Below, one piece after another: positions 1 to 64,000 of a DNA stretch of 64,000 nucleotides. The notes beneath the pieces were generated by a model. It saw only the letters and a list, made by a program, of their open reading frames with translations, ran no database searches and was not told the DNA's origin. The stretch comes from Bacteroidales bacterium (lineage in GTDB: Bacteria > Bacteroidota > Bacteroidia > Bacteroidales > P3). The position numbers and the translations under genes are program-made. The stretch is taken from the NCBI GenBank assembly GCA_017449975.1, contig JAFSYK010000096.1, positions 1-64,000 of the forward strand, in the 5' to 3' direction. Numbering within the stretch: the first letter of the stretch is position 1; each line of letters begins with the position of its first letter.

Positions 1-7
1 AAATTTC

Positions 8-425
8 GAACACGGATTTAACGGATAATACGGATTATCTATTCGGTAGATTCGTGTTCAGAGACATAGGGTAACATCTAAAAACACGAAACAAACGAAA
101 ATGATTTATCCGTATAATCCGTGTCATCCGTGTTCAGAGCAAAATTTCGAACACGAATCGCACGAATAACACGAATATTAATTTGTTAGATTCGGTAGAT
201 TCGTGTTCAGAGACATAGGGTAACATCTAAAAAAACGAAACAAACGAAAATGATTTATCCGTATAATCCGTGTCATCCGTGTTCAGAGTAAAAATTCGAC
301 CACGGATTTAACGGATAATACGGATATCTATTCGGTAGATTCGTGTTCAGACACCGTATATTTTCGAACACGAATTGCACGAATAACACGAATATTAATT
401 TGTTAGATTCGTTGGATTCGTGTTC
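8..425. repeat. Array of long hairpin repeats with 9-nt period
   Basis: This fills most of the 560-base gene-free start of the window. The first unit (8-135) is one long symmetric hairpin. GAACACGGAT at 8-17 pairs with ATCCGTGTTC at 126-135, ACGGAT at 21-26 with 117-122, and ACGGAT at 30-35 with 108-113. Inside these, TTCGTGTT at 51-58 pairs with AACACGAA at 83-90, and 42-45 with 96-99, around a loop at 59-82. The next unit (149-208) carries CGAAT words and folds on itself; a second copy of the right half follows at about 209-286. Further units lie at about 298-349 and 366-425. A single copy recurs at 20536-20595. No open frame of note is present. Function is unknown. Confidence 0.85.
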
Positions 426-450
426 AAATTAAAAGGATTGCATATAAATA

Positions 451-474
451 GGCCGCTGGCGGATGCCAGCGGCC
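451..474 (-). terminator. Perfect GC-rich hairpin downstream of the C10 peptidase gene
   Basis: GGCCGCTGGC (451-460) and GCCAGCGGCC (465-474) form a perfect 10-bp stem with a GGAT loop. On the minus strand the stem is followed by an AT-rich but not pure T tract. It lies about 90 bases past the stop of the C10 peptidase gene and is its best terminator candidate. It could equally be a structured repeat. Confidence 0.5.
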
Positions 475-524
475 CCTGTTTAAGGTGTTAATTCCGTCGC
501 AGTAAAAGTAGTTTACGGGCAAAA

Positions 525-557
525 GCTAACTGCTAACCGCTAACTGCTTTTTAGTTT
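525..557. repeat. CTAACTG-type 7-nt repeat
   Basis: Units of CTAACTG/CTAACCG are followed by a TTTTTAG run. The same phrase recurs at 30397-30476, in reverse complement at 33674-33716, and in altered form inside htpG at 38951-38979. With a TAA every 7 nt it carries stops in all three frames on this strand. Confidence 0.7.
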
Positions 558-560
558 CAT

Positions 561-3374
561 TTACAGTACCACTACACGGCGGGCGGCGGTGCCGTCGACC
601 GAGATGAAGTAGACACCGGGCTGATCGACAGCGATACGCTCCGTATCGGTGGCAGTGACAGCGTGGGAGACACAACGGCCCAGCACATCGAAGACGGCGA
701 CATCCTGTCCGGCGACGCCGCTGATGACAATATTGCGGCCTTCGGCCCAGAGGTGGTAGTTGCAGGCCGTCGCATCGTCGATGCCCTGCGAGGTAGACAC
801 CTTGACGTCGTCGAGGAAGAGATACTGACCGTCGTAGGAATGGTGACGGAACGCGATGCGGATGGTGCGACTGTTGTAGGCAGCCAGACTGGCGCTGTAG
901 TAGGTCATGGTCGCCGGCGTGATCTCCGTGGGCTGGAGCAGCGTGACGAACTCGGTGATGGTGGTGCCGTCGCCCACCGTCACAAGCACCTCAAGGGTGT
1001 CGGCATAACTGCTGTTCATCGAACGGGCATAGTAGGAGAGCGTTGCATTGGCACCCGCAGGAATCTGAATCTTGGGTGAGATAAGATAGTTGTTGGCACG
1101 GAAAGCGCCCTGCGCGTTGTTCCACGACTCGGAAATCATACAGGAAGATCCGCTGTACACATATTGGGCATCGACATTCTGGGCGTGGTTCCATTTGTTG
1201 CCGTCGCCATCGGCATCGATGACATCCCAGCACTCGACGCTACCCTCAAAGCCATCGCTCCAAGGCAAGCTGGTGACGGTGCAGTCGTCGGAGGGCGTCG
1301 ATCCGTTGACCGCGAATGTTGCCGTGTAGGTGGCGTTGCCCGTCACGGTAATCTGACGCCGTGCCGAGGTGTTGCCATCCTGCCAGCTAACGAAGTAGCA
1401 GCCCGAAGCAGGCGTGGCCTCAAGCCAGACAGAGGTGCCGGCGGCATAGGTGCCGCCACCCGTCACTGTGCCGTAGCTGTTGTTGTTGGAGACAGCCGTG
1501 ATAGTGAAAGGACCCGTCGCGCTGGTGAAAATAGCATCAATCATCCAGGACATATAGTAGCCATAGCTGGACAGTTTGACCCAGCTGCCGTTGTACTTCA
1601 CCCAAGCGGCATCGTCGTTGCCGCTGTAATAGGTGTAAGCCACCGGATAAGATGCCGACGAAGAAAATGTGACAAACAGCGACTGGCTGGTGTTGACCGT
1701 CACGGGGGTGGGCAGCGTGAGCGTAGCCCAGCCACCCGCCGACGTGGCGTTGAAGGTACCCGAATAGACCTGCGTGGAGGGCGAGTTGGTGCCCGTGAAG
1801 ATAATCACCGAGTAGGAGCCGGTGGAGGGCACAAAGAGACGCACCGATGAAAGGACGGTGCCGTTGGTCAGCGAGCTGGCGGGGATGCGGATGCCCCACT
1901 GCGAAGGCGATCCCATATTGGATTGACCCATTCTGGTGCGGGCACAATAGGTAATGGTATCACCGGCGATGGGCTCAAACTGTGCCACAAAGCTGTGGCT
2001 GCCGCCGGGGGCGACGAACTCACGCGGATTGTATTTGCTACCGTCACTCCATTGACTGAAACGATAACCCGTGTTGGCACGCGCCAACAGCGCCACCGTG
2101 TCGGTGAAGCTGGTGAAGTTGCCCGTTCCTGTCACCGAACCGTAGCTGCTCACGTTAGCCGAAGCCGAAATCGTGGTAGTGCCGCTCGCCGTGCCAGTCA
2201 TGGGCTGGATACCCATCAGGGCACCGTTGCGCAGGTTGAAGGTGTAGGAGGAGGTGCTGCCTGTGCCGCCGCCACCCAGGTTGAGGGAACCGATGGCATA
2301 ATAGCCATCATAGGATCCGCCCCAGCCCCAGTTGAAGTGGAAGCGGTTGCTGTTGTCGTAACCGTCGCAGATGAAGCAGTGTCCAGCATCGGGGTCGTCG
2401 CCATCATAGAGCATGGGACGGCCGGTGTCGAGTTCGGCACGCAGCATCGAGGCCCACACCGCATCGGTATAGTCGCTCTTGACCACAGTGTGCACGGTGG
2501 GCTGATAGCGGAAATAGCTGACGAGGGCCACCTCGGAAGACGGTGTGGCGGCCGAGCCGTAGCTCTGCATGGAAGCGGCGCTGCCACCCGCCGACGCAGT
2601 ACCATATTCCATCTCAACAGACACACCGGCATGGTACATCAGCGTGGCGATGGCGTTGACCTGCGTCGAGCTGGAGGAGCCGCTGAGGCTGTTGGGCATA
2701 CTGGACCACTGATAGGTGGTGCTGCCAAAATTGGCACTCTGCGTGCCATAGTTGTCGTCGACATAAGAATGCGAGCCGCAACCCGTGGCGGGATGGTTCC
2801 AAAACTTCATCACCTGAGCCATGGCGGTGGCCACACAGCCCGTGACCGTGCGGTTGGAGCCCGTGCCGGTACCCGGACAGAGGGTATTGTAATAGGGATC
2901 CTGGTCCCAGGTGGTGGCGATAAGCGGCGACACGCTGCTGGGCACGGCAGCCAGCGGCATGTGGCCCGCCTCCAACGACTGCCACTGACTCATGACCTGG
3001 TCGGTGACAGGCGCATCCTTTTCGCGCAGCCACTCAATCTGACGCTCGTAGGAGTCGAGCCACGAAGCAATCTGAGCCGGTATGTCTTTGAGACGCAGCG
3101 GGCTGGTGAAGCTATAACCCAGGATGGGAAGGGCGCAGTCGTCGCCAGAGACCATAACGAAACCATTCTCTCCCAACGAGAAGGTATAAAAGGCCTTGTA
3201 GGCAGTGGAGGCGGAAACGTCGACCACATTGTCGTACGTCAGCGCTGCACCGTCGGGCGCGGAGAGACGGCAGAACTGATAGGCCACCTGTCGGGCACGC
3301 TCCGGACTGACGGGTGCCGCATACACCAGACCACAAAAGGCCAGAAGGAACAAACTGATAAAGATTCTTTTCAT
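561..3374 (-). CDS. C10 (streptopain) family secreted cysteine peptidase with T9SS-type C-terminal domain
   Basis: Predicted extracellular cysteine peptidase of the SpeB/streptopain family. The start chosen gives a clean signal peptide (MKRIFISLFLLAF, cleavage near VYA); an ATG four codons upstream at 3386 is also possible. An N-terminal pro-region of about 150 residues is followed by the catalytic Cys in TGCVATAMAQ (Cys180), the catalytic His in AGHCFICDGY (His332) and HFNWGWGG near 346-353. Two long beta-rich regions with InlB/Flg_new-like repeats follow, then a jelly-roll-like region (about 700-850). The last 75 residues resemble the type IX secretion sorting domain (FDVLGR core, GVYFISVDG, RRVVVL end). 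At about 937 residues it is far longer than SpeB because of these C-terminal domains. It is the last gene of a minus-strand run after radA. Confidence 0.88.
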   Translation of the reverse strand: MKRIFISLFLLAFCGLVYAAPVSPERARQVAYQFCRLSAPDGAALTYDNVVDVSASTAYKAFYTFSLGENGFVMVSGDDCALPILGYSFTSPLRLKDIPAQIASWLDSYERQIEWLREKDAPVTDQVMSQWQSLEAGHMPLAAVPSSVSPLIATTWDQDPYYNTLCPGTGTGSNRTVTGCVATAMAQVMKFWNHPATGCGSHSYVDDNYGTQSANFGSTTYQWSSMPNSLSGSSSSTQVNAIATLMYHAGVSVEMEYGTASAGGSAASMQSYGSAATPSSEVALVSYFRYQPTVHTVVKSDYTDAVWASMLRAELDTGRPMLYDGDDPDAGHCFICDGYDNSNRFHFNWGWGGSYDGYYAIGSLNLGGGGTGSTSSYTFNLRNGALMGIQPMTGTASGTTTISASANVSSYGSVTGTGNFTSFTDTVALLARANTGYRFSQWSDGSKYNPREFVAPGGSHSFVAQFEPIAGDTITYCARTRMGQSNMGSPSQWGIRIPASSLTNGTVLSSVRLFVPSTGSYSVIIFTGTNSPSTQVYSGTFNATSAGGWATLTLPTPVTVNTSQSLFVTFSSSASYPVAYTYYSGNDDAAWVKYNGSWVKLSSYGYYMSWMIDAIFTSATGPFTITAVSNNNSYGTVTGGGTYAAGTSVWLEATPASGCYFVSWQDGNTSARRQITVTGNATYTATFAVNGSTPSDDCTVTSLPWSDGFEGSVECWDVIDADGDGNKWNHAQNVDAQYVYSGSSCMISESWNNAQGAFRANNYLISPKIQIPAGANATLSYYARSMNSSYADTLEVLVTVGDGTTITEFVTLLQPTEITPATMTYYSASLAAYNSRTIRIAFRHHSYDGQYLFLDDVKVSTSQGIDDATACNYHLWAEGRNIVISGVAGQDVAVFDVLGRCVSHAVTATDTERIAVDQPGVYFISVDGTAARRVVVL

Positions 3375-3412
3375 ATTGATTTGCATTTAATGTTAATACG
3401 TTGGAAGAACTA

Positions 3413-4789
3413 TTACGTAAAAAGAGCTTTGAGGGCCTCCTCGATGACGCCCACCTCTACAATATGTATTTTATAGCCTCGTTTGGCAATTCGGGAACTG
3501 TATTTGGAGACGAGTATCTGTTCAAAACCCAGACGGTCGGCCTCGGCGATGCGCTGTTCCACACGCGCCACAGGACGCACCTCGCCGCTGAGTCCCAGCT
3601 CGGCAGCCATACAGACACGCGGACTGATGGGGATGTCTACATTGCTGGAGAGAATAGAGCAGGCCACGGCCAGGTCGATGGCAGGGTCGTTGACACGCAA
3701 TCCACCAGCGATGTTGAGGAAGACATCCTTGGCCCCCAGCTTGAAACCACAGCGTTTCTCCAATACCGCCAGCAACATGTTCATGCGACGCAGGTCGAAA
3801 CCGTTGGCGTTACGCTGCGGCGTGCCATAGACGGCGGTGGAGACCAGCGACTGCACCTCGACGAACAGGGGACGCGCCCCCTCAAGGGTGGCGGCGATGG
3901 CAGCGCCGCTGAGCGTCTCGTCGCGATGACCGATAAGGAACTCCGATGGATTGGAGACCTGCCGCAGTCCATCGCCACACATCTCGAAGATGCCCAACTC
4001 GGCAGTGGAGCCAAAACGGTTTTTCAAGGCCCGCAGGATGCGGAAGCCATAGTTGCGGTCGCCCTCGAACTGGAGCACCGCGTCGACGATATGCTCCATC
4101 ACCTTGGGTCCCGCCAGGGAGCCGTCCTTGGTGATATGTCCCACCAAAAGTACCGGTACACCGCTCTCCTTGGCGAAACGTTGCAGCTCGGCAGTACACT
4201 CGCGGATTTGCGAGATAGAGCCTGCCGACGAATCGATGCTCTCGGTGGAGATAGTCTGTATGGAGTCGACAACGAGGATGTCGGGCTTGACAGCGTCGAC
4301 ATGCTCGAAGATGCGCTGCGTCACCGTCTCGGCAACGACATAGCACTGCTGCGTTTCGCCCGCAGTGGCGGTGCCAATGCGCTCGGCGCGCATCTTGATT
4401 TGCTGCTCGCTCTCCTCGCCACTGACATAAAGCAGCCGTTTGTCTGGAATGGACAAGGCCGTCTGCAGCAGCAGCGTACTCTTGCCTATACCCGGCTCGC
4501 CGCCCAGCAGCACGATGGAGCCTGGCACCAAACCGCCGCCCAGCACCCGGTCGAACTCGGCACAACCTGTCGGGATGCGGGTATGCTCGCTATAGACAAC
4601 CTCCTGCAACAGTTTCGGTGCCGACGCCGCCTCGGCGGAACTCGACCTGGAGGCACTCGTGGGTAACGCAGCACGTACCACCTCCTCCTCGAAGGTGTTC
4701 CATTGCCCACACTCGGGACAGCGTCCCAGCCAACTGGAGGACTGGTAGCCACAGTTGCGGCAGAAGAAGTAGGTCTTGGCTTTGGGCAT
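3413..4789 (-). CDS. radA: DNA repair protein RadA (Sms)
   Basis: RecA-like ATPase that promotes branch migration of recombination intermediates. The 458-residue length is typical. An N-terminal four-Cys zinc finger is visible (Cys10, Cys13, Cys24, Cys27), then Walker A GEPGIGKST (97-105), Walker B LVVDSIQTI (about 172-180), the RadA-specific KNRFGST motif (256-262), and a C-terminal Lon-protease-like domain. It sits between the U32 peptidase and the C10 peptidase on the same strand, 26-40 bases from the latter, so read-through is likely. This is a housekeeping gene with no sign of damage. Confidence 0.97.
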   Translation of the reverse strand: MPKAKTYFFCRNCGYQSSSWLGRCPECGQWNTFEEEVVRAALPTSASRSSSAEAASAPKLLQEVVYSEHTRIPTGCAEFDRVLGGGLVPGSIVLLGGEPGIGKSTLLLQTALSIPDKRLLYVSGEESEQQIKMRAERIGTATAGETQQCYVVAETVTQRIFEHVDAVKPDILVVDSIQTISTESIDSSAGSISQIRECTAELQRFAKESGVPVLLVGHITKDGSLAGPKVMEHIVDAVLQFEGDRNYGFRILRALKNRFGSTAELGIFEMCGDGLRQVSNPSEFLIGHRDETLSGAAIAATLEGARPLFVEVQSLVSTAVYGTPQRNANGFDLRRMNMLLAVLEKRCGFKLGAKDVFLNIAGGLRVNDPAIDLAVACSILSSNVDIPISPRVCMAAELGLSGEVRPVARVEQRIAEADRLGFEQILVSKYSSRIAKRGYKIHIVEVGVIEEALKALFT

Positions 4790-4792
4790 GGG

Positions 4793-4862
4793 GAGAAATT
4801 AAGGGTTATTGGTTAGGGGTTATTGGTTATTGAGGATGGATTAGGGGTTGATTCTATTGTAT
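4793..4862. repeat. GGTTATTGGTTA-type intergenic repeat
   Basis: The whole gap between radA and the U32 peptidase gene is made of variants of GGTTATT and GGTTAGG words. The same family fills 6111-6165 and 8197-8305. No promoter or gene is visible in it. Confidence 0.7.
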
Positions 4863-6110
4863 TTAGTATTCGTCAATGACGGTATCAATGCGGTAGAGCT
4901 TGTCGCCGCGGTGGAGAAGTTCGGTGGTGGGGAAACTGAAGAGGTCTCCCTGGTGTACCTCGGGGATAGGGTCGCGGTCCAGTCGCAACTCATCGGCAGT
5001 ACCGCTGTAGACACCCGTCGTGGAGCCAATGACCATGATGCGGTCGCCCGCACAAAGCCGTTCCGCCGTTTCCAATCGTGCCTCTGCTACATGGGGACGG
5101 GGATAGTAGTTGGTGATACGACCCAGATAAACCTTGTTCTCAGTGGCTTGGGAGCCGTAGCGCTCACTCCATTCACCCATGGTGCGACCCAGATAGTAGC
5201 CGTCCCAGAAGCCGCGGTTAAAGACAGTGGAGAGGCGCTGCATCCAGCCCTCAATTTTCTCTTGGCTGTAGGTGCCGTCGGCAATGGCGTCGACCGCCTC
5301 GCGATAGCAGCGGGTGACGGTCTGCACATAGTCGGCACTCCTCCCCCGCCCTTCAATCTTCAGCACCGAGACGCCGGCACGGACAATCTTGTCGAGGAAA
5401 CCAATGGTGCAGAGATCCTTGGGGGACATAATATATTTGTTGTCGACCACCAGTTCGATGTCCGACTCCAAATCTTTGACCAGATACTGACGGCGGCAGA
5501 GTTGTAGGCAGGCGCCACGGTTGGCGCTGTGGTTGTAAGCGTCGAGACTGAGGTAACATTTTCCGCTGACCGACATGCAGAGGGCGCCGTGGACGAAGAG
5601 CTCAACCTGCAGCAACTCGCCGCGGGGACCGCGGATATCGTTCTGACGGATGTATTCCACGATGTCTGCCACCTGCCGCAACGACAGCTCGCGCGCCGTG
5701 ACCACCACGTCAGCAAACTGGGCGTAGTAGCGCACCGCCTCAACATTGGAAACGTTGCACTGCGTAGAGACATGCACCTCGATGCCCATGGCGCGGGCGG
5801 AGGTGATGACGGCAAAGTCGGAGGCGATGATGGCACTGACACCCGCCTGCTGAGCAGCACGCAGCAATTCGCGCATCTCCTCCAGTTCTTCGTTGTAGAC
5901 CACTGTGTTGACCGTGAGATAGGAACGCACTCCAGCCTCACGGGCGATGGAAGCCAGCCGAGGCAGGTCGGCGACGGTGAAATTGGCGGCGGAACGAGAC
6001 CGCATATTGAGCCGGCCCACCCCGAAATAGACGGCATCGGCACCACCCTGGATGGCAGCTTGCAAGCTCTCATAGGAGCCAACCGGAGACATTATTTCGG
6101 GAGAGGACAT
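4863..6110 (-). CDS. Peptidase U32 family protein, TrhP (YegQ)-like
   Basis: Member of the U32 family, whose characterised bacterial members hydroxylate RNA (TrhP on tRNA uridine 34, RlhA on 23S rRNA) rather than cleave proteins. The N-terminal MSPVGSYESLQAAIQGGAD and the core VHGALCMSVSGKC are typical. Four cysteines that would hold the family's iron-sulfur cluster are seen at 178, 185, 201 and 205. At 415 residues it is close to TrhP and much shorter than RlhA. The family signature RELSL (140-144) and SPKDL and KIEGR motifs are present. It lies between a glycosyltransferase and radA on the minus strand. The tRNA role is inferred from family and length; collagenase annotations for this family are probably misleading here. 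Confidence 0.85.
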   Translation of the reverse strand: MSSPEIMSPVGSYESLQAAIQGGADAVYFGVGRLNMRSRSAANFTVADLPRLASIAREAGVRSYLTVNTVVYNEELEEMRELLRAAQQAGVSAIIASDFAVITSARAMGIEVHVSTQCNVSNVEAVRYYAQFADVVVTARELSLRQVADIVEYIRQNDIRGPRGELLQVELFVHGALCMSVSGKCYLSLDAYNHSANRGACLQLCRRQYLVKDLESDIELVVDNKYIMSPKDLCTIGFLDKIVRAGVSVLKIEGRGRSADYVQTVTRCYREAVDAIADGTYSQEKIEGWMQRLSTVFNRGFWDGYYLGRTMGEWSERYGSQATENKVYLGRITNYYPRPHVAEARLETAERLCAGDRIMVIGSTTGVYSGTADELRLDRDPIPEVHQGDLFSFPTTELLHRGDKLYRIDTVIDEY

Positions 6111-6200
6111 AGTTTAGTAAATGGTTAGTGGTTATGGGTTATTGAGAATGGTAAATGGTTTTATTGTATTTTGTAATTAAGGCAAATGTATTGTAGTGTT
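6111..6200. repeat. GGTTAGTGGTTATGG-type intergenic repeat
   Basis: This is the first part of the 140-base gap between the U32 gene and the GT4 gene. It consists of short words shared with 4793-4862 and 8192-8308 (GGTTAGTGG, TTATGGGTTATTGAGAATGG). No promoter motif stands out. Confidence 0.65.
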
Positions 6201-6202
6201 TT

Positions 6203-6232
6203 TTTGTAGGGGCGTACCCCTGTGTACGCCCG
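6203..6232. repeat. GGGCGTAC hairpin repeat
   Basis: GGGCGTAC (6210-6217) and GTACGCCC (6224-6231) form a perfect 8-bp stem around CCCTGT, flanked by a T run on the left. A near-identical copy in the opposite orientation forms the end of an O-antigen polymerase gene at 47675-47702. The word type (GGGGCGTACCCCTGTGTACG) resembles dispersed repeats known from many bacterial phyla. Confidence 0.7.
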
Positions 6233-6250
6233 ATGAAGGCATACGAATGG

Positions 6251-7312
6251 TTATTGGGTTTTATGGCGGTTTATGGCGCAGTTGACGGCCTGCATGAAAC
6301 CTTCGAACATGGTCTCAATGGGCATCTCTTTTTCGTAGGTCGCACGGGCGGCGGCGGAAACACGCTGATATAGCTCTTCATCCGTCAGCAACTGCATGAT
6401 ACGATTTTTCAACGCCTCCTCGGTCTCCTCAATAAAACCGTTCTCGCCATTGTGCAGATAACAGATCTCCGGTGCATGGGGACCCGGCAGTTCCACCACC
6501 GGCTTGCCCCAATACATGGCCTGATTGATGGCCAGACCGATGTGTCCCGGGGTGCTGAACACCCCTTTCAGCTGATAAATCTCGTCGACCTCGACGCCGT
6601 ATTTCTCACCCAAATAATAGAAGTTCGGCGTCTCCTGCATCACCTGCAGCTGCTCGGGAGTGGCGCCGCCACCCACCACGACGAGTGCCACATCGGGCTC
6701 GTTGCGGAACAGGCGCAGCAGAATATCCAATCCTTTGCGGGGCATGATGCGACTGATGTACATCACAATCCGCGACTCCTTGATGCCGTAAAAAGCTTTC
6801 ACCTCGTCGGGAGAGCGCATTGCATTCTTGTCCACATCACTGAAGTCCAACGTATTCATAGCAATGAACGTCCGGTTGCGACAAGAAGAATCAATCAAAT
6901 TCAGCTGTGCCGGCGAGTAAAGAATGAGTGCGTCATATTGGCGATGAAGCCGATGGTTGACCCAGCGCCACAGCGGACTAGCGGCATTCTTCAGATTCAT
7001 GCCGTGACCCCAATAGATCAACGGCAAAGAACGTCGACGGCACCAACGGAGGAATCGGAATATAATGCCCACCCGCAGTCCAATGAACGTGATGACGACA
7101 TCGGGTTGAATCTCACTTACCTTGCGGGTCACTTCGCCCAATTTCAGGGCACAGCGATGCTGGCGGTAGCGGATGGGGCAGTCGACGGGTTGGTATTCAT
7201 CGCTCAACACATGGAACTCGTAGCCCTGCTGCTGAAACAAATCGTAAAAATAGTTGTAGATGCGACTACGATAGTGCATCACCTTTTCCGTAACAAGGAG
7301 TATCTTCTTCAT
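6251..7312 (-). CDS. Glycosyltransferase family 4 (GT-B fold)
   Basis: Predicted cytoplasmic sugar transferase for a surface glycan. Residues 1-160 form a Rossmann-like acceptor domain. The donor domain has the family pattern ISRIMPRKGLDILLRLF (about 188-204), VVVGGG, and the late E-containing segment GPHAPEICYLHNGENGF. The length of 353 is normal. It is 3 bases downstream of the GT2 gene, so the two are co-translated from one mRNA. The donor and acceptor sugars cannot be told from the sequence. The final codons and the TAA stop fall in a GGTTATTGGG repeat word on the opposite strand, so the extreme C-terminus may be repeat-derived. Confidence 0.88.
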   Translation of the reverse strand: MKKILLVTEKVMHYRSRIYNYFYDLFQQQGYEFHVLSDEYQPVDCPIRYRQHRCALKLGEVTRKVSEIQPDVVITFIGLRVGIIFRFLRWCRRRSLPLIYWGHGMNLKNAASPLWRWVNHRLHRQYDALILYSPAQLNLIDSSCRNRTFIAMNTLDFSDVDKNAMRSPDEVKAFYGIKESRIVMYISRIMPRKGLDILLRLFRNEPDVALVVVGGGATPEQLQVMQETPNFYYLGEKYGVEVDEIYQLKGVFSTPGHIGLAINQAMYWGKPVVELPGPHAPEICYLHNGENGFIEETEEALKNRIMQLLTDEELYQRVSAAARATYEKEMPIETMFEGFMQAVNCAINRHKTQ

Positions 7313-7315
7313 AGG

Positions 7316-8191
7316 CTAACGGTGAAAACGCTGAGTGATACCCAACCAGATATTGACATGATTGGCGCGTGCCAACCGATAATAACGACGAAACTCTGAA
7401 AATCCGTAATGGCGCAAAGCACCCCATACCCGTGCAGTCAGCCAAGGCAGCATGTGGTCGAGGTTGTGGTCGCGCAAGAAACAGTATTTGCGCACCGCCA
7501 CCTCGTAGCGACAGTAGGCCGATTCACGACTGGTGGTTCGGGTAAGAGAGCCTTCGCGCACCGTGACACAGTAGGTGACCCTATTGTCGGCGGCAACGCT
7601 TTGGGCATAGTAACCCGCATACAATGCAAACATCGCATCGTTGGAGGCACGCACACAGTCGAATTGGAGATGGTGTGTCTCCACCAACTCGCGACGCACC
7701 ATACGTGCCCACGGAACAGGGTTCTGGTAGCGCAGCATCTCGTCGGCCTGCTTGTCACCCTTGTCGCGGGCCAGCCGTTGCACATACTCGCTGCGTTCAT
7801 CGGAACGGACAGTCTGCTCCAGCGAATCCGACAACCGCGATTCATGGGCAAAAAAGACCATATCGTATGCCGAATCCTTCCAGTCATCCATCACCTTAAA
7901 AGCCTCTTCGGTGAAGTAGTCGTCGGAATCGGCAAACACCAACCAGCGTCCTTCAGCCAACGCCAATCCCTCATTGCGCGCACCGCCGGCGAAATGTGTT
8001 GTCTCCAAAAACAGCACCTGTACCCGCGACGATCGAAGCGACTCCAGTTGTGCATGCTCCTCCTCCGTCAAAGTGCTGACATCGTCTACAATCACAACCT
8101 GTATGTCGTCACGGAGCGGGATGCTGTTGAAACAGCGCAGCAGCAATGGCACACAGTTTTTGTGAGGGATGATAACGCTGTAGGTGAACAT
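7316..8191 (-). CDS. Glycosyltransferase family 2 (GT-A fold)
   Basis: Predicted inverting sugar transferase. The N-terminal SVIIPHKNCVPLLLRCF and VIVDDVS (33-39) bind the nucleotide, GGARNEGL (69-76) is the usual helix, and the DxD metal motif is FADSDD (86-91). The 291-residue length is complete for the GT-A domain with a short helical tail. It is 3 bases upstream of the GT4 gene and follows the O-antigen polymerase on the same strand, which places it in assembly of the same repeat unit. Substrate unknown. Confidence 0.88.
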   Translation of the reverse strand: MFTYSVIIPHKNCVPLLLRCFNSIPLRDDIQVVIVDDVSTLTEEEHAQLESLRSSRVQVLFLETTHFAGGARNEGLALAEGRWLVFADSDDYFTEEAFKVMDDWKDSAYDMVFFAHESRLSDSLEQTVRSDERSEYVQRLARDKGDKQADEMLRYQNPVPWARMVRRELVETHHLQFDCVRASNDAMFALYAGYYAQSVAADNRVTYCVTVREGSLTRTTSRESAYCRYEVAVRKYCFLRDHNLDHMLPWLTARVWGALRHYGFSEFRRYYRLARANHVNIWLGITQRFHR

Positions 8192-8308
8192 TGGGAAAGG
8201 TTATGGGTTAGTGGTTATTGGTTATGGGTTATAGGTTATTGAGACGGGTTAGTGGTTATGGGTTATTGAGAATGGTTGGTGATTATGGGTTAGCGATTAA
8301 AGACAATC
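8192..8308. repeat. GGTTATGGGTTA-type intergenic repeat
   Basis: The entire 117-base gap is built from GGTTATGGG, GGTTAGTGG and GGTTATTGAGA words, the densest example of this repeat family in the window. It lies within an otherwise continuous minus-strand gene run. Confidence 0.75.
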
Positions 8309-9670
8309 TCAACACTGTAGTTTCTTTGAGAGGGTTAGACGGCCTTCACTGAACCGTATGCGCCAACGGGTTCCGACATACTCTGGTTCGGCATTGCGCA
8401 ACAAAATAAGGTATGTAAAGCAAAAATACAAGCCATAGGTATCCACCAAAGAGATACCGATACCCATCACCAAAAAGATGTACAGGAATCCCCTCGCTAA
8501 ACATTTATCGGAATAGGTGTAGCGCCGAGGTAGATAATGCCGCATAAAGGCAAAATACCACGCAAAGAATAGCAGAAAACCCACCAAACCTATCTGTGCC
8601 AGTACATCGACGTACATATTGTCGGCATCATAGCCAAAACCCATTTCGGTAAAATTATCTCTTCCTGTACCAATGCCCGCCAACAGATGCTGTGGAATCA
8701 CCGTAGTAAAAAGACCCTCCATGGTAATCAAACGCCCATGTCCGCCATCCTCCACGACAGAATCGACCGTCATTTCTTTTTGGTCGTTCAAGTCACCACC
8801 CAGCGTATACAAGAGTGCCAATATACCAAAAACAGCACCGCCAAGAAGAATATTCTTCCAATTCAAGCCTCGTGACAAGACAGGCAACAGCATAATGACC
8901 ACCGCCATAGCTAACATCGTGGTGCGACTGCCGCACAGCATAACCGGTATCAAATTTACCATTGATACGGCCCCCATCCATATCTTCTTCTGGCGGAACG
9001 CCTCCGCATACAGAATAACAAAATTCAACGCCATAACACGGGCAGCGATATTGGGGTTCACACCCGGCATCACAGACAAGTGCAACGTCGCCTTCTTCGG
9101 ACCCACTCGTAATGTAGAGCCTTCATGCTCCACATAAAACGGGTGCAGCAACGCAATTGCTGTGAAGAGAACGGTGGAACCGAGGGCAATCCACACCACA
9201 CACTTTCGGCTGAACTCCATGTTCTCAATCTTCAAAACCGAGCCGATAATCATTAGAGAGAGACTCGCCGCAATCTTGATACTAGGGAATGCATCACCCG
9301 ACACCGCTCGAAAGCCAGTCCATAAGAACCAGAACAACAGCGGTATGGCAATATATATGTACACGGGAAATCCCCACAATATTGCATACTGGTGTTTTCG
9401 TCGGGTAACGTACAACGAGACAATTAGCAGGAATAGGTAAAAAAAGTGGGTTAATCCCGGGATAATCAAGAAGCCATTGTGCCAGGAGCTAAGATAGAGC
9501 AAGGGGATGATAGCCGCGGGATTAAAAATAAGCGGTGCGGACAATACCGCCAACAACGCCAACGGAACAATACCCGACACATTACTCAGAACGAGTCCGG
9601 CACTGAGAAACACTATCGCATAATAGAAAGCATCCCTCTTGGAGATTTTAAATTTCAAAGGCAACTCCAT
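8309..9670 (-). CDS. O-antigen polymerase/ligase family membrane protein
   Basis: A 453-residue protein with about ten or more hydrophobic helices, typical of the Wzy/WaaL (Wzy_C) superfamily. The family's large periplasmic loop is recognisable near residues 290-350, with HGRLITMEGLF and LAGIGTGRDNF, then DADNMYVDVLAQIG leading into the last helices. It would either polymerise lipid-linked repeat units or ligate the glycan to lipid A core; sequence alone does not separate these. It follows wecC with a 38-base gap and precedes the two glycosyltransferases. Two more members of the superfamily occur in this window and resemble each other more than this one. Confidence 0.85.
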   Translation of the reverse strand: MELPLKFKISKRDAFYYAIVFLSAGLVLSNVSGIVPLALLAVLSAPLIFNPAAIIPLLYLSSWHNGFLIIPGLTHFFYLFLLIVSLYVTRRKHQYAILWGFPVYIYIAIPLLFWFLWTGFRAVSGDAFPSIKIAASLSLMIIGSVLKIENMEFSRKCVVWIALGSTVLFTAIALLHPFYVEHEGSTLRVGPKKATLHLSVMPGVNPNIAARVMALNFVILYAEAFRQKKIWMGAVSMVNLIPVMLCGSRTTMLAMAVVIMLLPVLSRGLNWKNILLGGAVFGILALLYTLGGDLNDQKEMTVDSVVEDGGHGRLITMEGLFTTVIPQHLLAGIGTGRDNFTEMGFGYDADNMYVDVLAQIGLVGFLLFFAWYFAFMRHYLPRRYTYSDKCLARGFLYIFLVMGIGISLVDTYGLYFCFTYLILLRNAEPEYVGTRWRIRFSEGRLTLSKKLQC

Positions 9671-9708
9671 AGGATACTTTGTTACGATAGCGGTCTAAAT
9701 GGGAGATA

Positions 9709-10932
9709 TTAAATATGGAAGACGCCTTCGAGCGGGCAAATATTCTGACAATCAAATATCACCTTGTCGCTGATACGACTCCAATCTTCACGTATGTGGT
9801 GATGCTTGACCATGATGACAATCATCTTGACATCAGCCAAGAAACGATCGAAGTCATGATACTGGTTCTGTGCAATATCCCTTTCGACAAAGGGGTCGAA
9901 GGTCTTGAATTGCGGCGTTGCACCGTTGACCTTCAAACTGAGCAGCTGGGCCGTAGGACTCTCGCGCACGTCGTCGACATCCTCCTTGTAGGTCAAACCA
10001 TAGAGACCCACCTGGCCGAAGTCGGTGATGCCTTTTTGCTTCATGATATCCTGGATGCGCTCCAGAATAAAGGCCGGCTGGCTGGCATTGGTGCGCATGC
10101 TGGCGCCAATAACATTTGTCAGTTCGGGATAGTCGCCCACCAAGAACCACGGGTCGACAGGGATGCAGTGTCCTCCGACACCGGGGCCCGGCTGCAGGAT
10201 GTTGACACGAGGGTGCATATTGCAGATGCGGATAATCTCGTAGACATCCATGTTGTCGTGACGGCAGATGCGCGCCAACTCGTTGGCAAAAGCGATGTTG
10301 ACAGCACGGAACGTATTCTCGACCACCTTGGTCATCTCGGCGGTACGGATGTCGGTGACCACGATTTCACCTTGACAGAAGGAGGCGTAGTACTGCTTGA
10401 CCCGCTCTCCCACCTCACGGTTGTCGGCACCGATGGTGCGGTTGTTGTGGAGCAACTCGTAAATCATATTGCCTGGGATGATACGCTCGGGGGCATGGAC
10501 CAGATGGATGTCGGCACCCACCTTAAAACCAGCCTTTTCCACCTCGGGACGTACATACCGGTCAATGGTTCCCGGACTGATGGTGGACTCGATGACAACG
10601 ACAGCGCCTTTGTGGCAGACCTGCAACACATTGCGTACCGCCGCGACGACATAGGTCGCATCAACCTGCTTGGTCTCCTCGTCATAGGGGGTAGGAACCG
10701 AGACGATGTACATATCCGTTTTCTCATACGATGTGGAGAAGCGGATGCCGGCGCGTACCGCGTTCTGGAACAATTCATCCAAACCCTCCTCGCTAAAAGT
10801 CGTATGTCCACTATTGAGGCGCTCCACCACTTTCTCGTTATAATCGGTACCGACAACTTCCACTCCGTGGGAAGCCATCATCAATGCTGTAGGCAGTCCA
10901 ATGTAGCCCAATCCAATTACATTGACAAACAT
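9709..10932 (-). CDS. wecC: UDP-N-acetyl-D-mannosamine dehydrogenase
   Basis: Oxidises UDP-ManNAc twice with NAD to UDP-ManNAcA. The Rossmann motif GLGYIGL lies at 7-13, and the active-site Lys in MTKVVENTFRAVNIAFANE is near residue 202. The catalytic Cys sits in PGVGGHCIPVDPW (Cys256), and LYGLTYKEDVDDVRESP lies in the C-terminal NAD/UDP domain. Length 407 is normal. It partners with the epimerase WecB at 17127-18299 and the transferase WecG at 16311-17018. It is the first gene of the minus-strand run that continues down to the C10 peptidase. UDP-glucose dehydrogenase is the main alternative, but VNIAFANELA and overall pattern fit WecC better. Confidence 0.93.
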   Translation of the reverse strand: MFVNVIGLGYIGLPTALMMASHGVEVVGTDYNEKVVERLNSGHTTFSEEGLDELFQNAVRAGIRFSTSYEKTDMYIVSVPTPYDEETKQVDATYVVAAVRNVLQVCHKGAVVVIESTISPGTIDRYVRPEVEKAGFKVGADIHLVHAPERIIPGNMIYELLHNNRTIGADNREVGERVKQYYASFCQGEIVVTDIRTAEMTKVVENTFRAVNIAFANELARICRHDNMDVYEIIRICNMHPRVNILQPGPGVGGHCIPVDPWFLVGDYPELTNVIGASMRTNASQPAFILERIQDIMKQKGITDFGQVGLYGLTYKEDVDDVRESPTAQLLSLKVNGATPQFKTFDPFVERDIAQNQYHDFDRFLADVKMIVIMVKHHHIREDWSRISDKVIFDCQNICPLEGVFHI

Positions 10933-10946
10933 ATTCTTCTTATTTG

Positions 10947-10954
10947 CAAAAATA
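10947..10954 (-). promoter_or_regulatory. Candidate -7 box for wecC
   Basis: On the minus strand this reads TATTTTTG, matching TAnnTTTG. It would place transcription start only a few bases before the wecC ATG. A second match, TAAATTTG, lies upstream at 10995-11002 and would give a longer leader. Which is used cannot be decided here. Confidence 0.4.
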
Positions 10955-10965
10955 TAAATACATTA

Positions 10966-10982
10966 CAGCGCACAATGCGCTG
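10966..10982. promoter_or_regulatory. Short perfect inverted repeat in divergent promoter region
   Basis: CAGCGCA and TGCGCTG form a perfect 7-bp inverted repeat separated by CAA. It sits in the 133-base region between divergent wecC and the toroid-protein gene, just upstream of the nearer wecC -7 box. It could be an operator or a small hairpin. Confidence 0.35.
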
Positions 10983-11065
10983 ATATTTTAGTTGCAAATT
11001 TACATAAAATTCCCTTAATACTAAAGTATACTAACAATAAAGTCTTTTCTAAATCGTTATAACTA

Positions 11066-12274
11066 ATGATGAATGATTTAGCATTATCGGAAACCATTTC
11101 GCAACTGCATGATTATTGCAGCGATAGAGACTATAAAGGTCACGACGTGGCCGACAGTGTCGACTGTTGGCTGATGACCCATACCTCGATAGGGAAAAAC
11201 AACCTGATACGCTTTGGTTTTCTGCAGTTGACAGGACACCGACTGGGGTACATCAACATGCGTCCCCTGATGCGCATACCCACCTACCATAACGGGAAAG
11301 GCATCGCACTGTTTCTCAATGCTTACTGCAATCTCTATGAAGTCGCATGCACCGACGAGCAAAAGGCTCCCCTGTCCAAAGCGGTCTGCTTGGAAAAAAT
11401 CAATTATCTGGGACACTTGCTGTTGACGCAACGTCACAAAGCAGATAAAGGCGCTGGCTGGGGCTATCCTACCACATGGCAAGCCAGAAACTTTCAATTC
11501 CCCGCCAACACCCCGACGGCCGTCGCCTCGTCGTTTGCAGTGGACGCGCTGCTTCACGCCTATACGCTGACAAAAGAGGATGCTTTCAAAAACGCAGCTC
11601 TTGAAACGGCGACATTTGTCCTGCAAGACCTACACCGCACGCCCTACAAAGAGGGATTTATGTTCTCCTACTCGCAGTACAGCGGGAATGACACAGTATA
11701 CAACGCCTCCCTGCTGGCCGCCAGAATCCTGCTGCAATGCTATCAGTATGAGCACAATGAAGAATACCTGAACCTTGCCCAGACAGCCATCGAAACCTGT
11801 GTGCGCGACCAAGCGGCCGACGGCAGCTGGAAATACGGACTGTTGCCCGTACAGACATGGATTGACAACTTCCATACCGGCTACAATTTGGAGGCTATCT
11901 GGGAATACAAACATATCACTGGATCTGACCGATATGACGACTGCCTGAAACGTGGCGCCGACTTTATGCTACAGCATCATTTCGATGCGAACGGCGTTCC
12001 CAAATATTACCACAACAAGCAGTACCCCATTGACATACACTGTTGCGGATCGCTATTCCCCATGCTGTACAAGCTGGGCCTCTACGAAGAAAATGCAACA
12101 CTGGCTCGCAACGTCTATGACTGGACGATGGACAACATGTGGTCGAAGCGGAAACACTATTTCTACTTCCAACACCACAAATGGTTTGCCAACAAGGCGT
12201 CGCTGATGCGTTGGAGTCAAGCCTTTATGATGAATGCGCTATCCTACTACGAAAAATCAAAACTGGGCGTATGA
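11066..12274 (+). CDS. Predicted alpha/alpha-toroid protein of polysaccharide locus, function unknown
   Basis: A 402-residue soluble protein without signal peptide. It has a repeated helix-pair pattern with aromatic-rich segments (WGYPTTWQARNFQF, DGSWKYGLLPVQTWIDNFHTG), as in six-hairpin glycosidase-like or terpenoid-cyclase-like toroid folds. Conserved-looking His, Cys and Trp residues cluster near the C-terminal IDIHCCGSLFPML. It starts the plus-strand cassette, and its TGA overlaps the next gene's ATG (ATGA), so the two are translationally coupled. The deacetylase partner suggests a role in sugar or glycan modification, but I do not recognise a specific activity. Confidence 0.7.
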   Translation: MMNDLALSETISQLHDYCSDRDYKGHDVADSVDCWLMTHTSIGKNNLIRFGFLQLTGHRLGYINMRPLMRIPTYHNGKGIALFLNAYCNLYEVACTDEQKAPLSKAVCLEKINYLGHLLLTQRHKADKGAGWGYPTTWQARNFQFPANTPTAVASSFAVDALLHAYTLTKEDAFKNAALETATFVLQDLHRTPYKEGFMFSYSQYSGNDTVYNASLLAARILLQCYQYEHNEEYLNLAQTAIETCVRDQAADGSWKYGLLPVQTWIDNFHTGYNLEAIWEYKHITGSDRYDDCLKRGADFMLQHHFDANGVPKYYHNKQYPIDIHCCGSLFPMLYKLGLYEENATLARNVYDWTMDNMWSKRKHYFYFQHHKWFANKASLMRWSQAFMMNALSYYEKSKLGV

Positions 12275-13257
12275 AAATATTGCTAACCTTGGACTATGAA
12301 TTGTTCCTCGGATTGCGAACCGGATCGGTGGAGAAATGTCTGGTGGAGCCGATGCACAAGTTGTTGCAAAAGGTGGATGCATTCGACGCCAAATTCACCT
12401 TGTTTGCCGACGCCGCCTATCTGTATAAACTGAAAGCGTTGTCAGGAAGCCAGCCTGCGCTGAAGCATGACCTACAAACCGTTACAAAAGAATTGCAGAC
12501 GTTGGTTAAAGCGGGCCACGACGTACAGTTACATATCCATCCACAGTGGTACTATTCCACCTTCGACGGCAACAACTGGACACTTGACCAACAGCACTAC
12601 AAACTGACGGACGTGCCCAAAGAAGAGGCGGCCATTCTGTTCAAGAATAGCAAGGCGTTGCTGGACGAGATTGTAGGGTACAAGACCCACGCATTCCGAG
12701 CCGGCGGTTTCTCCGCACAGCCTTTCGAAGACATCAAGCCGTTATTTTTGGAGAACGGTATCACGGTGGACTCGTCGGCATGCCCAGGCACCCGATACAA
12801 CTCCGACCACCAGCAATACGACTACCTCGGCTGTCCCCAGTTGTCGCGATACACATTTGAGGACGACCTGGCGGTGGAGGTGAGAGAGGGACGGTTCACA
12901 GAGATACCCTTGAACATGTATCCTGTCTCACCGACCTTTTACTGGCGACTGGTGCTGACCCGCCTTTTGAAGAGCAAAAAACACCTGAAAATCGGCGATG
13001 GCGACAGTGTAAAGACCGCAACGGATAGCATTGTAGAGCGACTGACCCGACGCGCCCTTTCGCTCTCCACCATTGACGGACTGAAAATCAGCTATCTTTA
13101 TGACAGTCTGCGAAAGGCCGAGAAGCGCGGCGATGAATTATTCTGCGTGATTGGTCATCCGAAACTGGCAACCCCCTACTCTATCGAGGCTTTAGGCAGA
13201 TTCTGCAGCAAGGCCGTCAAGGATGGTCACCAATTTACCACGATTGCAAACATATAA
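12271..13257 (+). CDS. Polysaccharide deacetylase-like (WalW-type) protein
   Basis: Predicted carbohydrate deacetylase fold (NodB-like barrel). The start at the ATGA overlap with the preceding gene is chosen over a far-upstream in-frame start that would overlap it by over 130 bases. The N-terminal LTLDYELFLG (5-14) corresponds to the first metal/catalytic motif. HDVQLHIHPQW (83-93) supplies the His-x-His pattern, and HAFRAGGFS (about 142-150) matches the Arg motif. At 328 residues it is somewhat longer than minimal NodB domains. It has no signal peptide, so it probably acts on a cytoplasmic nucleotide-sugar or lipid-linked substrate. It is 12 bases before the AAC(3)-like gene. Confidence 0.75.
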   Translation: MKILLTLDYELFLGLRTGSVEKCLVEPMHKLLQKVDAFDAKFTLFADAAYLYKLKALSGSQPALKHDLQTVTKELQTLVKAGHDVQLHIHPQWYYSTFDGNNWTLDQQHYKLTDVPKEEAAILFKNSKALLDEIVGYKTHAFRAGGFSAQPFEDIKPLFLENGITVDSSACPGTRYNSDHQQYDYLGCPQLSRYTFEDDLAVEVREGRFTEIPLNMYPVSPTFYWRLVLTRLLKSKKHLKIGDGDSVKTATDSIVERLTRRALSLSTIDGLKISYLYDSLRKAEKRGDELFCVIGHPKLATPYSIEALGRFCSKAVKDGHQFTTIANI

Positions 13258-13269
13258 ACATACCACATA

Positions 13270-14202
13270 ATGAAGAAGCTGTTAGTTAGTCTTATGCCGG
13301 CTTTTGTAATAAACTGGCTCAGAAACATAAAAGAAAAGAGAGATTTGGCCAAATCCGACCGCTTGAAAAAAGAGAAGACGCTGTCGAAAGAGGAGATTCT
13401 GGATGTGCTCAGGAAATGCGGCATTGACAGCGACATCTATCTCCACACGTCGCTGCGTAAAATAGGCTACGCCATCGACGGCGGCAAGGAATGGATTGCG
13501 GAGGTCATCTGCGACCTGGTCGATCTGGAGAAGCACACGCTACTCGTTTCCGCCCTGCCTTTCCGCACCACCATGAAAGAATTCCTCGACGCCACCACCG
13601 ACTTGGACATACGTACAGCCCCCAACGCCATGGGTGCCGTCAACAACATCATCATGGGCAAGGCGGGTGCCGTCCGATCCCTGCACCCCACCCACTCCAC
13701 CGTGGCCATTGGAAAGGATGCCGATTACTATGTCAACGAACACCATCTGGACACGACGCCATTCGGCCCGCACAGCCCCTATTACAAACTCATGGAGCGC
13801 AACGGTAAGATTCTTCTGTTCGGCGTCGATCTAGACAGCATGACTTTTACCCATGTGATTGAGGACCTTATCGGTGACCTCTACCCCGTGAATGTATATA
13901 CTAAAAAGAGTTATACGGTTGCCGTCACCGACACAAAGGGCGAGGTGCATCAGGTTGTCACCAAATGCCACAACCCGGAGGCCTCCTCCATGCGGGCGTG
14001 CAACTCCATCCGCGAGGATTTGATCGCATCAGGTGCCATGAAAACTTTCCCCCTGGGAACCAGCGAAGTGTCGATTATCGACGCAAAGGGTTATGTACGA
14101 ACGGCCGCGGAACTGCTGTTGAAAGGAAAATCTATCTACGGCAACCTGCACATCACCGACGAGACCCGACAGAAAATCAACGAACTACTCTCCAACCTCT
14201 AA
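13270..14202 (+). CDS. AAC(3)-family N-acyltransferase
   Basis: Homologue of aminoglycoside 3-N-acetyltransferases. In polysaccharide loci such proteins are thought to acylate amino sugars using acyl-CoA. The family signature HPTHS (139-143), with the catalytic His, and TPFGPHSP (163-170) are intact. LLFGVDLDSMTFTHVIED (about 183-200) fits the family's central region. The length of 310 is slightly above the usual 260-290 because of a basic helical N-terminus (residues 1-45). The gene lies in a cassette with a deacetylase and a MaoC-like hydratase, so sugar acylation is much more likely than drug resistance. Confidence 0.83.
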   Translation: MKKLLVSLMPAFVINWLRNIKEKRDLAKSDRLKKEKTLSKEEILDVLRKCGIDSDIYLHTSLRKIGYAIDGGKEWIAEVICDLVDLEKHTLLVSALPFRTTMKEFLDATTDLDIRTAPNAMGAVNNIIMGKAGAVRSLHPTHSTVAIGKDADYYVNEHHLDTTPFGPHSPYYKLMERNGKILLFGVDLDSMTFTHVIEDLIGDLYPVNVYTKKSYTVAVTDTKGEVHQVVTKCHNPEASSMRACNSIREDLIASGAMKTFPLGTSEVSIIDAKGYVRTAAELLLKGKSIYGNLHITDETRQKINELLSNL

Positions 14203-14214
14203 CCTATTACAACG

Positions 14215-14625
14215 ATGAGTGACTTTTTCGTAGGACAGAGCGCCTCGATGTCAAAACAATTTAGCCAGGAAGAAGTGGATGCTTTTTCCAAGATGAGCCT
14301 GGACATCAACCCCATACACCTCGATGAGGCCTACGCCGCCAAGACACTGTTTGGCAGACGCATCATACATGGTTTTCTCAGTGGATCACTGATTAGCGCC
14401 GTCATCGGCAACATACTCCCTGGCGAAGGTGCCATCTACCTCCATCAGGACATGGATTTTCGGAAACCCGCCTATACCGACGATGTCCTGACGGCAACAG
14501 TAACCGTTGAACGCATCAATCCCGAGAAACACATCCTGTATCTCAACACGGTGTGCACCAACGAAAAGAAAGAGGTTGTAATTGAAGGCAGTGCTGTAGT
14601 GAAATACTACCCCAAAGACAAATAA
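14215..14625 (+). CDS. MaoC-like (R)-specific enoyl-CoA hydratase
   Basis: A 136-residue single hot-dog-fold protein. The hydratase 2 motif is complete: Asp30, NPIH (32-35) and IIHGFLSGSL (50-59). Family members such as PhaJ hydrate trans-2-enoyl-CoA to (R)-3-hydroxyacyl-CoA. It ends the four-gene plus-strand cassette, 12 bases after the AAC(3)-like gene, and converges on the deacetylase gene 7 bases away. A hydratase directly after an N-acyltransferase suggests that the transferred group could be a 3-hydroxyacyl chain; that is inference. Confidence 0.85.
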   Translation: MSDFFVGQSASMSKQFSQEEVDAFSKMSLDINPIHLDEAYAAKTLFGRRIIHGFLSGSLISAVIGNILPGEGAIYLHQDMDFRKPAYTDDVLTATVTVERINPEKHILYLNTVCTNEKKEVVIEGSAVVKYYPKDK

Positions 14626-14632
14626 GTCACTT

Positions 14633-15484
14633 TCAAATGGCCACTACAGGCACCGATGTCCAGTCAATCCTTGCTGCAGCCGTTTCGATATCGGTAAAAC
14701 GGTAGTCTGACAAATACTTACGGAGCTTTTTCTCTGCGCCCTTCAATCCCACATACGATTTGAAGCGGCGTTTCAAGGGCAGACCCTCCAGCATGGGCTG
14801 TTCCGCATCCAAGTCACGCGGATGAATATAGCTCAACAGGTAATCACCACACTGCTTGGAGAAGCGATTGATAAGGCAGTACGGCAGGAGCCTAAAATAA
14901 CCGCCGCCACTAAAAACCAAAGACTTTCCCATTATCCGTTTAGCACTAATCGGGAACTCCTTCATTTCAACCCCATTGTGGGTGATGATGCTAGGCTCGG
15001 CATCGCCACCAAAAGAAGGCATACCCCCGTGTGCATGGGTGGCTGGGAACACTGACGAATCGTATTTTATACCCGCCTCGGAAAGAATTTCAAACGCCCA
15101 AGCCTCGGACTCGCGGATGGAATAGCCCGGAGCACGGAAACACTCCACCTTTTGTCCTGTGATATCTTCCAGCAATTTGATAGACGATGTCACATCTTCC
15201 CTGAAAGATTCTCGACTCTGCTTCCACACCAGCTGATGATTCATTGTGTGGGTACCTATCTGATACTTTTCCGCTATACGGCGCACCACATCGGGATAAG
15301 TCTTGGCAATCCAACCCAAGATGAAAAAAGTAGCCTTGGTATTCGTCTCCTCCAGAAGTTGAAAGATGCGATCCATATTGCCATAGATACGGGTCTCGAA
15401 ACCGTTCCACTGTTCCTCACCTTCTGTGGCACCGAAATCAAGCAGATGAAACCACTCTTCTATATCAAATGAAAGTACATTCAT
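14633..15484 (-). CDS. Polysaccharide deacetylase (DUF3473-type, exopolysaccharide-associated)
   Basis: NodB-fold deacetylase of the type that carries an exopolysaccharide-specific C-terminal extension. The first motif is SFDIEEWF (5-12), with the catalytic Asp. The zinc-binding HTMNH is at 79-83, and FRAPGYSIRE (116-125) is the third motif. SYIHPRDLD near residue 220 matches the late His motif. It has 283 residues and no signal peptide. Its ATG overlaps the TGA of the GNAT gene, making it the third gene of the wecG operon. It probably N-deacetylates a sugar residue of the glycan intermediate. Confidence 0.85.
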   Translation of the reverse strand: MNVLSFDIEEWFHLLDFGATEGEEQWNGFETRIYGNMDRIFQLLEETNTKATFFILGWIAKTYPDVVRRIAEKYQIGTHTMNHQLVWKQSRESFREDVTSSIKLLEDITGQKVECFRAPGYSIRESEAWAFEILSEAGIKYDSSVFPATHAHGGMPSFGGDAEPSIITHNGVEMKEFPISAKRIMGKSLVFSGGGYFRLLPYCLINRFSKQCGDYLLSYIHPRDLDAEQPMLEGLPLKRRFKSYVGLKGAEKKLRKYLSDYRFTDIETAAARIDWTSVPVVAI

Positions 15485-16314
15485 GCGACATCAAAATCTA
15501 TTAGTTCAAAGAAAACGTTATCACTTGTCATTTGCGGCAAAGTACCACCCGTCAAATCCCTGAAGATGAGATTAAAGGGAGAACGTTTAATAAATTTGGG
15601 CAATGAGAAATAGAAACCTTTACGCAACTCCACTCCATAACCAATATAAAGGTTGAGCGGACGGAAGCGCAGTTTCGGCAACGAGACCATCTCCGCCCCA
15701 TTGTGGCAGACTAATTTCTTACATCCCACAGCGATGGGCCCCGTAATGATCTCGTCATTTTTGTAGTATTTCATCGAGGGGTTACGCAAACGCCATCCCA
15801 AAGTATCCTGATCCCAAAAATGGCTGAAAGTATAGGTACGTTGGGGATAGATACAGGTGCCGAAGCCAACCTTGAGCGTCAAAGAACCCACCAAATTGAA
15901 ATGTAGGTTTTTTAAAAAATTATGTGTGCTGTTGGCATTGGCCACACCAACAACAAATTGATAACCATTCTCGGCTGCATATTGATAGGTCTGTTCCGCC
16001 AAGACAGTAAACAAGCGCTTTCCCCGATGGTCGGGATGTGTGACGGTATTCAAGGACAAAAGACCCAAGGTTTTCCGACCTTGGATATTCAGATAGATGG
16101 GCATTGCAACATAGTGCGCCGCCAAAATATCGTCAGCGTAGGCATTGAATCCAACAATTTGACCCACTGGATTCTCCGCATACATCCATTTGACATAATC
16201 AAAACTGAATTTGTCGGCGTGCTTCTCAAACACCAACTGCAGCAGCGCTTGGGACTCTCGCAAGGCTGCATCATCCGTACGAACCTGTTCTATGCGGTAG
16301 CCGTTGTAATTCAT
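15481..16314 (-). CDS. GNAT family N-acetyltransferase
   Basis: A 277-residue acyltransferase. The acetyl-CoA pyrophosphate-binding motif is HPDHRGKRLF (93-102), preceded by the beta-strand LGLLSLNTVT and followed by GYQFVVGVANANS. The C-terminal 120 residues are additional and may define the substrate. The start at 16314 is chosen because it makes an ATGA overlap with the wecG stop; an ATG two codons upstream (16320) is possible. It sits between wecG and a deacetylase, all coupled by 4-base overlaps, so it probably modifies the same sugar. Confidence 0.82.
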   Translation of the reverse strand: MNYNGYRIEQVRTDDAALRESQALLQLVFEKHADKFSFDYVKWMYAENPVGQIVGFNAYADDILAAHYVAMPIYLNIQGRKTLGLLSLNTVTHPDHRGKRLFTVLAEQTYQYAAENGYQFVVGVANANSTHNFLKNLHFNLVGSLTLKVGFGTCIYPQRTYTFSHFWDQDTLGWRLRNPSMKYYKNDEIITGPIAVGCKKLVCHNGAEMVSLPKLRFRPLNLYIGYGVELRKGFYFSLPKFIKRSPFNLIFRDLTGGTLPQMTSDNVFFELIDFDVA

Positions 16315-17018
16315 ATACATCCCAGCTTAATTTTAACCATCACCCACAAATCCTGCACAAAACGTTTCCATTTCTTGAGATCAGTCATCACGCGGTATGG
16401 GCCTTCCAGATTGTGCTTAATCCACCATTCCGGTGCTCGTTTCATACGACCCGTATAGACATCGAAACTACCACCGAGACCTTGGTATATAGCCGGATGC
16501 AGCGACTGCATACGTTCCATCAACAATTCCTGCTTGGGGGATCCCATTGCCACAAATACAACATCTGGTTTTTTTGTGGCAATATCATCAATAAGCGCCT
16601 TCTCATCTTGGTCACTCATATAACCATTACGATAGCCGGCAATGTGTATGCCCGGAAAATCTTTTTGCAACTTCTCCACCACAGTATCTATCACCTCTTG
16701 CTTGCCACCAACCAAGTAGAAAGTGGAGTCTTTATATTTTCGTGACACGATATCAAGCCACAATTCGCACCCCGGAATCTTTGTCGCATTTTTGATGCCT
16801 CTTTTTTTAAGCACCTCAACCGCGGCAATGCCGTCTGCATAGCCCACATTACGGTTGATAATAGACACCATCTCCTCACTTGAACGTCCCACCTTCCCCG
16901 CATTCATGGCGATAAGGATACATTTCTTTTTATCCGCGTAATCCACCACCTCATCCTTGGATACAAAAGGGAAAAGCGTGACGCCATTTTTCAAAACAAT
17001 GCGCTGAATTTCTGACAT
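16311..17018 (-). CDS. wecG: WecG/TagA/CpsF family glycosyltransferase (GT26)
   Basis: Transfers a mannosamine-type sugar (ManNAcA in WecG, ManNAc in TagA) to lipid-linked GlcNAc at the inner face of the membrane. The family motifs are clear: ADGIAAV (61-67), MGSPKQE (158-164) and the GGSFDVYTGRMKRAPEWW block near 185-202. Length is 235 from the chosen start at 17018; a start 14 codons earlier is possible but lacks support. The presence of wecB, wecC and a WecA-like gene in the same window favours ManNAcA as donor. It is the first gene of a three-gene operon with its own promoter box at 17072-17079. Confidence 0.88.
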   Translation of the reverse strand: MSEIQRIVLKNGVTLFPFVSKDEVVDYADKKKCILIAMNAGKVGRSSEEMVSIINRNVGYADGIAAVEVLKKRGIKNATKIPGCELWLDIVSRKYKDSTFYLVGGKQEVIDTVVEKLQKDFPGIHIAGYRNGYMSDQDEKALIDDIATKKPDVVFVAMGSPKQELLMERMQSLHPAIYQGLGGSFDVYTGRMKRAPEWWIKHNLEGPYRVMTDLKKWKRFVQDLWVMVKIKLGCI

Positions 17019-17071
17019 ACTTAAATGGTAGCAATACAACAAATGCCGGCGCACCTGCACCAGATATTTTG

Positions 17072-17079
17072 CAAAGATA
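17072..17079 (-). promoter_or_regulatory. Candidate -7 box for the wecG operon
   Basis: The minus strand reads TATCTTTG, a full match to TAnnTTTG, about 54 bases before the wecG ATG. It lies directly beyond the wecB terminator hairpin, so the order terminator, promoter, gene is consistent. Confidence 0.6.
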
Positions 17080-17093
17080 ATAAAAAATTAAGA

Positions 17094-17115
17094 AAAAGCG
17101 AAATTCATCGCTTTT
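17094..17115 (-). terminator. Rho-independent terminator of wecB
   Basis: On the minus strand AAAAGCGA pairs with TCGCTTTT around a 6-base loop, followed by a T-rich run with two T tracts. It lies 12 bases past the wecB stop codon. Confidence 0.7.
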
Positions 17116-17126
17116 CTCGTCGGACT

Positions 17127-18299
17127 TCACGCACCGAGCAACATCTGCACGATACGTTCGCAGGCATGGCCGTCGCCATAGGGGTTGACGGCGCGGTGCA
17201 TTTGATCGTAGTAGGCTGCATCGGTAAGCAAGCGTGACGTCTCACGGACGATCAGTTCTCTGTTGGTACCCACCAACTTCACGGTACCCGATTCAACCGC
17301 CTCGGGACGTTCGGTAGTGTCGCGCATCACCAGCACCGGCTTGCCCAGTCCGGGGGCCTCCTCCTGGATGCCACCCGAGTCGGTAAGCACCAGTGTAGAA
17401 CGCTCCATCATCATAACAAACTCCAGATATTCCAAAGGATTGATGAAGAACAGATTGCCGATGGCTTGCACAGAGGAGTCAATGGCGGTATCGATGCCAA
17501 ACAACTCACTGATAGGACGGCGCACATTGGGGTTGAGGTGCATTGGATAGACAAAGTCGACCCCCAGGAACTGCTCGGAAAGATCTTTGATGGCGGAGAG
17601 CATATTGATGAAGCCCTCACCAAAATTCTCGCGACGATGTCCCGTTATCAACACCATGCGACGACCGTCGGACAGACGGTTCAGATCGTATCCTGCCTGA
17701 AGCAGATTATTGGCAACCTGCGCCGTCAGCTGATTGTCGGTATGCAGTCTGTCGACCACCATGTGGAGCGCGTCGATAACGGTGTTGCCCGTGACGATAA
17801 TCTCTCCCTGTACATGCTCCGACCGCAAATTCTGCTCGGAGAGCGGCGTGGGAGAAAAGTGGTAGGTGGTAATACGTCCCGTGAGCTGTCGGTTCAGCTC
17901 CTCCGGCCATGGACTATAGGTGTTGTATGTGCGTAAACCCGCCTCGACATGACCCACCGCCACATGCTGGTAGAAGGCAGCGAGAGCCGCAGCAAAACTG
18001 GTGGTGGTGTCGCCATGCACCAACACCACATCGGGTGAGGTCTGCTGTATCACATCGCGCATGCCAACCAGCACACGCGATGTGACATCATACAGGTCTT
18101 GTCCCTGCTGCATAATATTGAGGTCATAGTCGGGCTTGACATCGAAAACGGAGAGCACCTGATCGAGCATCTGACGGTGCTGGCCAGTCACACAGACCAT
18201 TGTCTCAAAATCATCGGGGTAGTTTTGGAACCGCTTCACCAGCGGGCACATCTTAATAGCCTCGGGACGGGTACCAAAGACAAGCAGAACTTTTTTCAT
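17127..18299 (-). CDS. wecB: UDP-N-acetylglucosamine 2-epimerase (non-hydrolysing)
   Basis: Interconverts UDP-GlcNAc and UDP-ManNAc. The N-terminal VFGTRPEAIKMCPL (7-20), HVEAGLRTYNTYSPWPEELNR, GHRRENFGEG and LTDSGGIQEEAPGLGKP blocks are all intact, and the length of 390 is typical. It feeds WecC. It is 44 bases downstream of the M3 peptidase gene on the same strand, so they may share a transcript, and it is followed by a good terminator. A second, WbpI-like epimerase at 49951-51099 is clearly distinct. Confidence 0.95.
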   Translation of the reverse strand: MKKVLLVFGTRPEAIKMCPLVKRFQNYPDDFETMVCVTGQHRQMLDQVLSVFDVKPDYDLNIMQQGQDLYDVTSRVLVGMRDVIQQTSPDVVLVHGDTTTSFAAALAAFYQHVAVGHVEAGLRTYNTYSPWPEELNRQLTGRITTYHFSPTPLSEQNLRSEHVQGEIIVTGNTVIDALHMVVDRLHTDNQLTAQVANNLLQAGYDLNRLSDGRRMVLITGHRRENFGEGFINMLSAIKDLSEQFLGVDFVYPMHLNPNVRRPISELFGIDTAIDSSVQAIGNLFFINPLEYLEFVMMMERSTLVLTDSGGIQEEAPGLGKPVLVMRDTTERPEAVESGTVKLVGTNRELIVRETSRLLTDAAYYDQMHRAVNPYGDGHACERIVQMLLGA

Positions 18300-18343
18300 G
18301 GACGGATACGTTGGATGGGACGAATGGAAACAATAGTTTCGAA

Positions 18344-20470
18344 TTACAGCAAGCCACGGTTACGGAGCAGCGGGGTGACTGACGGGTCGTGACCACGGAA
18401 GTCGCGATAGAGCTGCATCAGGTCGCGTGTGTTGCCGCTCTCGAGAATCGTGCGGAACTTGCGAGCCAACTCCGGATTGTAGAGGTCGCCACTTTCCTTG
18501 AACGCCTGGAAGGCGTCGGCATCGAGGATGGCCGTCCATGTGTAGCTGTAGTAGCCAGCATCATAGCCCGTGGTGAAGATATGCTGGAAATAAGGGCTCT
18601 TGTAGCGAGACACAATCTCAGGAATCAGACCGATGCGGTCGAGTGCCTCTTTCTCGAACACCATAGGGTCGACATGCTGCGGGGTAGCAATGGTGTGGTA
18701 GTCCATGTCGAGCAGCGATGCCGCCAACAACTCAGTATTGATGAAACCCTGACCATAGGTCTGTGCCGCGGCAATCTTGTTGATCAAGCTGTCGGGAATT
18801 GCCTCATGGGTCTGATAGTGACGGGCATATTCCTTCATCACCTGCGGGTTGCGGCACCAGTTCTCCATAATCTGCGACGGCAGCTCCACGAAATCGCGCG
18901 GCACATTGGTACCGGCCAAAGAACCATAATGGCACTTGCTGAGCAAGCCGTGGAGGGCGTGACCGAACTCATGGAACAGGGTCTCGCTCTCGTCGAAGTT
19001 GAGCAGCGACGGCTTATCGCCCGTCGGCTTGGTAAAATTGCAAACCACCTGGATAATGGGGATAACATTCTTACCATCACGTGTGTAATGCTGGCCGCGG
19101 AATTCGGTCATCCAGGCACCGCTGCGCTTACTCTCGCGCGGGAAGAAATCCATATAAAGGATGCCAATCACATTACCACCGTCCAACACCTCGTAGGCGT
19201 GGGCCTCAGTGTTATAGGTCGGCAGGTCGGGGTTCTCGCGGAAGGTGATGCCGTACAGTTTATTGGCCACCATGAATGCGCCCTCACGCACGCCGTCGAG
19301 CGAGAAGTAGGGACGCACCACATCGTCGTCGAGCTGGTAGCGCTGCTGACGCAGGCGCTCGCTGTAGAAACGCCAATCCCACGGCTGCAGCTTGGCGGAT
19401 GCATCGGTTGCGGCAATCATGCGCTGGTACTCGGCACATTCGGTCTTGGCCTTTTTGAGTGCCGGCTGCCAAATCTGCATCAAGCATTTGTTGACCGCCT
19501 CGGGAGTCTTGGCGATGCAGTCGTCCAGCACGTAAGCGGCATGGGTGGGGAAGCCCAGAATATTGGCGCGTTCGAGACGCAGGTTGACCAACGTATCGAT
19601 AATCTTGGTGTTGTCGTACTCGCCACCGGCACAACGCGACGTGTAGGCGGTCCAAGCCTGCTCGCGGAGGTCACGACGACAGCTGTTCATCATAAAAGGT
19701 TCCCACGAAGGCATGTGCAACGTAACCACATATTTACCCTTTGTTTCGGGATTGGCATCGGCCGCCTCGCGGGCCGCTGCAATCTGGTCAGTCGTCATGC
19801 CGTCGAGCTGGGTGCTGTCGAGCACCAGCTTGTAGGCGTTGGTGGCCTTGAGCACATTCTGTGCAAAGCGCAGCGTCAGCGAAGCAATCTGTTCGTTGAG
19901 CTGACGGAAACGCTCCTGTTTGTCGGCCGGCACATTGGCACCACCCCGCACAAAACCCCTATAGGTCTCCTCGAGCAAACGGAGCTGCTCGGCGTTGAGG
20001 TTGCCACTGTCGCACGTACCGTCGGCATGGAAATATTGGTCATAGACCGTCTTGACGCGCTGGAACAGGGCGGCATTGAGCGCGATATCGTCACCATGTG
20101 CCGACAGCTTAGGTGTCACCTCTTCGGCGATGGCCTCCATCTCGGGACTGTTCTCACACTCGCTGAGGTTGAAAAAGACGCTGGCCACCTGGCTCAACAG
20201 CTCGCCACTGTATTCGTAAGCCTCAATGGTATTGGCAAATGTAGGAGCCTCGCTACTATTGACGATAGAGTCGATGGCGGCTTTCTGCTGACGCATGCCC
20301 TCTTCGAAAGCAGGCATATAATGCTCCGTCTTGATGCGAGCAAAATCGGGGATTTCATAGGGCGTGTTCCACGCCGAAAAGAACGGATTATCCATATTTT
20401 TCTTGTCCTTGCAAGCCGTCATGGCACAGAGGACGACGGTCATTGCGGTTAAGGTGAATATTTTTTTCAT
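18344..20470 (-). CDS. dcp: M3 family metallopeptidase, dipeptidyl carboxypeptidase-like lipoprotein
   Basis: Zinc oligopeptidase that removes C-terminal dipeptides. The metal site is FHEFGHALHG (HEFGH at 500-504), with the downstream GYDAGYYSYTWTAILDADAF block typical of Dcp/oligopeptidase A. The length of 708 is normal. The N-terminus is a lipoprotein signal with lipobox AMTAC (Cys20), so it is probably periplasmic and membrane-anchored. The gene is monocistronic or leads into wecB. A single hairpin repeat lies just upstream at 20536-20595. Confidence 0.93.
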   Translation of the reverse strand: MKKIFTLTAMTVVLCAMTACKDKKNMDNPFFSAWNTPYEIPDFARIKTEHYMPAFEEGMRQQKAAIDSIVNSSEAPTFANTIEAYEYSGELLSQVASVFFNLSECENSPEMEAIAEEVTPKLSAHGDDIALNAALFQRVKTVYDQYFHADGTCDSGNLNAEQLRLLEETYRGFVRGGANVPADKQERFRQLNEQIASLTLRFAQNVLKATNAYKLVLDSTQLDGMTTDQIAAAREAADANPETKGKYVVTLHMPSWEPFMMNSCRRDLREQAWTAYTSRCAGGEYDNTKIIDTLVNLRLERANILGFPTHAAYVLDDCIAKTPEAVNKCLMQIWQPALKKAKTECAEYQRMIAATDASAKLQPWDWRFYSERLRQQRYQLDDDVVRPYFSLDGVREGAFMVANKLYGITFRENPDLPTYNTEAHAYEVLDGGNVIGILYMDFFPRESKRSGAWMTEFRGQHYTRDGKNVIPIIQVVCNFTKPTGDKPSLLNFDESETLFHEFGHALHGLLSKCHYGSLAGTNVPRDFVELPSQIMENWCRNPQVMKEYARHYQTHEAIPDSLINKIAAAQTYGQGFINTELLAASLLDMDYHTIATPQHVDPMVFEKEALDRIGLIPEIVSRYKSPYFQHIFTTGYDAGYYSYTWTAILDADAFQAFKESGDLYNPELARKFRTILESGNTRDLMQLYRDFRGHDPSVTPLLRNRGLL

Positions 20471-20535
20471 ACTGAATGGTATTTGTTATTTACGGTTTAA
20501 CGATGAAAGGCAACCACTAATTATTCGTCTTGTTC

Positions 20536-20595
20536 GAACACGAATTGCACGAATAACACGAATAATAATTCGTTAGATTCGCTAGATTCGTGTTC
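20536..20595. repeat. Single CGAAT/ATTCG hairpin repeat
   Basis: GAACACGAA (20536-20544) and TTCGTGTTC (20587-20595) are perfect complements. Between them, CGAAT recurs three times at 9-nt spacing, followed by ATTCG at 9-nt spacing. It is nearly identical to the unit at 366-425 and lies between the M3 peptidase start and the TlpA-like gene's stop. Confidence 0.85.
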
Positions 20596-20644
20596 TCAAT
20601 AATAATTAGAGGTTTACAAAACTCATTAGCTATGAAATCTGTAA

Positions 20645-22072
20645 TTATCTTTTCTCAATCGGTTTACACAAAGCATTTACTATCTTTTCGAAAGATTCGG
20701 CGTTGAACTTCTTGGCCATGATACGGTTTTCCTCATCGAGCAAAAACATCTGCGGCGTGGTGATGACATTATAGACATCGTGCCAGTCAATGTTGGCTTC
20801 TCCGCCATCCAGATTGAGCCAATCGAGGTGATGGTCTGCGATAAACTTGTGCCACAACGGACGAGTGGCATCGTCGGGTTCACTGAGTATGGCAAATGTA
20901 CCGATATCATACGTCTCGGACAGTCGCTTGTAAGCCTCGTAAATGGCTGGAACCATGGTTTTACAGTGGCCGCAAGTAGGCGACCAGAACACCAGCAGCT
21001 TGTAACGGTTGGGCAGATGGTGCAGCGAATGAGGCACCCGCAGTGTGTCGAACAATATCAGCTCGGGCGCGGTGCGACCGATAAGCAGTTTGTCCCATTT
21101 CTCCGCCATTGCCGTCATTTCGTCAATCGTGGACGAGGCGCACCAGAAAGCTTCGCCAGAGGCATAGTAGCGTTGAATCATGTGGACAGCCACCGCTTCG
21201 TAGGCGGTGATATTACTGCGCAAATACTTCTCTTTAATCGTGTGTACCAACCACTTGAAATTCTCGCGAGAGGGGCGTGCCCGATCGATGAGGCTGTCGG
21301 ATCGGGCGATAATCTCCTCTGGAGGAGCTCCTTTGAGGTAGATATCGAAGTAGTCCATCACTCGCTGATAGAAGACCGCCTTGGGCGTGCGCACCAACAT
21401 ATCGTCATGGAGCGGCATACTGTCGAAGTAGTGCTCCATCAGATACTCATAACGTTGTTGCTGCGACAGCGTATCTCCATTGGCCGAGAGTAACGGAACC
21501 AAAGAGCGGGGGTCCTTGGTGGCACGCATGAGCATCGAAATCATGCGATCCGGATTCTGACGGATAACCTGCTCTTTCCAGTCGTACTGCTGATTCCGCA
21601 TCTCCTCTTCCAATTGTCGGCGCGTAGCGCTGTCAGCCTGATGAAAACGCTGCTGGAAATCGGCATAGATACGATTGCTGCCCCGCTTATAATTGAAAAA
21701 GAAATCGTTCTCCTTCGAACCCTTCACCTCCATATTGCCCACCCAGTCAGCCTCGTCGGTGACAAAAGTAAAAAAGGGCTTCTCGTGGTAGACGATAAAA
21801 TCCATCCATCGTGACGGCGAAGCGGAGAAGAAATACATACCGGGGAGCAGCATCGTTTTGTCGCTGCTGAACACGAAACGACCTTTCTTGTCACGTCGTG
21901 CCGTGTCGAGCACATAGCTACCTTCTGCATAATAGTAGCCCATGTACATGACGGTATCTTGGTTGTTTCGGATGGTCAGCGTGATGCGATAATTATCCGA
22001 TTTCGCCTCGGCGGAACCGGTCACCAACCATGCGAACAGCAACAAAGACAGTGCGTGAATGCAATTTTTCAT
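20645..22072 (-). CDS. TlpA-like thioredoxin-fold protein with DUF4369-type N-terminus
   Basis: Predicted periplasmic disulfide-active protein of a Bacteroidota type. It has a signal peptide (hydrophobic ALSLLLFAWLVTG), a beta-rich N-terminal domain (about 25-130), a helical middle, and a C-terminal thioredoxin domain with FWSPTCGHCKTM (CGHC active site at about 367-370). LLDEENRIMAKKF follows the cis-Pro segment ITTPQMF. The ATG at 22072 is chosen; a GTG two codons upstream is the only alternative. At 475 residues the size is normal for this group. It is probably a thiol-disulfide oxidoreductase; the client is unknown. Confidence 0.85.
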   Translation of the reverse strand: MKNCIHALSLLLFAWLVTGSAEAKSDNYRITLTIRNNQDTVMYMGYYYAEGSYVLDTARRDKKGRFVFSSDKTMLLPGMYFFSASPSRWMDFIVYHEKPFFTFVTDEADWVGNMEVKGSKENDFFFNYKRGSNRIYADFQQRFHQADSATRRQLEEEMRNQQYDWKEQVIRQNPDRMISMLMRATKDPRSLVPLLSANGDTLSQQQRYEYLMEHYFDSMPLHDDMLVRTPKAVFYQRVMDYFDIYLKGAPPEEIIARSDSLIDRARPSRENFKWLVHTIKEKYLRSNITAYEAVAVHMIQRYYASGEAFWCASSTIDEMTAMAEKWDKLLIGRTAPELILFDTLRVPHSLHHLPNRYKLLVFWSPTCGHCKTMVPAIYEAYKRLSETYDIGTFAILSEPDDATRPLWHKFIADHHLDWLNLDGGEANIDWHDVYNVITTPQMFLLDEENRIMAKKFNAESFEKIVNALCKPIEKR

Positions 22073-22088
22073 TTCCACAATTTCGCAG

Positions 22089-22096
22089 CAAAATTA
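22089..22096 (-). promoter_or_regulatory. Candidate -7 box for the TlpA-like gene
   Basis: The minus strand reads TAATTTTG, a match to TAnnTTTG, giving a very short leader before the ATG at 22072. Confidence 0.35.
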
Positions 22097-22109
22097 ACAA
22101 AAAAAATTT

Positions 22110-22322
22110 AGAAGCTGTTTAAATTTAACCCAATGTTTTTCTTAAAGTACATGAACGGCATATTTGATTTTTCATTTCCTCTACCCAAAAGGTGGCCAAA
22201 ATTGGGATATAAAAGTGTCAAAAAGGTAACCAAATGGTGACCAATAATCATTTCTAATATCAGTTTTTTTCTATAATTTTCATGCGTTTGCCCTGCTCAT
22301 CAATCAAACTTAAACAGCTTCT
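22110..22322. mobile_element. MITE-like element with 13-bp terminal inverted repeats
   Basis: AGAAGCTGTTTAA (22110-22122) and TTAAACAGCTTCT (22310-22322) are perfect 13-bp inverted repeats bounding 213 AT-rich bases with no open frame. This is the bulk of the 340-base gap between divergent genes. No clear target-site duplication is seen. It could be a deletion derivative of an insertion sequence, or the arms could be regulatory. Confidence 0.5.
22191..22242 (+). promoter_or_regulatory. Three GGTNNCCAAWW sites upstream of the export operon
   Basis: GGTGGCC (22191-22197), GGTAACC (22225-22231) and GGTGACC (22236-22242) are each followed by CAA-rich sequence. Their spacings of 34 and 11 bases place them on one face of the helix. 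They are candidate binding sites for a regulator of the Wza-Wzz operon. Confidence 0.35.
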
Positions 22323-22337
22323 TATCAAAAAAAAACG

Positions 22338-22345
22338 TAACTTTG
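22338..22345 (+). promoter_or_regulatory. Candidate -7 box for the polysaccharide export operon
   Basis: TAACTTTG matches TAnnTTTG, 67 bases before the ATG of the Wza-like gene and just outside the inverted-repeat element. No clear TTTG -33 box is present. Confidence 0.55.
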
Positions 22346-22412
22346 CAAAATCATATATAAGTACACAAAACATTTCATTCAAAACACAGTAATAACAAAA
22401 TACCAAAGGTTT

Positions 22413-24785
22413 ATGCGTAAAGTTCTTATTTTCCTACTACTCGGTTTTGCCTATACTGGTATTGCGCAGGCCCAGATGAGTGACGACGAAATCGCCGCTT
22501 ATATCAAATCGGCGGCTTCGGCAGGAAAATCCGAGCAACAGATTGGTGAAGAGCTCATAACCAAAGGCGTAACCATAGAACAGCTGCAGTATATCAAACA
22601 AAACATAGAAAGAAGAAGCGGCTCGTCGCTAAGTTCCTCTTCCGGGGCAATCCATCACGACGCCCGTTTCCAGACGGCCGGCATCAGTCCGGTGGGACAG
22701 CCCGAGGGGGAACACTCCTCCCATTCGTCCAGCGGTTCCGACATCTTCGGTCACGACATGTTCCATTCCAAGAGTATGTCGTTTGAACCCAACGAGAATG
22801 CGGCCACCCCGGCCAACTACAAGCTGGGACCCGGCGATGAAGTGAATGTCGACATTTGGGGCACCAGTGAAGCCAGTTTCAAACAAAAAATCTCGCCCGA
22901 GGGCATCATTATGATTCCTCAAGTGGGTGCCCTCACTTTGAGTGGACTGACCCTCAAGCAAGCCACCGAGAAAATTCGTCACGCAGTGTCGCGCCGCTAC
23001 GCCGGACTGGGCGTTGGTGGCAGCACCCAAATCAGTGTGACACTGGGACATATCCGCACCATCAACGTCCACCTCATGGGCGAAGTGGAGGTACCTGGCA
23101 CCTATCGTCTTTCCTCGTTCACCACGCTTTTCAATGCCATGTACCGTGCCGGTGGCGTCACCGGGGCCGGTTCGTTGCGTAACGTGCGAATTGTGCGCGA
23201 CGGTGCCACCGTTGACACAGTAGACATCTACGAATTCTTCTACCACGGCAGCATGAGCGACGACCTCAGCCTGCATGACGGCGACGTCATCATCGTGCCG
23301 CAATATGACCAAATGGTCACCATCGAGGGCCAGGTGAGACGTCCGATGCGCTACGAACTCAAACGCGGCGAGACACTCGCCGACGCCATACGCTATGCTG
23401 GCGGCTTTTCAACCACTGCCTACACAGACCAGTTGAAACTGATCCGCAAGAGCGGTCGTGAAAAACAAATCTTCACCTTAAATGAGGCCGACTATTCGCA
23501 ATTCGTAATGGCCGACGGCGACATCGTCTCCGTTGAATCCAACCTGAAGCGTTTTGAGAACATGGTCCTCATAGAAGGCGCAGTGCTCCGTCCCGGTGAA
23601 TATGAACTGGGCGGCAGCATCACCACAGTGAAAGAGCTCATCGCCCATGCCGACGGCCTGACGCCCGACGCCTTCCTGGGTCGCGCTGTCATCATTCGCG
23701 AAAACGAAGACCTTTCCCTCCGAACCTTGGCCATCGATTTGGAGAAGGTAATGAACGGAGAAAACCCCGACATCACACTGCAGAAAAACGACATGCTGGT
23801 CATCTCGAAGATCAACAGCCTGCAAGATATCGGTCCCCTGTACATCATGGGTTGGGTAAACCACCCTGGTTCTGTCCCCTATGCTGACAACACAACCATT
23901 GAAGACATGGTGGTGCGTGCCGGCGGTTTCAAACACGGTGCCTCAACCATCCGCGCCGACGTAGCCCGTCGTATCTACGATCCGAAGAGCAACACCTCTT
24001 CTGGGCAGCTGGCACAGGTCTTCACCATGGAATTCACCGATGAATTGTCCTTGTCGGAGAATAACTTCATCTTGGAGCCTTACGACATTGTTATTGTGAG
24101 ACGCAGCCCTGACTACCACATACAGAAGAAAGTGACCATCAAAGGCGAGGTACTTTTCCCGGGCGAATATATACTCACCTCTTCTGACGAGCGCTTGAGT
24201 TCAATCGTGAACCGCGCAGGTGGACTGACGAAGAATGCCTACGCCAACGGCTGCCGCCTAAGACGAGAAGTCAGTGCGGCCGATCGCAAGGACTTGCTTA
24301 ACGCCATGGAAAATATTGACGAAGACGGCAGAGTAACTGGCGACATACGCGACCAAGCTCAATCCCTGGTTTTCCCCATCGGTATCCAGCTCACGAAAGC
24401 CATGAAACGTCCCAATTGCGACTATGATGTAGTGCTTCAGGACGGCGATGAAATCACTATCCCCAGCTACAATGGCATCGTGCGCATCAACGGTGAGGTA
24501 ATGCGTCCCAACGCTGTGGCCTATGTCAAAGGCAAGCACGCACGCTATTATATCAACCAAGCCGGTGGATTCAGCTCCAAGGCAAAGAGATGCCGTACCT
24601 ACGTCGTTTACCCCAATGGCACCATGTCACGTGCACGCTGGTGTACCCGCATTGAACCCGGCAGCGATATTATAGTGCCGCAGAAGGTGGAATCCAAACC
24701 TGTAAACACCACCGAGGTGTTGGCTCTCAGCACTGCCGCCGCCTCTATGGTATCGGTCATCATTGCCCTCATTAAACTGTTTTAA
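22413..24785 (+). CDS. Polysaccharide export outer-membrane protein (Wza-like, multiple SLBB domains)
   Basis: Predicted outer-membrane channel for surface polysaccharide. The signal peptide ends near IAQAQ (residue 20), followed by a short helical domain. A poly-export domain starts at about 135 (YKLGPGDEVNVDIWGTSE). Several SLBB ligand-binding repeats follow, recognisable by recurring GEVxxPGxY phrases such as GEVEVPGTYRLS, GAVLRPGEYELGG, GEVLFPGEYIL and GEVMRPNAV. A C-terminal hydrophobic helix (VLALSTAAASMVSVIIALI) replaces the amphipathic helix of E. coli Wza. At 790 residues it is about twice Wza, as usual in Bacteroidota. It is the first gene of the operon with the Wzz-like protein. 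Confidence 0.92.
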   Translation: MRKVLIFLLLGFAYTGIAQAQMSDDEIAAYIKSAASAGKSEQQIGEELITKGVTIEQLQYIKQNIERRSGSSLSSSSGAIHHDARFQTAGISPVGQPEGEHSSHSSSGSDIFGHDMFHSKSMSFEPNENAATPANYKLGPGDEVNVDIWGTSEASFKQKISPEGIIMIPQVGALTLSGLTLKQATEKIRHAVSRRYAGLGVGGSTQISVTLGHIRTINVHLMGEVEVPGTYRLSSFTTLFNAMYRAGGVTGAGSLRNVRIVRDGATVDTVDIYEFFYHGSMSDDLSLHDGDVIIVPQYDQMVTIEGQVRRPMRYELKRGETLADAIRYAGGFSTTAYTDQLKLIRKSGREKQIFTLNEADYSQFVMADGDIVSVESNLKRFENMVLIEGAVLRPGEYELGGSITTVKELIAHADGLTPDAFLGRAVIIRENEDLSLRTLAIDLEKVMNGENPDITLQKNDMLVISKINSLQDIGPLYIMGWVNHPGSVPYADNTTIEDMVVRAGGFKHGASTIRADVARRIYDPKSNTSSGQLAQVFTMEFTDELSLSENNFILEPYDIVIVRRSPDYHIQKKVTIKGEVLFPGEYILTSSDERLSSIVNRAGGLTKNAYANGCRLRREVSAADRKDLLNAMENIDEDGRVTGDIRDQAQSLVFPIGIQLTKAMKRPNCDYDVVLQDGDEITIPSYNGIVRINGEVMRPNAVAYVKGKHARYYINQAGGFSSKAKRCRTYVVYPNGTMSRARWCTRIEPGSDIIVPQKVESKPVNTTEVLALSTAAASMVSVIIALIKLF

Positions 24786-24841
24786 CGCAGCATCGGAAAC
24801 ATCTTTATCAGCCCCTACCCCAACAGAAATCTGCATATTAT

Positions 24842-25933
24842 ATGGACGAGCAGAAAAAAACAGCCGAAGAAAACCAAGGTGAGTTCTTGGACATCGACCT
24901 CATAAAGATATACAAACAGTTAAAATCCAGCTGGAAGCGGATTGGCATATGGTGCTTTATCGCCTTTGCGATAAGTCTGGTAATTGCATTTAGCATCCCA
25001 CCCAAATATTCTGTCACCACAGAACTGGCTCCCGAACTTTCCTCCAATACCTCTCGATTAGGGTCGATCACCAGTATGTTGGGCATGTCGACCATCGCCG
25101 GTGGTTCCGACGCCATCTATCCCAGCCTCTATCCTCAGCTAAAAGAGTCCACCCCCTTCATGGTCAACCTACTCACTTCCAATGTCACGATAGAAGACGA
25201 AGAGGACCATCACACCGAGGTCGTAAGTGTGCGCACCTATATGAAGGAACACATGCGCAAACCCTGGTGGGGAACAGCAATCAAATGGGTTGGCGACCTG
25301 TTCTCCTCCGAGAAAGAGAGTGCTCGCGACACCATAGACCCCTACCATCTCACCGAAAGCGAAACCCGCCTGATCGAGAAGCTGTCAAAATTGGTGGATG
25401 TGGAAATTGACAATAAAACAATGGGTATCACCATTAGTGCCAAGGCGCAGAACGCACACGTGGCGGCTGACATGTGCAACACCGTCACTAGCTTGCTGCA
25501 ACAAAGTGTGGCTGACTACCGCACCAACAAAGCCAAACAAGATTTGGCTTACTACCAGACCCTGTACGAGGAGGCCAAGGCGGAATACCATCAGGCACAG
25601 AGCAATTATGCGCACTATGTCGACAGCCACCAGGGCGTCGTCCTTCTCAGCGTCAAAGTAGAACAGGACCGCCTACAAAACGAGAAGAACCTGAAATACC
25701 AGCTTTATAACTCCATCGCCAGCGAGCTGCAGCACGCCAAAGCCAAGGTACAGCAAGAGACGCCGGTATTTGCCGTGGTGGTTCCCGCCACCATCCCTGT
25801 CAAACCCTCTTCGCCGCAAAAGAAAATCATCGCGGCGGTGTTCCTTTTCCTAGGTTTTGTCGGCGGAAGCTTGGATGTACTCTTTTGGCACAAAAAAGAG
25901 GAAGACACCGACGAGGCTCCGGCAAAGGCCTAA
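24842..25933 (+). CDS. Wzz-type chain-length determinant protein
   Basis: Polysaccharide co-polymerase in the inner membrane. The N-terminal transmembrane helix is at about 35-52 and is followed by the Pro-rich SIPPKY. A long periplasmic region with coiled-coil character (about 210-300) leads to the C-terminal helix (KKIIAAVFLFLGFVGGSLDVLFW, about 325-347) preceded by the family's P-rich PATIPVKPSSPQKK. There is no kinase domain, so it is not a Wzc. The gene lies 56 bases after the Wza-like gene and 15 bases before the MurB-like gene. Confidence 0.9.
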   Translation: MDEQKKTAEENQGEFLDIDLIKIYKQLKSSWKRIGIWCFIAFAISLVIAFSIPPKYSVTTELAPELSSNTSRLGSITSMLGMSTIAGGSDAIYPSLYPQLKESTPFMVNLLTSNVTIEDEEDHHTEVVSVRTYMKEHMRKPWWGTAIKWVGDLFSSEKESARDTIDPYHLTESETRLIEKLSKLVDVEIDNKTMGITISAKAQNAHVAADMCNTVTSLLQQSVADYRTNKAKQDLAYYQTLYEEAKAEYHQAQSNYAHYVDSHQGVVLLSVKVEQDRLQNEKNLKYQLYNSIASELQHAKAKVQQETPVFAVVVPATIPVKPSSPQKKIIAAVFLFLGFVGGSLDVLFWHKKEEDTDEAPAKA

Positions 25934-25948
25934 TATTGAAACAAGACC

Positions 25949-26920
25949 ATGATAGAGCGTCACGCTGTCCCCATCAACACTATCGCCTGGGTGGCACCCT
26001 CCGATGTGGGGACGATTGACACGCTATACGAGCCAGAGAGCGTAGCGGAGATGGAAGCACTCTGTCGCCAACTCTATGCGCAACAGCTCTCCTTCGACTT
26101 GGTTGGACACACCTCCAATATCCTCTACACGAGTGGTTATCATGTAGAGCGCATGATTACCACCCGCAAAGCCGACCACTTTAGGATAGGCGACGATGCC
26201 ATCGTCTGCGAATGCGGCGTCAACGTGCGCCTATTGGCTGCTGCAGCCATCGAGGCAGGTTGCAAAGGTTTCGAGGGACTCATCGACTTGCCCGGAACGG
26301 TAGGCTCCGCCCTCTATGGTAATGCAGGCTGTTACGACTGCAGTGTGAGCGGACTGCTGACCGAAGCCACCCTGCTGATGCCTGACGGCACGGTACAAAC
26401 CGTGACCCCGGAATGGTTCCAGTTCACCAAACGCTCCTCTGTGCTGAAACGCCACGAAAAACAAGGCATCATACTCACCGCCACATTGCGACGGGAGCAT
26501 GGCGACGCAACGGAACTCCGCAATACAGCCGATGAGAACCACCGCAAACGTCGTAATTCACAGCCCGGCCCCAAGAATGGTCTGGGATCCATCTTTGGCA
26601 GTTCAGGTGATCCCACCCCATTGCAGAATGATATGGATGTCATCTACAACCGTTTTGCGAAATGGTTTCATTGGGAAACGTCTGACATCAAAACCCAACG
26701 GGAAAAGAAAGCACATTTGGCGCTCACCCTGCTGGGCGACAAAGAGCTCAAGCCCTATGTCCGCGCCTGGAACTGGTACCAGTGGAACGACGACGAAGCC
26801 CACCAAATGTTTTGGAAATTTGTTCGTTTCCACCGACAGATGTTCACCCGCAGTGATTTTGAAATAGAAATCAAAGGATTGTCGGACGACGCCATCGAGC
26901 AACGCATCGAGGAGGCGTAA
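25949..26920 (+). CDS. MurB-like FAD-binding protein with atypical C-terminus
   Basis: The N-terminal two thirds match the FAD-binding part of UDP-N-acetylenolpyruvoylglucosamine reductase: GHTSNILY (53-60), GFEGLIDLPGTVGSALYGNAGCY (108-129), FTKRSSVLK with the expected Arg (Arg162) and GLGSIFG with the expected Ser (Ser214). After residue 220 the sequence is helical and Trp-rich (YVRAWNWYQWNDDEAHQMFWKF) and does not look like the usual MurB substrate-binding domain with its late Glu. It is the third gene of the export operon, 15 bases after the wzz-like gene. A role in peptidoglycan synthesis is doubtful; a reductase acting on a nucleotide-sugar of the glycan pathway is possible. Confidence 0.72.
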   Translation: MIERHAVPINTIAWVAPSDVGTIDTLYEPESVAEMEALCRQLYAQQLSFDLVGHTSNILYTSGYHVERMITTRKADHFRIGDDAIVCECGVNVRLLAAAAIEAGCKGFEGLIDLPGTVGSALYGNAGCYDCSVSGLLTEATLLMPDGTVQTVTPEWFQFTKRSSVLKRHEKQGIILTATLRREHGDATELRNTADENHRKRRNSQPGPKNGLGSIFGSSGDPTPLQNDMDVIYNRFAKWFHWETSDIKTQREKKAHLALTLLGDKELKPYVRAWNWYQWNDDEAHQMFWKFVRFHRQMFTRSDFEIEIKGLSDDAIEQRIEEA

Positions 26921-26925
26921 ACCAC

Positions 26926-28116
26926 CTATCGGACACCATCCAGGAAACGCTGGAGGGCAATCCAGCCCCTCCTACTATCATAATGGGTTCCCAAAGCCCA
27001 ATAGCGAAGACGGCGATACAGCGCTGTCCGTTTTGTCTGGCTGATACGAATAAACGTAAAAACGCCATACGTGCAAATAATGCTGACCAAAACGACCACT
27101 ATGACCTGCCACAATAAGCTGGCGCCGAACACCCAACTCACGAACCAACTCAAGATAATAAAGAAATTCAGGGTAAGAATCGACAATGTGGTAATCAAAT
27201 GAGAGCAGCCCAAATCAATAAAAGCGTGATGCAGATGGTTGCGGTCGGCCGAGAAGGGCGAACGATGCTGCAGGAGACGATAGATAATCAAACGCAACGT
27301 ATCGAAGACCGGAATACCCAATATGGCCAGACAGACCGCAATGAGTGAGATATTATAGTCGGACTCCAATACCAAGCAACTTGAATTGGATTTCAAGATA
27401 GAAAACAAGAAAGTCGAAAAAATAGTGCCTATCATCAACGTGCCGCCGTCACCGATAAACATCTTGCTCTTACGGCCAAAAACATTGTGCAAGAAGAAAG
27501 GTATCACGGCACCCGCTATAATAAACGCCACGGACATCAAGGCTGACATGCCCGAAAGGGCAAAAATGATGCCAAACAGAATCGAAGCCATGAACGTATA
27601 GCCCGAGGAATAGCCGTCGACACCGTCTATCAAATTGACTGCATTGATGACCCCAACGCCCACAAACAGCGAGACCACGTAACTCCCAACCAGAGTTAAA
27701 TCGTTGACACCAAACAGTCCATGGAAGGTATTGACACTGTTACCATTCAGATAAATAGCCAAGAAAACCACCAACAGCTCAAAGCCAAACTTTACCATGG
27801 GCGGCAAATCGTAGATATCGTCCAGAATGCCCAACACCAACAAAACAGACATTGCCCCCAACATAAAGGCTACAGGCAGACTTTGCCAGACAATCATCAC
27901 AATGAGCGACGGCACCAGAATGCCACCATACACTACCACACCACCCAGTAAAGGAACGGGACGGCGCTGCAGCTTACGATAGTTGGGAACATCGAAAATG
28001 CGGCGTTTGCGAGCAAAATAAAGCACATAGGGGAACAATAGCCACGACACAGCGAATGCCACCACGGTCATCATGACCGCAAACCATACATAGTGGATGA
28101 TGATATCAAGTGGCAT
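26926..28116 (-). CDS. wecA: WecA-like polyprenyl-phosphate GlcNAc-1-phosphate transferase
   Basis: Integral membrane enzyme that starts glycan synthesis by transferring GlcNAc-1-P to undecaprenyl phosphate. About 10-11 helices are seen. Active-site motifs are LGILDDIYDLPP (about 95-106), NAVNLIDGVDGYSSG (about 160-174) and FIGDGGTLMIG (about 220-230). The HH-type motif is RNHLHHAFIDLG near 295. The length of 396 is normal. It is 10 bases downstream of glmM, which supplies GlcN-1-P for UDP-GlcNAc, so substrate synthesis and use are co-transcribed. It converges on the MurB-like gene. A second, shorter paralogue is at 45401-46369. Confidence 0.9.
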   Translation of the reverse strand: MPLDIIIHYVWFAVMMTVVAFAVSWLLFPYVLYFARKRRIFDVPNYRKLQRRPVPLLGGVVVYGGILVPSLIVMIVWQSLPVAFMLGAMSVLLVLGILDDIYDLPPMVKFGFELLVVFLAIYLNGNSVNTFHGLFGVNDLTLVGSYVVSLFVGVGVINAVNLIDGVDGYSSGYTFMASILFGIIFALSGMSALMSVAFIIAGAVIPFFLHNVFGRKSKMFIGDGGTLMIGTIFSTFLFSILKSNSSCLVLESDYNISLIAVCLAILGIPVFDTLRLIIYRLLQHRSPFSADRNHLHHAFIDLGCSHLITTLSILTLNFFIILSWFVSWVFGASLLWQVIVVVLVSIICTYGVFTFIRISQTKRTALYRRLRYWALGTHYDSRRGWIALQRFLDGVR

Positions 28117-28126
28117 GGGGCGACTG

Positions 28127-29515
28127 TTATCCGATTTGATCCATTACCTGCTGCGCCAAAGCGGTAGCCTCTTGCTCCGTGTGCGCTTCGCTATAGATAC
28201 GGATAATCGGTTCTGTGTTAGATTTGCGAAGATGCACCCATCCGGTCTCGAAATCAATCTTCACACCATCGATGGTATTCACCTGACAAGCGGCATTCGA
28301 AGCGTAGTGGGCTGCCACCCGCTGCAGAATCTCGTCGACATTCATGTCGGGCGTCAGGTCTTTACGGTTCTTGGAGATGATGTATTCGGGATAGGTCTTG
28401 CGCAGCGCACTAACCTTCATATTCTTCTTCGCCAGCAAGGTGAGGAACAGCGCCACACCGACGAGGGCATCGCGACCATAGTGCAAGGCGGGATAAATAA
28501 CACCGCCATTGCCTTCGCCACCGATGATGGCATGGGTGCTCTTCATCAAAGTGGTAACATTGACCTCGCCCACGGCTGAGGCAGCATAGCTGCAGCCGGG
28601 ATAATGGTTGGTCACATCGCGCAAAGCACGCGAAGAGGAGAGGTTGGACACCGTGTTACCCGGCGTATGAGACAGCACATAGTCAGCCACACTGACCAAT
28701 GTGTACTCCTCGCCAAACATGGTGCCGTCCTCGCATATCAAAGCCAGACGATCCACATCGGGATCGACAACGATACCCAGGTCGCCGCCCTCGCTGCGCA
28801 TCGCCTCGGCAATCTGCGTCAGGTTTTGCGGGATAGGCTCCGGGTTGTGGGCAAAAAGACCCGTCGGCTCGCAGTTGAGTTCCACCACTCGGTTGACACC
28901 CAACGCACGCAGCAAACGCGGGATGGCGATGCCACCCGTAGAATTGACGGCATCCACCACCACCTTAAAATCGGCACGACGGATGGCGTCCACATCCACC
29001 AGATCCAAAGCGAGCACCTGCTGGATATGTTTGTCGATGGTATCATGCTGTTCCGTCACTTGACCCAACTGGTCCACCTCGGCAAACGTGACATCGCCGC
29101 TGTCAGCCAAGCGAAGCACCTCGGCGCCTTCAGCGGCATCGATGAACTCGCCCTTGGCATTGAGCAGTTTAAGGGCATTCCAGTGTTTGGGGTTATGCGA
29201 AGCGGTAATGATAATACCACCGTCCGCGCGGTTGTTGATGACCGCCATCTCGGTGGTCGGCGTAGTGGAGAGACCCGTGTCAATCACATCGATACCCATA
29301 CCCTGTAGCGTACCCACCACAAGACGGTCGACCATGGCACCCGATATACGGGCGTCACGACCCACAACCAACGTCAAACGCTTGGAACCAGCTCGTTGCT
29401 GAAGAAAAGTAGCAAAAGCGCTGGTAAATTTAACCACGTCGAGCGGGCTCAGTCCTTCTCCCGCATGTCCGCCAATGGTTCCGCGGATACCTGATATAGA
29501 TTTGATGAGAGACAT
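28127..29515 (-). CDS. glmM: Phosphoglucosamine mutase
   Basis: Converts GlcN-6-P to GlcN-1-P on the way to UDP-GlcNAc. The phosphoserine loop is ITASHNPKHWN (Ser106), the metal-binding loop is DPDVDRLAL (about 252-260), the sugar-binding loop is GEGNGGVI and the phosphate-binding loop is RKSNTEPIIRIYSEA near the C-terminus. The 462-residue length is typical of the Bacteroidota enzyme. Phosphomannomutase is the alternative, but TASHNPKHWNALK fits GlmM. It is the first gene of a two-gene operon with the WecA-like transferase. Confidence 0.9.
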   Translation of the reverse strand: MSLIKSISGIRGTIGGHAGEGLSPLDVVKFTSAFATFLQQRAGSKRLTLVVGRDARISGAMVDRLVVGTLQGMGIDVIDTGLSTTPTTEMAVINNRADGGIIITASHNPKHWNALKLLNAKGEFIDAAEGAEVLRLADSGDVTFAEVDQLGQVTEQHDTIDKHIQQVLALDLVDVDAIRRADFKVVVDAVNSTGGIAIPRLLRALGVNRVVELNCEPTGLFAHNPEPIPQNLTQIAEAMRSEGGDLGIVVDPDVDRLALICEDGTMFGEEYTLVSVADYVLSHTPGNTVSNLSSSRALRDVTNHYPGCSYAASAVGEVNVTTLMKSTHAIIGGEGNGGVIYPALHYGRDALVGVALFLTLLAKKNMKVSALRKTYPEYIISKNRKDLTPDMNVDEILQRVAAHYASNAACQVNTIDGVKIDFETGWVHLRKSNTEPIIRIYSEAHTEQEATALAQQVMDQIG

Positions 29516-29560
29516 GTGACTAACTATAATCAGACAATACGCCTAAACTTTAACAATATG

Positions 29561-29568
29561 CAAAAATA
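29561..29568 (-). promoter_or_regulatory. Candidate -7 box for glmM
   Basis: The minus strand reads TATTTTTG (TAnnTTTG), 46 bases before the glmM ATG. It is paired with a divergent box at 29612-29619 around a shared palindrome. Confidence 0.55.
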
Positions 29569-29582
29569 CGTATTTTTTTGAG

Positions 29583-29594
29583 AGTATGCATACT
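29583..29594. promoter_or_regulatory. 12-bp perfect palindrome between divergent promoters
   Basis: AGTATGCATACT reads the same on both strands. It lies 14 bases from the glmM -7 box and 17 bases from the kinase -7 box, overlapping the -33 region of both, so a dimeric regulator could act on both genes. Confidence 0.45.
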
Positions 29595-29611
29595 ATTTTT
29601 TATTTTATTCG

Positions 29612-29619
29612 TATATTTG
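29612..29619 (+). promoter_or_regulatory. Candidate -7 box for the deoxynucleoside kinase gene
   Basis: TATATTTG matches TAnnTTTG, 83 bases before the ATG at 29702. Confidence 0.55.
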
Positions 29620-29701
29620 CCCATGATAGACCATTCTGTCAACTCATCTATGCAATTCACATTCAAGTGTTAATTGTGTAGGTATATAAATATTGTATCG
29701 T

Positions 29702-30319
29702 ATGCACATCGCTATTGCAGGAAATATCGGCTCGGGCAAAACGACTCTGACGAAATTACTCGCCCGGCATTATAGCTACAAACCCGTATTCGAACCCGTT
29801 GAGAACAACCCCTATCTCAGCAGTTTCTACGAGGATATGCGTCGCTGGTCGTTCAATCTGCAAATCTATTTTCTCCATACCCGCTTCAAACAGCTGATTG
29901 ACATCCGCAAACAGAACAACAATATCGTTCAAGACCGTACCCTCTACGAGGATGCCTACATCTTTGCGCCCAACCTGCATGCCATGGGCCTGCTGAATAC
30001 GCGCGACTTCGAGAACTACCTCCAAATGTTCGAGCTGCTGTCGTCGTTCATCCAACCGCCCGACCTGCTGATTTACCTGCGGGGAGACGTACCATCACTC
30101 ATTCGTCAGATACAGAAACGTGGTCGCGACTACGAAAACGCCATCCGATTGGACTACCTGACCAGTCTGAACCAACGCTATGAGAGCTGGATTGCCGATT
30201 ACAACCGCAGCAAGCTGCTGGTGGTGGATATCGAAGAATTGAACTTCGCCGAGAATCCCGAGGACTTGGGTGTCGTCATCAACAAGATTGACGCCGAGTT
30301 CAACAGTCTGTTTAATTAG
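29702..30319 (+). CDS. Deoxynucleoside kinase (dNK/dGK-dAK family)
   Basis: Phosphorylates deoxynucleosides for salvage. The P-loop is GNIGSGKTTL (7-16). EPVENNPYLSSFYED (about 32-46), the DRT motif in QDRTLYEDA, and the lid-region Arg cluster RGRDYENAIRLDYL are all present. The ATG at 29702 puts the P-loop at the usual position; a TTG three codons upstream is less likely. The length of 205 is standard. It is divergent from glmM and followed by a long repeat tract, so it is probably monocistronic. Confidence 0.9.
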   Translation: MHIAIAGNIGSGKTTLTKLLARHYSYKPVFEPVENNPYLSSFYEDMRRWSFNLQIYFLHTRFKQLIDIRKQNNNIVQDRTLYEDAYIFAPNLHAMGLLNTRDFENYLQMFELLSSFIQPPDLLIYLRGDVPSLIRQIQKRGRDYENAIRLDYLTSLNQRYESWIADYNRSKLLVVDIEELNFAENPEDLGVVINKIDAEFNSLFN

Positions 30320-30476
30320 TGAATTGGAGAATTGAGAATTGTTGAGTTGTTGAATTGTTGAGTTGTTGAATTGAGAATTGAGAATTGAAACTATTGCTGA
30401 CCACTAACCGCTAACTGCTAACTGCTAACTGCTAACTGCTAACTGCTTTTTAGTTTTTAGTTTTTACTTTTTAGTT
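30320..30476. repeat. Composite GAGAATT / GTTGAATTG / CTAACTG / TTTTTAG repeat tract
   Basis: This fills the gap before kdsB. In order: GAATT and GTTGAATTGTTGAG words, GAGAATT units, CTGACCACTAACCG, five perfect CTAACTG units (30411-30445), then TTTTTAG/TTTTTAC units to 30476. The same order of GAGAATT then CTGACTG words occurs inside htpG, and the CTAACTG-TTTTTAG part occurs reversed at 33674-33716. Confidence 0.85.
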
Positions 30477-30485
30477 TAGAATAAA

Positions 30486-31250
30486 ATGAACGTCTTGGCT
30501 GTTATACCTGCGCGCCATGCTTCGACACGGTTTCCTGGGAAACCGTTGGCGTCGTTGCACGGAAAGCCCATCATCCAATGGGTGTGGGAACGGGTGAGCC
30601 AGGTGGTGGGCGCCGGTTCCACCATTGTCGCCACCGACGATGAGCGCATCATGACAGCCGTCGCAGCCTTTGGCGGGAACGCCATGATGACACGCTCCGA
30701 CCACAAGAGCGGCACAGACCGCTGCGGCGAGATACTGCAGCACATGGAGACGATGGGGCGTCATTACGACATCGTCATCAACGTACAAGGCGACGAGCCT
30801 TTCATCCGTCAGCAGCAGTTAACCACATTGATTCAACGCTTCGACAACCCCGCGGTGGAAATTGCCACCCTGCGCACTCCGATACACTGCAGCGAGGCAC
30901 TGCTCTCTCCCAACAACGTCAAGGTGGTGACCGGCAACGACGGTCACGCACTCTATTTCAGTCGTCATCCCCTCCCCTATTTCCGTGGGAAAGAGCCACA
31001 GGAATGGGTCTCGCTACATCAATACTACAAACATGTCGGCGTATACGCCTTCCGCAATGCGACACTGCAGCAAGTGGTACAGCTCCCCATGGGTTCATTG
31101 GAACAATGTGAGTCATTGGAGCAGTTGCGTTGGCTGGAACATGGGTTCACGATACACCTCTGCGACACCGACATGGAGAACATCGGCATTGACACACCCG
31201 AAGACCTGCAAATTGCCGAACAATACTTAATCGAACATCCCATCTTATAA
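30486..31250 (+). CDS. kdsB: 3-deoxy-manno-octulosonate cytidylyltransferase
   Basis: Makes CMP-Kdo for the lipid A inner core. The N-terminal IPARHASTRFPGKPL (7-21) binds CTP. SGTDRCGEI, INVQGDEPFI with the metal-binding Asp, and the C-terminal IGIDTPEDLQIAE are diagnostic. The length of 254 is normal. The start follows directly on the TTTTTAG repeat tract. It shows that the organism makes Kdo-type lipopolysaccharide. The HU-SPOR gene starts 18 bases later. Confidence 0.96.
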   Translation: MNVLAVIPARHASTRFPGKPLASLHGKPIIQWVWERVSQVVGAGSTIVATDDERIMTAVAAFGGNAMMTRSDHKSGTDRCGEILQHMETMGRHYDIVINVQGDEPFIRQQQLTTLIQRFDNPAVEIATLRTPIHCSEALLSPNNVKVVTGNDGHALYFSRHPLPYFRGKEPQEWVSLHQYYKHVGVYAFRNATLQQVVQLPMGSLEQCESLEQLRWLEHGFTIHLCDTDMENIGIDTPEDLQIAEQYLIEHPIL

Positions 31251-31268
31251 GACAAAATAGAATCCACA

Positions 31269-32930
31269 ATGAATATTACAGAACTTATTGTAGATTATCT
31301 GAAACAAGGTCATGTTGTTGAACTGCCCAACATCGGTACCCTCAGCAACCAACGCCAATCCGCACACATGGACGATGCCACCCGCACCTTCCACGCGGGA
31401 CAAGATGCCGTCACATTCAGTTCCAACACCAATGGCAACAATGATATTGTGAAGTATCTGGCCGAAGTCGAATGCGTCGACATGAAGATTGCCCAGATGA
31501 TGTGGAAGAACTACGTGGACGCACTGAACGACAAGCTGAGTCGCACAGGCAGCCATCAGTTCCCCGGCATCGGTGAACTGCGTATGGCAAGTGGCAGTTA
31601 TCAATTCGACGGCATCGCCACACCTGTAAGCGGCGACACCCCCGTCATCACCGATGTAAAACACTACGAATCCGACAACTCCGACCCCTTCGCCGCCTTC
31701 GACGCCCCGAAAGAGGAGCCCATGCCCGAACCAGAACCGGAACCTAAACCCCTTCCAGAGCCGGAACCCGAGCCGGAGCCAGAGCCGGAAATACCGGAAC
31801 CTATAGCGACCCCGAAAGCCACGGAAGAAGCGGAAGTTCCCGCCATGCCCGAAACACCTGAGGTCCCTGAACCAATGGAAGCTCCGGTATTTTCAGAAAC
31901 CCCTGCACCCGCCGAGACCCCGGATACTCCTATCCAAAAGACGGAAAGCGACATCTTTGCAGGCATCTCCGACATTGCGGAACCGACCAAAGGCAAGAAA
32001 AAGAAAAAACACGGTTGGCTGTGGCTGCTTCTCTTGCTGCTTCTTTTGGCCGCAGGAGGATACTATTACTATACCCACTACTACCACCAAGCCGATACGG
32101 AACAGACGGCGGCGACCAACGACAGCATTGACCACCAAACCGTCACTGCCACCGAAGAAGACATTACCACCAGCGAGGAGACCGACGAAATCACGGAGGC
32201 AAAAGTCTATGGTGATGGCTATATGGACATCGTCAACATCTTCACCTTCAATACCGACCTGCTGGAATACGACGCCAACGAGTTTGTCGCCAACCGCAAC
32301 ATCATTCTGAACAATCTGAATGAATACTGGTCGCAGTTCCTCAGCAACCGTCATTACAGCAATGCAATGCCCTATATGCAGACCGCATTGTCGGAGTATA
32401 TCGACAACCGTCTGGCGGAACTCTTCAACAACGAAGGTTATTCCGTGCGTCGTTTCTTTAATTCCGACGACAATCTGCATCAGTTCTTCTACAACGAACT
32501 GAAATTCAAGAAAGCCTCTCATGCCCGCGTTACCATTCAAAGCGAGCTGATGGACTACGACATGCTGGACGAGATGCTGCGCCAGGTAGTGGAGGCCAAC
32601 GACCTGACCGCTTCGGATGTAGGTATCGCCGCCACAACGGTGAAACCCAAAGTCCAAGAGGCACCCAAGGCCGACGGCAACTACACGGCCCACATGGAGA
32701 GCAGCAGCAAGCAGGGATTCGACGTGATTGCAGGCTTCTACACCAACCGCCAGTCGGCCATCAAGATGACCTCGAGACTGAAGAGCCTGGGATGCGACGC
32801 CTACATCATCGACCACAACCACCTGTACTACGTCAGTATGGGCAGCGCCCCCACCCGTACGGCAGCCGAAGCGCTGTACAAGCAGATTACCAGCTGGTAT
32901 AGCGGATCGGTGGCCATCAAACAGTGGTAA
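31269..32930 (+). CDS. HU-domain and SPOR-domain membrane protein
   Basis: A three-part protein of a Bacteroidota type. Residues 1-125 form a prokaryotic HU (CCDC81-like) domain (VVELPNIGTLSNQ, FPGIGELRMA). Residues about 140-235 are an acidic Pro-Glu-rich stretch with alternating PEPEPE. A single transmembrane helix follows KGKKKKK near residues 248-262. The periplasmic part ends in a SPOR domain (about 475-550: FDVIAGFYTNRQSAIKMTSRLKSLG), a fold that binds denuded peptidoglycan at division sites. The layout predicts a cytoplasmic HU-like domain tethered to a septal-peptidoglycan sensor. The length of 553 and full motif content give no sign of truncation. Confidence 0.88.
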   Translation: MNITELIVDYLKQGHVVELPNIGTLSNQRQSAHMDDATRTFHAGQDAVTFSSNTNGNNDIVKYLAEVECVDMKIAQMMWKNYVDALNDKLSRTGSHQFPGIGELRMASGSYQFDGIATPVSGDTPVITDVKHYESDNSDPFAAFDAPKEEPMPEPEPEPKPLPEPEPEPEPEPEIPEPIATPKATEEAEVPAMPETPEVPEPMEAPVFSETPAPAETPDTPIQKTESDIFAGISDIAEPTKGKKKKKHGWLWLLLLLLLLAAGGYYYYTHYYHQADTEQTAATNDSIDHQTVTATEEDITTSEETDEITEAKVYGDGYMDIVNIFTFNTDLLEYDANEFVANRNIILNNLNEYWSQFLSNRHYSNAMPYMQTALSEYIDNRLAELFNNEGYSVRRFFNSDDNLHQFFYNELKFKKASHARVTIQSELMDYDMLDEMLRQVVEANDLTASDVGIAATTVKPKVQEAPKADGNYTAHMESSSKQGFDVIAGFYTNRQSAIKMTSRLKSLGCDAYIIDHNHLYYVSMGSAPTRTAAEALYKQITSWYSGSVAIKQW

Positions 32931-32936
32931 GACGTT

Positions 32937-33010
32937 AAGATGATAAGATGATAAGATGTTAAGGTGATATTTTCACAACTTCACATTTTCACATCTTCAC
33001 AACTTCACAT
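32937..33010. repeat. TTAAGATGA / TTCACANNT 9-nt repeats
   Basis: The gap before trmB consists of TAAGATGA words followed by TTCACAACT, TTCACATTT and TTCACATCT units in perfect 9-nt register. The same families are at 33721-33815 and 42465-42500. Confidence 0.75.
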
Positions 33011-33013
33011 TTT

Positions 33014-33676
33014 ATGGGACATCACAAGCTGGAGCACTTCGCCGAGAACCTGACCTTTGCAAATCTCTTCCAAGTCAGTTTTGAGACTTTGCAACAGGAG
33101 GGCTTCGCCCTGCGGGGAAAATGGCATGAGCACTTTGGCAACAACAACCCCATCACGCTGGAGTTGGGCTGCGGCAAAGGTGACTATACCGTTGCGTTGG
33201 CACAGCTGCACAGCGACCGCAACTTTATCGGTGTCGACATCAAAGGAGCACGCTTGTGGCGCGGTGCCAAGACCGCTACCGAAGAAAAGATGCAGAACGT
33301 GGCATTTATCCGCACACGCATCGAACTAATCGAGGGCTTTTTCGCCACCGACGAAGTGGAAGAGATATGGATTACTTTCCCCGATCCGCAGCCAAAGAAG
33401 CCCATGAAACGGCTCACCAGCGAGCGGTTCCTCAACCACTACAAGCAATTCCTCAAAACCGGCGGACTCATTCACTTGAAGACCGACTCCCAGAAACTCT
33501 ATGACTACACGCTGAACGAGGTGATACCGGCCGGCGGCTACCAAGCGGGCGTCCATACCGATGACCTCTATCACAGCGACTATGAGGGCGAAGCCAAACT
33601 CACACAGACCTTCTACGAAAAGATGTTCCTTGCCGAAGGAAAACCGATAACCTATCTGGAATTCCAAATAAACTAA
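33014..33676 (+). CDS. trmB: tRNA (guanine-N7)-methyltransferase
   Basis: Methylates G46 of tRNA using SAM. The SAM motif is ELGCGKGDYTV (50-60). FIGVDIKGARLWRGAKTA is the next motif, and the active-site block is ITFPDPQPKKPMKRLTS (about 118-134), with THDLYHSDYEGE-type C-terminal residues present as TDDLYHSDY. The 220-residue length is typical. The TAA stop is part of a reversed CTAAAAAG repeat that follows without a break. Confidence 0.94.
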   Translation: MGHHKLEHFAENLTFANLFQVSFETLQQEGFALRGKWHEHFGNNNPITLELGCGKGDYTVALAQLHSDRNFIGVDIKGARLWRGAKTATEEKMQNVAFIRTRIELIEGFFATDEVEEIWITFPDPQPKKPMKRLTSERFLNHYKQFLKTGGLIHLKTDSQKLYDYTLNEVIPAGGYQAGVHTDDLYHSDYEGEAKLTQTFYEKMFLAEGKPITYLEFQIN

Positions 33677-33836
33677 AAAGTAAAAACTAAAAACTAAAAA
33701 GCAGTTAGCGGCTAGCAATAAAATGTTAAGATGTTAAGATGTTAAGATGAGAAGACGTTAAGTTCATAACTTCACAATTTCACAACTTCACAACTTCACG
33801 ATTCACGAATCACTAAACACTAAAAATAATAACAAT
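33674..33836. repeat. Composite CTAAAAAG / GTTAAGATG / TTCACAACT repeat tract
   Basis: The tract starts with the reverse complement of the CTAACTG-TTTTTAG element (33674-33716). It continues with three GTTAAGATG units, then TTCACAACT-type 9-nt units, and ends before yebC. The trmB stop codon lies in its first word. Confidence 0.8.
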
Positions 33837-33837
33837 T

Positions 33838-34581
33838 ATGTCAGGACACAACAAATGGTCGAAGATCAAACGCGCAAAAGGCGCTGCTGATGCAAAACGT
33901 TCGAAACAGTATTCCAAAATTTTGAAAGAGGTCGCCGTCGCAGTACGCGAGAGCGGTCCTGACCCCGACAGCAACCCCCGTCTGCGCTTGCTGGTGCAGA
34001 ATGCTCGTGGCTGCAATATGCCCAAGGACACGCTGATGCGCGCCATCAACAAGGCCAGCGACAAGGATGCCGCCGTCATGCAGGAGCTGACTTTCGAATG
34101 CCATGTGAACCACGGTATCGCCCTCTTCATCGAGTGCCTGTCGGACAACAACATGCGTACTGTTGCCAATATCCGCAGCATCATGAACAAATTTGGCGGC
34201 ACCATGGAAACCAATGGTTCTTTGAGTTTCCTCTTCACCCGCAAAGGTGTCTTTGTGGTTCCGCGCAAGCCTGAAATGGACATTGAGGAACTGGAGATGA
34301 CGCTCATCGACGGTGGTCTGGAAGAGATGGAGGCCGACGACGAGTATCTGACCCTCTACACCGCCTATGAGGACTTCGGCAACATGGTGAAAATGTTGGA
34401 CGAGATGAAGATCGAGTGCGAGAGCGCCGAGCTGCAGCGTATTCCCAACACCACCCGCAGCATTGACGAGGAGTCGATGCGCAAAGTGCTGAAGGTTATC
34501 TCGATGCTGGAGGATGACGACGATGTCACCAATGTCTTCCACGACATGGAAATACCCGATGACTTCGAATACGACGAATAG
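33838..34581 (+). CDS. YebC/PmpR family protein
   Basis: Member of the TACO1/YebC family, which acts in transcription control or in relieving ribosome stalling. The N-terminal SGHNKWSKIKRAKGAADAKR signature is complete, as is LRLLVQNARGCNMPKDTLMRAI. The length of 247 is normal. The gene's last 23 bases overlap the start of rsmI in another frame, so the two are coupled. Start at the only suitable ATG, 2 bases beyond the repeat tract. Confidence 0.94.
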   Translation: MSGHNKWSKIKRAKGAADAKRSKQYSKILKEVAVAVRESGPDPDSNPRLRLLVQNARGCNMPKDTLMRAINKASDKDAAVMQELTFECHVNHGIALFIECLSDNNMRTVANIRSIMNKFGGTMETNGSLSFLFTRKGVFVVPRKPEMDIEELEMTLIDGGLEEMEADDEYLTLYTAYEDFGNMVKMLDEMKIECESAELQRIPNTTRSIDEESMRKVLKVISMLEDDDDVTNVFHDMEIPDDFEYDE

Positions 34582-35248
34582 GCTTTATCTGGTTCCTACA
34601 CCTGTCGGCAACCTGGGCGATATGACCTATCGCGCCGTGGAAGTGCTGAAACAGGTGGATTTGATATTAGCCGAGGACACACGCACATCACGGGTGCTGA
34701 TGCAACACTATGGCATCAGCACACCATTGCAGTCGTACCATATCTTCAACGAACACCAAACCGTGGCGTCGTTGGTGGAACGGCTGCAGGGTGGTACGAC
34801 AATGGCCGTGGTCACCGACGCCGGTACGCCCGGCATCAGCGACCCCGGCTTTTTGTTGGTACGCGAGGCCGTCAAAGAAGGTATCTCCGTGGAATGTCTC
34901 CCCGGTGCCACCGCCTTTGTCCCTGCATTGATTGACAGTGGACTGCCGTGTGACCGCTTTGTCTTCGAGGGCTTTCTGCCCCACAAGAAAGGACGACAGA
35001 CCGCACTGCAGGCCCTGGCCGAAGAGCAGCGGACCATGGTCATCTACGAATCGCCCTACCGCCTGGTCAAATTGCTGGAACAGCTGATGGAGGTCCTGGG
35101 CGAAACGCGTCCTGTCAGTGTCTCGCGCGAAATCAGCAAGCTGCACGCCGAGACCTGTCGCGGAACACTGCGGGAAGTCCACGACCACTTTGCCGCCAAA
35201 GAGGTGAAAGGAGAAATCGTGGTAGTGGTCGGAGGCTGTGGCAATTGA
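34559..35248 (+). CDS. rsmI: 16S rRNA (cytidine1402-2'-O)-methyltransferase
   Basis: Tetrapyrrole-methylase-fold enzyme that modifies C1402 of 16S rRNA. LYLVPTPVGNLGDMTYRA lies at the N-terminus. LAEDTRTSRVLMQHY, VVTDAGTPGISDPGF and FEGFLPHKKGRQ are diagnostic. The ATG at 34559 puts the first strand at the usual place (RLYLVPT from residue 8) and gives 229 residues. Farther-upstream starts would extend deep into yebC. Confidence 0.95.
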   Translation: MTSNTTNRLYLVPTPVGNLGDMTYRAVEVLKQVDLILAEDTRTSRVLMQHYGISTPLQSYHIFNEHQTVASLVERLQGGTTMAVVTDAGTPGISDPGFLLVREAVKEGISVECLPGATAFVPALIDSGLPCDRFVFEGFLPHKKGRQTALQALAEEQRTMVIYESPYRLVKLLEQLMEVLGETRPVSVSREISKLHAETCRGTLREVHDHFAAKEVKGEIVVVVGGCGN

Positions 35249-35286
35249 GAACAGTGGGATGCTAATTGAACAATGAACGTTGAGAT

Positions 35287-36561
35287 ATGTCTAAAAACAT
35301 TAAAAAGATACTGACCAACGAGTACACCTTTGCGATACTGACCCGTATTATCAGTATCTTCATTGCTTTGGCACAGTCCATCTGTGTGGCCCGATACCTG
35401 GGACCGGCACTCAAAGGAAACTCCACCTATATCAACAGCATTGTTTTTATGGGTGGCATCATTATCACTTTTGGCATCCACCAAGCCTATCCCTATTTCA
35501 AAAAGAAACTGAAAGACAGCAGTTTTCTTCCTCGTTACATCTCATTGGTGTATCTGATTTACGGCATCTACTTTGCCCTTTCGCTGGCAGTAAGCTTCTG
35601 TTTCACTTCGGCCGACCTTCGTGCCGCCGTCCTGCTGATGCCATTGGCAGGATATGCCCGCGTGGTGAACTATGTTCACTTGGTCGAGGATCCCAACAAA
35701 CGGAACAGCATGACGTTGATTATCTCTTGTATCACACTGCTGGTAAACGTACTGCTGTTTTTCCTCACCACCGCCAACTACAGTTGGATGATATTCATGC
35801 TCCTTTTCACCTATCTGACACAGTCCATTGTTTTCACCATCCTCCTACGCTGCAAACCCGTGTACGACAAGAACTCATGGGGTTTAGCGAAGGAGATGTT
35901 TAAATTCGGACTGTTCCCGATGATTGCCCTGCTCATGACCACGCTCAACTACAGAATCGATGTGTTGATGCTGAAGAGTTATGATTATATCACCTATGCG
36001 ATGATTGGCGTATACTCGTTGGGCATCGGGCTGATGGACATGATTATTATCATTCCCGACACACTGAAAGGCGTATTGGTTTCAAAACTGTCGAAAGGAG
36101 CGCCCCCTGAAGAAGTCTCCAAGGTGAGTCGCTGTTGTCTCGCGGCGACCTTTGTCATCTTCATTCTCATTCTCATATTTGGACAATGGGTTATCAATTT
36201 GCTTTACGGCACTGAATATGCCGGTGCATACGAAGTGGTTGTACTCACTTCCATAGGCGTGTTCTTCATTGGCTATTTCAAACTGATAGCCCAGTACAAT
36301 ATTGTCAACGGCAAGCAGGTACGCAATGTCATACTGCTATCTGCAGCCATTATCACCAACGTCATTGGCAACCTGCTGCTGGTGCCCAAAATGGGCATCA
36401 ACGGTGCCGCCATTGCCACCTCCATGGGCAACTGCGTGTGCGGATTCCTCTTCATCCTCTCCTTCACAAAGGAGACCCACACCTCCATCAAAGACATGAT
36501 CGTCGTCAAGAAGAGTGATCTCTCGCTGCTGAAAAACTTGATGGGGAAAAAGAAAAAGTAA
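35287..36561 (+). CDS. Polysaccharide flippase (Wzx/MATE-like), first copy
   Basis: A 424-residue integral membrane protein with about 12 helices, of the oligosaccharide flippase superfamily. The N-terminal block (TRIISIFIALAQSICVARYL) and the middle DVLMLKSYDYITYAMIGVYSLG, with GVYSLG near residue 240, are characteristic. It would flip undecaprenyl-linked repeat units across the inner membrane. It starts a three-gene plus-strand operon with a sulfotransferase-like protein and an acyltransferase. A second flippase (59699-61099) belongs to a different cassette. Confidence 0.87.
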   Translation: MSKNIKKILTNEYTFAILTRIISIFIALAQSICVARYLGPALKGNSTYINSIVFMGGIIITFGIHQAYPYFKKKLKDSSFLPRYISLVYLIYGIYFALSLAVSFCFTSADLRAAVLLMPLAGYARVVNYVHLVEDPNKRNSMTLIISCITLLVNVLLFFLTTANYSWMIFMLLFTYLTQSIVFTILLRCKPVYDKNSWGLAKEMFKFGLFPMIALLMTTLNYRIDVLMLKSYDYITYAMIGVYSLGIGLMDMIIIIPDTLKGVLVSKLSKGAPPEEVSKVSRCCLAATFVIFILILIFGQWVINLLYGTEYAGAYEVVVLTSIGVFFIGYFKLIAQYNIVNGKQVRNVILLSAAIITNVIGNLLLVPKMGINGAAIATSMGNCVCGFLFILSFTKETHTSIKDMIVVKKSDLSLLKNLMGKKKK

Positions 36562-36584
36562 GAACGCCTCAACGTTAAACAAAT

Positions 36585-37619
36585 ATGATAATAGGAATCA
36601 CCGGTTATGGTTTTTCGGGGGCCAGCGCCTACACCAGGTGCCTGAAAGAGTTCGACGACATCCAGTCGTACCCTGGCGACAACGAGTTCCAGATTATCCA
36701 GGAACCCGACGGACTGCTGGACCTGATGTATGGCATCGTAAAGTCAAACCGCCGCGTCTACTGCAACACCGCTGTCAACCGCTTCATCAAATGCATCCAC
36801 GGCGTCAGCAATGCCCAATTGTCGCGACAGACCCACGGTCGGTTTGAAGAGATAAGCCATCAGTACCTTGACTCGATGGTAAACCTGTCGTGGAACGGCC
36901 GGAGCAACTACGACCCCGACGACGTGCGACACAGCCTGGATCGCCGGCACTTCTATCGCATCAACTCACTCATCCGTGCCTTGTTAAAACGCGGACGCAT
37001 TCACATTGCCTGGCCACCAGACAAAAAACGCTACTTCGCCTTCGTCAACGAGGAGGAATTCATCCAAAAAACAAAGCAATACATCAATGACATCCTGACA
37101 GCCAGCAGCATTGACCCCAAAGGCGACGTCATACTGGAGCAGGTGTTTAACTGCAGCGACCCCTTGTCGGGTGCCGAGTTTTTCGACCAAGATGTGGTGT
37201 CGCTCATTGTCGACAGAGACCCCCGCGACCTTTATATTTTGACCAATGTTGTCTATCCTGAAGCATGCCGTTTCATGCCCAACAAAAGAGAGCTCGAACC
37301 CTACATTGAATACTACAAACTGCTGCACTACAACCACGTGGACGACCCAAGGGTGAAATACCTGAAATTCGAGGAGCTCATCTACCGCTACACCCCCAGC
37401 GTCAAAATGCTGGAGGAGATGCTGGGGCGTAAAATCAAGCGACCCGGCACTGTTTTCAAAGCCGACGAGTCGATGGTCAACACGCAGCTTTTCAAGAAAT
37501 ATCCGCAATGCAGCAAAGAGATAGCAATCATTGAAAAGGAGCTGGAACCCTACCTCTACGACTACGACTCCGCAGAGAAATGTGCTGAATTCAAACCTGC
37601 CAACACTCGAATTTATTGA
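36585..37619 (+). CDS. Sulfotransferase-like protein
   Basis: A 344-residue protein with two features of PAPS-dependent sulfotransferases: an N-terminal P-loop-like ITGYGFSGASAY (5-16) and VDRDPRDLYI (about 209-218), resembling the 3'-phosphosulfate-binding Arg/Ser segment. There is no signal peptide, so it acts in the cytoplasm. Its place between a flippase and a serine/hexapeptide acyltransferase suggests sulfation of a glycan repeat unit. The glycine P-loop is not canonical, so the activity is a prediction. Confidence 0.65.
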   Translation: MIIGITGYGFSGASAYTRCLKEFDDIQSYPGDNEFQIIQEPDGLLDLMYGIVKSNRRVYCNTAVNRFIKCIHGVSNAQLSRQTHGRFEEISHQYLDSMVNLSWNGRSNYDPDDVRHSLDRRHFYRINSLIRALLKRGRIHIAWPPDKKRYFAFVNEEEFIQKTKQYINDILTASSIDPKGDVILEQVFNCSDPLSGAEFFDQDVVSLIVDRDPRDLYILTNVVYPEACRFMPNKRELEPYIEYYKLLHYNHVDDPRVKYLKFEELIYRYTPSVKMLEEMLGRKIKRPGTVFKADESMVNTQLFKKYPQCSKEIAIIEKELEPYLYDYDSAEKCAEFKPANTRIY

Positions 37620-37632
37620 TAATAACCAAGAT

Positions 37633-38094
37633 ATGACCCTGTCCAGACTGAGAAAACTGTTTTTCTTACACCTAACGGGACTCCCCATGCCATCGAAAGG
37701 ATGGCGTTCGACCGTTTTCAAACTTGGGGGCGTCAACGTTATCAATCCCAGAAAAACCTTCATCGGCGAAAAAGTCACGGTAGACACCAACTATCCAGAA
37801 GATATAACCATTGAGGAAGGCGTAACCCTGACCACAAGATGCATCATTGTAACCCATTTTGTGGAAGTCGACAGCAACGAGAAACGCCATTACTCCCGCG
37901 GGAAAGTTATCCTTAAACGGAAAGCCTATATTGGAGCCAATACCGTAATATGCAAACCTGTAACCATTGGCGAAGGCGCCATTGTAGGAGCCTCGTCTGT
38001 TGTAACGAAAGACATACCACCCTATGAAATCTGGGCAGGAAACCCTGCACGTTTTATCCGGAAACGGGAGCAAAAAAAAACGGAAGAGAACTAA
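37633..38094 (+). CDS. Hexapeptide-repeat acyltransferase
   Basis: A 153-residue left-handed beta-helix acetyltransferase. Hexapeptide repeats run from about residue 55, and the end motif IGEGAIVGASSVVTKDIPPYEIWAGNPARFIRK is typical of sugar O-acetyltransferases. The start at 37633, 13 bases after the previous stop, is chosen over an in-frame start inside the preceding gene. The last codons form the left arm of a terminator, and the TAA stop is in its loop. It probably acetylates a sugar of the same glycan as the flippase. Confidence 0.85.
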   Translation: MTLSRLRKLFFLHLTGLPMPSKGWRSTVFKLGGVNVINPRKTFIGEKVTVDTNYPEDITIEEGVTLTTRCIIVTHFVEVDSNEKRHYSRGKVILKRKAYIGANTVICKPVTIGEGAIVGASSVVTKDIPPYEIWAGNPARFIRKREQKKTEEN

Positions 38095-38110
38095 TCTCTT
38101 CCGTTTTTTT
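38072..38110. terminator. Bidirectional terminator between acyltransferase gene and htpG
   Basis: CGGAAGAG (38081-38088) pairs perfectly with CTCTTCCG (38096-38103), flanked by nine A on the left and seven T on the right. This gives a T tract on each strand. The stop codon of the acyltransferase gene (38092-38094) is inside the 7-base loop. Confidence 0.9.
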
Positions 38111-38126
38111 ATTCTAAATCAAAATA

Positions 38127-40106
38127 CTATTTGATCATTTCGAGGCTGCGCTGGACAAATTGGGTGAGCGACTCGCCCTTGAGCAGTCCGTTGCTGAGCA
38201 ACGCCAGGTCGGTGAGCTGGTGGACCAGCTGTTTCTGCTTGTCGCCGTCTGACTCGGCCAGCACCGACGCCACCAGCGGGTGGTTGATGTTGACCACAAG
38301 GTTGTAGCTTTCGGGCATCTCGCCGTAGAAACTCATGCCACCGCCACTGGTCTGCGCCATCTCACGATAGCGGCGCATAAACTCGCTTTGGGTAATCAGC
38401 ATCGGCTGGTCGTCGCTCTCCAGCGGCTCTAACATCACGGTAAAACGCTGCTTGTCGACCTCGCCCTCGATGATGGGTTTCAGCTTCTCCTGATCCTCCT
38501 TCGACATCTTCTCGGGGATGCTGTCCTCGTGGGGAATCAGCTTCTCCACCACGTCGCCGTCGACACGCACAAAACGGGTCTTCTCGGTCTTCTGCTCCAG
38601 CAGGTTGACGAAGTGCGGCGTCAGCACGCTATCCATCAGCAACACATCGTAACCCTTGGCCTTGGCCTTGGCGATATAGGCGTGCTGCTCGTCGAGGTCG
38701 TTGGCGTAAAGATAGCACACCACCTTGTCCTTGTCGGTCTGCAGCGGCGCAATCTTCTCGCGGTAGCTGTCGAGCGACGTGAAGGTGCCGTCGGTACTCT
38801 TGAGCAGATAGAACTTCATGGCGCGCTCGCAGAACTTCTCGTCCGTCAGCATGCCGTACTCGACGAAAATCTTGATGTCGTCCCACTTCTCAGCAAGTTG
38901 AGAATTGAGAATTGAGAATTGAGAATTATCCTCTTCCTCTGTTTTGCTATCTGCTGACTGCTGACCGCTGACTGCTTTTGCCTTACTCATTTCCTCCAAC
39001 TTGTCGGCCACCTTTTTGCTGATGTGCGACGAAATCTTCTTCACATTGCTGTCGCTCTGCAGATAGCTGCGACTGACATTCAGCGGGATGTCGGGTGAGT
39101 CGAGTACGCCATGCAGCAACATCAGGTAGTCGGGCACCACACCCTCGACGCTGTCGGTCACAAAAACCTGATTGCAATAGAGTTGTATCTTATTCCGGTT
39201 GGGGTCGATGGTCTTGCGCACCTTCGGAAAATAGAGGATGCCGGTGAGGTTAAAGGGATAATCGACATTGAGGTGAATCTGGAACAGCGGCTCCTCGAAA
39301 TTCATGGGGTACAGCTCGTGGTAGAACTTGCGGTAGTCCTCGTCGGTCAGCGAGCTGGGTGACTTCTTCCAAGCGGGGTCGGTGTTGTTGATGATGCGCG
39401 GCTGTTTCTTCTCCACTCGTTTGGGCTTCGTCGTTTTACCGCCCTTTCCGTCGTCCACCTCCTCGGTCTCCGTCTCACTGTCCACCCACACCGTCTCGTC
39501 GCCAAAACGGATGGGAACGGGCATAAAGCGACAGTATTTGCGGAGCAGCTGCAGAATCTTCTGGTCCTCAAGGAACTCCTTGCAGTCATCGGCGATATGG
39601 AGGATGATTTCCGTGCCACGCTCCTTTTTCTTGCATTCCTCCATGGTGAAGGCAGGCGAGCCGTCGCAGGTCCAATGCACCGCCGGTGCATCCTGGTACG
39701 ACTTGGTCTTGATTTCCACCTTGTCGGCCACCATGAAAGCGGAATAGAAGCCGAGTCCGAAGTGACCGATAAGGTTCTCCTGCACATCTTTGTATTTATC
39801 CAGGAAATCGGAAGCGCCACTGAAAGCAATCTGATTGATATACTTCTCCACCTCCTCGGCGGTCATGCCGATGCCGTGGTCGGAAACGGTGAGTGTCTTC
39901 TTGTCGAGCTTTACCTCCACCGTCAGGTCGCCCAACTCCCCTTGCATCTCACCGCGCGACGAGAGGGCACGGAGTTTCTGGGTGGCGTCGATGGCGTTGG
40001 AAACCAGCTCACGGAGAAAAATCTCATGGTCGGAATAAAGGAACTTCTTGATAACCGGGAAGATGTTCTCGGTCTGCACATTCAGGTTACCGTTGGTCTT
40101 GGACAT
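38127..40106 (-). CDS. htpG: Chaperone HtpG (Hsp90) with repeat-expanded linker
   Basis: ATP-dependent chaperone. The N-terminal ATPase motifs are complete: ELVSNAIDA (33-41), DHGIGM (76-81) and HFGLGFYSAFMV (about 112-123). The middle and C-terminal domains follow to residue 659. A charged segment near 215-235 (GKGGKTTKPKR) is common in this family. A second low-complexity segment at about residues 376-403 (AVSGQQSADSK and NSQFSILNSQL) lies between KKVADKLEEM and EKWDDIKIFVEYG. In my recollection of relatives this junction is a short linker. Its DNA (38900-38979) is made of the intergenic repeat words. The reading frame is open and the rest of the protein is intact. Confidence 0.95.
   Translation of the reverse strand: MSKTNGNLNVQTENIFPVIKKFLYSDHEIFLRELVSNAIDATQKLRALSSRGEMQGELGDLTVEVKLDKKTLTVSDHGIGMTAEEVEKYINQIAFSGASDFLDKYKDVQENLIGHFGLGFYSAFMVADKVEIKTKSYQDAPAVHWTCDGSPAFTMEECKKKERGTEIILHIADDCKEFLEDQKILQLLRKYCRFMPVPIRFGDETVWVDSETETEEVDDGKGGKTTKPKRVEKKQPRIINNTDPAWKKSPSSLTDEDYRKFYHELYPMNFEEPLFQIHLNVDYPFNLTGILYFPKVRKTIDPNRNKIQLYCNQVFVTDSVEGVVPDYLMLLHGVLDSPDIPLNVSRSYLQSDSNVKKISSHISKKVADKLEEMSKAKAVSGQQSADSKTEEEDNSQFSILNSQLAEKWDDIKIFVEYGMLTDEKFCERAMKFYLLKSTDGTFTSLDSYREKIAPLQTDKDKVVCYLYANDLDEQHAYIAKAKAKGYDVLLMDSVLTPHFVNLLEQKTEKTRFVRVDGDVVEKLIPHEDSIPEKMSKEDQEKLKPIIEGEVDKQRFTVMLEPLESDDQPMLITQSEFMRRYREMAQTSGGGMSFYGEMPESYNLVVNINHPLVASVLAESDGDKQKQLVHQLTDLALLSNGLLKGESLTQFVQRSLEMIK
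38900..38979. repeat. GAGAATT and CTGACTG repeats inside htpG
   Basis: Four perfect GAGAATT units (38900-38927), a short spacer, then CTGCTGACTGCTGACCGCTG-type words (38951-38979). The same two word families follow in the same order in the intergenic tract 30320-30476. In htpG the intergenic CTAACTG reads CTGACTG, so TAG on the coding strand becomes CAG. Confidence 0.85.
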
Positions 40107-40345
40107 ATTCTATTGAAAATTGAAAGTTAAACATTGAAAATGAGGGTGAACCGTAACCAGTGGCAAGTGGGAATACTTGTGAGAACTGTCACCGATTCAA
40201 AACCAAAGTATCAAATTACATACCAGAGACAACAACTGACAATGTGGCAGTGTCCTGTTGAATGTTGTCTTAAAAAAATCATAAATCTATAACGACAAAT
40301 GATTTTTAATTATAGTGATACAAGCACGAATTAAATAATATTACG

Positions 40346-40353
40346 TACCTTTG
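40346..40353 (+). promoter_or_regulatory. Candidate -7 box for the GLUG lipoprotein gene
   Basis: TACCTTTG matches TAnnTTTG, 173 bases before the lipoprotein start, within the 419-base gap between htpG and that gene. The rest of the gap shows no repeat words and no clear terminator. Confidence 0.5.
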
Positions 40354-40418
40354 CACAAAGTATTCTGTGTAGTGTGGAGAAATCTGACTATGTAGCCCCA
40401 GTGATAGAGTCCGCTTCG

Positions 40419-40538
40419 ATGACATGCGAACGCGGCTATGCTTCCAGCGACTGGGACCATACGCCACAACTTGCGCCGCCCGACGGTGCCTCCGGCAACA
40501 CTGCCAGTCATTATAATCACGAGACATGGGTATGGTAA
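40419..40538 (+). CDS. Possible 39-residue leader reading frame
   Basis: An ATG-initiated frame in the leader region that overlaps the start of the lipoprotein gene in another frame. It is GC-rich and encodes a polar peptide with no recognised motif (ends HETWVW). It could be a translated upstream frame that couples to the lipoprotein gene, a gene remnant, or chance. Weak call. Confidence 0.2.
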   Translation: MTCERGYASSDWDHTPQLAPPDGASGNTASHYNHETWVW

Positions 40539-42421
40539 ACAAATACACCTTTCTGCTGCTCACCGCTTTCGCCGCTCTGCTCTTTAGTTGTTCCAAAGAA
40601 CAGGAGGAAGCCGTTGAAGAGAGACATTACAGCGATTATTTCACCGCCGAAATCACGCCCTACGGCGACGATGAAAAGACCTATATCGAGGCTGGCGGTA
40701 GTCTCGACTACAGTTGCTGGGCTGACGAAGATGCTGTCAACATCAACGGTATCGTGCGTGCTGTCGATGTCAACACGACGGACGCCAACTACTCGGCGAC
40801 CATCGGTGCCGACGGCATTGAGACGGTCAACGGCGGCTTCCTTGCCGCCTACCCGGGCAATGCCGTGTCGGTGAGCAACAATACCGCCACCTTCACCCTG
40901 CCTGCTGCCACGGAATATACCACCGTGGGTAGCGGTGCCGGTGTCGGCGCCCAGGTGGTGGAGGCGCCTATGGTGGCCTACACCACTGCACGCAGCCTGC
41001 AGTTTGAGAATGTAGGACTGCTCACCCTTTTCAACCTGAATATCGAAGGCAGCGGTCAAATAGCGTTGCAGCGCATCACCATCAGTTGCGACCAACCGCT
41101 CAGCGGAAGCTACAGCCTGACTCGCCAAGGCGACGGATGGCAACGCGATGCCACAGGACTGGAGGGTACAAGTCGTGCGTTGGTCTGCAACAGTCCCATG
41201 ACACTGAACACAACCGCCAAACCTTTCTACCTCTATCTGCCACCTGTAACGGGTGCCAGCACCTTTACGGTCGATGTGCAGCTGACGGTCAATGGTGTGC
41301 GACGTCACTTCACCAAGACCAAGACCGGTTCCCTTAATCTTGTCGCCAGCAAATGCTACGACTTCGGCACGCTGACCTACCATGTGGCATCGGGCACCCT
41401 CACCGACCACAACAGCATCGAATACACGGAGAAAGAGCCCGCCGGAACCGAAGAAGACCCCTACCGCATCAGTAACGCCTCTGAGTGGTACTACTGGTGT
41501 GGAAAATACGCCACGACCAGTGGCAAATACTTCTTGTTAGAAGATAACATCATTGCCTCCAGTTCCATCGCAGAATTTCAAGGCACTCTGAATGGTGACG
41601 GTCATTCCGTTGAATTGCTGAACTGTGCACTTATTGCCTATCTCAACGGTGGAACCATAAGAAACGTCTACACGGAGGGAAGTGTGCTGAACAACCAATA
41701 TACATACAGCAGCAGACATACTTGCGGAGCCATAGCTGCCTACGCTAAAAACGCAAGAATCGCTCATTGCATTAATTCCGCAACTGTCACTATCAATTCT
41801 GATGCATCCAACACGATGGACATTGGTGGTATCATAGGTTACGCTGACATAACAACAATAGATAGTTGTCGAAATGAAGCAAATATCAGTACTTCTGAGT
41901 TAAATCTTATAAACTTCAATGCCGGTGGCATTGTTGGAATGTTAACTGGCATTGGAAGTGCTGTTGGGAATTGCTGCAACACTAGTAACGTCATTATTAA
42001 AGGGAAGGCAGGAAGCAATGTAGGAGGTGCTATTGGAAGAGCTGCCAATAACACCCAAGTTTATAACAATTATTCCCGTGGTAACGTCACAAGCACAGGG
42101 ACAAACACTGGAGGATTCATTGGTGCCAGCAAGGCGACAATCAGGAACTGCTATTTTCATGGTAGCGCATCTTTTTTCTGTTTTACAAACGAATATACAA
42201 TTCAGTATTGTTATCATTCTTGCGCCAACACTATTGACCACAACTACACTACAGGTGTCGATCCCACCAACTGTTTAACTCTCACTAACGCCACTACAAT
42301 ATCTGGCGGAACATCCTTATCAGGACAACTCAATCAAAATATAATCAACATTCCAATTAGCGGGGCGTCAACTTGGAGTGCATCCAACGGCGTAACCGTA
42401 CTGGATTGGGAATTAGAATAA
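40526..42421 (+). CDS. Surface lipoprotein with fimbrillin-like N-terminus and GLUG-type repeats
   Basis: Predicted outer-membrane lipoprotein of 631 residues with lipobox LLFSC (Cys22). Residues about 35-310 resemble fimbrillin/Mfa-like domains of Bacteroidales (YIEAGGSLDYSCWADEDAVNING; KPFYLYLPPVTG). Residues about 330-600 hold GLUG-like repeats with the pattern GGIxG and NxA/G-V, for example IGGIIGYAD, AGGIVGMLTG, VGGAIGRAAN and TGGFIGASK. The base composition changes with the domain: 58% GC at 40861-40920 against 32% at 42181-42240. A start two codons later (40532) is equally possible. Likely role in adhesion or cell surface structure. Confidence 0.8.
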   Translation: MGMVNKYTFLLLTAFAALLFSCSKEQEEAVEERHYSDYFTAEITPYGDDEKTYIEAGGSLDYSCWADEDAVNINGIVRAVDVNTTDANYSATIGADGIETVNGGFLAAYPGNAVSVSNNTATFTLPAATEYTTVGSGAGVGAQVVEAPMVAYTTARSLQFENVGLLTLFNLNIEGSGQIALQRITISCDQPLSGSYSLTRQGDGWQRDATGLEGTSRALVCNSPMTLNTTAKPFYLYLPPVTGASTFTVDVQLTVNGVRRHFTKTKTGSLNLVASKCYDFGTLTYHVASGTLTDHNSIEYTEKEPAGTEEDPYRISNASEWYYWCGKYATTSGKYFLLEDNIIASSSIAEFQGTLNGDGHSVELLNCALIAYLNGGTIRNVYTEGSVLNNQYTYSSRHTCGAIAAYAKNARIAHCINSATVTINSDASNTMDIGGIIGYADITTIDSCRNEANISTSELNLINFNAGGIVGMLTGIGSAVGNCCNTSNVIIKGKAGSNVGGAIGRAANNTQVYNNYSRGNVTSTGTNTGGFIGASKATIRNCYFHGSASFFCFTNEYTIQYCYHSCANTIDHNYTTGVDPTNCLTLTNATTISGGTSLSGQLNQNIINIPISGASTWSASNGVTVLDWELE

Positions 42422-42459
42422 TTTGTCCATTGGCTCCACAAGGTCGCCGACCTCAGTTC

Positions 42460-42545
42460 ACCATTCACATCTTCACACCTTCACAACTTCACCATTCTCC
42501 CTAAAACCCTCATCCCCTCACACCCTAAAACCCTTAAACCCCTCA
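42460..42545. repeat. TTCACANNT and CCCTAAAACC-type repeats
   Basis: TTCACCATTCACATCTTCAC words (9-nt type) are followed by CCCTAAAACCC / CCCTTAAACCCC words up to the nagB start. Similar C-rich words precede 47762 and form the end of the gene at 45401. Confidence 0.7.
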
Positions 42546-42549
42546 TACT

Positions 42550-43371
42550 ATGCGCGTAATTATTGCAAAAGACTATGACGACATGTCGGTCTGGGCTGCC
42601 AACTATGTAGCCAAAAGAATCAAGGAGTTCAACCCCACCGAGGAGCATCCCTTTGTGCTGGGATGCCCCACTGGAAGCTCTCCGCTGGGTTTATACCGCC
42701 ACCTCATCAAGCTGTACCAAGATGGAAAAATCAGCTTCAAGAATGTGGTCACGTTCAACATGGACGAGTATGTGAACCTGCCGGAGGAACACCCCGAAAG
42801 CTACCACAGCTTCATGTTCAACAACTTCTTCAACCACATCGACATCCGTCGTGAGAACATCCACATCCTCAACGGCAACGCCAAAGACCTGAAGGCCGAG
42901 TGTGAACACTACGAGGAGATGATTGCCGCTGCCGGCGGCGTGGACCTCTTCATGGGCGGCATCGGACCTGACGGTCACATCGCCTTCAACGAACCTGGCT
43001 CGTCGCTGGGCTCTCGTACCCGCATCAAGACGCTCACCACCAACACCATACAGGCCAACAGTCGTTTCTTCAACAACGATATCAACCTGGTGCCGAAACA
43101 GGCACTGACGGTGGGTGTGCAGACGGTGATGGACGCCCGCGAAGTACTGATTCTCTGCAACGGTCCGCACAAGGCACGTGCCCTGCACCACGCCATCGAC
43201 AACGGCGTGAACCACATGTGGACGGTGAGCGCGCTGCAGATGCACCCCCACGGCACCATCGTATGCGACGAAGAGGCCTGCGTGGAGCTGAAAATGAGCA
43301 CCTACCAGTACTTCAAAGACAAACAGTCGATTGAAGGTGTGCTAGACAGATATCTTAACCTGAAGTTTTAA
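42550..43371 (+). CDS. nagB: Glucosamine-6-phosphate deaminase
   Basis: Converts GlcN-6-P to fructose-6-P and ammonia. [10 protein letters not shown] (40-49), the catalytic NMDEYV (Asp72), and [17 protein letters not shown] (His143) are all present, and the length of 273 is normal. It is flanked by repeat tracts and is probably monocistronic. It balances amino-sugar supply for the UDP-GlcNAc-derived sugars made by the surrounding genes. Confidence 0.96.
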
Positions 43372-43391
43372 ATGACTGCTACCATCAATGA

Positions 43392-43428
43392 GGGGGGGGG
43401 GTAAAAAAGAGGTCTCCTATTACCCCCC
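43392..43428 (+). repeat. G10 tract and hairpin upstream of the CapD-type gene
   Basis: Ten G residues (43392-43401) begin this region. GGGGGGTAA (43396-43404) pairs perfectly with TTACCCCCC (43420-43428) over a 15-base loop, 20 bases before the ATG at 43449. There is no T tract on the plus strand. The homopolymer could vary in length and alter expression or nagB read-through. Confidence 0.6.
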
Positions 43429-43448
43429 AAAAAACAAGTCGTTTTGTT

Positions 43449-45359
43449 ATGTTTAAACGGATTTTATTTTTCTTTGTCAGGACCTACCGCCATGCCACGG
43501 TGCCCCAAATTTTTGTCTTTCTGGCAGACCTGCTGGTTGCGACGGGCGTGTTCTTCATCGTGGAACTTTTCCAGACGCAAGACAATGTGTGGAACCCGCA
43601 CTTTGTGGCTGTCAAACTGATTGAGGTGCTGGTGGCAAGCGCCGGATGTTTTCTCCTGATAGGTACACACAAAAGCATTATCCGTCATTCGGGACTGAAC
43701 GACGTGGTCAAGATTCTGATAGCCTGCGTCATCCCCATCGCAGTACTGTGCACCATCAACATACTGAACAACCAGTACCACTTGATAGACTACCGCATCA
43801 TGCTGGGATACCGCGAGATAGTGGAGACCTTCTTCTTGCTGGCTATCGGCATGATTACAATGCGACTGTTTGCGCAACGCATCTATAACGACTACTTCAA
43901 AAAACGGCGTCCTACCATTAACATCATCATCTACGGTGCCGGTGCAGCAGGTGTGATAGCCTACAACGCGCTGCAGCAAGATTTGCGCAACGAGTACCAT
44001 GTGGTAGCCTTTGTGGACGACGACCCGTCGAAGGCACACCAAACGCTGAACGGCATCGCCGTGATGGACCGCCACGTTGTGATGACTGAGCGCTTTGTGA
44101 CGAAGAACGACGTGAGCATGCTGCTGATTGCCATCCCGTCGATTCGAACCATGCACAAACAGGCCATCGCCAACAAAGCGTTGGAGTTGGGCCTGACAGT
44201 GAAATCGGTGCCGCACATCTCGCTGTGGATCAATGGCGAGTTCAATGCCAACCAGATTGAAGACATCAAAATCGAGGATCTGCTAGGACGCGACAGCATC
44301 CAGTTAGACAACACCAATGTCATCAATGAAGTGACGGGGAAAGTGATTATGGTGACCGGCGCGGCCGGCAGCATCGGCAGCGAAATCTGTCGACAGCTCA
44401 TCCAGTATCACCCGAAGCAGCTGATTATGCTGGACCAGGCAGAGTCGCCGATGTATGACCTGCAGTTTGAACTACGGAACGGTGCACAATACAAGGCGAT
44501 GGTCGACCGGATGGTCTTCGTGATTGCCAACATCAAAGATGCACGACGGATGCGGGAAGTCTACGAGCACTACCGTCCGCAGATCATCTACCACGCTGCC
44601 GCCTACAAGCATGTGCCATTCATGGAAGAGAACCCCTACGAATCGGTATATGTCAACGTGTTCGGCACCAAGAACCTGGCCGACCTGGCCATCGAGTATG
44701 GCGCCGACAAGTTCGTGATGATCTCCACCGACAAGGCGGTGAACCCCACCAATGTAATGGGTACGACAAAACGCATGGCGGAAATCTACATACAGAGCCG
44801 CAAATCGGAGAAGACGCACTTCATCACCACCCGCTTCGGCAATGTGCTGGGATCCAACGGCAGCGTCATCCCGCTCTTCAAAAAACAGCTGGCACAGGGC
44901 GGACCGCTGACGGTGACGCACCGCGACATCATCCGCTACTTCATGACCATCCCCGAAGCCTGCAACCTGGTGCTGGAAGCCAGCGCCATGGGCAAAGGTG
45001 ACGACATCTTTGTGTTCGACATGGGACAACCCGTGAAGATATACGACATGGCCCAACGCATGATACAGCTGTCGGGTCGCCACAACATCGAAATCAAGGA
45101 GGTGGGTCTGCGTCCTGGCGAGAAACTCTACGAAGAGCTGCTGGCCACCAAAGAGAACACCATTCCCACCTATCACCCGAAGATTATGCACGCCATGGTG
45201 CGGCAGTATGAGAAGGAAGAGGTAAACAAAGAATACGCAGAACTGGAAGAGATACTGTCCACCCTGGACGACATGAAGATTGTGGCAAAGATGAAAGCCA
45301 TCGTCCCCGAGTTCGTCAGCAACAACAGTGTCTACTGTCAGCTGGACAAAGAAAAGTAA
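43449..45359 (+). CDS. Membrane-bound nucleoside-diphosphate-sugar 4,6-dehydratase (CapD/PglF/WbpM family)
   Basis: A 636-residue two-part protein. Four N-terminal membrane helices (to about residue 145) are followed by a CoA-binding-like Rossmann domain (IIYGAGAAGVIAYNAL). Then comes the catalytic dehydratase: VTGAAGSIGSEICRQLI (about 299-315), YHAAAYKHVPFMEENP, and the active-site ISTDKAVNPTNVMG near residue 425. Members convert UDP-GlcNAc to UDP-4-keto-6-deoxy sugars (UDP-QuiNAc, FucNAc, bacillosamine routes). The MraY-like enzyme encoded just after it, on the opposite strand, resembles WbpL-type starters that use such sugars. Confidence 0.92.
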   Translation: MFKRILFFFVRTYRHATVPQIFVFLADLLVATGVFFIVELFQTQDNVWNPHFVAVKLIEVLVASAGCFLLIGTHKSIIRHSGLNDVVKILIACVIPIAVLCTINILNNQYHLIDYRIMLGYREIVETFFLLAIGMITMRLFAQRIYNDYFKKRRPTINIIIYGAGAAGVIAYNALQQDLRNEYHVVAFVDDDPSKAHQTLNGIAVMDRHVVMTERFVTKNDVSMLLIAIPSIRTMHKQAIANKALELGLTVKSVPHISLWINGEFNANQIEDIKIEDLLGRDSIQLDNTNVINEVTGKVIMVTGAAGSIGSEICRQLIQYHPKQLIMLDQAESPMYDLQFELRNGAQYKAMVDRMVFVIANIKDARRMREVYEHYRPQIIYHAAAYKHVPFMEENPYESVYVNVFGTKNLADLAIEYGADKFVMISTDKAVNPTNVMGTTKRMAEIYIQSRKSEKTHFITTRFGNVLGSNGSVIPLFKKQLAQGGPLTVTHRDIIRYFMTIPEACNLVLEASAMGKGDDIFVFDMGQPVKIYDMAQRMIQLSGRHNIEIKEVGLRPGEKLYEELLATKENTIPTYHPKIMHAMVRQYEKEEVNKEYAELEEILSTLDDMKIVAKMKAIVPEFVSNNSVYCQLDKEK

Positions 45360-45418
45360 AAAGTAAAGGCTAAAAACTAAAAAGTAAAACTATTAAACCC
45401 TCAAACCTTTAATCCCTT
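45356..45418. repeat. AAAAGTAAA / CTAAAAAC / CCTTTAATCCC repeats
   Basis: The tract begins at the stop codon of the CapD-type gene (AAGTAAAAAGTAAAGG), passes through CTAAAAACTAAAAAG words, and ends in ACCCTCAAACCTTTAATCCC, which runs into the 3' end of the minus-strand MraY-like gene and forms its last codons. Confidence 0.75.
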
Positions 45419-46369
45419 CTCCATTTTCCTGTTGAGGTAGAAAAAGAAAAGACCGTAGAAGAGCACGAGGAAGACCATGCAGACAAAGATGTAGAGATTT
45501 TTATCGGCGACGAGGAAGAAGCCCACATTGATGAGCAGTTGCAGCAAGGCATAGCTAACAGCGACCCGCAAATGGGGCACATGGAGTTCATTGACAAGTG
45601 TTTCGTAGAGATGTTCACGATGGGGCTGGAAGACGTTGCGGCCATTGAGATAACGCTTGAGCAGGGTGAGACCGCCGTCGGCAAGAAAGACGATGATGAA
45701 AGTGAGGTAGCTCACCGAGGGAGAAGCCGAAGGCATCGCCTTGACGTAAGAGACCAGTAGAAACAGGACAATAAGACCCATCACCACACTGCCCACATCG
45801 CCAGAGAAACAGCGTGCATGATTGCGGAAGTTAAAGAAGCCAAAGACAAGAATGGAGGCAAAGACCGTGACGATGAACTCAAAATCGATGAAGTGAATAT
45901 GAAAGAGATCGATGTAACCGAAAGTACCAATCACAACCAACGAATAGGCGGCCAACATGCCGTTGATGCCATCCAAGAAATTGAAGATATTCAGTATACC
46001 CGTGAAAACGATGATGATAAGCAAGATTTTCCACAACTCGATACCCTGTACAGGAATGTAGAATGCGACAATAAGGGCTGCCAGTTGGGTCAGCATACGC
46101 AACCAGCTGGGCACATCACGCACATCATCGGCATAGCAGACAACCGCCAACAACGAAGCACCTATCAAGAAATGATAAAACGCCATACCATGCGTTAAAG
46201 AGTATAGCAGAACAGCAAGATAAAACACTACACCGGCTCCGCGCAACGTCACCTTCTTATGCGAACTGCGTTCATTGGGACGGTCGACAACATGAAAGCG
46301 ACGCGCAACGACGAAATAGAGCAGCTCAAGAGCCAGCAACACCACAAAAGCAATTAAAGAGTAGAGCAT
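45401..46369 (-). CDS. MraY/WecA/WbpL-type polyprenyl-phosphate sugar-1-phosphate transferase
   Basis: A 322-residue membrane enzyme with about 9-10 helices. RPNERSSHKKVTLRGAG (34-50) is the substrate-binding loop of WbpL-like members. CYADDVRDVP holds the DD motif, FNFLDGINGM the second Asp motif, and FSGDVGSVVMG the third. HREHLYETLVN near residue 245 is the HH-type loop. It starts glycan synthesis with an N-acetylated, often 6-deoxy, sugar-phosphate, complementing the WecA-like enzyme at 26926. The last residues (EKGLKV) are encoded by a CCTTTAATCCC repeat word. Confidence 0.88.
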   Translation of the reverse strand: MLYSLIAFVVLLALELLYFVVARRFHVVDRPNERSSHKKVTLRGAGVVFYLAVLLYSLTHGMAFYHFLIGASLLAVVCYADDVRDVPSWLRMLTQLAALIVAFYIPVQGIELWKILLIIIVFTGILNIFNFLDGINGMLAAYSLVVIGTFGYIDLFHIHFIDFEFIVTVFASILVFGFFNFRNHARCFSGDVGSVVMGLIVLFLLVSYVKAMPSASPSVSYLTFIIVFLADGGLTLLKRYLNGRNVFQPHREHLYETLVNELHVPHLRVAVSYALLQLLINVGFFLVADKNLYIFVCMVFLVLFYGLFFFYLNRKMEKGLKV

Positions 46370-46423
46370 ATAACTTAAAAAATAAATAGTAAAACCAAAA
46401 GGATTTTATCATCAATCACGATA

Positions 46424-46431
46424 CAAAGGTA
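46424..46431 (-). promoter_or_regulatory. Candidate -7 box for the MraY-like gene
   Basis: The minus strand reads TACCTTTG, a full TAnnTTTG match, 54 bases before the ATG. The divergent polymerase gene begins only 9 bases on the other side. Confidence 0.5.
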
Positions 46432-46440
46432 GTAAAAAAA

Positions 46441-47706
46441 ATGATTGTGAAGCGAATTGGCAACCTCTTCAAGACTCTTTCGGGCGTAGATCGGGCCGAC
46501 TATATTGCATTGCTGTGCATTGCCGCGACTGTCCCCATCGCTTGGAGACTGGCCATGTGGGCCATGATCGCTTTTACCGTAACCTCCGTTGTGCAGCTGT
46601 GTGTCAGTCGCCAGTTGGGTTGGAAAACCACGACGACAGGCCAGCGGGTACTGATGGCACTGATGGTGCTGTTCTTCATCATCTACCTTATCTCGGGCAG
46701 CCAGAGCGTCAACCAATCATACGGCTGGAGCACCACCGAGGGCAAGCTGCCGTTTGTGCTCTTCCCGCTGACCTTCGTGCTGGCAGACAAACGCTATCTG
46801 ACGCGCGACCGGCTGCGACTGATATTCTACCTGTTGTGGGCCGTCCTCACTATTCGTTTCCTGATCGAGTTCATCGCTTTCGCGGTGAAAGTGATGCAAG
46901 GGGATGCTATCAGTAGTCTGATTGGTGAGAACTTCTCGCAGCTGCACCACACCTACTATGCCCTATATGCCATGGTGGGCGCAGCCTTCCTCTACAGTGA
47001 GCTAATGCGACGGATTGAACGCTGCGGCTGGGACAAACGGTGCTGGTGGCTGTTGCTGGCGGCCGTGCCTCCCATCGCCACGGTGGTGGTGACAGACAGC
47101 CGCACCGGCATCATCTGTGCCGCACTGCTGATTGCCGTAGGCCTGCTGGACTATGTCGTCAGCCAACGCAAATGGAAACTGCTGTTGGTCGGCGCCCTGC
47201 TGCTGATAGCAGCCGTTGCCGTTTACCAAGTGATACCCTCCAACTACCAACGTTTCAGTCTGGAGATAAAAGCCTTGCGCACCGGTCAAGAGAGCGAGCG
47301 CATGATTATGCTGCGCAGCGCCGCCGAGACCGCGGCGGCCAGTCCGCTCTGGGGCTATGGGTCGGGCGACTACGAAGAGCCGCTGCAACAGCAGTACCTG
47401 CGCAACGGCTACGCCATGGGCCACGAACACCAGCAGGGGTCGCACAACCAGTATCTGGAGACCATGCTGGAATGCGGCCTCTTCGGCACACTGACGCTGG
47501 TGGCGATGCTGGTGGTGCCGGCATGGACGGCACTGCGCCGCAAGTCAGGTCGACGCTTCGTGGTCTCAAGCATCATGGTTATCGCCATTACCATCTTCTT
47601 TGAGTCGATGCTGGGCCGACAGATGGGTATCATCTTCTTCTGCTTTGTGCTCAGTATGCTAATGCTTTTTATTGGACGTACACAGGAGTACGCCCCCACA
47701 AAATAA
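46441..47706 (+). CDS. O-antigen polymerase/ligase family protein, second copy
   Basis: A 421-residue membrane protein with about 10-12 helices and the Wzy_C-type large periplasmic loop. The loop holds WGYGSGDYEEPL, HEHQQGSHNQYLETMLECG and the end block IFFESMLGRQMG. The same phrases (WGYGSGDY, GSHNQYLET, IFFESM) occur in the protein at 51138-52415, so the two are paralogues. The final residues (GRTQEYAPTK) are encoded by a copy of the GGGCGTAC hairpin repeat, so the C-terminus is repeat-derived. It begins a plus-strand run of wbp-type genes. Confidence 0.85.
   Translation: MIVKRIGNLFKTLSGVDRADYIALLCIAATVPIAWRLAMWAMIAFTVTSVVQLCVSRQLGWKTTTTGQRVLMALMVLFFIIYLISGSQSVNQSYGWSTTEGKLPFVLFPLTFVLADKRYLTRDRLRLIFYLLWAVLTIRFLIEFIAFAVKVMQGDAISSLIGENFSQLHHTYYALYAMVGAAFLYSELMRRIERCGWDKRCWWLLLAAVPPIATVVVTDSRTGIICAALLIAVGLLDYVVSQRKWKLLLVGALLLIAAVAVYQVIPSNYQRFSLEIKALRTGQESERMIMLRSAAETAAASPLWGYGSGDYEEPLQQQYLRNGYAMGHEHQQGSHNQYLETMLECGLFGTLTLVAMLVVPAWTALRRKSGRRFVVSSIMVIAITIFFESMLGRQMGIIFFCFVLSMLMLFIGRTQEYAPTK
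47675..47702. repeat. GGGCGTAC-type repeat forming a gene end
   Basis: GGACGTACACAGGAGTACGC and following CCCCACAAAA match the reverse complement of the intergenic hairpin at 6203-6232 with a few substitutions. The repeat encodes the last codons of the polymerase gene; the TAA stop follows at 47704-47706. Confidence 0.75.
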
Positions 47707-47760
47707 ATCCTTTTAACCCTTTAATCCTAAAACTTTAAAACCCTTTAACCCTTTACCCCC
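47707..47760. repeat. CCTTTAACCC-type repeat
   Basis: The gap before the WbpB-like gene is made of TTTTAACCC, CCTTTAATCC and TTTAAAACCC words, related to 42500-42545 and 45390-45418. Confidence 0.65.
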
Positions 47761-47761
47761 C

Positions 47762-48742
47762 ATGAAGAACTTTGCATTGATCGGCGCAGCCGGATACATC
47801 GCGCCTCGACATATTAAAGCCATCAGTGATACTGGCAACAATCTGGTTGCCGCCTTCGACCATTTCGACAGCGTGGGACGACTCGACAGTTCCTTTCCGC
47901 AATGCAACTTCTTTGTCGAGCATGCCCTTTTCGACCGCTACTGCAACAAGGTGCGCGGCGGCGCGGAGAACATCGATTGGATGGCCATCTGTACGCCTAA
48001 CTACACCCACGACGCCTACATCCGCTACGGATTGCGGCTGGGTGCCAACGTCATCTGCGAGAAGCCCGTGGTGCTGAACCCGTGGAACATCGATGCACTT
48101 ACACAGGTGGAACAGGAAACAGGACACCAGGCTTACACCATCTTGCAGCTGCGTCTGCACGACAAAATTGTAGCGTTGAAAGAGCAGGTGGACAGTGGCG
48201 ACAAAGACAAATGCTACGATATCGACCTCACCTACATCACCTCGCGCGGCAACTGGTACTACACCTCGTGGAAAGGCGACGTACACAAGAGTGGCGGCGT
48301 GGCCACCAATATCGGCGTCCATTTTTACGACATGCTGCAATGGATTTTCGGCCCCGTGCAGAACAACATCGTCCATGTGATGAGTTTCGACCGAGTAGCC
48401 GGCTATCTGGAGTTGAAGCAAGCCCGTGTGCGCTATTTCTTGAGCATCAACGCCAAATGCCTGCCCAAAGAAGCAGTACGTGAAGGAAAGCGGACCTACC
48501 GAACACTGAGAATCAACGGCGAGGAATTCGAGTTCAGCCAAGGCTTCACCGAGCTGCACACCAAAAGCTACGAGGAAATCCTGGCAGGTCGAGGATTCCG
48601 CATCGAGATAGCAAAGGAAAGCATCCAGATTGTCCACGACATCCGCAACTCTACCCCCGTCGGTCTGCAGGGCGACTACCACCCGCTGGCCAAACTGGCA
48701 TTGGACGAACATCCATTCGGATGGAACGACATGAAGTACTGA
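47762..48742 (+). CDS. wbpB: Gfo/Idh/MocA oxidoreductase, WbpB/WlbA-like
   Basis: NAD-dependent sugar oxidase. In the Wbp/Wlb pathways it oxidises the 3-OH of UDP-GlcNAcA before transamination. The N-terminal NAD motif reads LIGAAGYIAPRH (6-17), with the Gly pattern slightly altered as in WlbA. CEKPVVLNPW carries the conserved Lys, and SGGVATNIGVHFYDMLQW holds the conserved Asp/His region. The length of 326 is typical. The next gene is the matching aminotransferase (WbpE-like), which supports the assignment. Confidence 0.87.
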   Translation: MKNFALIGAAGYIAPRHIKAISDTGNNLVAAFDHFDSVGRLDSSFPQCNFFVEHALFDRYCNKVRGGAENIDWMAICTPNYTHDAYIRYGLRLGANVICEKPVVLNPWNIDALTQVEQETGHQAYTILQLRLHDKIVALKEQVDSGDKDKCYDIDLTYITSRGNWYYTSWKGDVHKSGGVATNIGVHFYDMLQWIFGPVQNNIVHVMSFDRVAGYLELKQARVRYFLSINAKCLPKEAVREGKRTYRTLRINGEEFEFSQGFTELHTKSYEEILAGRGFRIEIAKESIQIVHDIRNSTPVGLQGDYHPLAKLALDEHPFGWNDMKY

Positions 48743-48744
48743 TT

Positions 48745-48778
48745 GAATTGAGAGTTGAGAATTGAGAATTGAGAATTA
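48745..48778. repeat. GAGAATT repeat
   Basis: TTGAATTGAGAGTTGAGAAT followed by two further GAGAATT units, the same 7-nt family as at 30360-30388 and inside htpG. Confidence 0.75.
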
Positions 48779-48791
48779 ACAAACACTCACT

Positions 48792-49925
48792 ATGGAATTC
48801 CGGGATTTGAAACGGCAGTACCGGCACTTGAAGGCCGACATTGACCAGGCTATGGTCGACGTCGCTGCATCGGGCGACTACATCATGGGCGCACCTGTCA
48901 AAGCGCTGGAGTGTGAACTGGCCGAGTATGTCGGCGTCAAACACTGTCTCACCTGCGGTAACGGTACCAACGCACTGACACTGGCACTCAAAGCCTGGGG
49001 CATCGGCAAGGGCGACGCAGTCTTCGTACCCGACTTCACCTTCTTCGCTTCAGCCGAGGTGGTGGCGCTGGAAGGAGCCACCCCCGTCTTTGTCGATGTC
49101 AATCCCCGCACTTTCAACATCGACAGTGCCAATCTGGAGCAAGCTGTTGCTGAGGTTAAGCGTGAGGGTGTTCTGCGTCCGCGTGTGATTGTCGCCGTCG
49201 ACCTCTTCGGTCTGCCTGCCGACTTTGGCACCCTGCGCACCATCGCCGACCACGAAGGTCTGTTGCTGCTCGAAGACGGCGCACAAGGTTTTGGCGGTAG
49301 CATCGACGGACAACGCGCCTGCAGTTTCGGCGACATCGCCACCACGTCGTTCTTCCCGGCCAAACCGCTGGGCTGCTACGGCGACGGCGGTGCGGTCTTC
49401 ACCGACAGCGACGAGTGGGCGCTGTTGATTGAATCCTACCGCGTCCACGGCAAGGGCAGCAACAAATACGACAACGTGCGCATCGGTCTCAACTCGCGTC
49501 TCGACAGTCTGCAAGCCGCCATCCTGCAGGTGAAACTCAACGCTTTCCGCAACCACGAGCTGCAAGACGTGAACCTTGCAGCACAACGTTACAACACACT
49601 ACTGCAACCCTTGACAGACAAACTAACACTGCCGCTCATCCCCCAAGGATTTGGCAGCAGTTGGGCACAATACACACTGATACTCAACGACAGCGTCAAC
49701 CGTGCCAGTCTGCAGGCGGCATTGAAAGAGAAAGGCATCCCCTCTATTGTATACTATCCAACACCTATGAGTCGTCAGACCGCATTTCAACATGTGCACC
49801 ACTATGTGGAGACACCCATAGCACAACGTTTATCACAACTGGTGTTTTCACTCCCTATCCATCCATATATTACCCAAACCGAAACCGAAATCGTCTGCAA
49901 TGCATTAGAGAGTCATCTGATCTAA
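48792..49925 (+). CDS. wbpE: DegT/DnrJ/EryC1/StrS aminotransferase, WbpE-like
   Basis: PLP-dependent sugar aminotransferase, predicted to make the 3-amino group on UDP-GlcNAc3NA. The PLP-binding Lys191 is in FFPAKPLGCYGDGGA, EDGAQGFGGS holds the Asp that contacts the cofactor, and TCGNGTNALTLAL is the phosphate-binding helix. The length of 377 is normal. The start MEFRDLKRQYRHLK matches the WbpE/WlbC group. It sits between WbpB-like and WbpI-like genes. A dedicated acetyltransferase (WbpD) is not adjacent and may be elsewhere. Confidence 0.88.
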   Translation: MEFRDLKRQYRHLKADIDQAMVDVAASGDYIMGAPVKALECELAEYVGVKHCLTCGNGTNALTLALKAWGIGKGDAVFVPDFTFFASAEVVALEGATPVFVDVNPRTFNIDSANLEQAVAEVKREGVLRPRVIVAVDLFGLPADFGTLRTIADHEGLLLLEDGAQGFGGSIDGQRACSFGDIATTSFFPAKPLGCYGDGGAVFTDSDEWALLIESYRVHGKGSNKYDNVRIGLNSRLDSLQAAILQVKLNAFRNHELQDVNLAAQRYNTLLQPLTDKLTLPLIPQGFGSSWAQYTLILNDSVNRASLQAALKEKGIPSIVYYPTPMSRQTAFQHVHHYVETPIAQRLSQLVFSLPIHPYITQTETEIVCNALESHLI

Positions 49926-49950
49926 CCAACCTCTGTTCCATATCACGGCA

Positions 49951-51099
49951 ATGAGCGAAAAAAAGAACATCCATCTACTCTCAGTTGTTGGGACACGTCC
50001 TCAGATTATCAAATCTGAGGCCATACTGCGTGCTGCTTGCGCATACAACGACATACGGGTAGAAGTAAAAAGTCTTCACACCGGGCAACACTACGATGCC
50101 AACATGTCGCAGGTCTTCTTCGACGAGTTGGGCATCCCACTGCCCGACTACAATCTGGGGGTCGGGTCGGGTCGACATGGGGAACAGACCGCCAAAATAA
50201 TTGCCGGCATCGAGGAGGTCCTGCTATCCGAACCCTTCGACGGAATTATCCTCTACGGCGACACCAACTCCACGCTGGCGGGAGCCGTGGCGGCATCCAA
50301 GCTGCACGTCCCCGTTTTCCATATCGAAGCGGGGCTGCGCTCCTTCAACATGGCGATGCCCGAGGAGGTGAACCGCATCGTCTGCGACCAACTCTCCAGC
50401 ATCTGTTTCGCGCCTACGCAGACCGCCGTCGACAATCTCCAGCGAGAGGGCTTCAATGACAGTCGAGCCACCTTCCGCAACGGAAAAAAACGGCTGATCT
50501 CCCTCAGCGGCGACGTGATGTACGACAACAGTCTCCACTTCGCACAAATAGCCCGACAGCGCAGCAAGCTGCTACATGAACTCGAGCTGGAGCCCAACGG
50601 CTATGTGCTGGCCACCATCCACCGCGACAACAACACCGACAACCCCGAGCGTCTCTCCGCCATACTGACCTCGCTCTCCAGAATTGCACAGCAAGACCAC
50701 ATCCCCGTCGTCATGCCGCTGCATCCCCGCACCAAAGCCCGCATCGAGCAACTCAACAATTCAACAATTCAACAATTCAACAGCCTCACCCTCATCTCCC
50801 CCGCCTCCTTCTTGGATATGACACTACTGGAGCAGTCAGCCAAAATTGTGATGACCGACAGCGGCGGTGTACAGAAAGAGGCATTCTTCTTCGAGAAGCC
50901 GTGTATCATCCTGCGTCCCGAAACGGAATGGGTGGAGATTGTGGAGCACGGTGCCGGTATCATCGCCGATGCCGACAGTACACGCATCGAAGCAGCCTAC
51001 CGCCAGTTGATCAACCGCGAAGTGCACTTCCCTCCCCTTTTCGGCGACGGCCACGCCGCAGAACTAATCCTCAGCCAGATTTTTCAATATATGGGATAA
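49951..51099 (+). CDS. wbpI: UDP-GlcNAc 2-epimerase family, WbpI-like, with repeat insertion
   Basis: Predicted UDP-2,3-diacetamido-glucuronic acid 2-epimerase. VVGTRPQIIKSEA (9-21), HIEAGLRSFNMAMPEEVNR and TIHRDNNTDNPERL are typical of WbpI rather than WecB, and MTDSGGVQKEAFFFEKP is the C-terminal motif. The length is 382. Residues about 267-278 (QLNNSTIQQFNS) are encoded by CAACAATT repeats (50749-50782) that also occur in intergenic tracts. They lie on a surface-loop-like stretch between KARIE and LTLISPASF. With wbpB and wbpE it would give UDP-ManNAc3NAcA. Confidence 0.88.
   Translation: MSEKKNIHLLSVVGTRPQIIKSEAILRAACAYNDIRVEVKSLHTGQHYDANMSQVFFDELGIPLPDYNLGVGSGRHGEQTAKIIAGIEEVLLSEPFDGIILYGDTNSTLAGAVAASKLHVPVFHIEAGLRSFNMAMPEEVNRIVCDQLSSICFAPTQTAVDNLQREGFNDSRATFRNGKKRLISLSGDVMYDNSLHFAQIARQRSKLLHELELEPNGYVLATIHRDNNTDNPERLSAILTSLSRIAQQDHIPVVMPLHPRTKARIEQLNNSTIQQFNSLTLISPASFLDMTLLEQSAKIVMTDSGGVQKEAFFFEKPCIILRPETEWVEIVEHGAGIIADADSTRIEAAYRQLINREVHFPPLFGDGHAAELILSQIFQYMG
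50749..50782. repeat. CAACAATT repeats inside the WbpI-like gene
   Basis: CAACTCAACAATT followed by two more CAACAATT units and CAAC. The reverse complement, GTTGAATTGTTGAGTTG, is found in the intergenic tract at 30335-30375. The coding orientation is free of stop triplets. Confidence 0.8.
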
Positions 51100-51137
51100 T
51101 CCCATTACCATCAAATGCAGAAACAATACAATCGGAA

Positions 51138-52415
51138 ATGAAAGATATGTTCGCCTCACTCACCCATATGGACAAATGGGCATACAGTTCGTTTATAGTG
51201 GCCGTTGTCGCACTGCTTATCCACTGGCGGTTAGGCTGCTACGCGATGTTGCTTATGACAGTTGTCCATATCATTCGCCTGTTCACCCTCAAACACCTGG
51301 GAAACCCACACATCAACCGACCTTCGCGTGTATGTCTGTGGCTTATGATAGCTTACTGGGTACTTTATATTGTATCAGCCCTGTTCTGTGCAAACAAAGA
51401 GGAAGCCTGGGAGACAGTGCTTGTCAAACTTCCCTTCGTAGTCTTTCCGCTAATAATATTAAGTGGAGACACCGGATATCTTGACGGTAAACACATCCGG
51501 GGACTCTTTTATGTGATGCTGGGAACACTAATTATTCGCTTTCTCATTTCTGTTGTGATAAGTGTCGCAGCCATAACAAAAGGAGTCCCCGTATCCCAGT
51601 CATTTTACTGGGAATTCGACCCACTAGGACTACATCACAACTATTTAGGACTATACATTACAATTGCATTGGCTTTTCTCTATACGGACATCCAACATTA
51701 TTGGAAACGACGCAATCGCACGTGGAAATATACTATATCCATTACTATGGCCGTCTTGCTCACATATATGTTGTTGAGCTACTCCCGTTCAACCATTGTA
51801 ACCACAGTTGTCTTGATTGCAGTGGCATTACTCCATATCACTGTATCACAAGGGAACTGGCTCAGTGGTGTGATAGTATTTTCTGCATGCGTTCTATTGT
51901 GCATTGGACTCCAGACAACCGCCCCAAGAGCCTTTGCTCGTTTCGGGGTCATTATAACGAATATAAAAAACGGCCAACCCGGAGACGACAGAATAGCACT
52001 GGCTCAATATGCATGGAAAACAATGGAAGACCACTGGTTATGGGGATACGGTTCGGGAGACTATATGCCAACTTTAATGACGACATACGAGAAATATGGT
52101 TATCAAGACGGTCTTAAATATCATTATGGAAGTCACAACCAATATCTGGAAACCCTGCTGGAAACGGGAATCATTGGACTGGCCATATTACTCGTTATGT
52201 TGCTAACCCCATTGGCAACTCACATCAGACACAACAAGCGTCATTTACTTACTCTCATGGTAACTTCCGCCATCATGAGTCAAATCTTCTTTGAATCGAT
52301 GTTTAACCGCTCCATGTCAGTTCAAATGGCTGCACTTTGCTACTGTCTGATTATTGTCGATGCAAACAGAATCCAGAGCAAGACGAAAAATGAAGAACTC
52401 GTCAAAGAAGAATAG
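51138..52415 (+). CDS. O-antigen polymerase/ligase family protein, third copy
   Basis: A 425-residue polytopic protein, paralogous to the product of 46441-47706. It shares WGYGSGDY, GSHNQYLET and IFFESM in the periplasmic loop and last helices, and a similar N-terminal layout (HMDKWAYSSFIVAVV against GVDRADYIALLCIAA). The start at 51138 follows the previous gene by 38 bases; longer in-frame extensions run through the wbpI-like gene and are not credible. It is visibly AT-richer than the neighbouring wbp genes. It could polymerise a second repeat unit or ligate it. Confidence 0.85.
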   Translation: MKDMFASLTHMDKWAYSSFIVAVVALLIHWRLGCYAMLLMTVVHIIRLFTLKHLGNPHINRPSRVCLWLMIAYWVLYIVSALFCANKEEAWETVLVKLPFVVFPLIILSGDTGYLDGKHIRGLFYVMLGTLIIRFLISVVISVAAITKGVPVSQSFYWEFDPLGLHHNYLGLYITIALAFLYTDIQHYWKRRNRTWKYTISITMAVLLTYMLLSYSRSTIVTTVVLIAVALLHITVSQGNWLSGVIVFSACVLLCIGLQTTAPRAFARFGVIITNIKNGQPGDDRIALAQYAWKTMEDHWLWGYGSGDYMPTLMTTYEKYGYQDGLKYHYGSHNQYLETLLETGIIGLAILLVMLLTPLATHIRHNKRHLLTLMVTSAIMSQIFFESMFNRSMSVQMAALCYCLIIVDANRIQSKTKNEELVKEE

Positions 52416-52446
52416 CTTACCCTATCAAGGAAACCATTCTCCAATC

Positions 52447-54411
52447 ATGACTCAAAAGCACATTACCGATACAACAAAAAACCGCACGGGACAATCCAGC
52501 GACCGCATAGCTTATCTCATGGCGACCTACGCTGTCGCTATTGTTTTCTTTTTATTCTTCAGAATCATCAATACACTGGTATTCTGTTCGTCCCGCGATG
52601 TGGAATTAGACGGCCTCTACTGGAAAGCACTACTTAAAGGCTGGCAGTTCGACACCCTGGTTTGCTGTTTCATAATGGCAATTCCATCGGCAATGATTCT
52701 GGCTGGCGAACTCTGTCGCATCCGTCGGCGTACCTATTACGCGGTAGCGCACCACATCATTGTAACCCTGTTTATCGTCTGTTTTTTCGCCTGTGCAGCA
52801 GACATTCCCTACTTCAACTACTTTTTCAATCATCTGAACTCCTTTGCCGTGGACTGGGGCGGTGACGCTGGAATCGTTGTCGGCATGATTGTCAAAGAGC
52901 CGACATACCTCATCTTCCTGCTACTCTTCCTGCTCGTCGCCGTAGGCTACTGGTTCCTGATGCGGTATTTTTACCGCCGCTATCTTAGAACCGAGCATAT
53001 TGCATTCATGCGCGTCGGCTACGCCACGGTGGCGACCGTCATCATAAGTCTGTTGGTCTTTGCCGGCATGCGAGGCAAACCCTTTGCCAAAAGTCCGCTC
53101 GACACCGTCGACGCCACCTTCTCCAGCAACGCCTTCCTCAACAAAATTGGGTTGAACCCCGTGTTCACGCTCATCAAGAGCATCGAAGACCGCAACGAGA
53201 ACGACCGCAAGAACCGCCAGGTATCCTTTATGAACGACGCCGAAGCAGAGCGGCTGGCCACCGAAGCGATAGCTCTGACACAGCCTGCTCCCGCCTCTGT
53301 CAACGCCGTCACACTGCCCGAAGGCACCAATGTCGTCGTTGTATTGATGGAATCGATGAGTGCACAGAAAGTGGGCTTCCTCAATCCCGAGAGCGACCTC
53401 ACTCCCTGTCTGGACCAGCTGATGCAGCAATCGTTGGTCTTTACCGAGGCTTATTCAGCCGGCACACATACCCACGACGGCATCTTCTCGTCGCTGTATG
53501 GCTATCCTGCCATCCTATCCCAGAACCAATTGATGCTCAATCCAGCCATGTGCGGCCTGCCCCAGGCTTTTCTGTCGCAAGGCTACGACACCTGGTTCTT
53601 CGTTCCCCACAACGCGGAGTACGACAACATGGACCAGTTCCTCTCCAGCAATGGCTTCCAGCATATTGTCGACCAGTTGGACTACGACTACTCGCAGGCG
53701 GCAGGCATCTGGGGCGTGCCCGACCATGTGATGTTTGACAAAGCCATCCAGATGCTGGGCAAACGAGACACCACACATCCTTTCTTAGTTACGCTGCTCA
53801 CCTGCAGCGACCATGGTCCCTACGTCTTCCCCGACGGCATCGACCTGCAGCCGCGCCACGATGAGATGAAACAGAAAATGGTAGAGTACGCCGACTGGTC
53901 CATCGGCCGATTCATGCGACAGGCCGCGCAACAGCCGTGGTTCAAGAACACGCTCTTTGTCTTTGTCGCCGACCACGGAGCCAGCTTGGATCACACCTAC
54001 GACATGTCGCTATCGCATCACCACGAGCCGCTGTTTTACTACTTCCCAGGACAGCTACAACCCGAGCGGATAGACCGTCCCGCCATGCAGATAGACCTCA
54101 CCCCCACCCTGCTGGCCATGATGCCCTTCCCATGGGACAACCGCACCATGGGTATCGACCTGGTACGCCAGCAGCGGCCGTATGCCTTCTTCAACAGCGA
54201 CAATATGGTCGGTGTCGTCGACGGCAAAGAATGGTTTTGGCTATATCGCACTGGAGAAAACAGGGAAAGCCTATACCGCTATAAAAAACAGGATACCCAC
54301 GATATGCTTGCCACCCAGAAAAACACGGCAGACAGTATGCGGAGCTATGCCCTAAGCCAGATCCAGCACACCCAAACCCAATTGCGCTCAGGCGAGACAG
54401 CCTGTAACTAA
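52447..54411 (+). CDS. LTA synthase/phosphoglycerol transferase family membrane sulfatase-fold enzyme
   Basis: About 654 residues: five N-terminal helices (to about residue 200), then a periplasmic alkaline-phosphatase-type domain. The metal and nucleophile region is VVLMESMSAQ followed by AGTHTHDGIFSSLYG, where the Thr is the likely nucleophile. FVADHGASLDH and SHHHEPLFYYF supply further metal ligands. Family members transfer glycerol-phosphate or phosphoethanolamine from phospholipid to a glycan or lipid. In this setting a phospho-substituent on the polysaccharide or lipid A is likely. An earlier ATG at 52390 would overlap the preceding gene. It is the last GC-rich gene before the AT-rich cassette. 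Confidence 0.83.
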   Translation: MTQKHITDTTKNRTGQSSDRIAYLMATYAVAIVFFLFFRIINTLVFCSSRDVELDGLYWKALLKGWQFDTLVCCFIMAIPSAMILAGELCRIRRRTYYAVAHHIIVTLFIVCFFACAADIPYFNYFFNHLNSFAVDWGGDAGIVVGMIVKEPTYLIFLLLFLLVAVGYWFLMRYFYRRYLRTEHIAFMRVGYATVATVIISLLVFAGMRGKPFAKSPLDTVDATFSSNAFLNKIGLNPVFTLIKSIEDRNENDRKNRQVSFMNDAEAERLATEAIALTQPAPASVNAVTLPEGTNVVVVLMESMSAQKVGFLNPESDLTPCLDQLMQQSLVFTEAYSAGTHTHDGIFSSLYGYPAILSQNQLMLNPAMCGLPQAFLSQGYDTWFFVPHNAEYDNMDQFLSSNGFQHIVDQLDYDYSQAAGIWGVPDHVMFDKAIQMLGKRDTTHPFLVTLLTCSDHGPYVFPDGIDLQPRHDEMKQKMVEYADWSIGRFMRQAAQQPWFKNTLFVFVADHGASLDHTYDMSLSHHHEPLFYYFPGQLQPERIDRPAMQIDLTPTLLAMMPFPWDNRTMGIDLVRQQRPYAFFNSDNMVGVVDGKEWFWLYRTGENRESLYRYKKQDTHDMLATQKNTADSMRSYALSQIQHTQTQLRSGETACN

Positions 54412-54475
54412 GCCGCTATTACAAATTGCCCCAGTACCAAAACAGGAATCGTGAAGTCAAATATAGAAGCACAAG

Positions 54476-55684
54476 ATGTTCAACTTAGACAAGTTTATCG
54501 CTGAATCGGTGACATTTAGATCAAGCAGCCTGCTTGAAAACGACATTCAATCCAATGCCGAGATATTAACCCAAGAAATAGAGGGTAAGAGTGTATGCGT
54601 GATAGGTGGGGCAGGCTCAATTGGCTCCAGCTTTATCAAGGCAGTACTGAGGTTCCGTCCAAGAAAACTAGTAGTGATTGACTTGAATGAGAACGGACTG
54701 GTAGAGTTGACACGCGACTTGCGTTCAACATACGGGATGTATGTACCAGAAGAATACCGCACATACACTTTAAGCTTCACCGACCCGATTTTTGAGAGGA
54801 TTTTCCGTGAGGAAAAGGGTTTCGACATAGTGGCTAACTTCTCGGCGCATAAACATGTGAGGAGCGAGAAAGACAAATATTCGGTGCAGGCTTTGATTGA
54901 AAACAACGACATCAAGGCGAAGAAACTCCTTGATTTGCTTGTTGTTTATCCGCCGAGGCATTTCTTCTGCGTGAGTACCGACAAGGCTGCTAACCCTGTG
55001 AACATTATGGGGGCGAGCAAACGCATCATGGAGGACATGATAATGGCTTACACCACCAAATTCAAGGTGACGACGGCGCGTTTTGCCAACGTGGCGTTTT
55101 CCAACGGCTCGTTGCCTGACGGATGGCTCAACAGGGTTGCGAAGAAACAGCCGCTTGCGGCTCCAAACGACGTGAAGCGCTATTTTGTATCGCCTGAAGA
55201 GAGCGGTCAGATATGCATGTTAGCTTGCATTCTCGGTAAAAACGGCGAGATATTCTTTCCGAAACTCGGTGAGGAGCAGATGATGACGTTTTCAGGAATC
55301 TGCGATAGGTTTATCGAAGATTTGGGAGCAGAGAAACAAGAATTTTCCAACGATGAGGATGCCAAGAAATTCGCTGACGAGATGCCATTCGGAAGCAAGA
55401 AATATCCTGTGGTCTATTTCAAGAGCGACACCACTGGTGAGAAGGCGTATGAGGAGTTCTATGTGCCGGGTGAGAAACTCGACATGAACCGTTTCAAAAG
55501 CCTCGGCGTCATTGAGGAAGTGGAGAAACGACCGATGAATGAAATTGACAACTTCTTCGAGGAAATGGAGCACATTTTCGCGCAAGCGGATTTCACAAAA
55601 GAAGAGGTCGTGAGGGCTATAAAGAAGTTCATACCTAACTTCGAGCATGAGGAAAAAGGGAAAAATTTGGATCAGAAAATGTAA
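54476..55684 (+). CDS. UDP-GlcNAc 4,6-dehydratase (soluble CapD family)
   Basis: A 402-residue short-chain dehydrogenase without membrane helices. CVIGGAGSIGSSFIKAVLRF (39-58) binds the cofactor, ANFSAHKHVRSEKD is the family's variant of the HAAAxKHV motif, and FCVSTDKAANPVNIMGASKR holds the catalytic residues. It makes a 4-keto-6-deoxy sugar for the aminotransferase that starts 2 bases downstream. It opens the AT-rich cassette; codon choice (many AAA, TTT, GTT) differs from the genes before 54411. Confidence 0.9.
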   Translation: MFNLDKFIAESVTFRSSSLLENDIQSNAEILTQEIEGKSVCVIGGAGSIGSSFIKAVLRFRPRKLVVIDLNENGLVELTRDLRSTYGMYVPEEYRTYTLSFTDPIFERIFREEKGFDIVANFSAHKHVRSEKDKYSVQALIENNDIKAKKLLDLLVVYPPRHFFCVSTDKAANPVNIMGASKRIMEDMIMAYTTKFKVTTARFANVAFSNGSLPDGWLNRVAKKQPLAAPNDVKRYFVSPEESGQICMLACILGKNGEIFFPKLGEEQMMTFSGICDRFIEDLGAEKQEFSNDEDAKKFADEMPFGSKKYPVVYFKSDTTGEKAYEEFYVPGEKLDMNRFKSLGVIEEVEKRPMNEIDNFFEEMEHIFAQADFTKEEVVRAIKKFIPNFEHEEKGKNLDQKM

Positions 55685-55686
55685 CT

Positions 55687-56829
55687 ATGTACGAGAAAAC
55701 TATAGCTTTTATTAAGGAACTCTACGGAAATCAGGACTTCACGCCGCTTTCTGTGCCCAAATTCGTCGGAAACGAAAAGAAGTATCTCGAAGAATGTATC
55801 GACACCACTTTTGTGAGTAGTGTGGGCAAGTTTGTGGACCGTTTTGAGGATGATATTGCAAGATATACGGGTGCAAAAAAGGCTGTTGTTTGTGTCAACG
55901 GCACTGCGGCTTTGCACATGGCCCTGATGTTGGCTGGAGTTGAGCGTGACGACGAGGTGCTGACTCAGGCTTTAACGTTTATTGCGACTTGTAATGCTAT
56001 TAGTTATATCGGAGCGCATCAGGTGTTTTTGGATGTTGACAAAAGCACGATGGGATTGTCACCGGATGCAGTCAAGGCTTGGCTGGTGAAAAATGCGGAG
56101 ATTCGTGACGGACAATGTTTCAATAAAAACACTGGCAGAAGAGTGAAAGCTTGTGTGCCAATGCACACTTTCGGACATCCGGTGCGCATTGAAGAGCTAG
56201 CAAATATTTGTAACGAGTATCGTATTGAGTTGGTAGAAGATGCCGCAGAGAGTATTGGCAGCAAGTACAAAGGGAAACATACAGGTTTGTTTGGAAAAGT
56301 CGGGGCATTGAGTTTCAACGGAAACAAGACTATTACAACGGGTGGTGGCGGAATGTTGCTGTTCATGGATGAGGAACTTGGCGCCTTTGCAAAACACCTG
56401 ACAACACAGGCGAAGGTGCCGCACAGATGGGAGTTCAGACATGACTATGTGGGCTATAACTATCGTATGCCTAATATCAACGCGGCAGTGGGCTGTGCGC
56501 AGTTGGAGCATTTGGATGAGTTTATTGCCGACAAACGTGCCACAGCAGCTGAATACGTCAGTTTCTTCAAGGGAATTGATGGTATAGAGTTTTTCGTTGA
56601 GCCTGAAAACTGTTTTTCAAATTATTGGCTTAATGCGGTTGTTTTGAGAGATAAAAAAGCACAACAAACTTTCCTTCAGGAAACCAACGACAACGGAGTG
56701 ATGACACGCCCTATATGGGAGTTGATGAACCGTTTGCCTATGTTTGAGAAATGTGAGACTGATGGATTGGTGAACACCCAGTGGTTTGCTGATAGAGTTG
56801 TTAATATTCCAAGCAGTGTAAGATTATGA
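55687..56829 (+). CDS. LegC-type PLP-dependent sugar aminotransferase
   Basis: A 380-residue DegT/DnrJ-family enzyme that aminates the C4 keto group of the preceding product. The PLP Lys214 is in SFNGNKTITTGGGGM, EDAAESIGSKYKGKHTG carries the cofactor-binding Asp, and VNGTAALHMALMLAG is the phosphate helix. SVPKFVGNEKKYLEECIDTTFVSS-type N-termini are characteristic of the LegC group. The stop overlaps the next ATG by 4 bases. With the dehydratase it would give a UDP- or GDP-linked 4-amino-4,6-dideoxy-GlcNAc. Confidence 0.88.
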   Translation: MYEKTIAFIKELYGNQDFTPLSVPKFVGNEKKYLEECIDTTFVSSVGKFVDRFEDDIARYTGAKKAVVCVNGTAALHMALMLAGVERDDEVLTQALTFIATCNAISYIGAHQVFLDVDKSTMGLSPDAVKAWLVKNAEIRDGQCFNKNTGRRVKACVPMHTFGHPVRIEELANICNEYRIELVEDAAESIGSKYKGKHTGLFGKVGALSFNGNKTITTGGGGMLLFMDEELGAFAKHLTTQAKVPHRWEFRHDYVGYNYRMPNINAAVGCAQLEHLDEFIADKRATAAEYVSFFKGIDGIEFFVEPENCFSNYWLNAVVLRDKKAQQTFLQETNDNGVMTRPIWELMNRLPMFEKCETDGLVNTQWFADRVVNIPSSVRL

Positions 56830-57473
56830 AAGATTGCAAAAAATTGATATTAGTTGGTGGCGGCGGTCACTGCAAATCGGTGATTGACATTGCCGAAGAG
56901 CTCGGTTACGATATTTTGGGCATTCTCGACACGGAAGACAAAGTCGGCACATCGGTGTTGAACTATAAGGTAATCGGCACAGATGACGATATTCCAAAAT
57001 ATGTCGATAAGGCTTTGTTTGTCGTGACTGTAGGCCAGATTAAAGAAAATGTGATCCGCAGGAAAGTGGCTGGACTTATTGACAAAGCAGGAGGAAAATA
57101 TGCCACGTTGATAGCTACTGACGCTCATGTGTCGAAATATGCACAGATAGGTGAGGGCACAGTTGTGATGCACAAAGCAATTGTAAATGCTGACAGTAAA
57201 ATCGGTAGAAACTGCATTATCAACACAATGGCGAATATAGAACACGACGTGGTGATGGGTGAGTTTTGCCATATCTCGACAGGCTGCATGATTAATGGGG
57301 ACACGATTATTGGAAATAATGTTTTTGTCGGCAGCAATTCGGAGATTCACAATTGTAAAACAATAGTTGATGATGTTGTAATAGCTGCTGGTTCAAGTGT
57401 TTACAAGGATATTGTTGAGGCTGGCGTATATATCGGGACACCGGTTGAATTTCTTAAAAGAAACAAGATATGA
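56826..57473 (+). CDS. NeuD/PglD-type sugar O- or N-acetyltransferase
   Basis: A 215-residue protein with an N-terminal Rossmann-like domain (LILVGGGGHCKSVIDIAEELG, 7-27) and a C-terminal left-handed beta-helix of hexapeptide repeats (IGEGTVVMHKAIVNADSKIG onward). INTMANIEHDVVMGEFCHIS carries the catalytic His typical of PglD and NeuD. By position it would N-acetylate the amino group made by the LegC-type enzyme. It overlaps both neighbours by ATGA, so the genes are translationally coupled. Confidence 0.88.
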   Translation: MKDCKKLILVGGGGHCKSVIDIAEELGYDILGILDTEDKVGTSVLNYKVIGTDDDIPKYVDKALFVVTVGQIKENVIRRKVAGLIDKAGGKYATLIATDAHVSKYAQIGEGTVVMHKAIVNADSKIGRNCIINTMANIEHDVVMGEFCHISTGCMINGDTIIGNNVFVGSNSEIHNCKTIVDDVVIAAGSSVYKDIVEAGVYIGTPVEFLKRNKI

Positions 57474-58531
57474 AAGAAGTTTTGGCAAAAATTTCCAACA
57501 GAATCATAAGCATTGAGGAAACTTTAATCAATGCTATGAAAAAGATGGATAAAGAAGGCGTAAAAATGCTTTTGGTATTTGAGAATGAAAGATTTCTCGG
57601 AATACTTACTGTGGGCGACATACAACGTGCAATAATCAAAAACATTGACATGAACGCCACGATATTCAGCATTTTTGATAAAAACAAAGTTTATGCTAAA
57701 ACGTCTGATAGTGTTGAGGTTATAAGAAAAAAGATGTACGATATGCGTGCCGAGCTTATGCCTCTTGTTGATGAAAACGGAGAGCTTCTGGATGTATATC
57801 TTTGGAATGAGATGTTCGACAGCAATAAAGAGAAAAGAGTTGATAAGATAGATGTTCCAGTGGTTATTATGGCTGGCGGACTTGGTACGAGACTGAAGCC
57901 AATTACCAACATCATTCCCAAGCCGCTTATCCCTATTAACGATAAGACTATTTTGGAGACAATAATCGACCAATTTGAGCATATCGGATGTGCAAGATAT
58001 TATATATCAGTGAATTACAAGAGCGAAATAATTGAATATTATTTTGCAAATCTTGATAAAAAATACAACATAACGTTCTTGAAAGAGGACAAACCTCTTG
58101 GCACGATAGGCAGCGTATCTCTTCTGAAAGGCAAGATTGACAAGCCGTTTTTCGTGTCGAACTGCGACATCATCGTTGACCAGGACTATCGTGATGTGTA
58201 TGATTATCATAGAAATAACAAAAACGACATCACCATCGTGACCGCGATAAAGTCGTTCCACATTCCATATGGCGTGATTGAGACTGGTGAAAACGGACTC
58301 ATGAAAGGCATTTCGGAAAAGCCAGACCTCAGCTATATGATAAATACTGGAGTGTATATACTTGAACCTCAATTGATTGACGAAATACCTGAGAACACTT
58401 TCTATCACATCACCGATTTGATTGAGAAAGTGAGGAAAAACGGCGGTCGCGTGGGATGTTTCCCTGTGAGCGAGAAATCGTGGACCGACATCGGCGACTG
58501 GAACGAGTATCTTAAAACCATCAAATTATGA
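57470..58531 (+). CDS. CBS-domain nucleotidyltransferase (PtmE-like)
   Basis: A 353-residue fusion: two CBS domains (about 8-58 and 65-115) and a sugar-phosphate nucleotidyltransferase with MAGGLGTRLKPITNIIPKP (about 134-152) and the later metal motif SNCDIIVDQDY. The same architecture is found in PtmE, the glucosamine-1-phosphate guanylyltransferase of the Campylobacter legionaminic acid pathway, and in mannose-1-phosphate guanylyltransferase relatives. CBS domains suggest control by an adenine nucleotide. The product nucleotide (GDP, UDP or CDP) cannot be decided. ATGA overlaps bind it to both neighbours. Confidence 0.85.
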   Translation: MKEVLAKISNRIISIEETLINAMKKMDKEGVKMLLVFENERFLGILTVGDIQRAIIKNIDMNATIFSIFDKNKVYAKTSDSVEVIRKKMYDMRAELMPLVDENGELLDVYLWNEMFDSNKEKRVDKIDVPVVIMAGGLGTRLKPITNIIPKPLIPINDKTILETIIDQFEHIGCARYYISVNYKSEIIEYYFANLDKKYNITFLKEDKPLGTIGSVSLLKGKIDKPFFVSNCDIIVDQDYRDVYDYHRNNKNDITIVTAIKSFHIPYGVIETGENGLMKGISEKPDLSYMINTGVYILEPQLIDEIPENTFYHITDLIEKVRKNGGRVGCFPVSEKSWTDIGDWNEYLKTIKL

Positions 58532-59697
58532 GAATTCTTTTAGTTGGTGACGCGAATTCGATTTTCTTTGTCCATTATGCCAATGCCTTGAAAAAGGCGA
58601 TGGATGTGGAGGTTCATGTGTATTCGCCAGTGCCCAACAAGGGTGACTACACGGCATTTCCGTATGATTATGTTTATTTTGACGATTATGAATTGAAGAA
58701 AATAAGCAAAATCAGGTTTGTGTCGTGGTTGTTTAACCCATATGTTATGAGAAGACGTTTTTCGAAGTTTTTGAAGAAAAACGCAAAAAAATACGACATC
58801 ATTCATTTCAAATGGATATTACCGTCTTGGGTGATTTGTCCGAAAGCGTATCGAAAATACGCCGACAAGATTTGTGTCACGTTGTGGGGCGGCGAGTTGG
58901 AATATCTTCAATTGCTCAGGTCGCACAAGTATTATCTTTCAAAACTTGGCAGTCTTATAAAATCAGCCGACGCAGTGGTCGGAGTGATGGAAAACCATAG
59001 GTTTTTCGACATCTTTCCTTTCGCTAAACCGATTTCCCATCATGCCATATATGGCAGTACGATTATCGAAAAGCTTTCGCAGATGACCCAAACCAAGGAT
59101 GATAGCAAGAAGATTTTGGGAATTGAGCCCGAAAAAATCACGGTGATGCTCGGCTACAGCGGGAAAACGCTTCACAATCATGATAAAATCCTGAATGACA
59201 TAGTAAAACACGACGATTTTAAGGGTGTAGTTAACAAACTGCATTTTATTTTCCCGATGTCACGAAGCTATGATGCGGCTTATTGCGACGGCTTGGAGGC
59301 TGTTTTGAAACAAAACGGATGCAGTTATTCGATGATAAAGACATATATGTCGGACGATGATGTGGCAACTCTGAGAAATGCCACTGACGTGATGTTCCAA
59401 CTATCTAATTTTGATAACCTTTCTGGCTCTATTTTAGAGTCTCTTTGCGCGAATACTCTGCTGATTTCAGGCGACTGGTTCCCTTCGTATCATGTGCTGA
59501 AAGAGGCGGGTTTCAAATATCTGGAGGTTTCTGGTCGTGAAGAGGCTGTCGACGATTTTTATAAAGTCATAGGCAATTATGGGTATTATCGCGACTTTGT
59601 GAAAAACAACAAAAACGTCGCGGCATTGAAACATTCGTGGTCTGAAATCATAAAAGATTGGGCGAGGGTTTATAGAGAATTAAGTCCGGAGAAATAA
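58528..59697 (+). CDS. Glycosyltransferase (GT-B; distant WecF-like features)
   Basis: A 389-residue cytoplasmic protein. The N-terminal MRILLVGDANSIFFVHYANAL is a typical GT-B start. The C-terminal half has MLGYSGKTLHNHDKILNDI, FPMSRSYDAAY and DVMFQLSNFDNLSGSILESL, reminiscent of the Fuc4NAc transferase WecF (GT56), although I cannot confirm that by alignment. It overlaps the nucleotidyltransferase gene by ATGA and is followed 1 base later by the flippase. It probably adds the amino sugar made by the four preceding genes. Confidence 0.75.
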   Translation: MRILLVGDANSIFFVHYANALKKAMDVEVHVYSPVPNKGDYTAFPYDYVYFDDYELKKISKIRFVSWLFNPYVMRRRFSKFLKKNAKKYDIIHFKWILPSWVICPKAYRKYADKICVTLWGGELEYLQLLRSHKYYLSKLGSLIKSADAVVGVMENHRFFDIFPFAKPISHHAIYGSTIIEKLSQMTQTKDDSKKILGIEPEKITVMLGYSGKTLHNHDKILNDIVKHDDFKGVVNKLHFIFPMSRSYDAAYCDGLEAVLKQNGCSYSMIKTYMSDDDVATLRNATDVMFQLSNFDNLSGSILESLCANTLLISGDWFPSYHVLKEAGFKYLEVSGREEAVDDFYKVIGNYGYYRDFVKNNKNVAALKHSWSEIIKDWARVYRELSPEK

Positions 59698-59698
59698 T

Positions 59699-61099
59699 AT
59701 GAAAAAGTTTTTGTCACAGTTTCTTATTTACGGATGCGCGTCGATGCTGTCGAAGATAGCGGCTATATTTCTCATGCCGCTGTACACTGGTGTGCTGTCG
59801 ACGGGCGAATACGGGGCTATGGCAATGATAAACTCATGCAGCGGAATCATCGGGTTGCTGGCTAACCTTAACATCCACTCGGGAATAGCCCGCGATTATT
59901 ATGAAGACGGCATCGACAGGAAAAAGCTTGTCTCGACAGGCTTCTTCTCCATTTTGTCGTGTTCGGTGATGATAATGCTGATATTCATGATGACACGTAA
60001 CAGTTGGACTGAGATACTTGGACTCCAGTCGTATAAGTTCGCTTTCATCATAATGCTTCTCGACCTGCCGACGGTGTCGTTGCAATCATATTTTTCAATA
60101 CTGACACGTTATAAAAACAAGCCAATATTGTTCTTGATAGGCACCACGACGCAGCTTGCCTTGCAGATAAGTATAGCAGTATATCTGGTGCTGGTGCGGA
60201 AAGTGGGTGTCGAAGGCATCTTTATAGCCACTTTGGCCGCCAATATTTACGGAACGCTGTTTTTCCTCATTGTCAACAGAGAGTTTATCGGCATAACATT
60301 CGACAAGGTTTTGCTCCGAAGGGCTTTGGTTTATTCCATACCGACGCTTCCGGCGATCCTGGCCTGGTGGGTCGACACTTCGCTCGGTCAGGTGCTTATC
60401 GGAAGATATGTTTCGTATGATGTCTTGGGAGTGTATTCCATAGCTTTGTCGATAACATCGGTGTTTTCGCTCATAACGCTGGCATTCAATAATGTGTGGG
60501 GTCCTTATCTTTATGAAAACTACAAAAAAGAAGGCTTTGAGCAAGAAATGAAACGGCTGTACAACCTGTTTTTCATCTTTTTGATGATAGTCTCGGTCAA
60601 TCTTTCATTGATGGCGACGGAAGTGGTGCTTATTCTTGCGAAACCTACTTACATCGATGCTGTAAAATATATTACACTTCTGTGTTATCCATTGATTATC
60701 TTGATGTTAATGCCGTTTGTCACATCCGGAATACAGATTTCACGTAAGACGAAATACATCAGTTATGCCAATTGTATCGGGAGTGCGGTCAATCTGATAC
60801 TACTCTTCGCCTTTTTGCCTCGTTTCGGGGTCATCGTGGCGCCGTTGAGTTTGGCGGTTTCGAGGCTGATAAACTTCTATATCTCACGATATTATTCAAA
60901 TAAGACACTCGAATTGGGGATTTCAAGCGGCTGGATGTTTGTATTCCTGCTGGTAATTGCTGTCTGTTATTTCATAAATGAGATAGAACTGCCTCGTGTT
61001 TCGGTTTGGTGCGTGCTGTTTGTCGCCGATGTGGTCGCGGCAGTGTATTTCATAAAACATTATAAGTTAAAGAAAATCATTGGGATGTTAAAAAAATAG
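59699..61099 (+). CDS. Polysaccharide flippase (Wzx family), second copy
   Basis: A 466-residue protein with about 14 helices and the RfbX/Wzx pattern: FLIYGCASMLSKIAAIFLMPLYTGVLSTGEYGAM (family N-terminal block, 7-40), ALVYSIPTLPAILAWWVDTSLGQVLIGRY and LGVYSIALSITSVFSLI. It would export the lipid-linked unit assembled by this cassette. Spaced 1 base from each neighbour. It is not closely similar to the flippase at 35287. Confidence 0.92.
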   Translation: MKKFLSQFLIYGCASMLSKIAAIFLMPLYTGVLSTGEYGAMAMINSCSGIIGLLANLNIHSGIARDYYEDGIDRKKLVSTGFFSILSCSVMIMLIFMMTRNSWTEILGLQSYKFAFIIMLLDLPTVSLQSYFSILTRYKNKPILFLIGTTTQLALQISIAVYLVLVRKVGVEGIFIATLAANIYGTLFFLIVNREFIGITFDKVLLRRALVYSIPTLPAILAWWVDTSLGQVLIGRYVSYDVLGVYSIALSITSVFSLITLAFNNVWGPYLYENYKKEGFEQEMKRLYNLFFIFLMIVSVNLSLMATEVVLILAKPTYIDAVKYITLLCYPLIILMLMPFVTSGIQISRKTKYISYANCIGSAVNLILLFAFLPRFGVIVAPLSLAVSRLINFYISRYYSNKTLELGISSGWMFVFLLVIAVCYFINEIELPRVSVWCVLFVADVVAAVYFIKHYKLKKIIGMLKK

Positions 61100-61100
61100 T

Positions 61101-62057
61101 ATGAAGCTTTCGTTGGTCATACCTGTTTATAACACGGAGAAATATCTTGAGAAATGTCTTTCCTCTTGTCTTAATCAGAATATGGAAATGTCTGATTATG
61201 AGATAGTTATAGTTAATGACGGGACGAAAGACAATGCTATGGACATAGCTCGGCAATTTCAGGATAAATATCCTAATGTCGGGATTTATTCACAGGAAAA
61301 CGCCGGTTTGAGTGCGGCGAGAAACACAGGTTTTACTCATGCTTCAGGCGATTATGTGTGGTTTGTCGACTCCGACGACTGGATAGAACCCGACTCTGTG
61401 AAAATCATTTTTGAGAAAATGAAAAATGAACCTGATGTTATTTGCATTCAAGCCAGGGAAGAGGGCTCGACGGAAGTAAGAAATGCGATTCCGACATCGG
61501 TGGAGAATGGAGCAGCCATCGTTATGCTCGACTCGTGGAAAGACCATTGTGTGCCGTTTTATGTGATGAAAAAGGCGTTTCTCGAACGTTGTGACCTGCA
61601 TTTTCATATCGGAATATTACATGAGGACACAGAGTTTACCCCGCGGATGCTTGTTGACGCTCAAAGTGTTGAGGTGGTAGACAAGCCTCTTTATAATATT
61701 TTTCTTACGCCCAATTCGTTGGCAAGAAGCAGAAATATCAAGCGTTCGTACGATTGCTTGACAGTTGCCAAGCGTCTCGATGATTTCGGAAACATGAGGA
61801 ACTTGCCCGAAAATCTGAATGTGGCGTTCAGCGGCATCATTTCTCTTGTGATAAATAATGCCTTTGACAATATTCGTAGCTTTGGAAAAGAGGAACGCGA
61901 CGCTTTCAACAAATATTTGTATGAAAACAGGGGGATTCTCAGGAATCTTAAATTTTCAAAGAAAAGAAAGTACAATATTGAATATCAATTATTTAGTGTA
62001 TTCAAAAACTACACATGGATTTATATCACATTGACAAAACTAAAAAGAACAAAATGA
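61101..62057 (+). CDS. Glycosyltransferase family 2
   Basis: A 318-residue GT-A enzyme with the standard start KLSLVIPVYNTEKYLEKCL, VIVNDGTKDN (about 35-44), AGLSAARNTGF and the DxD motif VDSDDW (about 89-94). Its TGA overlaps the next ATG. It adds one residue of the repeat unit; donor unknown. Confidence 0.9.
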   Translation: MKLSLVIPVYNTEKYLEKCLSSCLNQNMEMSDYEIVIVNDGTKDNAMDIARQFQDKYPNVGIYSQENAGLSAARNTGFTHASGDYVWFVDSDDWIEPDSVKIIFEKMKNEPDVICIQAREEGSTEVRNAIPTSVENGAAIVMLDSWKDHCVPFYVMKKAFLERCDLHFHIGILHEDTEFTPRMLVDAQSVEVVDKPLYNIFLTPNSLARSRNIKRSYDCLTVAKRLDDFGNMRNLPENLNVAFSGIISLVINNAFDNIRSFGKEERDAFNKYLYENRGILRNLKFSKKRKYNIEYQLFSVFKNYTWIYITLTKLKRTK

Positions 62058-63214
62058 AAATAGTCCATGTATGCATAACAGGAATATGGGGCGAGCAATA
62101 TGCCTATCAAGAGAACTTACTTCCTCATTATCAACGGATTATGGGGAATGAAGTGACTATCATAGCTTCTGTTTACTCGAAATATAAGGACGGCGTTCCG
62201 GAGAAATCGGCTGCGGGCATCTCGTTTCTGCAAGACGGTACGAAGCTCGTCAGGTTGAATCCGTTGGTGCCGATTTGGAAACTCGACTCGCATCTCCATC
62301 TCACAAAAGGACTGTGGAAAGCCATCGTTGAGGAGAAGCCCGATTTGTTGTTTTTACACGATTTGTGTACGTTCAGCTACCGTTGTCTGCCGAAGCTGAA
62401 AAAAGCCTTGCCGAAAATGCATGTTGTGTTTGATAATCATATAGATACGGTCAACAGCATGCACAGTTTCACGACGAAATTCCTGCATAGGTTCATGTAC
62501 AGGCATTTTCTTGTGCCGAAACTTGTGCGCATCTCCGATGTCATTTACGGCGTCACGCCTTCACGCTGCGACTTCCTTCACGACGTTTACGGCATCCCGA
62601 ACGAAAAAATAAAACTGTTGATGATGGGTGCCGACGACGAGAAGATGAAGCTGGGTCAAAAAAACGAAAAACGTGCTGAGATACGAGCGAAATATGGTAT
62701 TTCCGATGACGACTTCCTGATTGTCACAGGCGGTAAAATCGATTTGCAGAAAAACATCCACGTTTTGGCAAAGGCAGTGAATGAAATAGCTGACAAAAAC
62801 GTCAAGTTATTGGTTTTCGGAAGCATAACAAAGGATTTGGAAGGCGTTTTCGACTCATTGAAGTCGGAAAATGTGCTTATCATCGGCTGGATTAACTCCG
62901 ACAAGGTTTACGATTATTTCTATGCGGCCGATTTCGTGATGTTCCCCGGACAGCATTCCGTTATGTGGGAGCAGGCTGTCGCCTCGAAAGTGCCCTGCGC
63001 CTTCACCAAAATCGACGGCTTCGAACACGTCAACATCAACGAAAATTGTGTCCTGATGACCGAGAATACCGCCGATTACTACAAAAACCTGATACTTTCG
63101 CTCTGCAAAAAAGACGAAAAATATCAGAGACTGAAAGAAAACGCCGACTCCGAAAAGACTGGCTGTTTCTTGTACAGCAACATCGCCAATAAGGTTTTAG
63201 AAGATATCCAGTGA
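62054..63214 (+). CDS. Glycosyltransferase family 4
   Basis: A 386-residue GT-B enzyme from the ATGA overlap with the GT2 gene; a start 13 codons earlier would overlap more. The donor domain has VTGGKIDLQKNIHVLAKAV (about 229-247), VFGSITKDLEG and the late FPGQHSVMWEQAVASKVPC with the Glu. The N-terminal acceptor domain (GIWGEQYAYQENLLPHYQRI) is unusual but consistent. Complete; substrate unknown. Confidence 0.87.
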   Translation: MKIVHVCITGIWGEQYAYQENLLPHYQRIMGNEVTIIASVYSKYKDGVPEKSAAGISFLQDGTKLVRLNPLVPIWKLDSHLHLTKGLWKAIVEEKPDLLFLHDLCTFSYRCLPKLKKALPKMHVVFDNHIDTVNSMHSFTTKFLHRFMYRHFLVPKLVRISDVIYGVTPSRCDFLHDVYGIPNEKIKLLMMGADDEKMKLGQKNEKRAEIRAKYGISDDDFLIVTGGKIDLQKNIHVLAKAVNEIADKNVKLLVFGSITKDLEGVFDSLKSENVLIIGWINSDKVYDYFYAADFVMFPGQHSVMWEQAVASKVPCAFTKIDGFEHVNINENCVLMTENTADYYKNLILSLCKKDEKYQRLKENADSEKTGCFLYSNIANKVLEDIQ

Positions 63215-63229
63215 TTTAATCTGTTGATA

Positions 63230-63643
63230 ATGAATACTTTAGAAAATGTTAAACTGATTAATCTGCCAAAAATAGCGGATGATCGTGGAAATTTGTCAAT
63301 CATTGAGAGCGTGAAAAACATCCCGTTTACCATGAAACGTGTCCATTGGATTTACGACGTGCCGGGCGGCATCGACAGAGGAGGTCACGCTTTCGTGGAA
63401 AACGAGGAGTTTATCGTGGCGCTGTCGGGCAGCTTCGACGTGCTTCTCGACGACGGCAAGGAAAAAAAGGTTATTTCATTGAAGAGATCATACTACGGAT
63501 TGTATATCCCGAACGGCATCTGGAGGGTGATGAACGATTTCTCGACCAATGCGCTGGCATTGGTTTTGTCGTCGAACGACTACTCCGACGATGACTATAT
63601 CCTTGATTATGAAGAATTTAAAAAATGGAGGGCTGCAAGATGA
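63230..63643 (+). CDS. FdtA/QdtA-like sugar 3,4-ketoisomerase (cupin), first copy, altered active site
   Basis: A 137-residue WxcM-type cupin. Characterised members (FdtA, QdtA) move the keto group of dTDP-4-keto-6-deoxyglucose from C4 to C3. The framework DRGNLSIIES, YDVPGGIDRGGHAF, LSGSFDVLLDDG and YGLYIPNGIWR is clear. The usual HAH pair after RGG reads HAF here, so one of the two active-site histidines is replaced by Phe. The ATG at 63230 is chosen over a TTG two codons upstream. The stop overlaps the next gene's ATG. Confidence 0.83.
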   Translation: MNTLENVKLINLPKIADDRGNLSIIESVKNIPFTMKRVHWIYDVPGGIDRGGHAFVENEEFIVALSGSFDVLLDDGKEKKVISLKRSYYGLYIPNGIWRVMNDFSTNALALVLSSNDYSDDDYILDYEEFKKWRAAR

Positions 63644-64000
63644 AACCTACTGTTTTCGACAGTTCGTTTTTTGAGTTGACGAAGTTTCATTATCCCGAAG
63701 GAAACCTCACTTACGTTTATCCCAACGTTCACGTGCCTTTTGACATAAAACGCGTTTTCTATTCCTACGACATCCCTGGTGGTGAAAGCCGTGGCGGTCA
63801 TGCGCATCGCGAGTGCCATCAGATGATTATCGCAGCGAGTGGTGCCTTCGAGGTGGTTCTCGACGACGGTGTCAACAAGAGGACGGTGCTGCTCAACAGG
63901 CCGTATATGGGATTGCACGTCATGCCTGGCGTTTGGGCATCGGAACAAGGCTTCTCGTCGGGTTCGATATGCCTCGTCTTGGCTTCGCACGGCTTCGATG
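63640..64000 (+). CDS. FdtA-like sugar 3,4-ketoisomerase (cupin), second copy, cut by window end
   Basis: The first 120 residues of a second WxcM-type cupin in tandem with the first by ATGA overlap. YDIPGGESRGGHAHRECHQ keeps the full HAH motif, followed by SGAFEVVLDDG and MGLHVMPGVWA, so this copy looks catalytically competent. About 15-20 C-terminal residues are likely missing beyond the window. The pair points to a 3-amino-3,6-dideoxyhexose (Fuc3NAc or Qui3NAc type), with the aminotransferase and acetyltransferase expected downstream. Confidence 0.85.
   Translation, partial: MKPTVFDSSFFELTKFHYPEGNLTYVYPNVHVPFDIKRVFYSYDIPGGESRGGHAHRECHQMIIAASGAFEVVLDDGVNKRTVLLNRPYMGLHVMPGVWASEQGFSSGSICLVLASHGFD

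Follow-up and report, generated by a model that had tools for sequence, protein, structure and literature searches.

Residues 374–403 of the chaperone HtpG in the window, a stretch of 64,000 nucleotides from a Bacteroidales genome (G000), are coded largely by two tracts of short repeat words, CAGTCAGCGGTCAGCAGTCAGCAGATAGC and four units of AATTCTC. Words of both families also lie between genes, and word tracts of several kinds reside in frame in unrelated genes of this genome and of its relatives. The reading that we consider best, with a probability of about 0.7, is recurrent colonisation of permissive protein loops by dispersed repeats, which resemble the Rickettsia palindromic elements (RPEs) but have no fixed element sequence.

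The HtpG loop and the word tracts of the window

The product of htpG matches PF00183 above the cut-off and the solved structure of E. coli HtpG with an E-value of 5.4e-63. On the coding strand, CAGTCAGCGGTCAGCAGTCAGCAGATAGC is followed by an 18-nt spacer and then by the four AATTCTC units. The longest perfect period-7 run in the gene is 30 nt, whereas 2000 shuffles of its codons gave at most 17. In an AlphaFold2 model (29 sequences, mean pLDDT 79.8), the repeat-derived segment is predicted to be a coil between two helices (residues 353–374 and 403–421), and the pLDDT is below 50 for residues 378–397. In all likelihood, the peptide encoded by the insert is disordered and neutral. The initial annotation had placed it in a linker between the middle and C-terminal parts of the protein. 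However, alignment with E. coli HtpG, read with what we take to be the domain borders, apparently places the loop within the middle domain.

The four AATTCTC units and the GTCAG tract of htpG had also been noticed to share their order with the intergenic tract at 30320–30476, and this was confirmed; the orientation is shared as well. On the minus strand, the intergenic tract has GTTAG and GTCAG words and then AATTCTC words, and its GTYAG words are mainly the stop-bearing GTTAG. The in-frame tract of the UDP-sugar 2-epimerase-like gene is built of an 8-nt word (QLNNSTIQQFNS), and the loop that it encodes is only about two residues longer than that of a solved homologue. Octamer tracts of TAAGATGA or TAAGATGT, TTCACAAC, and CCCTAAAA adjoin each other at 32928–33009, 33719–33799, and 42459–42541, forming another co-travelling word combination. 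Window positions 1–343, at the contig start, form an imperfect tandem repeat whose period is 149 nt and which contains AACACGAAT words.

Table 1. Repeat-word features of the window and the genes that carry them
Feature	Position	Strand	Basis
htpG (HSP90 family), 659 aa, frame intact	38127..40106	-	ORF and translation
Repeat-derived HtpG loop, residues 374–403 (SKAKAVSGQQSADSKTEEEDNSQFSILNSQ)	38898..38987	-	comparison, predicted model
GTCAG-type words CAGTCAGCGGTCAGCAGTCAGCAGATAGC in htpG, form without stops	38946..38974	-	read on coding strand
AATTCTC x4 (GAGAATT on plus strand), perfect, encodes NSQFSILNSQ	38898..38927	-	TRF, 4.3 copies, 100% match
Intergenic tract with the two word families of htpG and a TTTTTAG tract	30320..30476	.	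TRF, word reading
In-frame word tract in a loop of the UDP-sugar 2-epimerase-like gene (49951–51099), reads EQLNNSTIQQFNSL	50746..50787	+	
GAATTGA tract flanked by an ORF that ends at 48742 and one that starts at 48792	48745..48777	.	
GTTAG-word tract outside open frames	525..548	-	

Loop length among relatives

The loop was compared at 130 HtpG loci, with some genomes represented twice. All 56 loci from outside the genus (53–60% identity in the best segment) have one short loop of fixed length, and six genomes from other genera of the same family likewise have a short loop of fixed length. This alignment had been proposed as a check on the insert: a non-repetitive linker of the same length is not conserved in the distant relatives, where the loop is short and fixed. 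Among the relatives aligned, long loops are found only inside the genus, in which three classes occur: a short loop, a conserved class with four additional residues (SKKKEGEEKSALEE), and a long hypervariable class. The loop peptides ENGELKIEN...NSQLSTFNSQ, SDKSDKSD, SPITHHSS, and SRSLEVSK resemble translated repeat words. In many of the long loops, no words are obvious.

The window genome and G031 are sister species (SH-aLRT 99) with 91% identical HtpG proteins. The loop is long in G000 and short in G031, and the difference of 23 residues is close to the lengthening of roughly 25 residues that was first estimated. On an htpG tree built by a quick method from 91 proteins after excision of the loop (of the 99 loci, 8 were unusable, and 31 of the 88 inner branches are weakly supported), the long class requires 17 changes, at least 7 of which are forced by well-supported branches.

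Some exchange of htpG alleles between species by recombination is likely. A further proposal is that the long loop of the window itself came from homologous recombination with the long-loop htpG of a related species, the words being secondary edits and not an entry from the same genome; we regard this as rather unlikely. G000 and G064 do have long loops beside short-loop sisters, the loop of G064 resembles those of G073, G112, and G079, and the loop ends MSK... and ...QL(E/A)EKWDD are common to many long loops. In most 90-nt segments by the loop, G000 is closest to a genome other than its sister: on the left to G117, G117, G083, and G032, and on the right to G094 (94% vs 86% for G031), followed by a segment in which G031 itself is nearest. 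However, the region is highly conserved, so that these identities discriminate poorly and the recombination signal is suggestive only. The GTCAG tract and the 26-nt AATTCTC stretch of the G000 loop match inserts in its own open frame C15 and its own ileS, and the GTCAG plus AATTCTC combination is absent from the htpG loops of other species among those listed. Recombination at htpG would also leave ileS, sdhA, and nqrA unexplained.

The heptad tract might instead be a functional device, either switching HtpG by phase variation or, as an mRNA hairpin, tuning its translation. Slippage of the four perfect 7-nt units could shift the frame, and some htpG loops fold strongly. Nevertheless, such a role is very improbable. 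Only two of the 99 htpG loci are split by a frameshift or stop, both outside the loop (L180 in G018, near residue 300; L036 in G078, near residue 350), and no split of the kind that frameshifted alleles would show was found inside the loop at these loci, which represent one genome per species and include a few cut by contig ends. Furthermore, the window's loop is no hairpin, and word tracts occur in many unrelated genes. Beside its normal htpG, G089 has a second, divergent HSP90-like gene (G089:C28:2005-3075; 38% identity over residues 10–374).

An assembly artefact of metagenome bins is scarcely credible. The near relatives with named records are mostly MAGs or uncultured, and repeats are prone to misassembly, but the inserts are in frame and short (less than about 110 nt), and they turn up again, with sequences that differ, in many separate assemblies.

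Repeat words between genes and inside other genes

When 1.59 Mb (149 loci, some of them picked for their words) were scanned mechanically, 130 arrays with a period of 7, 8, or 10 were found; 52 of them lie within an open frame that extends for 30 codons or more on each side. The window and 20 pieces of G000 selected by their contig numbers (297,685 bases) contain 37 arrays, 13 of them in open frames, at least one of which is spurious. Mechanical counting of open frames over-calls coding: the tract at 48755 was counted as in frame, yet it lies between two ORFs. In 395,620 bases of G000, chosen partly for the word, 17 of 32 AATTCTC clusters lie in open frames that continue for 20 codons or more on each side. 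The remaining 15, together with 16 of the 21 GTYAG clusters in the G000 DNA examined, lie outside open frames.

Protein families name ten of the 17 AATTCTC frames: a Por-sorting-domain protein, a folK fusion, nqrA, DltB-like, SusC-like, and patatin-like proteins, ileS, an ABC-F ATPase, a MurL-like protein, and htpG. In the folK, DltB, SusC, patatin, and Por cases, the family match does not cover the tract. Three frames (C15, C36, and C55) had no match in the family-library scan, which left out C5:21046, C60:17738, and C41:55313; the spurious frame at 48755 is also one of the 17. The tract at C5:21046 lies just ahead of what, judged by its motif, looks like the start of recG. In all 17 frames, the AATTCTC words are in the sense orientation because an open frame is required. 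In a SusC-like protein of G000 (L268:1903-2000), the signal-peptide region (FCASLILNSQFSNLNSVQAQ) is built of AATTCTC words.

In-frame tracts of G000 are found in htpG, ileS, sdhA, nqrA, polA, and MurL-like and ABC-F-like genes, and those of relatives are found in folC, dxs, and NUDIX genes. Residues 508–533 of SdhA have no counterpart in the solved relative 9lay. Across the genus (30 loci each), ileS and sdhA have short base states (e.g., FKLCDQADTYAIAWT; IQGEHSVDHYHKALG), with word inserts in some genomes. The ileS loop of G031 is long yet wordless; therefore, loops at such sites vary without words too, and wordless variation at ileS is also seen in G018 and G039. In a protein of G083 (L253), several AAGCGGA arrays alternate with EEPKAE segments; therefore, much of this low-complexity stretch is derived from repeat words.

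Stop-bearing and stop-free words are divided between intergenic and coding DNA. Outside open frames, the 16 tracts of the DNA examined contain 46 GTTAG and 11 GTCAG units, whereas four coding tracts, a count that left out a fifth open-frame cluster, contain no GTTAG and 13 GTCAG units. This comparison of variants, also suggested with the initial annotation, indicates that CTGACTG is not the common form and that the stop-bearing word dominates between genes (46 of 57). CAGTYAGCAGTYAGC occurs 11 times genome-wide, always with T; the pattern requires two perfect adjacent words, and the htpG copy itself does not match it. In the intergenic tract C4:22633, a run of GTCAG units adjoins AATTCTC words. 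The htpG copy had been described as a repeat with its stop codons removed. Stop-bearing units are indeed absent from the coding tracts (0 of 13), but editing after entry, which that description implies, need not be assumed: because stop-free units already exist between genes (11 of 57), the survival of stop-free copies suffices.

Across 120 genomes of the genus, AATTCTC and four other words were tallied; the tests ignore kinship. AATTCTCAATTCTCAA occurs 66 times in G000 vs 2 times in its short-loop sister G031. The eight genomes with AATTCTCAA in the loop have higher AATTCTCAATTCTCAA counts than the other 83 (p = 0.011, kinship ignored) and than 32 other long-loop genomes (p = 0.006, kinship ignored). 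The count is zero in two of the eight, and, among the genomes whose loop sequence was available, AATTCTC pairs are more numerous in several that lack this word in htpG (G109, 116; G030, 99; G055, 87; G027, 87; and G021, 72). AAGCGRAAAGCGRAAAG, which represents the AAGCGRA word, is most frequent in G054 (98), G045 (96), G042 (69), and G083 (37), and all other counts are 18 or fewer. The word is present in the htpG loops of G045, G042, and G083 (ranks 2–4 of 120), and the loop of G054 has a decayed form. CATCACTCATCACTCATCAC, which represents the CATCACT word, is highest of the 120 in G002 (95; next G007, 33), whose loop contains a near copy. Within G049, TCGAAGTC was found only in the htpG loop, and the same holds for GACAAGTC within G067; these two were rejected as genome-abundant words. 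For three of the five words, the loop-carrying genomes are among the richest genome-wide, and for two they are not. In a k-mer test over ±9 kb, the score for a loop's own genome was conspicuous in just 5 of 35 long-loop genomes; the long-loop median (0.59) was below the mean of the control stretches (1.17).

Some inserts share sequence between genes and between species. The htpG and sdhA genes of G007 have 33 identical nucleotides in common, and the AATTCTC stretch common to htpG and ileS of G000 spans 26 nt. G112 htpG and G000 ileS share 24 nt that include both arm and core, and the same arm-plus-core composite is present in the queG-like gene of G104. The htpG combination of GTCAG words followed by AATTCTC words is also found in the open frame C15 and in intergenic tracts of G000. 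In permutation tests, words were shared within the same genome by htpG and sdhA in 2 of 20 cases (p about 0.011) and by ileS and sdhA in 3 of 23 (p about 0.005); sharing between htpG and ileS (1 of 22, p about 0.54) was not significant.

A minority of inserts have a near-perfect hairpin anatomy, consisting of words, a core (sometimes GGCTGACGC), and reverse-complement words. Folding is far stronger than in shuffles for five of the 40 long htpG loops (G007, z = −5.6; G002, −5.3; G104, −4.1; G118, −3.9; and G049, −3.3). Most are not hairpins (mean z = −0.68, n = 40, vs −0.42 for control stretches), including that of the window (z = −1.0). Hairpins account for 4 of 14 ileS inserts of at least 60 nt (G012, −7.7; G004, −6.4; G007, −4.8; and G001, −4.8) and one of two sdhA inserts (G007, −5.1; the other, in G000, has −2.5). 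Hairpin composites of the same anatomy, apparently intergenic and judged by eye, are present in G079. GGCTGACGC was rejected as a genome-wide tag, being hardly enriched in the DNA examined (41 occurrences vs 32 for the reversed control), and was kept as a recurrent core only. No single element sequence or peptide is conserved across the copies; the arms vary by genome, and recurrence is limited to part of the core and, now and then, an ...ADA... peptide.

Ordinary local slippage in an indel-tolerant loop, with the likeness to intergenic words arising from a shared mutational bias, would agree with the wordless variation of the ileS loops and with the words of G049 and G067, which are nearly private to the loop. 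Even so, we consider it improbable. Slippage alone would hardly yield the long identity between htpG and sdhA of G007, hairpins with inverted arms, an arm and core common to htpG, ileS, and the queG-like gene in different species, or the recurrence in C15 of the two words combined in htpG. The shared arm-plus-core composites already count against slippage as the sole cause.

Proposed course of colonisation and comparison with known systems

The proposed recurrent colonisation may proceed as follows. Arrays of short words (mostly 7–9 nt) are dispersed between genes in the genomes of the genus, some copies taking the form of hairpins composed of words, a core that is sometimes GGCTGACGC, and reverse-complement words. 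Fold-back copying in replication could make such matched inverted arms from resident words. Copies would enter or replace loops of housekeeping genes in which indels are tolerated, and a copy would be retained only if the frame stayed open, which calls for the right orientation, stop-free variants, and a length that is a multiple of three. Through this filter, the same permissive loops (htpG, ileS, and sdhA) would be occupied again and again, in several cases by words that the genome in question holds in large numbers. We infer that the copying runs from intergenic tracts into genes, that the inserts are neutral, and that survival acts as the filter. The original idea of a repeat that entered a core chaperone and was kept open agrees with the dispersal of the words in the genome and with the open frame; it does not hold as a single event, since the phenomenon recurs at htpG, ileS, sdhA, and other genes. 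A Y1/RAYT transposase (PF01797) was rejected as the mobiliser: it is present in 41 of 60 genomes, shows a Spearman coefficient of −0.12 (p = 0.36) with the AATTCTC counts, and is absent from six genomes with 38–87 AATTCTC copies.

In a stronger form, each genome would keep rewriting the loops of essential genes with its own current intergenic words, the arms being replaced in concert while the core GGCTGACGC persists, in an RPE-like manner with no fixed element. We put this forward tentatively and would sooner doubt than accept it. If it is true, coding sequence and intergenic repeats co-evolve, and the turnover of words can be read from the loops of htpG, ileS, and sdhA. The genus offers a natural experiment on the spread of repeats, on protein loops that tolerate insertion, and on the passage of non-coding into coding sequence. 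Annotators and structure modellers should be cautious, as such loops may hold no conserved information.

The RPEs were reportedly described by Ogata et al. in Science in 2000. Their families comprise copies of about 150 bp that code for a conserved peptide, according to the accessible text of PMC10969869. The likeness to the present repeats is that short palindrome-forming repeats lie both between genes and in frame in unrelated housekeeping genes (PMC10969869, same text). Here, in contrast, the hosts are Bacteroidales, the arms vary by genome, the core is variable too, and most copies in htpG form no palindrome. Having no fixed element sequence, these repeats lack one feature that defines an RPE family; therefore, we call them RPE-like and not RPEs.

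CGTC-tagged REPs are small hairpins that also occur in Bacteroidetes and lie in coding regions of several species; they have a stem of 8–9 bp and a loop of 4–5 nt and no known dedicated transposase, and the RPEs of R. conorii end in CGTC (accessible text of PMC3733652). The core GGCTGACGCGTCAGCC of G007 htpG, read by eye, has CGTC on both strands. However, the arms here are tens of nucleotides of tandem words, as opposed to stems of 8–9 bp (PMC3733652, same text). TAACTGA heptamer repeats are known, mainly from intergenic DNA, in Beggiatoaceae, Cyanobacteria, and five Bacteroidetes (accessible text of PMC4679880). They too are heptanucleotide direct repeats, mostly intergenic and patchy by strain, with one Bacteroidetes case in a putative purC; the word is different, and that text does not describe a hairpin composite or the reuse of one core-gene loop (PMC4679880). 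The coding palindromes of Nematomorpha mitochondria are likewise inverted repeats inside protein-coding genes, but they are mitochondrial, and genome-wide tandem words are not mentioned in the accessible text of PMC6649704.

Among the matches listed from the open-access literature, the titles and abstract openings contain no description of in-frame word colonisation in Bacteroidales. In-frame dispersed repeats in bacterial genes are best known from Rickettsia, together with intragenic REPs. Here they reside in many core genes of an uncultured gut Bacteroidales genus, in the same loops across species, and with words that are in several cases specific to the genome.
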